Of a stretch of 27,562 bases of DNA, positions 1-27,562 are shown piece by piece. How positions within the stretch are numbered: the first letter of the stretch is position 1; each line of letters begins with the position of its first letter. The DNA comes from a virus. The stretch lies in the IMG/VR virus record IMGVR_UViG_3300042861_000760, positions 1 through 27,562 of that record; one strand, written 5' to 3'. Under the pieces are notes generated by a model that was given only the letters and a program-made list of their open reading frames with translations, did not search any database and had not been told where the DNA came from. The translations under genes and the position numbers were made by a program.

Positions 1-1
1 A

Positions 2-1018
2 TGGGAAGGCCTGCCGGTCTACCCCCGCGGCCTTGACGTCTACTCCAACGACGTCATCCCCGCCTATGCGATGGACTTCGGTCGCCCGACCGGGCAGCAG
101 GCCCTCGTCATCACCCTGTTTGACTGCTGGGTTTTCAAGGGCGCTGGCTGGGATGTCCTCGACCGCGTCGCCTCCTGGGTACCCATCGACCACTTCCCCG
201 CCCCGGCCCCAGTCATTGAGTGGCTGAAGCGCCCCAACGTGACACCGATTGCCATGTCGCAGTTCGGGCTTGACGCGATTGAGCGCCACGACATTGAGGC
301 GCTGTACGTCCCGCACGCCATCGACACCAAAGTCTTCAAGCCGACCGAGTTGATGCAAGGCAGCGACGGCCAGGTGCCTGCCCGCACATGGATGGGCGTG
401 CCAGACGACGCGGTCGTGATTGGGATGATTTCCGCGAATAAGGGGGGCGTAGATAGGAAGGGCTTTGCTGAAGCCTTCCTTGCCGCCGCGATGGTGATGC
501 AGAAGCACGACGACGTCTGGCTCTACCTGCACACCGAGCCCAGCCCCGCCATGTCTGGCCTTGACTTGCGGGCACTGCTCGCCGCGACGGGCGTACCGAT
601 GGACCGGGTCGCCTTCGCAGACTCCTACTCCTACCGCATGGGCATCCCCAAGGAAGCCCTTGCCAGCATCTACACGGCAATAGACGTGCTGCTTCAGCCG
701 TCACGCGGCGAAGGTTTTGGCATCCCGGCCATTGAGGCCCAGGCTTGCGGCACCCCGGTCATCGTGTCCAACGCCACCGCCCAGCCTGAGCTTGTCGGCG
801 ACGGCTGGCTCTGCGACGTGCAGCCCGCATGGGACGCACCTCAAGGCTGCTGGTTCTTCACCCCGCTGGTGCCGAGCATCGTTGACAACCTTGAGGCTGC
901 CTACGCGCGAGGCCGAGGCCGATCCCAGCAGGCCATCGACTTCGCCGCCAACTATGACGCCGATGTTGTATTCGACAAGTATTGGCGGCCGGCGCTCGAC
1001 ATCCTAATCGCACCATGA
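2..1018 (+). CDS. Glycosyltransferase, GT4-like (5' end outside window)
   Basis: The frame is open from base 2, upstream of the first ATG at 71, and the residues before that ATG (WEGLPVYPRGLDVYSND) read like real protein, so the gene starts to the left of the window. The C-terminal half has the GT-B donor-site signature: GEGFGIPAIE has the E-x7-E spacing and is followed by ACGTPVIVS. The expected activity is transfer of a nucleotide-activated sugar in the cytoplasm; donor and acceptor cannot be told from sequence. It overlaps the next gene by ATGA (1015-1018) and so is translationally coupled to a second glycosyltransferase-type gene and an epimerase. The position just before the head-tail genes suggests virion glycosylation; that is inference. 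Confidence 0.8.
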   Translation, partial: WEGLPVYPRGLDVYSNDVIPAYAMDFGRPTGQQALVITLFDCWVFKGAGWDVLDRVASWVPIDHFPAPAPVIEWLKRPNVTPIAMSQFGLDAIERHDIEALYVPHAIDTKVFKPTELMQGSDGQVPARTWMGVPDDAVVIGMISANKGGVDRKGFAEAFLAAAMVMQKHDDVWLYLHTEPSPAMSGLDLRALLAATGVPMDRVAFADSYSYRMGIPKEALASIYTAIDVLLQPSRGEGFGIPAIEAQACGTPVIVSNATAQPELVGDGWLCDVQPAWDAPQGCWFFTPLVPSIVDNLEAAYARGRGRSQQAIDFAANYDADVVFDKYWRPALDILIAP

Positions 1019-1779
1019 GGGTCGCCTGGGTCACGCACCACATCCCCAGGGTTGAGGAAAGGCACGCCTCGCTGCTGCCGGGGAAGTATGCGGGTGGGGC
1101 GGAACGGAACACCGACTACATGGTCACGGCGGCGCCGACTGATGTCGAGGTCACCTACATTGAGCCGGAAGCCGCTGAGAGCGCCGTAGACGAATCCTGG
1201 GACCGGGTAGTAGTCGGAGGCACCGACAAACTCTCCGAAGCCTCCATGAATTTCCTAGCGGCTCTCAGGCCCATCGTTTGGGTGCAGCACGCCCAGCACC
1301 GCACACCAGCCAAGGCTGACCTGTTCCGCCAGGCGTCGCGGTTCTTGACGATGAGCCGCGCGCACATGGGCTGGGAAGCCGAGTGGACCGGGCGGGCTGA
1401 CGCCTTTATTCACTCTCCCGTTCCGCCGGACTGCGTCGCCCCCGCCGATAAGGAACCTTTTGCCTTGTTCGCGGGCAGACGCCACCCGGCCAAAGGGAAA
1501 CTCAACGCCCGCATTTGGGCGCAGCGCCAAGGCCTAGAACTCGTTGAGTTGGAGAACGCCCCGCACGAGGTCGTCCTTGAGCACATGGCCCGCGCCAAAT
1601 ACTTCGTCCACCTCCCCAAAGAGCGGGACGCCTGCCCCCTCGTCGTCATCGAGGCCACCCTCGCTGGCTGCGACATCGTAACCAACTCCCTCGTCGGGCG
1701 GCTAGAGCCCGGCGACCCTGCGGCAGTCCTCGCCCAGCAACCCGAGCGGTTCTGGCGAATTGTGGAGGAAACAGCATGA
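1015..1779 (+). CDS. Glycosyltransferase-like protein (GT-B fold, probable)
   Basis: Predicted 254 aa. The start is the ATG at 1015, overlapping the previous stop (ATGA); an upstream in-frame start at 982 would lie inside the previous gene. The N-terminus (RVAWVTHHIPRVEE) resembles the first strand and loop of GT-B enzymes, followed by GKYAGGAERN. Near the C-terminus, ACPLVVIEATLAGCDIV resembles the donor-binding segment of GT4 proteins, although the first Glu of the E-x7-E pair is not clear. At 254 aa it is short for a full two-domain GT-B enzyme, so it could be a reduced enzyme or a partner of the neighbouring transferase. It overlaps the next gene by ATGA at 1776. Confidence 0.62.
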   Translation: MRVAWVTHHIPRVEERHASLLPGKYAGGAERNTDYMVTAAPTDVEVTYIEPEAAESAVDESWDRVVVGGTDKLSEASMNFLAALRPIVWVQHAQHRTPAKADLFRQASRFLTMSRAHMGWEAEWTGRADAFIHSPVPPDCVAPADKEPFALFAGRRHPAKGKLNARIWAQRQGLELVELENAPHEVVLEHMARAKYFVHLPKERDACPLVVIEATLAGCDIVTNSLVGRLEPGDPAAVLAQQPERFWRIVEETA

Positions 1780-2702
1780 AAATCGTTGTCACCGGCTCCG
1801 CCGGCACCCTAGGCGCCCCCCTAGTCGCCGAGCTGCGCGAGCGCGGCCACGACGTCTGGGGAATCGAACTCCAGCACACCGGCCAGCCCCAGACTGTGCG
1901 CGCCGACGTCGCCGACTACCGGCAGCTGCGCACCGCCTTCGACCGCGTCGGCGACTTCGACCTCGTCTACCACCTGGCCGCCGAGTTCGGGCGCATCAAC
2001 GGCGAGGAGCACTACGAGCAGGTCTGGCGCACCAACGCCATCGGCACCCGCAACGTGCTTGAGCTTCAGCGTGAGCGCGGCTTCCGCCACGTCTTCGCCT
2101 CCTCCTCCGAGGTTTACGGTGAGGCCGACGCCGAAGCCATCGACGAGCGCTACCTCCTCGACAACCCGCAGCCGCGCCTCACCAACGACTACGCCATCAG
2201 CAAGCGCGTGAACGAGGAGCAGATCCGCAACTTCGCGGACCGCTACGGCAACAAAACCATGACGCTGCGGTTCTTCAACGCCTACGGGCCCGGAGAGCGC
2301 TACCACGACTATCGCTCAGTCGTCTGCCTCTTCGCTTACCGGCTGCTGACGGGCAAGCCCATCACGGTGTATGAAAACTATCGCCGGGTCTTCATGTACC
2401 AGGGCGACTTCATCGTGACGCTCGCCAACGCCGCCACGAGCTTCGCCCCAGGGGAGACCGTGAACGTCGGAGGCGACGAGTACGTCAGCGTGGAGGACAT
2501 GGCCAACATGCTGCTTGAGGTCACCGGCGCCCACCCGTCCCTCGTCAACCGGCTCCCGCTGGACAAGCACAACGTGACGAGCAAGAAGCCTGACATCTCC
2601 AAGGCCAAGGCACTGCTGCACCACAACCCGCGCACAAGGCTCGCTCAGGGACTTCCCCTGACCGTCGACTGGATGCGGAAGCATTACGAAATCGGAGGCT
2701 GA
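1776..2702 (+). CDS. NAD-dependent sugar epimerase/dehydratase (extended SDR)
   Basis: 308 aa. The Rossmann glycine motif TGSAGTLG is at residues 6-13, the SSEVYG segment at about 110-115, and the catalytic pair YAISK gives Tyr139 and Lys143. Length and motif order fit extended short-chain dehydrogenases that act on nucleotide sugars, such as UDP-glucose/GDP-mannose epimerases or dehydratases. The protein is cytoplasmic and NAD(P)-dependent. Next to two glycosyltransferase-type genes it probably makes or modifies the sugar donor they use. The exact substrate is not predictable. The start overlaps the previous stop (ATGA), so the three genes form one coupled operon that runs straight into the structural genes. 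Confidence 0.88.
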   Translation: MKIVVTGSAGTLGAPLVAELRERGHDVWGIELQHTGQPQTVRADVADYRQLRTAFDRVGDFDLVYHLAAEFGRINGEEHYEQVWRTNAIGTRNVLELQRERGFRHVFASSSEVYGEADAEAIDERYLLDNPQPRLTNDYAISKRVNEEQIRNFADRYGNKTMTLRFFNAYGPGERYHDYRSVVCLFAYRLLTGKPITVYENYRRVFMYQGDFIVTLANAATSFAPGETVNVGGDEYVSVEDMANMLLEVTGAHPSLVNRLPLDKHNVTSKKPDISKAKALLHHNPRTRLAQGLPLTVDWMRKHYEIGG

Positions 2703-2704
2703 CC

Positions 2705-3328
2705 GTGGCGATTAGCAACGGCTACGCAACCCTGGCGCAGATCAAGTCTGCGCTGCGCATCCCGTCCGGCGATGCCACCGACGACGCCCTCCTCGAGATG
2801 GCTGTTGAGTCTGCCTCGCGCCTCATTGACGCCTACTGCGGGCGCAACTTCATCAACGCCGGCACCGTCACCCGCTACTACAACACCGAGAACCCCTACG
2901 TCTTGCAGATCGACGACGCCCGATCCATCGCGCAGGTTGAAACGTCCACGGGCCTTGATGGCGTCTACGACACGACCTGGACGATCGGCACCGCGGGCGG
3001 GCAGGGCGACGCCCAGCCCGAGCCGATCAACGACTACCTCGGCGGCGTCGTGTGGCCGTTCACCCGCATCCGCGCCATCGGCGACTACTCGTTCCCCACC
3101 GGCGCCGAAAACTCAATCAAGGTTCGTGCTGTCTTCGGCTGGCCCAACATCCCGGTCACGGTGACGCAGGCCACCATTCTCCAGTCCTCCAGAATCTTCA
3201 GCCGCTTGCAGAGTCCCCTAGGTGTGGCCGGCTTCGGCGACATGGGCATCATGCGCGTCAGCCGCGGCCTGGACCCCGACGTCGTGCAGCTCGTTGAGGG
3301 CTACCGCCGCGTCAACGGTGTCGCATGA
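2705..3328 (+). CDS. Head-tail connector protein (gp6-like adaptor)
   Basis: 207 aa with a GTG start at 2705, two bases after the epimerase stop. The N-terminal helical region (YATLAQIKSALRI, then DDALLEMAVESASRLIDAYCGRNF) is the familiar start of the phage gp6-like head-tail connector family, which forms a ring under the portal that the tail docks on. A beta-rich middle follows, and the C-terminus (RVSRGLDPDVVQLVEGYRR) matches the end seen in actinophage connectors. It is followed by an ATGA overlap with the probable tail terminator. The order connector, terminator, major tail protein supports the call. Confidence 0.75.
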   Translation: MAISNGYATLAQIKSALRIPSGDATDDALLEMAVESASRLIDAYCGRNFINAGTVTRYYNTENPYVLQIDDARSIAQVETSTGLDGVYDTTWTIGTAGGQGDAQPEPINDYLGGVVWPFTRIRAIGDYSFPTGAENSIKVRAVFGWPNIPVTVTQATILQSSRIFSRLQSPLGVAGFGDMGIMRVSRGLDPDVVQLVEGYRRVNGVA

Positions 3329-3735
3329 CCGCCCTCACCGACCTGCGCACCGGGCTCGCCAACCGGCTCGCAACCATCACCGGCCTACGTTCCTCGGCCT
3401 ACATCCCCGACAACCCGCAGCCGCCCGTCGCCGTAGTGATGCCGGGCCGCATCCAGTACGACACCGCCTTCGGGCGCGGGTCGGACGAATACCAGTTCAC
3501 CATCATGCTCATCGTCGGCCGCGTAGCCGACCGGGCATCACAGACCAACCTCGACGCCTACTGCGCCTCTAGTGGTAGCGCGTCGGTGAAGGCGGCAATT
3601 GAAGGTGACCGCTCCCTCGGGGGCAAAGCCTTGGACTGCCGAGTCACAGAAATGACCAACCAGGGCTCGCTCGCCATTGGGGACGTCACCTACCACACGG
3701 CCGAATTCTCGGTCACCGTCATTGCCGCCGGCTAA
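3325..3735 (+). CDS. Probable tail terminator / head-tail joining protein
   Basis: 136 aa. The ATG at 3325 overlaps the connector stop (ATGA). The N-terminal helix (LTDLRTGLANRLATI) followed by a beta-rich body with PPVAVVMPG and YQFTIMLIVGR is typical of small tail-terminator or tail-completion proteins that cap the tail tube. It sits directly between the connector and the major tail protein, where that gene is normally found. No catalytic motif is expected or seen. It could instead be a head-closure protein; the assignment rests mostly on position and size. Confidence 0.55.
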   Translation: MTALTDLRTGLANRLATITGLRSSAYIPDNPQPPVAVVMPGRIQYDTAFGRGSDEYQFTIMLIVGRVADRASQTNLDAYCASSGSASVKAAIEGDRSLGGKALDCRVTEMTNQGSLAIGDVTYHTAEFSVTVIAAG

Positions 3736-3747
3736 GGAGTAACCAGA

Positions 3748-4176
3748 ATGGCAAAGTTCATCGGCAAGAACATCCGGGTGAAGGTCGGCAGCACCGAGCT
3801 CACCACCAACATCGCAAGCGTCGAGGTCACCGAGACTGTCGACGAGATCGAGACCACGGCGTTCGGCCAGTCTGCACGCAGCCGCATCGCCGGGCTGAAG
3901 GACGCCTCGGTCACCATCAGCCTGCACCAGGACTACGACGCCTCCAGCGTCAGCGCCACTCTCGCTGGCGTCTTCGGAGGCACGGCCAACGTGGTCATCC
4001 TCGCGGGCACCTCGCCCACACAGGGCACCGCAACGTCCACCGCGCCCCTTTACACCATCCCGGTTCTCTGCTCCCAGCAGACGCCGGTCAACGGCCAGGT
4101 CGGCGACCTCACCACATTTGATGTGACGTGGCCCGCCGTCGGCGAAATCAGCCGCTCCACCGCTGGCACGTTCTAG
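3748..4176 (+). CDS. Major tail protein (tail tube)
   Basis: 142 aa, preceded by a good ribosome-binding site (AAGGAG at 3734-3739). The body is beta-rich with few charged helices: KNIRVKVGSTELTTNIASVEV, then a DEIETTAFG segment and TISLHQDYD. This pattern is seen in small actinophage tail-tube subunits, which stack as hexamer rings around the tape measure. It is followed by the tail assembly chaperone pair and the tape measure gene, the standard siphovirus order. At 142 aa it is at the short end for the family and has no obvious added immunoglobulin-like C-terminal domain. Confidence 0.72.
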   Translation: MAKFIGKNIRVKVGSTELTTNIASVEVTETVDEIETTAFGQSARSRIAGLKDASVTISLHQDYDASSVSATLAGVFGGTANVVILAGTSPTQGTATSTAPLYTIPVLCSQQTPVNGQVGDLTTFDVTWPAVGEISRSTAGTF

Positions 4177-4191
4177 GCCTAGGAGAATCCC

Positions 4192-4473
4192 TTGCGCATC
4201 AACTTCACCATCACCTACGCCGACGGCACGGCGGCGGAGGCCACGGCCTCCGTCGCCGACCAGGTGGCCTTCGAGCAGGCACACGACCGCTCCATCGCCC
4301 GACTCGCCGACGACTTCCGCCTCACCGACGCCTGCTGGCTGGCGTGGCACTCGCTGCACCGCACTGCCCGCACGGCCGACGACTTTGACACCTGGCTGGA
4401 CAAGGTAGAAAACGTCGAGTTTGGTCAGGGGAAGATCGTCCCTTTGGAGGGGACGACAACGCCCACTGGCTGA
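4192..4473 (+). CDS. Tail assembly chaperone, short (G-type) product
   Basis: 93 aa. The start is a TTG at 4192, chosen because AGGAGA lies at 4181-4186 just upstream and no better start is available. Between the major tail protein and the tape measure gene, phages encode two chaperones that share an N-terminus and coat the tape measure during tail assembly. The short protein has an acidic/helical body (VAFEQAHDRSIARLADDFRL; ACWLAWHSLHRTART). Its last residues after the proposed slip site (KIVPLEGTTTPTG) look like non-conserved tail, as expected for a terminated zero-frame product. Confidence 0.68.
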   Translation: MRINFTITYADGTAAEATASVADQVAFEQAHDRSIARLADDFRLTDACWLAWHSLHRTARTADDFDTWLDKVENVEFGQGKIVPLEGTTTPTG

Positions 4474-4595
4474 TCGTCCACTTGGCTTACGAGTACGGCA
4501 TCACGCCGTCACAAGTGCTGGCCGAGTCCGACCGCATGATCTTCACAATGTCGAAGTACCTGTCATGGCGCGCCAACGAAAGCCGGAGGAGTTGA
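4192..4595 (+). CDS. Tail assembly chaperone, long product by -1 frameshift (G-T type)
   Basis: The -1 frame relative to the short chaperone is open from 4389 to a TGA at 4593-4595. It encodes a convincing extension containing DDNAHWLIVHLAYEYGITP, then SQVLAESDRMIFTMSKYLSW, ending just before the ATG at 4597. This stretch has no start codon of its own in a sensible place and would otherwise be an unexplained gap between 4474 and 4596. The slip most likely occurs at GGGGAAG (4428-4434, read G GGG AAG in frame). The fused product would be about 134 aa. In lambda and most siphophages the long chaperone is made this way at a few percent of the short one. Confidence 0.66.
4428..4434 (+). other. 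Candidate -1 ribosomal slippery heptamer
   Basis: GGGGAAG in the zero-frame reading G GGG AAG. After a one-base backward slip the P-site Gly codon re-pairs perfectly (GGG to GGG), while the A-site pairing (AAG to GAA) is imperfect, so it resembles but is not identical to the lambda GGGAAAG site. A second G GGG run at 4449-4452 is a weaker alternative. Confidence 0.45.
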
Positions 4596-4596
4596 C

Positions 4597-5136
4597 ATGA
4601 CCGACTTCACGGTGCGCGTTGAAGGAGCCGACCAAGCCGTTCGCGCGTTGCGCACAATGGAGCCCGAGACCGCCAAGCAGGTCGGCAAGGAGATCTCCAA
4701 CGTCGGCCGGGATCTTGCCGCCTACATCCGAGCCAACGCTCCGACCCAGCCTCCGATGAGTGGCTGGCGCGAGACGGGCGCGGCTCGAGGTCGCACCCGC
4801 GGAGGCGCGGGCTGGCCCGCTTGGGCGCCCATTTCCGCCAGCAGCAAGCGGCGCGGCGTCTCAGTCACCGTCAACATGACTGGTGCCGTGGCTGCCATCT
4901 ACGAGTCGGCCGGCAAGAACGGCCTCGGCGGCATCTCAACCCACCCTGACGGCGGCCAGTTCATTCGCAACTTGAGCCGCTACGGGCGTCTCTACACCTC
5001 AGGCGACCGGCCCAGATCTGGACGCCTCGCAGGCAAAGCAATCGTCACGCAGTATCCCGAGGCCATCAAGCGCATCCAGGCCGCGTGCGACCGGGCCGTC
5101 GACGCAGTCAATAGGAGGTTGCCCTCATGGCAGTAA
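4597..5136 (+). CDS. HK97 gp10-like minor tail / tail completion protein
   Basis: 179 aa. ATG at 4597 with GGAGGAG at 4586-4592. The N-terminus (VRVEGADQAVRALRTMEPETAKQV, quoted here only as its general pattern of a short strand followed by a long helix) and the later RRGVSVTVNMTG plus the C-terminal helical region fit the HK97 gp10-like family of small proteins at the head-tail junction. Its position after the chaperone frameshift gene, rather than before the major tail gene, is unusual for gp10 proteins, so it may be a tail-specific relative. It overlaps the tape measure gene by 10 bases (5127-5136). Confidence 0.5.
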   Translation: MTDFTVRVEGADQAVRALRTMEPETAKQVGKEISNVGRDLAAYIRANAPTQPPMSGWRETGAARGRTRGGAGWPAWAPISASSKRRGVSVTVNMTGAVAAIYESAGKNGLGGISTHPDGGQFIRNLSRYGRLYTSGDRPRSGRLAGKAIVTQYPEAIKRIQAACDRAVDAVNRRLPSWQ

Positions 5137-6974
5137 GCGGGTCGGGCAAGGGCATCCAGATCGTTGTCGGCACCGACTACAACGACCGCGACCTCAAGCG
5201 CGCCCAGGCAGATCTCAACCGCCTCAAGATGCAAGCGGCCAAGACTCAGGGCCCCATGAAGCAACTGGGCGGCACGCTTCGCGGCGCGCTCGGCCCGGCG
5301 TTCGCCCTTGCTGGCGCAGCTGCCGCAGGCTTCGCCCTCAAGCTCGGCGTCGAAGCAGTCCAGGCCGCCATCGAGGAAGAGAAGTCGGTTGCCCGCCTCA
5401 AGATGGCGCTGGACAACCTCGCCCTCGGCTTCGCCATGCCCGTCGTCGACGACTTCATTGACAAGACGCAGCGCGCCTCGGGCGTCGCCGACGACCAGTT
5501 GCGGCCCGCCCTGGGGCAACTCGCCGCCGCGACCGGCAACCTGTACGACGCCCAAAACCTGCTCAACCTGGCGCTCGATGTGTCAGCCGGCACGGGCCGC
5601 GACCTCACTAGCGTCACCGCCGCGCTCTCCAAGGCCGCCAACGGCCAGACCACGTCGCTGCGCCGCCTCGCCCCCAGCATCGACGGGGCCGTGCTCAAGA
5701 CTGGCGACCTCACCGCAATCACTGGTGAGTTGACGCGCCTCTTCGGAGGCCAGGCCGAAGCCCGCGCCAACACGTTCGCGGGCACCATCGACCGGCTCAC
5801 CATCGCCGCAGACGAACTCATGGAAGCCTTCGGCAAGGGGTTCCTTGACGCCTTCCAAGAAGGACTTGGCGGCAGCACCGAAGACCTCATGAAGACCCTG
5901 CAAGACCTCGAGCCGCAGATGGAGCAGATCGGCGGCACCATCGGCAAACTTGCCGGAACCATCGGCAAGATGTCAGGCGCCATTGAACTGTTCGGCAACC
6001 TCGTCAACATCGCCGTCGTCAACAACATTGGCCCCTGGCAGATGCTTGCTGACGCGATTGGCCTGGGCGCTGACGAGTCCGACGTCTTCTCCGCCCGCGG
6101 CAAGGACATGGCCGACGTTCTCTCCGGCACGGTGTCATCGGGTATCCAGCAGGCCACCGACGACATGGGCAAACTCGCCCGCGAAGCCGAAGAGACCGAG
6201 CAGTATTTCGAGAACCTCAACTCGGAACTCAAGATCTTTGGGGACCTGACCTCAAAGAATGACGCCGTCCGCGGATACCAGGCCGCCCTCGACGACCTTC
6301 GCAAGTCAGTGAAGGAGAACGGTCGCGCGTTCAACGACACGACTGAGAAGGGGCGCGCTAACGCTGACGCCCTTGACGACATCTTCACTTCGGCGCAGAA
6401 GGTGGCGGAGGGCCAGCAGACAGCGGCCGAGAAGATCCGCACGATGGAGCAGGCGTCAGCGGACGCCAACGACGTGCTCAAGCAGATGGGTGTGCCGCCC
6501 GATGTGCGCGCCTCTCTAATTCAGCCTTTTGACACCCTGATCGCGAAGTTCCGCGAGAACAACACTCTGGCGGACAATCTGAAGCAGCGCATGGAGGGCT
6601 TGCCCACCGGCACCCGCACGTTCACCTACGACATCGTCGTCAACAACGCCAACAGCCTGCCGCCGCACATGCGCGCCGCCGGTGGCCCTATCGGCCTGGG
6701 AGGCCGTGGCTCCGACACCGTCCCCGCCATGCTTACGCCAGGTGAGTTTGTGGTGCGCAAGGCTGCGGTGCAGCAGTTCGGGCGCGGCTTCTTCTCGCAG
6801 CTCAACCGCGGCATCAACCCGCTTGCGGGCATGACCCCGACCGCGGGCGGCTCAGGTGGCGGCCTAACGATCAACGGCGGCATTACTGTCCAGTCGGCTC
6901 CGGGTGAGCGTGCCGAGACATCCCTTCCCCGTGCGCTTCGTCGTGCGGCTTTCCTGGCAGGCGTGAATGGCTGA
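5127..6974 (+). CDS. Tape measure protein
   Basis: 615 aa. ATG at 5127 with AGGAGG at 5112-5117. A hydrophobic Ala/Gly-rich segment at about residues 47-75 and long helical, heptad-like stretches (for example around residues 340-460) fit a tape measure that fills the tail tube and later enters the membrane. Near the C-terminus the sequence GRGSDTVPAMLTPGEFVVRK is a motif very common in siphophage tape measures. At roughly 1.5 angstrom per residue, 615 residues would correspond to a tail of about 90 nm, which is short among actinophages. It overlaps the distal tail gene by 8 bases. Confidence 0.92.
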   Translation: MAVSGSGKGIQIVVGTDYNDRDLKRAQADLNRLKMQAAKTQGPMKQLGGTLRGALGPAFALAGAAAAGFALKLGVEAVQAAIEEEKSVARLKMALDNLALGFAMPVVDDFIDKTQRASGVADDQLRPALGQLAAATGNLYDAQNLLNLALDVSAGTGRDLTSVTAALSKAANGQTTSLRRLAPSIDGAVLKTGDLTAITGELTRLFGGQAEARANTFAGTIDRLTIAADELMEAFGKGFLDAFQEGLGGSTEDLMKTLQDLEPQMEQIGGTIGKLAGTIGKMSGAIELFGNLVNIAVVNNIGPWQMLADAIGLGADESDVFSARGKDMADVLSGTVSSGIQQATDDMGKLAREAEETEQYFENLNSELKIFGDLTSKNDAVRGYQAALDDLRKSVKENGRAFNDTTEKGRANADALDDIFTSAQKVAEGQQTAAEKIRTMEQASADANDVLKQMGVPPDVRASLIQPFDTLIAKFRENNTLADNLKQRMEGLPTGTRTFTYDIVVNNANSLPPHMRAAGGPIGLGGRGSDTVPAMLTPGEFVVRKAAVQQFGRGFFSQLNRGINPLAGMTPTAGGSGGGLTINGGITVQSAPGERAETSLPRALRRAAFLAGVNG

Positions 6975-7611
6975 GACGTACAAGATCGGCGCGACCGACG
7001 TCACCACGTTCCTCACGCACCTCCAGGTCATTGACGGCAACATCGGCATCCCGCCGCTGCGCCAGGACGACTACTCGGTGCCGGGGCGGACGGGCGCTAT
7101 TGCCGCGACCCCGTGGTGGGGTCCCCGCGTCGTGACCTTCGGAGGGATTATCGCCGGGGCCACGCGCCCCGCGATGCAGACCAACCTCAAGAGCCTCGGC
7201 TCCCTGGTGCTCAATGGCGGTGACACGTTCACGATGTCGCGCACCATTGACACGGCGGGCACCCCGACGCATACGGCGACGGCCCGCTACCTCGGCGGCC
7301 TCGAGCAGTCCGAGGCGCTGTCGAACCGGGTCGCCCGCGTCGCCTTCGACGTGCAGCTCATGGACGGGTTCTGGTACGAGTCGGCCTACACCCCCGGCAC
7401 GGCCCTGGCCGGCACCACCGTCGTCAACGTCAACGGCGACGCCCCCACCCAGGACATCACCCTCACCTACTCCATCGGCGCTGGGTCGCAGCGGGTGACC
7501 AACTCCGCCTACCCCGGCCTTGCCCGGCTGACGTTGAAGCCCGGCAACAACACTTTGGTCGTTACCGGCGGCGGCACCGTGACCATGAGCTACCGGGCGG
7601 CGTGGCTGTGA
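6967..7611 (+). CDS. Distal tail protein (Dit-like minor tail protein)
   Basis: 214 aa; the ATG at 6967 overlaps the tape measure stop. The N-terminal region carries the PGRTG-type turn (YSVPGRTGAIAATPWWG) and a later VAFDVQLMDGFWY, features of distal tail proteins that form the hexameric ring at the end of the tube. The C-terminal half looks like a galectin-like beta-sandwich (LTLKPGNNTLVVTGGG). Its place directly after the tape measure and before the large Gp37-like protein supports this role. No catalytic activity is expected. Confidence 0.72.
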   Translation: MAETYKIGATDVTTFLTHLQVIDGNIGIPPLRQDDYSVPGRTGAIAATPWWGPRVVTFGGIIAGATRPAMQTNLKSLGSLVLNGGDTFTMSRTIDTAGTPTHTATARYLGGLEQSEALSNRVARVAFDVQLMDGFWYESAYTPGTALAGTTVVNVNGDAPTQDITLTYSIGAGSQRVTNSAYPGLARLTLKPGNNTLVVTGGGTVTMSYRAAWL

Positions 7612-9422
7612 CCCACCTGCGCCTCGACGTCTACGACCCCCTCAACCAGACCTACCAGGGGACTTTGTCGCAGTCACTAACCAGCGAGTTTGTGGATGAG
7701 TTCAATCAGCCGGGCTACGGCACCGTCACCGTGCCCCTGTTTTCCACCGACGCAAGCCTGCTGGTGAAGGACGCCGTCGTGCGCGTCATCTATCGGGACT
7801 CGGTCAGGTTCGCTTGGTTTGTTGAGACCCGCGACCGGGATCTCGCGAACGCCAGCGGGCAGCAGACGCTCACGGCTTCGGGGCGCGGGCTGCTGGCCTG
7901 GCTTGAGGACGCCGTGCTCTACCCGCAGGGCGGGCTCGCGGACTTCCTCGCCCCCGACCGTCCCTTCAACTGGGCGTCCGAGCGGGGTGGCGGGTGGCGA
8001 CTCACCGGCAATTACCAGGACGCCCTCGCCGTTCAATGGCGCAACGACACGACAGCGCGAGCTGGCCTTCCTGTCAGGTGGAAGGACCCGCTCGCGTCGT
8101 GGATTTGGCGCACCAACCCGTCGACCACCGTGCAGCGCGGCACCGTCAACTGGTTCTTCCGAGACTTCACGCTGACCGACTCCAAGCGCATCAAGTTCTA
8201 CGCCTCGTGCGACAACCAGATGGATGTGTTTCTTGATGGTCAGCAAATCATGTCGTCCAGCGATTTCGATGCCGAGGCGGCGTCCTTCACGCAGATGGCT
8301 CGGTTCACGATCCGCCTCGGTGTCGGCACACACACCCTGTCGGCCCGGGTTCGTAACGACAAGCCGTGGCAGCGGTACGACATTGACGTCGCCACCGACG
8401 ACAAGGTCTCCTGCGCTGGTCACGGCCTCGCTAACGGCACCCAGGTCACGATTACTGACAAAACCGGCGCCAACGGGCTCACCAAAGGCGGCGACTATTA
8501 CGTTCGGGCCAGGTCTGACGACGATTTCAAGCTGGCAACCAGCAACTCAGACGGCACCATTGTCAACGTCACCTCCAACGGCAAACTCGATTTACGGTTG
8601 AAGGCCGACAACACGGCCGGATTCATCCTGACAGGTATCCAGTTGGACGCCGACGGCAAGGAAACTGACACGGTCGTTGTGCGCACCAACACCGACTGGC
8701 AGGTGTCGTCAATTGAGCCGTATTGGCGGCCGGCGCTCATTCTCAAGGTGCTTGCCCAGGAGGCCGCCACGCGCGGCGTCTACCGGCTGAACCAGCTCAC
8801 CTACGGGTACGACTTCACGGCCCCCAGTAGCGGTGCCTGGTCAACGGAAGTGGACCTCACCTTGAAGGTCGGCGCCACCCTGCTCACCGTCCTTGACGAC
8901 ATGGTCGATTTGGGCAACGACTTCTGGCTCAACCCCGCGACGCTTGAGCTCGACGCCTGGGAGTCTCGGGGCAGCGATTTGTCAGCCACCGTCTTCCTCG
9001 ACACCGGGCAGAACCTTGCCCGATTTTCAACCACCGTCGAAAGGCCCCTCAAGACCGTGGCTTTGGTACGCACGAAGGAGGGCTGGCTCCGGGCAGCCGA
9101 CGAGATTCTGCGGACCGCTAACGGCTGGCGCGAGACTTTCCTTGAGTACGGCAACACGGCGTCAGAGAATGTGGCGAAGCGGAACGCTCAACGAGTATTG
9201 GGGCGCACCGGCAAAACCCAGGTGGTCACGTCAGGGGTCGAGGTCGTTGTCACCACCGGAGCCACCCCCTACGTCGATTTCACCGTCGGCGACGTCGTTT
9301 CCATCCCTAGCCCGTCTGGCATGGGCCTGCCGAATAAGGCCCGGATCTTGTCCATTGGTCTCAAGGAGGAGGGCGGCGGCGTGTCCTTCCAGCCCGAGCT
9401 TGAGGTGATCACAAGTGCCTGA
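7608..9422 (+). CDS. Gp37-like tail hub protein with inserted adhesin-type domains
   Basis: About 604 aa. Two GTG codons are possible; 7608 is preferred because GTGA overlaps the previous stop and GGGCGG (7595-7600) is well spaced; 7602 would add two residues. The ends resemble the siphovirus ReqiPepy6 Gp37-like family: an N-terminal LTSEFVDEFNQPGYGTVTVP and a C-terminal region ending GGVSFQPELEVITSA. These proteins form the baseplate hub below the distal tail ring. Between them lie a PA14-like beta-sandwich (about nt 7960-8390; FYASCDNQMDVFLDGQQI) and a segment with the common phage motif HGLANGTQVTITD followed by YYVRARSDDDFKLA (about nt 8410-8600). The added domains may bind surface glycans; that is inference. 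Confidence 0.7.
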   Translation: MTHLRLDVYDPLNQTYQGTLSQSLTSEFVDEFNQPGYGTVTVPLFSTDASLLVKDAVVRVIYRDSVRFAWFVETRDRDLANASGQQTLTASGRGLLAWLEDAVLYPQGGLADFLAPDRPFNWASERGGGWRLTGNYQDALAVQWRNDTTARAGLPVRWKDPLASWIWRTNPSTTVQRGTVNWFFRDFTLTDSKRIKFYASCDNQMDVFLDGQQIMSSSDFDAEAASFTQMARFTIRLGVGTHTLSARVRNDKPWQRYDIDVATDDKVSCAGHGLANGTQVTITDKTGANGLTKGGDYYVRARSDDDFKLATSNSDGTIVNVTSNGKLDLRLKADNTAGFILTGIQLDADGKETDTVVVRTNTDWQVSSIEPYWRPALILKVLAQEAATRGVYRLNQLTYGYDFTAPSSGAWSTEVDLTLKVGATLLTVLDDMVDLGNDFWLNPATLELDAWESRGSDLSATVFLDTGQNLARFSTTVERPLKTVALVRTKEGWLRAADEILRTANGWRETFLEYGNTASENVAKRNAQRVLGRTGKTQVVTSGVEVVVTTGATPYVDFTVGDVVSIPSPSGMGLPNKARILSIGLKEEGGGVSFQPELEVITSA

Positions 9423-10716
9423 CGGTCAACTGCGGCGCGCCCCGCAGTTGTGGGAGCAGCGCCTCGCCCGCACCACCGCCATCCTCGGCGCCGGGATCTC
9501 CTCCTCGGGGGACGCGACCGCCATCGTGCCCCCGTCCCCACCCCCTGGCACTGGCGGCGGCACCGAGCCCGCACCAGTCGCACCCGCCCCCGGCCTCTTC
9601 ATCGCCCCCTCGACGCCCACCCTCATCGGCTCCGTGCAGGGCATCAACGTCGTCTGGAATGGCCTCAACTCTGCCGGCGACCTGTGGCCATCCGACACGT
9701 CCTACGTCGAAGTCCACATGTCCACCGCGGGCACCGGGTTCACGCCAGATTCGAGCACCTTGAAGGGCCGCCTGGCCCGTCCTGGTGGGCTTGCAGTCAC
9801 CGGGCTTTCAAGCGGCGTCACCTATCATTTCCGTTTGCGTGGCGCTGACGCGGCGGGGAACTACACCACCGCGGGCTCGGCTGCCAGCGGAACAACTGGC
9901 CTGATCAGCGGTCCGGACATTGCCGCTAACGCCATCACGGCCAACAGCATCGTCGCTGGCACGATCACCGGCTGGAGCATCAACGCGGCCTACCTGTCAG
10001 GTGGCACGATCAGCGGCGGGTTCATCACGGGTGGCACCGTCAGCGGCGGGTTCATAACCGGTGGCACCGTCAGCGGTGCCCTCGTCACCGGCGGCACCAT
10101 CCAATCATCAACTGGTAACCGTCGCATTGCCATCACCAGCGGCGACACCATCGACTTCTACTACGATAACGTCAAGCGATTCGATATCGCCGCGCTTGAC
10201 ACCGCCGACGGGTACGTTGCTGGGTTCTCCGCAGGCCTTGACGTTGACGGTGGGCTTGAGGTCAACGCCGCCGACGTTGACATGCCAGGCGTGTACGACA
10301 ACGACACCGGCACCGCCATTGACAATGTCGGCATTACAGCCGGCTTTCGGTTGCGCCGCAAGTCCAGCCGCCAAGCCGTCAAGTACGACATCGCCACACT
10401 CACACAATCCTTGTCCGATTCTGTCGACGAGGCCCGCAAGTCAGACGTGACCACCGTTGACCCGTCCGCCGTGCTAGACGTGTCCGTGGTTGAGTTCTCC
10501 GCAATCGAGCAGGGTGAGCCGACAGACATTCGAGTTCTCGGTTTCATTGCCGAAGATGTAGCCGACAAGCTGCCCATCGCGGTCACTCGACTACCAGACG
10601 GCTCCCCCGCTGGTGTCGCGGACACTCCCATGATCGCCGCCATCCTCGCGGTCGTTCAAGACCAGGCCGCCAACATCGAAGACTTGCGCGCCCGCATCGA
10701 AGCCCTGGAGGCCTAA
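9415..10716 (+). CDS. Tail tip/fibre protein with fibronectin III and S74-like C-terminal chaperone domain
   Basis: 433 aa, GTG at 9415 inside the end of the previous gene, with GAGGTGA upstream. A Pro-rich linker precedes a fibronectin type III-like domain at about residues 60-160 (LTVTGL/YHFRLRGADAAGN pattern). A Gly-rich repeat region follows (GGTISGGFITGG and two further copies), likely a beta-helix or trimeric shaft. From Ser317 the sequence SSRQAVKYDI, then VLGFIAEDVADKLP and a terminal coiled coil (NIEDLRARIEALEA), matches the layout of peptidase S74 intramolecular chaperone domains, which trimerise fibres and in active forms cleave themselves before the Ser. Whether this copy cleaves is not known. 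Confidence 0.72.
   Translation: MPDGQLRRAPQLWEQRLARTTAILGAGISSSGDATAIVPPSPPPGTGGGTEPAPVAPAPGLFIAPSTPTLIGSVQGINVVWNGLNSAGDLWPSDTSYVEVHMSTAGTGFTPDSSTLKGRLARPGGLAVTGLSSGVTYHFRLRGADAAGNYTTAGSAASGTTGLISGPDIAANAITANSIVAGTITGWSINAAYLSGGTISGGFITGGTVSGGFITGGTVSGALVTGGTIQSSTGNRRIAITSGDTIDFYYDNVKRFDIAALDTADGYVAGFSAGLDVDGGLEVNAADVDMPGVYDNDTGTAIDNVGITAGFRLRRKSSRQAVKYDIATLTQSLSDSVDEARKSDVTTVDPSAVLDVSVVEFSAIEQGEPTDIRVLGFIAEDVADKLPIAVTRLPDGSPAGVADTPMIAAILAVVQDQAANIEDLRARIEALEA
10000..10089 (+). repeat. Three 30-bp tandem repeats in the fibre shaft
   Basis: Units at 10000-10029, 10030-10059 and 10060-10089, each beginning GGTGGCACSRTCAGCGG, encode GGT(I/V)SGGFITG-like decapeptides. The third unit diverges at its 3' end. 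The repeat could expand or contract by recombination and so change shaft length. Confidence 0.8.
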
Positions 10717-12149
10717 TGCCTTTGCCCGGTAACGTGTCGACGCTTGTCGTCATCGGCACCTTCCTCACCCCAGAGGGCAACCCCTCAACCGGCACCATCA
10801 CGTTCACGCCCTCCCGTTGGCTGACCAACTCCGGCGCCGACGTCGCCATCCCCAACTCGGGCGTCACCAAGACGCTGGGCACGGCGGGCAACTTCACCGT
10901 CACCCTGCCGGTCACCGACGACGGCGACCTCCAGCCCGCCAACTGGTACTACACAGTCTCCGAGGTTGTTGACGGCGTCAGCCAGTCCTATGCGCTGCTC
11001 CTGCCCGGGACGGCTGGGTCGGGTGGCACCGTCTACCTCGCCGACCTGGCCCCCGCCGGGGAGCTCGGCCCGGAGTACGCCAGCCTCCGCGGCCCCGCCG
11101 GCGAGGCCGCCACCCTCGCCATCGGCACCACGACCTCAGTGTCCAACGCTGGCACCGCCTCCGTCACCAACGTCGGCACCAACACCAACGGCACCCTCAA
11201 CTTCGTGCTCCGCGACGGCCCCACCGGCCCGCAAGGGGCGACCGGCCCTCAGGGTCCCCAGGGCTCGGCAGCCACCGTCACCGTCGGCACCGTCGGCTCA
11301 GTTGCCTTCGGCGGCACCGCGACAGTCACCAACTCCGGCACGTCCGGCGCAGCTGTCCTCGACTTCGTCGTCGTCCAAGGCCCGCAGGGATCGACCGGGC
11401 CGCAGGGTCCGCAGGGCGACCAGGGTCCGACCGGGCCGACTGGGCCAACGGGCGCTACCGGGCCGCAGGGCGCGACTGGCACGGCAGCCACGGTCACGGT
11501 CGGGACCATCGGCTTCGTTGACTATCCCGGCCCCGGCACAGTCACCAACTCGGGCACCTCCGGCTCGGCCGTCCTGGACTTCGTCCTCGTGCGCGGCCCC
11601 CAGGGCGCCATCGGCGACCTCACCGCAGCTGCCCCGCTGCGCTACGTCGGCTCCGAGTTCGGGCTGAACGTCGGCACAGGCCTAGAGACCGCGGGCACCA
11701 CTCTGGCTGTCACCTACGGCACGGTCGCGGCGGCGCTCGGCACCACGACCGCCGGCACGGTCAACAGGGCGGCGCGGCAGGACCACGTCCACGCCATGCC
11801 CACCGCGACCGACGTCGGCGCCATCGGCACAGCCGCCCTCACCACCAGCAACCCGGCCGCCCTGGCCGCAGCTGCGGCCCCAGGCACCGCCACCAACGTC
11901 GCGCGCCTAGACCACGTCCACCCCTTCCCCACGCCCTCCGATATCGGAGCGGTCGGGAATGCCCTAATTGCGAACAGCAAAGGGGCGCTGATTACGTCCA
12001 CCGGCTCAGTCGTGGATGACCTCACCGTGGGCACGGACGGGCACGTCCTGACCGCCGACTCAACTCAGACCCTAGGCATCAAGTGGGCAGCCGTAGGCGG
12101 CGGCAAAGACGACGCAGACAACATCATCGCCGTTCAGGTATTCGGATAA
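10716..12149 (+). CDS. Collagen-like tail fibre protein
   Basis: 477 aa; the ATG at 10716 overlaps the previous stop (TAATG). The N-terminal beta domain (TLVVIGTFLTPEGNPSTGTI) is of the type seen at the base of actinophage fibres. Gly-X-Y collagen repeats are at about nt 11218-11266 and 11383-11481, with a short GPQGAIG at about 11600. Between them is a module of about 40 aa present three times (TVTVGT, TVTNSGTSG, AVLDFV pattern). The C-terminal part holds two copies of an RxDHVHxxPTxxDIGA element (around nt 11780 and 11910), a motif common in tail fibres. Collagen-like triple helices give rigid trimers that carry receptor-binding tips. It is probably secreted only with the virion, without a signal peptide. 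Confidence 0.85.
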   Translation: MPLPGNVSTLVVIGTFLTPEGNPSTGTITFTPSRWLTNSGADVAIPNSGVTKTLGTAGNFTVTLPVTDDGDLQPANWYYTVSEVVDGVSQSYALLLPGTAGSGGTVYLADLAPAGELGPEYASLRGPAGEAATLAIGTTTSVSNAGTASVTNVGTNTNGTLNFVLRDGPTGPQGATGPQGPQGSAATVTVGTVGSVAFGGTATVTNSGTSGAAVLDFVVVQGPQGSTGPQGPQGDQGPTGPTGPTGATGPQGATGTAATVTVGTIGFVDYPGPGTVTNSGTSGSAVLDFVLVRGPQGAIGDLTAAAPLRYVGSEFGLNVGTGLETAGTTLAVTYGTVAAALGTTTAGTVNRAARQDHVHAMPTATDVGAIGTAALTTSNPAALAAAAAPGTATNVARLDHVHPFPTPSDIGAVGNALIANSKGALITSTGSVVDDLTVGTDGHVLTADSTQTLGIKWAAVGGGKDDADNIIAVQVFG

Positions 12150-12164
12150 GGAGCAACGACTCTC

Positions 12165-12527
12165 ATGGCTACATTCACTAAGACCCTCCTGTCCGGTTCC
12201 ACGCGGGGCAAGGGCATCAAGGTCGCTGCTACGTCATCGAGCGGCACGACCATTCACACCACGGGCACGTCTGCGACCACGATTGACGAGGTGTGGTTGT
12301 ACGCCTACAACGGGCACTCGTCGGCTGTGCTGATGACGTTGCAGATGGGTGGCACGGCTACACCGGATGACGACATCAAGGTCACGATTCCCGCACAGTC
12401 GGGCCTAGTGCTTGTCGCTCCTGGCCTGACTCTGACGGGTGACGGGTCTGCGGGGCTCGTCGTCCGCGCCTACGCCGCGACCACTAACGTGATTACGATT
12501 CACGGTTACGTCAACAGGATCGCCTAA
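12165..12527 (+). CDS. Small beta-rich structural protein of the fibre region
   Basis: 120 aa, ATG at 12165 with GGAGC about 10 bases upstream. The sequence is Thr/Ser/Ala-rich with alternating hydrophobic residues (VLMTLQMGG, GLVLVAPGLTLTGDG, NVITIHGYVNRIA) and no long helix, which suggests a compact beta-sandwich. It lies between the collagen-like and glycine-rich fibre genes, and its stop overlaps the next start (TAATG), so it is probably a virion component or fibre accessory. I do not recognise a named family with certainty. Confidence 0.6.
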   Translation: MATFTKTLLSGSTRGKGIKVAATSSSGTTIHTTGTSATTIDEVWLYAYNGHSSAVLMTLQMGGTATPDDDIKVTIPAQSGLVLVAPGLTLTGDGSAGLVVRAYAATTNVITIHGYVNRIA

Positions 12528-13483
12528 TGAGTAGGCGGTCTCGTCTATTTGTCAGCACGGCAGTCAAGGACTGGGGTAAATCGCCGCTTACCCGTGTTCC
12601 TGACACTTCGTTTCCTGACGTTCGCTTCCTCGTTGTTGCTGGCGGTGGCGGTGGTGGGTACAACAAGGCTGGCGGTGGCGGTGGTGGTGGCTATCGTTGC
12701 AGCGTTCCCGGTGAAACGTCTGGCGGTGGCGCGTCTGCCGAGACTGTCGTCACGGCTACGACTGGAACTCCGTATTCCATTACTGTCGGTGGTGGTGGGG
12801 CTGGATCAACTGGTAGCGCGACTGGGTCTAACGGCTCCAATACGGTTTTTGACACGGTTACGTCCACGGGCGGCGGCGGTGGCGGGTATTACGGAGGCCT
12901 CAACGACTACAGCGGAGTTTCTGGAGGTTCGGGTGGTGGTGCCGCTGGAGGCGATTCTGATAGGCCGCGCGCAGGCGGTAGCGGCACCACAAATCAAGGC
13001 TATGCCGGAGGCGGGGGGTACTTCCAAGTTGGTGGCGGCGCTGCGGGTGGCGGCGGTGGCGCTGCCGCTGCTGGTACGACCGCAACAAGCAACAACGGCG
13101 GCGCCGGTGGCGCTGGTAGGGCATCCTCAATCACAGGGTCATCAGTCACTCGCGCTGGCGGCGGCGGTGGAGCGCCATATCAGGCTAGCGGTTCTGGTGG
13201 GGCTGCCGGTAGCGGAGGCGGTGGTGCCGGAGCAGGTTCAACTAACACCGACGGCGGCAACGGCACAACGAACACGGGCGGCGGCGGTGGCGGCAATCAG
13301 TTCCGCAGTTCTGGCACCACGACCGGAGGTAATGGTGGCTCTGGCGTCATAATCCTGTCTATTCCAGAGGCCAACACTGCGACCTTCTCCGGTGGCGTGA
13401 CGCAGACCTCGACCACGTCGGGCGGTCGCCGCATTTACACGATCACGGCTGCCGGTGTGTCTGACACCGTGACCTTCGCATAG
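12527..13483 (+). CDS. Glycine-rich tail fibre / receptor-binding protein
   Basis: 318 aa; the ATG at 12527 overlaps the previous stop. After about 30 residues the sequence FLVVAGGGGGG opens a long region dominated by Gly runs, Ala, Ser and Asn (residues about 40-270), followed by a C-terminal segment (SGVIILSIPEANTATFSGG and TYTITAAG-type strands). This is the known layout of glycine-rich phage adhesins, whose polyglycine helices sandwich to form a receptor-binding surface with variable loops. Codons here use more T in third position (GGT, GCT) than the early genes. It is a likely host-range determinant. Confidence 0.78.
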   Translation: MSRRSRLFVSTAVKDWGKSPLTRVPDTSFPDVRFLVVAGGGGGGYNKAGGGGGGGYRCSVPGETSGGGASAETVVTATTGTPYSITVGGGGAGSTGSATGSNGSNTVFDTVTSTGGGGGGYYGGLNDYSGVSGGSGGGAAGGDSDRPRAGGSGTTNQGYAGGGGYFQVGGGAAGGGGGAAAAGTTATSNNGGAGGAGRASSITGSSVTRAGGGGGAPYQASGSGGAAGSGGGGAGAGSTNTDGGNGTTNTGGGGGGNQFRSSGTTTGGNGGSGVIILSIPEANTATFSGGVTQTSTTSGGRRIYTITAAGVSDTVTFA

Positions 13484-13491
13484 GAGTGACT

Positions 13492-13851
13492 GTGGCTCAT
13501 TACGCATACCTAGACGCGGATAACGTCGTCACGCAGGTCATCGTCGGCAAGGACGAGGACGAGGACGGCGTCGACTGGGAACAGTATTACGGCGCGGTCC
13601 GCACGTCGTACAACACTCACGGGGGGCAGCACACCAACGGCGGCACGCCGTTCAGAATGAACTACGCGGGCATCGGATTCACCTTCGATCCCGACTTCGG
13701 ACCTGACGGCGCCTTCATTCCCCCGCAGCCGTTCCCGTCGTGGACGCTCAACCTTGATACAGCCCTATGGGATGCACCTACACCGATGCCTGCCGAGGGT
13801 GGCCCGTGGATGTGGGACGAGGAAACCCTGTCATGGGTGGAACTAACCTAG
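13492..13851 (+). CDS. Small phage structural protein of the fibre region
   Basis: 119 aa. The GTG at 13492 is preferred over the GTG at 13486 because AGGAG (13482-13486) then has a 5-base spacer; 13486 would place the start inside the ribosome-binding site. The protein begins AHYAYLDADNVVTQVIVGKD and contains a GIGFTFDPDFGPDGAFIPPQ segment, followed by WTLNLDTALWDAP. This layout (short strand, acidic loop, NYAGIG, FIPPQPFPSW) is widespread in phages of many hosts, where it is encoded with virion genes. The precise role is unknown; chaperone or fibre-tip attachment are possibilities. Confidence 0.68.
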   Translation: MAHYAYLDADNVVTQVIVGKDEDEDGVDWEQYYGAVRTSYNTHGGQHTNGGTPFRMNYAGIGFTFDPDFGPDGAFIPPQPFPSWTLNLDTALWDAPTPMPAEGGPWMWDEETLSWVELT

Positions 13852-13924
13852 GGGTTGGCGATCCCTGTCCATAACCGCGTGTCGGCCTGGCCTTGATGTC
13901 GGGCACCGTTGGGAGGATGACGGT

Positions 13925-14092
13925 ATGACTCATTGGTCGGTAGACCTCAATGCGGGAGCCTCTTACCTGACACTGACAGATAAGCCCATCGTCAGGACTG
14001 TGCAGGCGGGTCCGGTGAACGTGGACCTTGACGCCCAGGGCGAGGCGGTCGGTGTTGAGTTTCTGCATTCCGGTCCGGTGGTGACGGCATGA
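13925..14092 (+). CDS. Small DUF2283-like protein
   Basis: 55 aa, ATG at 13925 after GGGAGGA (13911-13917). The sequence ASYLTLTDKPIVRT followed by VNVDLDAQGEAVGVEFL has the pattern of the DUF2283 family: a strand, then a D-x-D-x-x-G-x-x-x-G-[IV]-E strand. The family's function is not known. It overlaps the next start by ATGA. The 73 bases before it (13852-13924) hold only its ribosome-binding site. Confidence 0.65.
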   Translation: MTHWSVDLNAGASYLTLTDKPIVRTVQAGPVNVDLDAQGEAVGVEFLHSGPVVTA

Positions 14093-14271
14093 CCCACGAT
14101 CCGCTATGCAAAGGCGACGAGATCGACTACGCCTGCATGTGCCCACTCATCGCCAGGGTGAGGGCTGACACTAGGCAAGGCATCGTGGACGGGCTCAAGA
14201 TCGGTCTACCCGAATCGGACACCCGCGACGCTGCCGTCAGCATCGCCACCTTTGCTACGTCCGCAACGTAA
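14089..14271 (+). CDS. Small conserved phage protein, unknown function
   Basis: 60 aa; ATG at 14089 overlaps the previous stop (ATGA). It contains two Cys (YACMCPLIARVRADTRQ), a pattern seen in short actinophage proteins at the end of the tail operon (Cys-x-Cys followed by LIARVR). A metal site is possible but with only three Cys in the protein it would be incomplete. Role unknown. Confidence 0.55.
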   Translation: MTHDPLCKGDEIDYACMCPLIARVRADTRQGIVDGLKIGLPESDTRDAAVSIATFATSAT

Positions 14272-14358
14272 GAGTTAGAGCCTCTGGTCCATAAGTGTGT
14301 GACTTAGGTGGGTTGCCGAGCCTAAATGCCACGACTATGGCTGTAGGAGTTGCGGACA

Positions 14359-14396
14359 CTTCTCATAGGCGGGGTTTATCCCCCGGTGATGAGAAG
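14359..14396. terminator. Hairpin between convergent units
   Basis: Outer stem CTTCTCAT (14359-14366) pairs with ATGAGAAG (14389-14396), and an inner stem CGGGG (14370-14374) pairs with CCCCG (14381-14385) around a TTTATC loop. It lies between the rightward tail operon and the leftward genes ending at 14411, so it can serve both. No T-tract follows on either strand, so it would be a non-canonical terminator. The rest of 14272-14410 shows no gene. Confidence 0.55.
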
Positions 14397-14410
14397 CGCG
14401 AACTTGCCAG

Positions 14411-14593
14411 TTAGCGCTTCCCGAGGGCGCGGCGCACAGTCATGCGGTCTACGCCCGCGACCCGAGCCGCCTCGGCCTCGGTCATGCCGCCCTCGACGGC
14501 CTCACGGATCGCCCCATAGAGCTCAGCCGCTAGCGCCCTTTCCTTCTCGCGGGCCGCGTTCCACCGCTTCCCCACGGCCTCCAGGCGAGTCAC
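14411..14593 (-). CDS. Small helix-turn-helix DNA-binding protein
   Basis: 60 aa from GTG at 14593 (a TTG at 14605 would add four residues; neither has a clear ribosome-binding site). An N-terminal charged helix (KRWNAAREKERALAAELYGAI) is followed by a helix-turn-helix (MTEAEAARVAGVDRMTVRRAL) and a basic tail. Small proteins of this layout in actinophages are regulators. It is leftward, overlaps the upstream gene by 71 bases and is probably translated from the same mRNA. It is the best candidate in this window for the protein that binds the palindromes at 14772-14809. Confidence 0.6.
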   Translation of the reverse strand: MTRLEAVGKRWNAAREKERALAAELYGAIREAVEGGMTEAEAARVAGVDRMTVRRALGKR

Positions 14594-14771
14594 GGGGCAA
14601 GTCAATCAGGTCAAGAAACGTGAGCCCCTGGGCGGCTAGTTCAGCCTCCACCTGGGCAAAGGCGACGTCGTACTGCCGCCTCGTGATGCGTTTCGCCAGT
14701 ACGTCAGCGCCCAGCCTGTCCGAAATGGCCCGCAACTGAGCAAGGCTGCGCGGTCCCCTGGTTCCCCCCAT
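14523..14771 (-). CDS. Small leftward protein of unknown function, probably leaderless
   Basis: 82 aa. ATG at 14771-14769 directly abuts the palindromic operator, leaving no room for a ribosome-binding site; TAGATT lies 7 bases upstream of the A, which fits a leaderless mRNA, common in actinobacteria. The first 60 residues are helical and charged (LAQLRAISDRLGADVLAKRI, TRRQYDVAFAQVEAELAAQG). The last 20 are encoded in the overlap with the next gene and look unconstrained. No family recognised. It may be a partner or modulator of the helix-turn-helix protein. Confidence 0.5.
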   Translation of the reverse strand: MGGTRGPRSLAQLRAISDRLGADVLAKRITRRQYDVAFAQVEAELAAQGLTFLDLIDLPRDSPGGRGEAVERGPREGKGASG

Positions 14772-14809
14772 GTAGACGAATCTACTGACCGGTCAGTAGA
14801 CATCTCTAC
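14772..14809. promoter_or_regulatory. Compound palindromic operator in a divergent promoter region
   Basis: Two 14-bp inverted repeats of the form GTAGA-N4-TCTAC (14772-14785 and 14796-14809) flank a perfect palindrome TGACCGGTCA (14786-14795), with 24 bp centre-to-centre between the outer sites. The inner halves join to make a 20-bp perfect palindrome at 14781-14800. It covers the presumed promoter of the leftward genes and lies 50 bp before the rightward zinc-ribbon gene, so a bound regulator could control both directions. Confidence 0.72.
14779..14784 (-). promoter_or_regulatory. -10 element for leaderless leftward transcript
   Basis: TAGATT on the minus strand (fits TAnnnT), seven bases before the ATG at 14771. 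No convincing TTGACA-like -35 is visible; the expected position falls in the distal palindrome. A rightward TACACT at 14807-14812 with CTGACC at 14785-14790 could be the opposing promoter. Confidence 0.45.
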
Positions 14810-14858
14810 ACTTCTGTCCCACTGATACCAGACCGTTACATCGGCCCCAGGGGCGCCC

Positions 14859-15101
14859 ATGACGTGCGACTACTGCGACACCGAGTTCGAGCCCACACAG
14901 ACCCGCTGGCTCTGCCCAGCGTGCAAGGCCAAACACCCGTGCTGCGACGGGGCACCCCTTCCAGTTACCCAGGAGCTAGAGAGTGGACACGCCGCAGATC
15001 GACGACTTCCTGCTGTGGGCCGCGACGATCGTGGTCGCCGTTACCGCAATAGCAGGCGGACTCGTCGCCCTCTACCGCCTCCTGACCGGGGCACTCAATA
15101 A
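14859..15101 (+). CDS. Small zinc-ribbon protein
   Basis: 80 aa in the open frame. The first 45 residues are convincing: CDYC and CPAC pairs (Cys3, 6, 19, 22) form a zinc ribbon, with a further CC at 28-29. From about residue 42 the frame overlaps the next gene at 14983 and reads as Arg-rich low-information sequence, so the functional part is probably only the N-terminus. AGGGG at 14849-14853 may be its ribosome-binding site. Zinc-ribbon miniproteins are frequent in actinophages; role unknown. It is the first gene of the rightward lysis operon. Confidence 0.5.
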   Translation: MTCDYCDTEFEPTQTRWLCPACKAKHPCCDGAPLPVTQELESGHAADRRLPAVGRDDRGRRYRNSRRTRRPLPPPDRGTQ

Positions 15102-15270
15102 GCGCCTCGACGACATCTCCTCCCAGCTGCGCCGCAACGGCGGCACCAGCCTCCGCGACGCCGTCGACCGCATCGAGGAACGCACCCAAGTCCTGCACAC
15201 CGACGTCCGAGACCTGCGCGAGCGGCTCGACGACCACATCACCTGGCACCTAGAGAAGGACACGAAATGA
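14983..15270 (+). CDS. Membrane protein with coiled coil (holin candidate)
   Basis: 95 aa; GTG at 14983 with AGGAG about 8 bases upstream. One transmembrane helix at residues about 8-32 (FLLWAATIVVAVTAIAGGL) is followed by a basic stretch and a long amphipathic helix (LRDAVDRIEERTQVLHTDV) ending in charged residues. One-TM proteins with a coiled coil often sit before the holin and endolysin in actinophage lysis cassettes and may act as holin, antiholin or lysis regulator. It overlaps the next gene by ATGA (15267-15270). Confidence 0.65.
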   Translation: MDTPQIDDFLLWAATIVVAVTAIAGGLVALYRLLTGALNKRLDDISSQLRRNGGTSLRDAVDRIEERTQVLHTDVRDLRERLDDHITWHLEKDTK

Positions 15271-15530
15271 CATTCCGTGAATGGTTCGCCACCAGCCCCC
15301 TAGCCTCCTGGCTGCGCGTCTTCGGCGCCGTCATCCTGTCCGCAGCCGTCGCCGACTGGTCCACCAAGGGCACCATCGACCTCGGCGCCTGGCAAACCTG
15401 GGTCATCGCCGGCCTGGTCTCCGCGCTCCCCACCGCCATGCGCTACCTCAACCCCGCCGACGTCGAGTTCGGTCGCGGCTCCTGGCGTGACGACCGCTTC
15501 GACGTGTGGGCAGACGAGGACGAGGCGTGA
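15267..15530 (+). CDS. Holin (two-TM type, probable)
   Basis: 87 aa. Two hydrophobic segments (about residues 13-30 and 43-60; LRVFGAVILSAAVADW and WVIAGLVSALPTAM) with an acidic, charged C-terminal tail (DDRFDVWADEDEA). Small two-TM proteins immediately before an endolysin are typically holins, which form membrane lesions that let the endolysin reach the wall. It is coupled to both neighbours by ATGA and GTGA overlaps. Confidence 0.7.
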   Translation: MTFREWFATSPLASWLRVFGAVILSAAVADWSTKGTIDLGAWQTWVIAGLVSALPTAMRYLNPADVEFGRGSWRDDRFDVWADEDEA

Positions 15531-16162
15531 GCACCTACACCGCCACGCAGCTGCGACGCGCCCTCCGCAAGTCCGGCCTCACCGTCGGCTACGCCGAAGG
15601 CTGGGACTCCCACGACATCGACCCCTTCGGGATGTCCCCCACGGCCGGTGTCGTCATGCACCACACCGCCAACGGCGGCGCCAAAGGCAACAACCCCAGC
15701 CTCTACTGGCAGATCCGCAACGAGTATTACCCCGTCCGCGCAGCCCACTGCAACATCGGCCGCGACGGCCTCGTCACGATCATCGCCGCCAGGGGCGCCT
15801 ACCACGCCGGCGCTTGCACTCGGCCCGAGGGCGGCATGAACCTCGGCGGCACCTGGGTTCCGTCCTCAAGCGGCAACAAGATGCTCTTCGGCATCGAGAT
15901 CGAATCGGCCGGCACCAGCCCCGCCACCAACGCCCCCGTCAAGTCCACCGACGGCTACACCCGTGAGCAGGTCCGCGCCGCCACCATGCTCGCCGCCACC
16001 CTCTGCGAACTCATGGGCGTTGACGCCAAGTGCGTCATCAACCACAAGGACTGGGCACCGGGGCGCAAGAACGACACCCTGCTGCCCATCGAATTCTGGC
16101 GCAAGAAAGTCAAGCGCCAGCTGCTCGCCAATAAAGCGAAGCGCCTCATTACTGGCGGGTAA
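15527..16162 (+). CDS. Endolysin, N-acetylmuramoyl-L-alanine amidase (Amidase_2)
   Basis: 211 aa from GTG at 15527, which overlaps the holin stop (GTGA); an alternative GTG at 15506 lies inside the holin. The amidase-2 fold is indicated by VMHHTANGG (zinc ligand His45), IEIESAG, and NHKDWAPGRKND with His173 and Asp183 as likely remaining zinc ligands. The enzyme cuts the bond between muramic acid and L-Ala in peptidoglycan. No separate cell-wall-binding domain is seen; the basic C-terminus (RKKVKRQLLANKAKRL) may help bind the wall. It ends the lysis cassette. Confidence 0.88.
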   Translation: MSTYTATQLRRALRKSGLTVGYAEGWDSHDIDPFGMSPTAGVVMHHTANGGAKGNNPSLYWQIRNEYYPVRAAHCNIGRDGLVTIIAARGAYHAGACTRPEGGMNLGGTWVPSSSGNKMLFGIEIESAGTSPATNAPVKSTDGYTREQVRAATMLAATLCELMGVDAKCVINHKDWAPGRKNDTLLPIEFWRKKVKRQLLANKAKRLITGG

Positions 16163-16185
16163 CACCGCCAAACGGAAAGGCAGTC

Positions 16186-16428
16186 ATGTCCCTGCTCGAC
16201 ACCCTGTCCGATCCCCAGTACGTCCCCAAGCGTGGCCCCGCCTGCACCGTCCACCTCACCATGCAAGAAATGGACAAAGCCACGCTAGAAAAGTTCACCG
16301 CCGCAATGGCTAACCCCAGCGCCGCTGGCACCCTCATCGCCGAAGCCCTCCAAGAGCTCGGCTTCAAGGTCCGCGCCGACGCAATCCAGCGTCACCGACG
16401 AGGGGCTTGCCGCTGTGGCATCTCTTGA
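16186..16428 (+). CDS. Small phage DNA-binding protein (terminase-small-subunit-like)
   Basis: 80 aa, ATG at 16186 after GGAAAGG. The sequence (LTMQEMDKATLEKFTAAMANP, then SAAGTLIAEALQELGFKV and a C-terminal RADAIQRHRRGACRCG) resembles actinophage proteins in which a helix-turn-helix (AxxIAEALxxxGxxVxxxxIQRHRRG) ends in a Cys-rich tail. In those phages it comes before a nuclease/phosphoesterase gene. It may bind DNA; the link to terminase is weak. It overlaps the next gene by 14 bases. Confidence 0.55.
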   Translation: MSLLDTLSDPQYVPKRGPACTVHLTMQEMDKATLEKFTAAMANPSAAGTLIAEALQELGFKVRADAIQRHRRGACRCGIS

Positions 16429-17611
16429 AGAACTGGCCGCCGCCTCCCCAGAAGGGCAGGTACCCAACGCCAGCCTGCCCTCTGGCTGGGCGCCATCCGT
16501 CACCTATGACCCCTCGGGTAGGGCCGAGGTGGTCACCCTCGGCGCCGGCCAGCCAGGCGATGAGTCAACGTGGACTGACGAAGTCCGAGCGTTAGGCGTT
16601 GACGTTCCGCCTGGCTGGTCGGCCCGCCTCGTCCAGGTGTCCCACGACCCCAAAGCCTGGGTGCGCAACGCCCAAGGCGAAGACGCCGTCACCGAGCCAG
16701 TCACCCGCCGCAAGTACGTCGTCGAACCCACCCGCGCCCCCGCCGTCGACGTCGACGAACTAGTCGCCGCCATCGGCAAAAAGCGCCCCAAGCTGCGACC
16801 CGCCACCGGCGACGCCTGGGCATACGTCCACACCATCGCCGACTGGCAAATCGGAAAGACTGCCTACGGCATGGGCAGCGAGCAAACCACCCAGCGCATC
16901 CTCGACGGCCTCGACGCCTCCCTCACCCGCTACAAGGCCGAGAGCAAACGCCGCCCCATCGGCACCGTCGTCCTCGCCTCACTCGGCGACCTCTGCGAAG
17001 GCACCACCAGCCAAGGCGGCGCCGTTCACCTCACCGCCGACCTCGGACTCACCGAGCAGCTGCGCGTCATCCGGCGCCTACTCCTCGAACACGTCAAAGA
17101 ATTTGCCCAGGTCGCCGAGCAGGTCATCGTCCCCACCGCCCCCGGCAACCACGATCAAGCCCACCGGCTCATGGGCATCACCGCCCCCGCCAACGACTCC
17201 TTCGCCGTAGACGCCTCCATGCAGGTCGCCGACGCCCTCCACCTCGCCGGCGGATACGACCACGTCCACATCGTCACCCCCGACGTCGACGACCTCACCG
17301 TCACCGTGGAAGCCGAAGGCACGATCATCGGCTGCGCCCACGGGCACCAATTCCGCGGACCCGACAAGGCCCAAGACTGGTGGGCCAAACAAGGCCACGC
17401 CCGCCACCGCATCGGCCAAGCCCACCTCCTGCTCTCCGGGCACTGGCACCACTTCCGAGTCTCCGACGATTCCGGCCGCGTCCACATCGGCTGCCCCACC
17501 GTCGACCCCGGCTCGCCCTGGTACGACCAGCGCAACGGCGGTGGCCCCCAGCACGGCGTACTCACCCTGCTCACCCGCGCGGGAGCCTGGACCGGATTGG
17601 AAATCCTGTGA
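16415..17611 (+). CDS. Metallophosphoesterase (calcineurin-like; Mre11/SbcD-type)
   Basis: 398 aa, GTG at 16415. The first 130 residues form a variable region (VTYDPSGRAEVV, RKYVVEPTRAP). The catalytic domain then shows the family motifs in order: IADWQIGK (D-x-Q where D-x-H is usual), LASLGDLCEG, APGNHDQ, CAHGHQF and LSGHWHHFRV. These residues bind two metals in nucleases and phosphatases such as Mre11 and SbcD. In phages such genes may process DNA ends or RNA; the substrate here is unknown. It is coupled downstream by a GTGA overlap at 17608. Confidence 0.82.
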   Translation: MASLEELAAASPEGQVPNASLPSGWAPSVTYDPSGRAEVVTLGAGQPGDESTWTDEVRALGVDVPPGWSARLVQVSHDPKAWVRNAQGEDAVTEPVTRRKYVVEPTRAPAVDVDELVAAIGKKRPKLRPATGDAWAYVHTIADWQIGKTAYGMGSEQTTQRILDGLDASLTRYKAESKRRPIGTVVLASLGDLCEGTTSQGGAVHLTADLGLTEQLRVIRRLLLEHVKEFAQVAEQVIVPTAPGNHDQAHRLMGITAPANDSFAVDASMQVADALHLAGGYDHVHIVTPDVDDLTVTVEAEGTIIGCAHGHQFRGPDKAQDWWAKQGHARHRIGQAHLLLSGHWHHFRVSDDSGRVHIGCPTVDPGSPWYDQRNGGGPQHGVLTLLTRAGAWTGLEIL

Positions 17612-17874
17612 AGCCCATCGACCCCACCATCGCCACCGACGCCATCCACGTCGTCAACGGCCCCCGCCAGCGCGACTACGCCCACCCCCGCATCAACTTC
17701 CAGCGCATCGCCGACCTGTGGAGCCCCATCTTTGGTATCACCGTGACACCAGAGCAGGTCGCCCTGGCAATGATCCAAGTCAAAGTGGCCCGCGAGATCA
17801 ACCGCCACACCCGCGACAACCTCGTCGACCTCGTCGGCTACACCCTCACCCTCGACGCCTGCCGGGAGGACTAA
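17608..17874 (+). CDS. DUF6378-like small phage protein
   Basis: 88 aa. Start set at GTG 17608, overlapping the previous stop (GTGA); the longer open frame upstream lies inside the phosphoesterase gene. The sequence RQRDYAHPRINFQRIADLWS, then VTPEQVALAMIQVKVARE and NLVDLVGYTLT, matches a common phage pattern (YGHP, LW, ia-mi-KvaRe, D-GY). The family is widespread in phages and its function is unknown. Confidence 0.7.
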   Translation: MKPIDPTIATDAIHVVNGPRQRDYAHPRINFQRIADLWSPIFGITVTPEQVALAMIQVKVAREINRHTRDNLVDLVGYTLTLDACRED

Positions 17875-18107
17875 TGAGCCAGCCAGTCAGCCTCTGGATG
17901 AGCCTGCGCTTCGGCCAGCTCGAGGTCAACTTCAGCGCCGACGAAGTCTCCGGCTACGCCCCCGACGTCGCCAACGACATGGCCCTCCACGTCGTCAAAG
18001 CCTTCTCCGAAGGCATCGCCGAACTCCGCGCCCACGGCGTCATCGGCACCATCGACGACGACGACGAGGCCACCGACGACACCGAGGACGACGACGACGA
18101 CGACTAG
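17874..18107 (+). CDS. Small acidic-tailed protein, unknown
   Basis: 77 aa, ATG at 17874 overlapping the previous stop (TAATG), with GGGAGGA as ribosome-binding site. Residues 1-55 could form a small mixed fold (LWMSLRFGQLEVNFSADEV, then a helix ALHVVKAFSEGIAELRA). The last 20 residues are almost only Asp, Glu and Thr. Acidic tails of this kind can mimic DNA, but the length is small and no function is assigned. It is the last gene before a strong hairpin. Confidence 0.55.
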   Translation: MSQPVSLWMSLRFGQLEVNFSADEVSGYAPDVANDMALHVVKAFSEGIAELRAHGVIGTIDDDDEATDDTEDDDDDD

Positions 18108-18115
18108 CCCCCACA

Positions 18116-18166
18116 CGCCAGCGGCCCCCCAACCCCCACAAAGGGACGGGGGGCCGCTTTCTGGCG
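18116..18166. terminator. Strong terminator between lysis operon and integrase
   Basis: GCGGCCCCCC (18121-18130) pairs perfectly with GGGGGGCCGC (18148-18157), and an outer CGCCA (18116-18120) pairs with TGGCG (18162-18166). It lies between the convergent operons ending at 18107 and 18169, so it probably stops both. A short TTTC follows on the plus strand. Confidence 0.8.
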
Positions 18167-18168
18167 TT

Positions 18169-19017
<849 letters not shown>

Positions 19018-19211
19018 GTAATCCCCCCGGAACTAGGTTGCTGGTGTCCATCCACATCTACCGCCTTCAATCTGCGCAGGCGCGTGATTGTGCAGAACTT
19101 GACGGTTCGCAAAAAGGAATTACTGGACACCGACACGGCCCCGACACACGTCCGCCGAAAAAATCTTTGTGGCGAAGATCACATGCACCGTTTGACCACT
19201 GTGTCCCTTTT

Positions 19212-19251
19212 TGCTCCCGCACCTGGACTCGAACCAGGAACCACTCGGTTA
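19212..19251 (-). other. attP core: 3' part of a tRNA gene
   Basis: On the minus strand this reads TAA, CCGAG, TGGTT, then CCTGG-TTCGAGT-CCAGG and TGCGGGA-G-CA. This fits tRNA positions from the end of the anticodon loop through variable loop, a perfect five-pair T-arm, the acceptor strand and discriminator. The 5' half of a tRNA is not present beyond it, so it is not a gene but the fragment a phage carries to rebuild the host tRNA on integration. U36-A37 and a U1-A72 end would suit an ANN-codon reader, perhaps tRNA-Asn; the isotype is a guess. Confidence 0.7.
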
Positions 19252-19408
19252 CTGGCGCAATGCCCATGTCCGCAATCACGCAGGTGGTCGGTCGACCGCC
19301 TAGGCCCATGTTTACACGGGTTTTCGCAATTTAGGGACCCCGGCGGCCTTGGGATTGCCTGAAGAAATGCACTACCGCCAGACAATTTCTAGGTCAAGAA
19401 CCCAAACA

Positions 19409-19472
19409 GCGGTCATGCCGCGGTCAGACCTTGTGACGATCCCTTGACATTTCGATTCTCGGCTACAACTTT
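19409..19472 (+). promoter_or_regulatory. Candidate early promoter with upstream direct repeats
   Basis: TTGACA at 19444-19449 is a perfect -35 match; the -10 is weak (AACTTT at 19467-19472 with 17 bp, or TACAAC at 19464 with 14 bp). Two GCGGTCA copies at 19409-19415 and 19420-19426, 11 bp apart, lie just upstream and could bind a regulator. This is the only good start for the rightward early operon. Confidence 0.4.
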
Positions 19473-19510
19473 CCCACGCCCTGCGAAGTCCCCCCGACGC
19501 AGAGCGGCAC

Positions 19511-19567
19511 GGCGGAGGTGGCCGAGATCCACTCTCCAGTTGGTCGGTCCAATCGGCCACCTCCGCC
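19511..19567. repeat. 15-bp perfect inverted repeat in early 5' leader
   Basis: GGCGGAGGTGGCCGA (19511-19525) and its exact complement (19553-19567) are separated by 27 bases. The 3' arm contains CACCTCC, and CCCCT (19566-19570) can instead pair with AGGG (19575-19578) within the G-rich ribosome-binding region of the first early gene. It may be a terminator/attenuator or an RNA switch. Confidence 0.6.
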
Positions 19568-19593
19568 CCTAACTAGGGAGGGAGGGGGAACCA

Positions 19594-19761
19594 ATGACCG
19601 AAGCCATCGTGATCGCCGGCGGCATCCTGCTGGGCGGCCTGGCCATCGCCTACGGCCTCCAGGTCCGCGCCGAGTTCCACGAGCGGGACCGCTGGCGGCG
19701 CTTCCAAGAGTCCATGCGCGGCGGCGGTCGAAATCAACCCCTCCCCAAGAAGGAGGACTGA
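19594..19761 (+). CDS. Small membrane protein
   Basis: 55 aa; ATG at 19594 with a very G-rich ribosome-binding site (GGGAGGGGG). One hydrophobic helix at residues 4-22 (AIVIAGGILLGGLAIAYGL) is followed by a charged, cytoplasmic-type tail (RAEFHERDRWRRFQESM) and a basic end. It is the first gene of the early operon, directly before another small membrane protein. Such proteins in temperate phages sometimes act in superinfection exclusion; no direct evidence here. Confidence 0.6.
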   Translation: MTEAIVIAGGILLGGLAIAYGLQVRAEFHERDRWRRFQESMRGGGRNQPLPKKED

Positions 19762-19762
19762 G

Positions 19763-19987
19763 ATGGACCCTGCACTGATTACCGCCCTCATCGCCTCGGG
19801 TACTGCCGCGGTGGCCGCCTTCGTCGCCTACTGGGCCGGGGTCGGCCAGGCCGAGAAGAAGCACAAGGCCCGCGAGGCCGCCCTGCTCGACGACCTTGAC
19901 GACGCCATCCACGTTCTTGTGGACATGGCCGCCTCCCACCATCCCGCCGGGCGCCACCTGCGCCTCGTCACCCCCGAAGGAGCCTGA
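19763..19987 (+). CDS. Small membrane protein with charged tail
   Basis: 74 aa; ATG at 19763 with GGAGGAC upstream, one base after the previous stop. A hydrophobic segment at residues 4-25 (ALITALIASGTAAVAAFVAYW) is followed by a charged helix (EKKHKAREAALLDDLDDAI). Similar layout to the preceding gene; the pair may work together at the membrane. Unknown function. Confidence 0.62.
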   Translation: MDPALITALIASGTAAVAAFVAYWAGVGQAEKKHKAREAALLDDLDDAIHVLVDMAASHHPAGRHLRLVTPEGA

Positions 19988-19988
19988 C

Positions 19989-20183
19989 ATGACTAGCCTC
20001 ACCGACCCCACCCCCGACGACGACGACACCTACCCGCCGGCGTACCGCGAACTCGTCGAGCCGTCCCAGCCCACCCCAAAGGCCATACGCGCGTGGGCGC
20101 TGGAGAAGGGGCTCGTCGTCGGCAAGCGCGGTCGCATCCCCGCCGACGTGCAGCTCGCCTACCAGGAGTCCACGCAGTCGTGA
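19989..20183 (+). CDS. Lsr2-like DNA-binding domain protein (short)
   Basis: 64 aa, ATG at 19989. The last 35 residues (AIRAWALEKGLVVGKRGRIPADVQLAYQES) match the C-terminal domain of Lsr2, the actinobacterial nucleoid protein, including the Arg47-Gly48-Arg49 motif that enters the minor groove of AT-rich DNA. The N-terminal Lsr2 dimerisation domain is missing and replaced by an acidic stretch (DDDDTYPP). A bare DNA-binding domain could compete with host Lsr2 or act as a regulator. It overlaps the next gene by GTGA. Confidence 0.72.
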   Translation: MTSLTDPTPDDDDTYPPAYRELVEPSQPTPKAIRAWALEKGLVVGKRGRIPADVQLAYQESTQS

Positions 20184-20533
20184 GCCAGGCGCGCAAGCAC
20201 CGCGGCTACCGGACCCAGCGTGTCGCGGCCGAGCACTTCGCTGCCAACGGCTTCCCGCACGCCGAGCCGGTAGGGGCGGGCCGCGCCGGCAGCGACATCA
20301 CCGGCCTGGTCGGCATCGACGTGGAAGTCAAAGCCAGGCGGGGCCTCAACATCAACGCCCTCATGGACCAGCTCGATGAGCGCGCTCAAGACGGCGTGCT
20401 CGGCATCGGGATCATCCGCCCCGACGGCATGGGCGAGAAAAGCGTCGGCAAATGGCCCGTCGTCATCTGCCTCGACGACGCCATCGCCCTCCTGCGCGCC
20501 GCCGGGTACGGCACACCCTTGGAGGAAACATGA
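20180..20533 (+). CDS. PD-(D/E)XK nuclease, Holliday-junction-resolvase-like
   Basis: 117 aa from GTG 20180 (GTGA overlap with the Lsr2-like gene); the longer upstream frame lies over that gene. The core motif is GSDITGLVGIDVEVKAR with Asp39, Glu49 and Lys51 in the D-x(n)-E-x-K arrangement, preceded by a helix carrying Glu18. Small stand-alone enzymes of this type resolve branched DNA or cut recombination intermediates. It fits with the exonuclease and primase genes downstream. The exact substrate is inferred. Confidence 0.72.
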   Translation: MSQARKHRGYRTQRVAAEHFAANGFPHAEPVGAGRAGSDITGLVGIDVEVKARRGLNINALMDQLDERAQDGVLGIGIIRPDGMGEKSVGKWPVVICLDDAIALLRAAGYGTPLEET

Positions 20534-20997
20534 TGACCCTCTGCACTGTCTTGCTCGCCAGCGCCCTAGCTGTATCGCCCGGCGTTACACCGGCGAAGAC
20601 GCCGAAGCCGTGCAAAGACCGCGTCGTCGCGTGGATCGACAAGGCAGGCTTCACGGGCATCGAGCGCCGGGTCGCCTGGGCCATCGCGCAAAGGGAAAGC
20701 AACGGCAATCCCAACGAGTCGTCCTACCCCGACCTGGGCATCGTCCAACTCAACGCGCCCTCCTGGCAGCACACCAAGTATTGGCCCGCCAACGTCTACG
20801 ACCCCGTCCAGTCCTTCACCGCCATGCGCCGCATGGTGCGCGACATGAACTGGCAGCCCTGGGGCCTACACGTCAAGCGCGGCCAGGTCACCTACGACTT
20901 CTCCGCCTACGGCGGCTGGTCCTCGTGGCACCACCAGAACTGGATCGTCGAGCCCTTCGAGCGTTACTGGGCCCAATTCCCCAAGGCGTGCCGATGA
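20530..20997 (+). CDS. Secreted lytic transglycosylase-like protein
   Basis: 155 aa; ATG at 20530 (ATGATG doublet) with GGAGGAAAC, overlapping the previous stop. A hydrophobic N-terminus (TLCTVLLASALAVSPGV) looks like a signal peptide. The mature part carries the goose-lysozyme/SLT signature: AIAQRESNG with likely catalytic Glu56, and DLGIVQLN at 68-75. Such enzymes cleave glycan strands of peptidoglycan. It is in the early operon, away from the lysis cassette, so it may act during infection or lysogeny, or be a moron. Confidence 0.72.
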   Translation: MMTLCTVLLASALAVSPGVTPAKTPKPCKDRVVAWIDKAGFTGIERRVAWAIAQRESNGNPNESSYPDLGIVQLNAPSWQHTKYWPANVYDPVQSFTAMRRMVRDMNWQPWGLHVKRGQVTYDFSAYGGWSSWHHQNWIVEPFERYWAQFPKACR

Positions 20998-21239
20998 CGT
21001 GCGGCGTGTGCCAAGGCAAGGGCTGGAACTACGTCCCCGACGGCGGCGGCTGCGTCGCCCGCGAACCCTGCGACTTCTGTGAGGCATGGAATGACTGCGT
21101 TCAACGTGCGCAACATGCTCGACCCCGTCAAGACCTCCCGCGAGGAGGGACGACTCCAAGGCCGCAAAGAGATGCGCGACCAGATCCGCGACCAGTTCGC
21201 CACCTTCGCCTCGCGCCACCCCGAGCCAGTGGTGAGTGA
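20994..21239 (+). CDS. Small zinc-finger protein (DnaJ-type Cys motifs)
   Basis: 81 aa in the open frame, ATG at 20994 overlapping the previous stop (ATGA). The N-terminal half has CGVCQGKGW and CDFCEAW (CxxCxGxG-like) plus a Cys at 20, suggesting a single zinc site. From residue about 33 the frame lies over the next gene and becomes Arg/Pro-rich, so the functional part is probably short. Unknown role. Confidence 0.45.
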   Translation: MTCGVCQGKGWNYVPDGGGCVAREPCDFCEAWNDCVQRAQHARPRQDLPRGGTTPRPQRDARPDPRPVRHLRLAPPRASGE

Positions 21240-21288
21240 CGAGCTGTGGACGTTTGTGAACTGGATTGAGCGGGAGCCACTGTCATGA
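21091..21288 (+). CDS. Small helical protein, unknown
   Basis: 65 aa from ATG 21091 (GAGG 8 bases upstream); a GTG at 21079 would add four residues. The sequence is charged and helical (VKTSREEGRLQGRKEMRDQI) with a C-terminal WTFVNWIERE. It overlaps the WhiB gene by ATGA (21285). No family recognised, but composition and spacing are those of a real early gene. Confidence 0.55.
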   Translation: MTAFNVRNMLDPVKTSREEGRLQGRKEMRDQIRDQFATFASRHPEPVVSDELWTFVNWIEREPLS

Positions 21289-21641
21289 CCAAACACCAGC
21301 CTATGCGCGCGTGTGACCGTTGCGGCAAAGAACGCATCGTCCGCGCCGACCGCCGCAACTTCTGCCAAGAGTGCCGCGAGCAAGGCCTACGCCCTATCGC
21401 CAATTGGATGGAGCACGGTGCCTGCCGCAACGACCACCACTCCCCCGATTGGTGGTGGCCTGAGAACTCCGATGCCGCTAATTCCGCCACGCAACTCGCG
21501 CTCAGCATTTGCCGCTACTGCCCGGTGCGCGACCTCTGCCTGGACTACGCCATCCAGCACAAAGAGAACCACGGCATTTGGGGTGGGCTGCTGCCTGCGG
21601 CACGCCAGGCCTACGCCAACCAGCGACGCAGGGCCGTCTGA
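21285..21641 (+). CDS. WhiB-like transcription factor with added N-terminal zinc ribbon
   Basis: 118 aa. The WhiB core has Cys47, Cys76-x-x-Cys79 and Cys85 (CRYCPVRDLC), which would bind a 4Fe-4S cluster, followed by the GIWGG turn at 97-101 and a basic C-terminus for DNA binding. WhiB proteins are found only in actinobacteria and their phages, where they bind the principal sigma factor and alter transcription. Unusually, residues 10-30 form an extra CDRC/CQEC pair, a probable zinc ribbon. Other phage WhiB proteins are known to repress host whiB genes; the role here is inferred. Confidence 0.88.
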   Translation: MTKHQPMRACDRCGKERIVRADRRNFCQECREQGLRPIANWMEHGACRNDHHSPDWWWPENSDAANSATQLALSICRYCPVRDLCLDYAIQHKENHGIWGGLLPAARQAYANQRRRAV

Positions 21642-21913
21642 TGCCCGCCCTCATCCCCACCCCCGACGACCTCGCCCGCATGACCCCAGCCCAGCGCGCC
21701 AAGATCCGCCGCTTCATCGCCCAGGTCGCCCTCGAGCTTGACGACGCCGCCCGCGACACCGTCGACCTCAAACACGCCGAACGGCAACGCCGCCAACAGA
21801 AATGGGGCGAAGCGATCCGCCAACACGCCCGCAACCTCCAAGCACAACTGCCCCCCGAACCCGCCCACATCACCGCCGCCCGCCGCCAAGCCCTCCTCGA
21901 CAACACCCGATAG
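21641..21913 (+). CDS. Small helical protein, unknown
   Basis: 90 aa; ATG at 21641 overlaps the WhiB stop. It is helical and highly charged (MTPAQRAKIRRFIAQVALEL, then HAERQRRQQKWGEAIRQHA). No cysteines, no membrane segment. It could be a coiled-coil DNA- or protein-binding factor. It precedes the exonuclease gene by 8 bases, within the recombination module. No named family recognised. Confidence 0.6.
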   Translation: MPALIPTPDDLARMTPAQRAKIRRFIAQVALELDDAARDTVDLKHAERQRRQQKWGEAIRQHARNLQAQLPPEPAHITAARRQALLDNTR

Positions 21914-21921
21914 GAGCCCGC

Positions 21922-22752
21922 ATGTTCACCCGACCTGCGACCGAGATCCCCCGCGACCGCTGGGGCCGCCCCCTCATCGAACCCCCCGACGGCGGCAAAC
22001 CCATCGGATACACCCGCGTCAGCACCCTCGCCAAAGCCCTCGACGACAAAACCAGCCTCATGGACTGGAAATGCCGCCAGACCGCCATCGGCCTCGCCCG
22101 CCGCCCCGACCTCGTCACCAAAAGCGCCGCCGTCGGCGAAGACCGCCGCGCCCTCAACGAAGTCGTCAAAGAAGCACTCGCCGCCGCCGCATCCGACCGC
22201 GCCGCCAACGTCGGCACCGCCCTCCACGCCTTCACCGAACGCATCGACGCCGGCGAAACCCCCGAAGACCTCGTCCCCCACACCGACCCCCTCTACCTCG
22301 ACCTCTGCGCGTACAAAGAAGCCACCCGGCACCTCGGGATGGAAGCCGCCGAACTGTTCATCGTCTGCGACGAACTCCAGGCCGCCGGGTCATTCGACCG
22401 CCTCGTCACCGTCCCCGACGTCGGCATGATCGTCGCCGACCTCAAAACCGGGCAGCACGAACCCGACTACCCCCACGGCGTCGCCCAGCAAATCGCCATC
22501 TACGCCCACGGCACCCTCTACGACCCCGACCAGGGCCGCATCGCCGCCCTCGCCGACATCGGTGTCCGCACCGACGTCGGCCTCCTCATCCACCTGCCCG
22601 CCGAGCGTGGCATCTGCGACCTGTACCTCATCGACCTTGAGCACGGCTGGCAGCTCGCCCAAGCCGCTGTCGCCGTGCGCGCCGCCTACAAGACCAAGCC
22701 CCTTACCAAGTTGGAAACCCCTGCGCCTGCACCCGCACGCGCATCCGCATAG
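21922..22752 (+). CDS. RecB/Cas4-family exonuclease (PD-(D/E)XK)
   Basis: 276 aa; ATG at 21922 with TAGGAG upstream. The nuclease motifs are in order: GTALHAF (His102), AAGSFDRLV (Asp159), VADLKTG (Asp173, Lys175) and QQIAIYA (Gln190, Tyr194). This is the RecB-like/Cas4-like arrangement seen in phage exonucleases that resect DNA ends for recombination or replication. No Cys cluster is evident: the few Cys (51, 129, 149) are scattered, so an iron-sulphur cluster like that of Cas4 is not supported. The next genes are a putative OB-fold protein and a possible annealing protein, as in recombination operons. Confidence 0.82.
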   Translation: MFTRPATEIPRDRWGRPLIEPPDGGKPIGYTRVSTLAKALDDKTSLMDWKCRQTAIGLARRPDLVTKSAAVGEDRRALNEVVKEALAAAASDRAANVGTALHAFTERIDAGETPEDLVPHTDPLYLDLCAYKEATRHLGMEAAELFIVCDELQAAGSFDRLVTVPDVGMIVADLKTGQHEPDYPHGVAQQIAIYAHGTLYDPDQGRIAALADIGVRTDVGLLIHLPAERGICDLYLIDLEHGWQLAQAAVAVRAAYKTKPLTKLETPAPAPARASA

Positions 22753-22767
22753 AAAGAGGAAACCGCA

Positions 22768-23229
22768 ATGACCGTGTTCGCTGCACCTGCCGCCGGAGGC
22801 GGCTCCGACGTCCGCCCCGCCGACCTCGAGGGCCACCTCCTCGTCGTCGAGCCCCTGGAGTACGTCGCATCCATCCCCACGTCGATGGGCGACAAGGACG
22901 CCGTCCGCGTCACCATCCACGACATCACCGACACCGCCACCTACGAGGACGTCCTGTGGTTCCCCAAGGTCCTCGTCGGCTCTTTAAAGGGTCGCGTTGG
23001 GCAGAAGGTCCTCGCCGTCCTCGGCAAGGGCACCGCCAAGCCCGGCCAGTCCGCGCCCTGGATCTTGGTCGACGCCACCACCGACAACGACTGCGTCCAG
23101 GCCGCCACCACCTACCTCGACGCCATCGCCGGCAACCAGTTCGCCGACCCCGAGGTTGAGCAGCTGGCCGCCGACTCCGGCAACCCCGCCCTCGCCGCCG
23201 CCCTCGGCAAACTCGGCGCCCGCAAGTAA
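22768..23229 (+). CDS. Putative single-stranded DNA-binding (OB-fold) protein
   Basis: 153 aa; ATG at 22768 with a purine-rich AAAGAGG leader. The core is a likely five-stranded barrel (DLEGHLLVVEPLEYV, AVRVTIHDI, EDVLWFPKVLVGSL, KVLAVLGKGTA, PWILVDATT) and the last 45 residues are helical. Proteins of this pattern follow RecB-like exonucleases in actinophages. The assignment is by pattern and position, without a diagnostic motif. Confidence 0.55.
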   Translation: MTVFAAPAAGGGSDVRPADLEGHLLVVEPLEYVASIPTSMGDKDAVRVTIHDITDTATYEDVLWFPKVLVGSLKGRVGQKVLAVLGKGTAKPGQSAPWILVDATTDNDCVQAATTYLDAIAGNQFADPEVEQLAADSGNPALAAALGKLGARK

Positions 23230-23248
23230 CCCGAGCCCCCCACCCTCA

Positions 23249-23260
23249 ACCTGCGCAGGT
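23249..23260. promoter_or_regulatory. Palindrome ACCTGCGCAGGT
   Basis: A perfect 12-bp palindrome in the gap after the OB-fold gene; its left half (ACCTGCGCA) recurs at 23336-23344, overlapping the next start codon. A regulator-binding pair is possible. Confidence 0.35.
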
Positions 23261-23300
23261 GAGCAGCCCGTTCGAGCCGGGCGTGGGGACGCAAGAAAAA

Positions 23301-23323
23301 CGCCCCAGGAGGGACCTGGGGCG
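23301..23323 (-). terminator. Hairpin with T-tract on the minus strand
   Basis: CGCCCCAGG (23301-23309) pairs with CCTGGGGCG (23315-23323). AAAAA precedes it on the plus strand (23296-23300), so on the minus strand it is a textbook intrinsic terminator followed by TTTTT. No leftward gene ends here; it may stop antisense transcription or partly terminate the rightward operon. Confidence 0.55.
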
Positions 23324-23343
23324 CACAGAAAGGATACCTGCGC

Positions 23344-23946
23344 ATGGCGACAACCAGCGCGGCCATTTCATTGAGCCGCATAAAGAGGGAGATCGTGGAA
23401 ATTCCGATCAAGGGCACGGCACCGCTTATCGTTCACCGCTGGAGCGAGAAGGCACGCGAAATGATGCTTGCTGCCCAGCAGGGAAAGAAGACACCAAAGC
23501 AAGCCAAGGACCCGCAGGCCGATTACGAGTCCAGCATGTACCGCCTGACCGACGGCGGCCACGGCTTCCCAGTCATGGCCTTCAAGGCCGCCACCGTGAA
23601 GGGCGGCGGTCGAGTGTTCGGCAAGTCCGTCAAGATGACTGAACTGCGCCAAGTCTTCACGTTCATCGCCGATGGTCTCGGGGTCGACGGCACGCAGCTC
23701 GCCCGCATCAACGGCGAGCCCACGATGCGCGAGGACATGGTTCGCGTCGGCATGGGCACCGCTGACATCAGATTTCGCGCCGAATACCGCGACTGGACCG
23801 CCCTCCTGCGCGTCGAATACGTCCCCAGCGTCATTGACCTCGAGTCCGTCGTCGCCCTAGTCGACGCCGGTGGCACCAATGGCGTCGGCGAGTGGCGTCC
23901 CGAGAAGTCGGGCAGCTACGGAACCTACGAGGTGGTCGGACTATGA
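23344..23946 (+). CDS. Conserved phage protein of the recombination/replication cluster
   Basis: 200 aa, ATG at 23344. It begins with beta-strand EIPIKGTAPLIVHRW, then a helical charged region, a segment FPVMAFKAATVKGG and a C-terminal VGEWRPEKSGSYGTYEV. This gene, with the KGTAPLIVHR and VGEWRPEK motifs, is widespread in tailed phages, near exonuclease and replication genes. Its function is not established. A single-strand annealing or RAMP/ferredoxin-like RNA/DNA-binding fold is suggested by position and the repeated strand-helix-strand pattern only. Confidence 0.5.
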   Translation: MATTSAAISLSRIKREIVEIPIKGTAPLIVHRWSEKAREMMLAAQQGKKTPKQAKDPQADYESSMYRLTDGGHGFPVMAFKAATVKGGGRVFGKSVKMTELRQVFTFIADGLGVDGTQLARINGEPTMREDMVRVGMGTADIRFRAEYRDWTALLRVEYVPSVIDLESVVALVDAGGTNGVGEWRPEKSGSYGTYEVVGL

Positions 23947-24380
23947 GTGTCGGGCAGCACCTTCAAGAGATCTACGACGATAACGGCGCAATCACTCCGC
24001 AGCTTGTAGTTGAGACCGCCCGTGATGACGAGCACCCCCTTCACGGCCACTTCGTCTGGGACGACACAGTTGCCGGCGAGCTCTACAGGTGCAACCAGGC
24101 CGCGCAGATGATTCGGCGCGTGACCATCCGTCGAACGACACCAGACGGCGACGAGGTAGTCACTCGAGCCTGGGTCTCTCGCACCGAGATTGAGGGCCAG
24201 GCCGGCGACGAGCCGCCCATCGGCCAGTACCTACCCGTCGAGGTCGTGATCTCTAGCCCCGACCTGCGTCCAAAGTACGAGCAGGCAATGGAGCGCGAAT
24301 GGAAGGCGCTCTACGCGAAATACAAGGAATACCAGACGTTCATCGCAATGGTCACCGCAGACATACAGGCGGTGGCATAG
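23943..24380 (+). CDS. Conserved phage protein, unknown function
   Basis: 145 aa from ATG 23943 (ATGA overlap). The N-terminal half contains PLHGHFVWDDTVAGELYRCN followed by AAQMIRRVTIR; a common phage family has this His-x-x-Phe-x-Trp-Asp and helix pattern. The C-terminus is a charged helix (YEQAMEREWKALYAKYKEYQ). It is coupled to the preceding gene. The stop codon at 24378-24380 is followed by the noncoding repeat region. Confidence 0.58.
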   Translation: MSVGQHLQEIYDDNGAITPQLVVETARDDEHPLHGHFVWDDTVAGELYRCNQAAQMIRRVTIRRTTPDGDEVVTRAWVSRTEIEGQAGDEPPIGQYLPVEVVISSPDLRPKYEQAMEREWKALYAKYKEYQTFIAMVTADIQAVA

Positions 24381-24389
24381 CTCATGGCA

Positions 24390-24429
24390 GCGGCGACGGT
24401 CTTTGCTCAGGTTCGACTCCTGAGGCCGC
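24390..24429 (+). ncRNA. T-arm-like minihelix (tRNA-like element)
   Basis: A perfect six-pair stem CTCAGG/CCTGAG with loop TTCGACT (24406-24424) is identical in layout to a tRNA T-arm (GGTTCGACTCC). It stacks directly on GCGGC (24390-24394) / GCCGC (24425-24429), which would form an acceptor-like helix of five pairs with an 11-base bulge. TAGCTCATGGCAG (24378-24390) resembles a D-arm box. No full cloverleaf, anticodon arm or CCA end forms, so it is not a standard tRNA gene. Confidence 0.45.
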
Positions 24430-24434
24430 ACGAC

Positions 24435-24694
24435 GGCTGGGTCAGGCTAGGCACGGCACGGCGCGGCTTGGCAAGGCAGGCGTGGCCCGTTAGGGCTAGG
24501 TACGGCTCGGCGCGGGCGGCGTGGTTGGGCAAGGCAGGCATGGCAAGGCGTTGCACGGCGCGGCCGGGCTAGGCGAGGCATGGCAGGCGGGGCATGGCAC
24601 GGCACGGCTGGGTGGGGCACGGCGCGGCTAGGTAAGGCACGGCAGGCAAGGCACGGCTAGGCAACGCGAGGTACGGCGAGGCGTGGCTGGGCAT
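24435..24694 (+). repeat. Array of 53 GGCNN-type pentamer repeats
   Basis: From 24435 to 24694 the sequence divides into 53 consecutive units, 48 of five bases and 5 of four bases. 50 of 53 begin with GG and 43 with GGC. The remaining two bases vary (AC, AA, TA, GC, AT, GT and others), with C rare in the first variable position. The five-base period rules out coding. It occupies most of the 348-base gap between the 23943 gene and the primase gene. Candidate roles are a replication origin, a structured RNA or a G-quadruplex-rich element. Confidence 0.9.
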
Positions 24695-24728
24695 GGAAAT
24701 GGACCACTAACAACGTTCAAGGAGCACC

Positions 24729-26732
24729 GTGACCACCAAACTTCTCAAGGCTGCCCGCAACTGGTACGACGCCGGCTACTGCGTCGTACCCAGCCACGAG
24801 GATGGTGGCAAACGACCCGCCGGATATTGGGCCCGCTTCCAAAAAGAACGCCCCACCTGGCAGCAAACCGAAGAATGGATCGCCAGCGGCCAATACACCG
24901 GCATCGGCGTCATCTGCGGCGAAGCCTCCGGCAACATCGAAATGCTCGAAATCGAAGGCCCCGAAGAAGACCTCGCCGGGCGCATCGAAGCCATCATCGA
25001 CCTCGCCCTCGCCAAATACGCCAGCATCGGGCTACCCGAACTCTGCCAGCGCGTCTTCCAAGGCTGCGCCGAAACTAGCGCCGGCGGCGGCTTCCACCTC
25101 TTCGCCCGCATCAACGACGGCCCCGCACTCGGCAACACCAAACTCGCCATGAACGGCGACAAAGTCGTCGCCGAAACCCGAGGCCAAGGCGGCTTCGTCA
25201 TCGTCGCCCCCACACCCGCCCGCAAAGGCCACCGGCAAGGCAGCGTCTACACCCTCCAACCCAACACCAGCCCCGCCAACACCCCCGACATCACCAGCGA
25301 AGAACGCGACCTCCTCCACCTACTCATCGGCGAAGCCCTCCACCAACACCACGACACCCCCAGCGAACCCCCGAAAACAAAAACACCCCGCGTCAACGCC
25401 CCCGACCTCACCCCCTGGGACGACTGGGCCAACCGCACCAGCTGGGCCGACATACTCAGCCCCCAAGGCTGGACCTACAACTGGACCGCCCCCGACGAAC
25501 GCACCCACTGGACCCGCCCCGGCAAAAACAAAGCCGACGGCACCAGCGCCACCAGCCTCGAAGACGGCCCCCTCTACGTCTTCACCACCTCCACCGACCT
25601 ACCCGCCAACGAAGGCATGAGCAAGCTCTACGTCTACGCCCACTACCACCACCGCGGCGACCTCCAAGCCGCCAGCAGACACCTGCGAGACCAGGGCTAC
25701 GGCACCGAACAAGCCCACCCCGAACTACCCGCCTGGACCCCACCCGAACATGCCCCCGCCAACCCCGAACAAGCCGACCAAGACACCCAACTGCGCCGCG
25801 AATACGTCCTCGAACACCTACCCGCCCAAGACTGGCACGCCCTCTGGCTCGACGACACCGAAGAAGACTGGATCGTTGAACCCCTACTCCCCGCCCGCCG
25901 CCTCATCGCGCTCTACTCCGCCCCCAAAGTCGGCAAATCCCTCCTCATGCTTGAACTCGCCGCCGCCATCGCCTCCGGCCGCCCAATCCTCGGCACCACC
26001 CCCACCCCCCGCCGCCTCCTCTACGTCGACTTCGAAAACGACCCCCGCACCGACATCCGCCAACGCCTCCAAAACATGGGCTACGGCCCCGCCGACCTCG
26101 ACAACCTCACCCTCCTCTCCTACCCAAACCTCGCCAGCCTCGACAGCGAAAAAGGCAGCCAAGAACTTATGTCCGCCATCGAGGTCTACGGCGCCGAAGT
26201 CGTCATCATCGACACCGTCAGCAGATCCATCGCAGGCGACGAAAACGAAAACGACACCTGGCTCGACTTCTTCCGGCACACCGGCCTCAAACTCAAGCAA
26301 GCCGGCGTCGCCCTCATCCGCCTTGACCACTCCGGCAAAGACGAAACCAAAGGCCAACGCGGCGGCTCCGCCAAATCCGGCGACGTCGACGCCGTCTGGC
26401 GCATGAGCAAAGCCAGCGACGACCTGTTCGACCTCGTATGCGAAGCCAACCGCCTCCCCATCGCCGAACGATCTCTCACCATCCGCAGGCTCGAGGAGCC
26501 CCTCAGGCACGAAGTTGTCGGCAACGGGGGGCGCGCCAAGCGCGACGAGCTGCTGGCCGAGCTGATCAAAACCAACGTGCCGAAGCAGGCCGACTTGCCC
26601 GTGCGCGAGGCCAAGAAGATGGCGCGGGAAATGGGCGTCAGCTTTAAGGACGTCACCTTCACCAAGGCCGTCTGGGACCAATACTGCGCCCTGCCAGCCG
26701 CCTTCATGGCCGTCCGTTTGGAGGGCGCATGA
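24729..26732 (+). CDS. Bifunctional primase/polymerase (AEP) with RecA-type helicase domain
   Basis: 667 aa; GTG at 24729 after AAGGAGC. Residues 1-180 resemble the prim-pol domain: AARNWYDAGYCVVP, an EMLEIEG metal motif (Glu replaces the usual Asp), GGGFHLFAR and QGGFVIVAPT. A linker follows, then a RepA-like ATPase with Walker A LYSAPKVGKS (about 395-404), LLYVDFEN and Walker B VVIIDTVSR (about 490), then IRLDHSGKD. It would prime and unwind DNA at the phage origin. The codon usage changes abruptly near 26475, within the C-terminal domain. Confidence 0.85.
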   Translation: MTTKLLKAARNWYDAGYCVVPSHEDGGKRPAGYWARFQKERPTWQQTEEWIASGQYTGIGVICGEASGNIEMLEIEGPEEDLAGRIEAIIDLALAKYASIGLPELCQRVFQGCAETSAGGGFHLFARINDGPALGNTKLAMNGDKVVAETRGQGGFVIVAPTPARKGHRQGSVYTLQPNTSPANTPDITSEERDLLHLLIGEALHQHHDTPSEPPKTKTPRVNAPDLTPWDDWANRTSWADILSPQGWTYNWTAPDERTHWTRPGKNKADGTSATSLEDGPLYVFTTSTDLPANEGMSKLYVYAHYHHRGDLQAASRHLRDQGYGTEQAHPELPAWTPPEHAPANPEQADQDTQLRREYVLEHLPAQDWHALWLDDTEEDWIVEPLLPARRLIALYSAPKVGKSLLMLELAAAIASGRPILGTTPTPRRLLYVDFENDPRTDIRQRLQNMGYGPADLDNLTLLSYPNLASLDSEKGSQELMSAIEVYGAEVVIIDTVSRSIAGDENENDTWLDFFRHTGLKLKQAGVALIRLDHSGKDETKGQRGGSAKSGDVDAVWRMSKASDDLFDLVCEANRLPIAERSLTIRRLEEPLRHEVVGNGGRAKRDELLAELIKTNVPKQADLPVREAKKMAREMGVSFKDVTFTKAVWDQYCALPAAFMAVRLEGA

Positions 26733-26797
26733 GCGGGAATCAGGACACCATCCGAAAAGCCCCGAGGGAATCACTGATTCCCACTGATTCCTACTGA
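26729..26797 (+). CDS. 22-aa leader peptide (possible)
   Basis: MSGNQDTIRKAPRESLIPTDSY, start ATG at 26729 overlapping the primase stop (ATGA) with GGAGGG at 26720-26725. It ends at 26795-26797, nine bases before the ATG of the next gene, which lacks a ribosome-binding site. It may couple translation; its residues are partly dictated by the TGATTCCC repeats. Confidence 0.4.
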   Translation: MSGNQDTIRKAPRESLIPTDSY

Positions 26798-26880
26798 TTC
26801 CCCCCATGATTCCCGACGATTCCCCGCAGTTGCCTGGCCTGTTTCCCGTTCCCCCCCCTATAGGGGGGAACCGGGAATCA
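26735..26880. repeat. TGATTCCC repeat array
   Basis: Direct copies start at 26775, 26785, 26795, 26807 and 26817 (TGATTCCC, one ending T, one starting C), spaced 10, 10, 12 and 10 bp. Inverted copies (GGGAATCA) are at 26735, 26766 and 26873. 26766-26782 is a perfect palindrome with one central base. The one-turn spacing suggests a protein-binding array. Confidence 0.82.
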
Positions 26881-27213
26881 AGGCGCCACCCGATCACCAA
26901 GCACTTCACCGCCCACACCTGCCGCAAATGCTCAGCCATCACCATCACCGGCACCACCTACGGACTCCGCATCGACCTCGAACCCCAGGCCCTCACCGAC
27001 CACACCGAATACGCCGCCCTCCTCGCCGGCATCCCCACCTACGACCTCTGGCCCGACCGCACCGCCCGACGCCGCCACCTCGAAGAAATCAGCCACCCCG
27101 AGCGCGTACCCCGGCACGCCCACCACACCTGCGGCACCACCTACGGCACCCTCCCCCGCCCCACCCCACCAGCCACCAGCCAAGCCGACGCCACCGGCCC
27201 GGCCCCGTTCTAG
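26806..27213 (+). CDS. Phage protein with possible zinc site, unknown
   Basis: 135 aa in the frame; the ATG at 26806 has no ribosome-binding site and its first 25 codons lie within the repeat array and a hairpin, so the true start is uncertain. The convincing part begins near residue 27: HPITKHFTAHTCRKCSAITI (CxxC) and, at the C-terminal side, HHTCGTTYG, which could complete a Cys/His zinc site. The last 25 residues are Pro/Thr-rich. Between them is a helical region (LLAGIPTYDLWPDRTARRRH). No named family recognised. Confidence 0.5.
   Translation: MIPDDSPQLPGLFPVPPPIGGNRESRRHPITKHFTAHTCRKCSAITITGTTYGLRIDLEPQALTDHTEYAALLAGIPTYDLWPDRTARRRHLEEISHPERVPRHAHHTCGTTYGTLPRPTPPATSQADATGPAPF
26843..26876. 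repeat. Imperfect hairpin
   Basis: TTCCCG-TTCCCCCC (26843-26856) pairs with GGGGGG-AAC-CGGGAA (26863-26876) with one bulged base and a short CCTATA loop. It lies inside the start region of the 26806 gene and overlaps the last inverted TGATTCCC copy. Confidence 0.6.
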
Positions 27214-27220
27214 GAGAACC

Positions 27221-27562
27221 GTGGACACAAACTGCCAACTCCCCCACCGCGACCCCAAAAGCGCAGCCGACGGCACCCTCGTCTGCCCCGGCCACACCCG
27301 CTGGCTCAGAGAATCCATCGACGACGTCGTCATCACCTACGCCCTCCTCCCCGACTTCTACGAACCAGGCACCGCCATCGACGACGGCCACCAAGTCAAA
27401 GGCAAAAGGGTCGACCCACCCGCCCCCGTCCGCCTTGACGTCGTCGCCCTCCTCGACCGGCGCACCGTCCAGCGATACCCCGGCGACATCGTCCCCGTCC
27501 TCGCCATGCTCGAGGCCTGGGCAGAACTTGTCCGGGACGAACGCCAAATCAAGCCATGCCGC
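27221..27562 (+). CDS. Conserved actinophage protein (3' end outside window)
   Basis: 114 codons from GTG 27221 with TAGGAG upstream, open to the window end. It begins MDTNCQLPHRDPKSAADG and has LVCPGHTRWLRES, a Cys/His pattern typical of short actinophage proteins in the replication region, then VDPPAPVRLDVVALLD and a helical ALEAWAELVRDE-like end. A zinc-binding role is possible; function unknown. A phosphopantetheine or DNA-binding role is not supported. Confidence 0.62.
   Translation, partial: MDTNCQLPHRDPKSAADGTLVCPGHTRWLRESIDDVVITYALLPDFYEPGTAIDDGHQVKGKRVDPPAPVRLDVVALLDRRTVQRYPGDIVPVLAMLEAWAELVRDERQIKPCR

What the first reader, a model, noticed from the sequence alone, without database searches (positions are those of the whole stretch)
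24435..24694. Fifty-three-unit GGC-NN pentamer array before the primase gene
Seen: the region divides into 53 contiguous units (48 of 5 bases, 5 of 4 bases); 50 begin with GG, 43 with GGC; the following two bases vary with a bias against C in the first variable position. The period is 5, not 3, so it is not coding. Established: G-rich tandem arrays can form quadruplexes, and repeats near replication genes can be origins. Inference: origin, structured noncoding RNA, or a sequence whose variable positions carry information. I do not know a described element of this form.
Basis: partly seen in the sequence, partly recalled or inferred. Interest (0 to 1): 0.88.

Follow-up and report, generated by a model that had tools for sequence, protein, structure and literature searches.

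The report
Phage VIPR guide-RNA repeat array
The 53-unit GGC-NN repeat is the guide array of a newly described phage weapon called VIPR: the two variable letters of each repeat together spell a DNA address, and two neighbouring stretches spell sites in the capsid gene of small satellite-like elements that probably parasitise phages of this kind.

Summary
The array is real and exactly as described (53 units: 48 of 5 nt, 5 of 4 nt; 43 GGC, 50 GG). It is not an origin and is not tied to the primase. It is the guide-RNA (vrRNA) array of a VIPR system (Viral Interference Programmable Repeat; preprint PMC13142463, 2026). The gene two upstream (23344-23946) encodes Vipr: its family profile matches PDB 36pp "SUSP1 Vipr protein" at E=5.4e-44, and its AlphaFold model matches Csm3-type Cas7 (Z 12.0). 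The gene between (23943-24380) is a candidate accessory (vap). Of 120 contigs fetched by the repeat pattern alone, 85 encode vipr. The cassette (about 23291-24718) is absent from close relatives. Read with the published 1-nt-skip code, block 5 matches perfectly, and block 4 matches 63 nt upstream, in the major capsid gene of tail-less, satellite-like elements. A sister phage's array matches the same elements' portal and capsid genes, with twin guides that differ only by the two serine codon families. Not mentioned in the preprint's main text: GGCA tetramers punctuating guides, and a tRNA-like minihelix before the array, interspersed between arrays in four other loci. New member of a known kind; expression untested.

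The parts
23291..24718 (+). VIPR cassette, an insert relative to L001 and L002 (boundaries approximate)
   Evidence: blastn: the window matches L002 (89%) and L001 up to 23290 and again from 24719; the stretch between is missing in both
23344..23946 (+). vipr gene, 200 aa (phrog_4652), RAMP/Cas7-like guide-RNA-binding protein
   Evidence: family profile vs PDB 36pp_D 'SUSP1 Vipr protein' E=5.4e-44, next Csm5 0.13; AlphaFold pLDDT 92; Foldseek best hits all CRISPR Cas7-type RAMPs; Csm3 Z 12.0, rmsd 3.3, 151 aligned
23943..24380 (+). candidate vipr-accessory protein (vap), 145 aa, phrog_15946; N-terminal winged-helix-like region and long C-terminal helix (inconclusive)
   Evidence: phrog_15946 E=6e-23; homologs in 29 of the loci scanned, all of which also carry vipr; AlphaFold pLDDT 90.5; best Z about 5, partly to winged-helix regulators
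24390..24432 (+). tRNA-like minihelix (acceptor-like 5-bp stem, GACGGTC link, T-arm with UUCGACU loop) just upstream of the array
   Evidence: covariance model R1; in 9 sequences 100% of cells paired, 18 doubly compensatory cells, covariation 0.72 vs 0.16 shuffled, 0/500; repeated on 27 further matches, 0.65 vs 0.12
24435..24694 (+). vrRNA guide array, 53 GGY-NN units
24435..24474 (+). guide block 1: TG CA TA AC AC GC TT AA (target not found)
24479..24513 (+). guide block 2: GT CC AG TA AC TC GC (target not found)
24518..24532 (+). short block 3: GT TG AA
24537..24581 (+). guide block 4: AT AA GT AC GC CG TA GA AT; matches 'I-R-V-T-A-R-Y-D' in the satellites' major capsid gene
   Evidence: 14/18, 63 nt upstream of the block-5 site in the same gene of L164
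24586..24640 (+). guide block 5: GG AT AC AC TG GG AC GC TA AA AC; first 9 units match the 3' end of the satellites' major capsid gene (GITTWGTA*)
   Evidence: 18/18 in L139 and L138/L164
24645..24694 (+). guide block 6: AA AC TA AA GA AC GA GT TG AT; largely shared with L007; target not found
24475..24478 (+). tetramer GGCA between blocks 1 and 2 (others: 24514-24517 GGGC, 24533-24536, 24582-24585 and 24641-24644 GGCA)
   Evidence: across all arrays 53% of tetramer gaps are 7-11 pentamers vs 20% shuffled, max 25%

Best explanation
The array is the guide-RNA locus of a phage-encoded VIPR system. Shown: it sits in a cassette of vipr, a candidate vap, a tRNA-like minihelix and the array; it is on the coding strand of those genes; it splits into blocks of 7-11 GGY-NN pentamers (plus one 3-unit block) separated by tetramers. 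Inferred from the published system: the region is transcribed and cut into guide RNAs; Vipr subunits coat each guide, about one pentamer per subunit; GGY is held by the protein; and the exposed NN pairs bind double-stranded DNA with one target base skipped between pairs (xN1N2xN3N4...). Supported here by sequence matches: blocks 4 and 5 address two sites 63 nt apart in the major capsid gene of tail-less, satellite-like elements. Inferred: binding represses that gene and protects the phage from elements that would use its particles. Inferred, and not in the preprint's main text: the tRNA-like minihelix upstream marks where host tRNA-processing enzymes (RNase Z, RNase P) free the guide precursor.
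For: Vipr identity: profile vs PDB 36pp E=5.4e-44; fold matches to Csm3/Cas7 RAMPs. Linkage: 85 of 120 contigs fetched by the repeat pattern alone encode vipr, nearly always on the same strand as the array. Form: conserved GGY with variable NN as in the preprint. Turnover: vipr-vap DNA of window and L007 is highly similar (proteins 99% and 96%), but the arrays differ in length and in most NN pairs. Code: the 18-base 1-nt-skip pattern of block 5 hits only two contigs in IMG/VR, at the same site of homologous capsid genes with different wobble bases; block 4's best match lies in the same gene (P about 0.002-0.009 from shuffled unit order near the site). Across 505 blocks from 134 loci against the satellites, at least 17/18 is reached 4 times with skip 1 (3 of them in the window and L007) and never with skip 0, 2, 3 or shuffled order. 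L007 guides 1 and 2 differ only in TC/AG, the two serine codon families at one portal site: guide 1 is 16/16 in six elements, guide 2 is 16/16 in L170. In all five sites the skipped bases fall on third codon positions (read).
Against: No transcript, processing or binding was measured. Blocks 1, 2, 3 and 6 have no convincing target. Block 4 has two mismatched units (AA in the middle, AT at the end). The array lacks the separate ~100-nt vrRNAs with an invariable 3' tail described for type II systems; the preprint reports other array forms (staggered arrays among them), but its supplement could not be read, so the type is unassigned. That the targets are satellites of this phage is inferred from gene content only; no common host was shown.
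Confidence: 0.9

Rival explanations
1. The array is a replication origin or iteron-like element serving the downstream primase/helicase.
For: It lies directly upstream of a Prim-Pol/AAA primase.
Against: Relatives with 92% and 85% identical primase lack it. Arrays elsewhere follow vipr/vap, and their other neighbours vary (portal, terminase, helicase and others). Variable NN units do not make a repeated protein-binding site. Decoded blocks match capsid and portal genes.
Confidence: 0.02
2. A VIPR-derived array that is decayed or whose guides now serve another use (for example regulation of the phage's own genes), so the satellite matches are historical.
For: Several blocks have no target; some units are degenerate (GTTAG, TGCAC, CGCGA).
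Against: The vipr and vap reading frames are intact and the fold is confident. Window and L007 arrays differ strongly while their proteins are nearly identical, as expected of active turnover. No good self-target in the window.
Confidence: 0.07
3. A simple pentamer slippage repeat with no function.
For: Tandem form.
Against: GGY is kept while NN varies; tetramers are spaced at 7-11 units; repeated linkage to one protein family across unrelated contigs; non-random matches under one decoding rule only.
Confidence: 0.01

Closest known systems
VIPR systems (Viral Interference Programmable Repeat; SUSP1 and P. fulva type II; PMC13142463)
   Same: Vipr family protein, small accessory gene, GGY/NN tandem repeats, phage-borne, 1-nt-skip targets aligned with codon wobble positions, satellite-like elements as targets
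   Different: One contiguous 53-unit array split by 4-nt units rather than separate ~100-nt vrRNAs with a conserved tail; tRNA-like minihelix before the array; actinophage context; type not assigned
Type III and type VII CRISPR Cas7 proteins (Csm3 and relatives)
   Same: RRM/RAMP fold, glycine-rich C-terminal loop, expected to coat a guide RNA
   Different: No CRISPR repeat-spacer array and no other cas genes found beside it; gapped dinucleotide code with a 5-nt period; single small protein
Hammerhead-interspersed vrRNA arrays (mentioned in PMC13142463)
   Same: An RNA processing element placed between guide arrays
   Different: Here the interspersed element is a tRNA-like minihelix (L036, L124, L190, L199), not found by Rfam at gathering score

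Membership tests
VIPR system | Vipr protein: small RAMP with RRM core and glycine-rich loop | tested here: met
   profile vs 36pp_D E=5.4e-44; Csm3 Z 12.0; conserved GxGxxRP...G motif
VIPR system | tandem GGY motifs alternating with hypervariable NN | tested here: met
   49 of 53 units begin GGY; NN differs between window and L007 while genes stay near-identical
VIPR system | NN pairs match targets under the 1-nt skip rule | tested here: met
   block 5 18/18, block 4 14/18, L007 guides 16/16 and 21/22 in the same elements; other skips at chance
VIPR system | adjacent vap gene | tested here: inconclusive
   conserved neighbour phrog_15946 found in 29 loci; whether it is one of vap1-6 could not be checked (supplement not available)
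VIPR system | vrRNA units of 9-16 repeats with an invariable 3' tail | tested here: inconclusive
   blocks of 7-11 units (and one of 3) separated by tetramers; no stable fold after the array; the preprint says architectures vary between types
VIPR system | array transcribed into small RNAs that co-purify with Vipr | not testable with these tools
   needs sRNA-seq and pull-down
VIPR system | targets are competing phages or satellites | tested here: met
   targets are capsid/portal genes of tail-less, satellite-like elements; that they parasitise this phage is inferred
CRISPR-Cas class 1 | multi-gene cas locus with repeat-spacer array | tested here: not met
   flanking genes are exonuclease, phrog_870, vap candidate, primase; no long direct-repeat/spacer array
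Replication origin with iterons | array conserved with the replication gene it serves | tested here: not met
   absent in L001/L002 despite 92%/85% primase identity
G-quadruplex element | G-run tetrads | not tested
   the array is mostly GG, not GGG, runs; no quadruplex prediction was run

The most novel reading that the evidence does not exclude
VIPR arrays of this clade are punctuated and processed by a phage tRNA-like minihelix (acceptor stem plus T-arm, no anticodon arm). Host RNase Z/RNase P would free guides from between the minihelices, a natural counterpart of engineered tRNA-guide arrays. The same element serves as an intercistronic processing signal in many phage genomes.
Probability: 0.4. 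Interest if true: 0.72.

Novelty: new member of a known kind. Interest (0 to 1): 0.62.

Why it matters
VIPR was described only in 2026 and characterised in E. coli and Pseudomonas systems. Here a metagenomic actinophage array, found blind from its period, decodes under the same 1-nt-skip rule to satellite-like capsid and portal genes. That is an independent check of the code on natural guides. The twin guides that cover both serine codon families suggest guide pairs shaped to follow a protein site through codon changes that wobble skipping cannot absorb. The tetramer punctuation and the tRNA-like minihelix give concrete, testable rules for where guides begin and end.

Tried and rejected
Origin/iteron reading: rejected, the array goes with vipr/vap and not with primase. 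Self-targeting within the window: best matches at shuffle level. Skip-rule test on VIPR loci alone: only a slight excess for skip 1, not decisive. Block 1 pattern: six hits, all in ~38% GC contigs, judged chance. Block 6 (9 units) and block 4 exact patterns: no hit. Conserved 3' tail after the window's array: no stable fold. Rfam: no hit for the region; ARAGORN finds no tRNA in the window. Promoter scan: nothing near the array. Vap fold: no confident match.

Full report
OBSERVATION. The array at 24435-24694 is exactly as described: 53 units, 48 of 5 nt and 5 of 4 nt, 43 beginning GGC, 6 GGT and 1 GGG. Its unit-chain score (140.5) exceeds every Markov simulation of orders 1-3 (highest of 300: 97.5, 120, 128.5), and nothing else in the window approaches it. 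It lies on the + strand, the coding strand of its neighbours.

LINKAGE. A scan of IMG/VR for eight perfect GGCNN units returned 120 contig stretches and stopped at its limit. I scanned the genes beside those arrays blind. The commonest families were phrog_4652 (24 of 84 same-strand upstream neighbours, 14 of 64 downstream) and phrog_15946 (15 and 4). These are exactly the two genes just upstream of the window's array. An iterated profile search found a phrog_4652 protein in 85 of the 120 loci, nearly always on the same strand and usually a few nt, or one vap gene, away from an array. The same pair lies beside an array in cluster F mycobacteriophages such as Mattes and ByChance, annotated as hypothetical proteins.

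IDENTITY. The family profile matches PDB entry 36pp, 'SUSP1 Vipr protein', at E=5.4e-44; the next hit is Csm5 at 0.13. The AlphaFold model (pLDDT 92) matches CRISPR Cas7-type RAMPs throughout the Foldseek list and Csm3 at Z 12.0. The preprint PMC13142463 describes VIPR: a RAMP called Vipr, an accessory vap gene, and vrRNAs of alternating GGY/NN motifs whose NN pairs recognise double-stranded DNA with one skipped base. The window meets the protein, repeat and targeting criteria.

CASSETTE. The window matches L002 (89%) and L001 up to 23290 and again from 24719; the ~1.4 kb between is missing in both, and L001 carries a different gene there. The primase is therefore incidental. L007 has a primase only 57% identical, but vipr and vap proteins 99% and 96% identical. 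Its array is 379 nt instead of 260, and most NN pairs differ, apart from the last ~9 units. Arrays thus change much faster than the genes beside them.

PUNCTUATION. The tetramers are not noise. Over all arrays, 63% of tetramers are GGCA, and 53% of gaps between tetramers are 7-11 pentamers, against 20% (maximum 25%) when unit lengths are shuffled within arrays. I read them as guide boundaries. The window then holds five blocks of 7-11 pentamers and one of three.

TARGETS. I converted block 5 to its 1-nt-skip pattern (18 fixed bases). IMG/VR holds two matching contigs. Both matches lie at the 3' end of the same gene, with different wobble bases, and encode GITTWGTA-stop. The gene is a major capsid gene in an element with terminase, portal, scaffold and capsid followed directly by an integrase. 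Relatives are mostly 8-11 kb; the one annotated further (L169) has integrase, replication initiator, terminase, portal and capsid but no recognised tail gene. Block 4's best match in both contigs is 63 nt upstream in the same gene on the same strand; near that site shuffled guides do as well with probability 0.002 (L164) or 0.009 (L139). L007's guides also point to these elements: guide 6 to the capsid gene's other strand (21/22 in L164), guides 1 and 2 to one portal site, NPASADAI. Guides 1 and 2 differ only at one unit, TC versus AG, the two serine codon families: guide 1 is 16/16 in six elements that use TCN, guide 2 is 16/16 in L170, which uses AGC. In all five sites the skipped bases fall on third codon positions, as the preprint reports for SUSP1 targets. 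As a control, 505 blocks from 134 loci were compared with the same elements: at least 17/18 occurs four times with skip 1 (three from the window and L007) and never with skip 0, 2, 3 or shuffled order. A test on VIPR loci alone was not decisive. Blocks 1, 2, 3 and 6 remain without a target.

A tRNA-LIKE MINIHELIX. Just upstream of the array (24390-24432) lies a hairpin with an acceptor-like stem, a GACGGTC link and a T-arm with the canonical UUCGACU loop. L007 has it with compensatory changes. In L036 and L124 it recurs three times, before, between and after two arrays, and in L190 and L199, which also carry vipr, it lies between array stretches. In nine sequences all cells pair, with covariation 0.72 against 0.16 in shuffles; on 27 further matches it is 0.65 against 0.12, although that alignment was fitted to the model. 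Most of the 22 IMG/VR contigs that hold the motif have no array: there the hairpin sits between a stop codon and the next gene's ribosome-binding site, often in several copies, and some copies end in CCA. Rfam gives no hit at gathering score. I infer a general phage processing signal that this VIPR clade uses to free its guides; no cleavage was tested. The preprint's main text does not mention tRNA; its supplement could not be read.

VERDICT. The identification as a VIPR guide array is strong. That blocks 4 and 5 address satellite-like capsid genes is well supported by sequence. Repression of those elements in nature, the system type, the role of phrog_15946 as vap, and processing by the minihelix are inferences.

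Noticed in passing
window 24390-24432; L007:4519-4561; L036 (3 copies); L124 (3 copies); L190; L199; L191, L192, L194, L207, L208 and others: A covarying tRNA-like minihelix without anticodon arm, found between genes in many phages and interspersed in some VIPR arrays; no Rfam hit at gathering score in the loci searched.
   Followed up: partly
L007:4561-4939, guides 1 and 2: Twin guides identical over 8 units except TC vs AG, covering both serine codon families at one portal site of the satellite-like elements.
   Followed up: yes
Mattes gp52/gp53 (L016), ByChance gp40/gp41 (L017), Gordonia phages UmaThurman gp39 and Pipp gp42, 33 phage records in all: GenBank 'hypothetical proteins' that are Vipr relatives; in Mattes and ByChance a vap-type gene follows and an array lies just upstream.
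   Followed up: partly
L139, L162-L181: A family of mostly 8-11 kb tail-less elements with terminase, portal, capsid and integrase, probably capsid-encoding satellites of actinophages.
   Followed up: partly
window 23291-24718 versus L001 and L002: Cassette hot spot between the phrog_870 gene and the primase: VIPR in the window, another gene in L001, nothing in L002.
   Followed up: partly
L136, L103, L087: Arrays followed by a recurring sequence like ACCGCGAxxGGAGAGCGGGGTA, possibly the vrRNA 3' tail of another VIPR type.
   Followed up: no
window 26772-26825: Five imperfect ~10-bp repeats (ACTGATTCCC) just after the primase gene.
   Followed up: no
window 18960-18991: Perfect (CT)16 repeat inside an integrase-like reading frame on the minus strand.
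   Followed up: no
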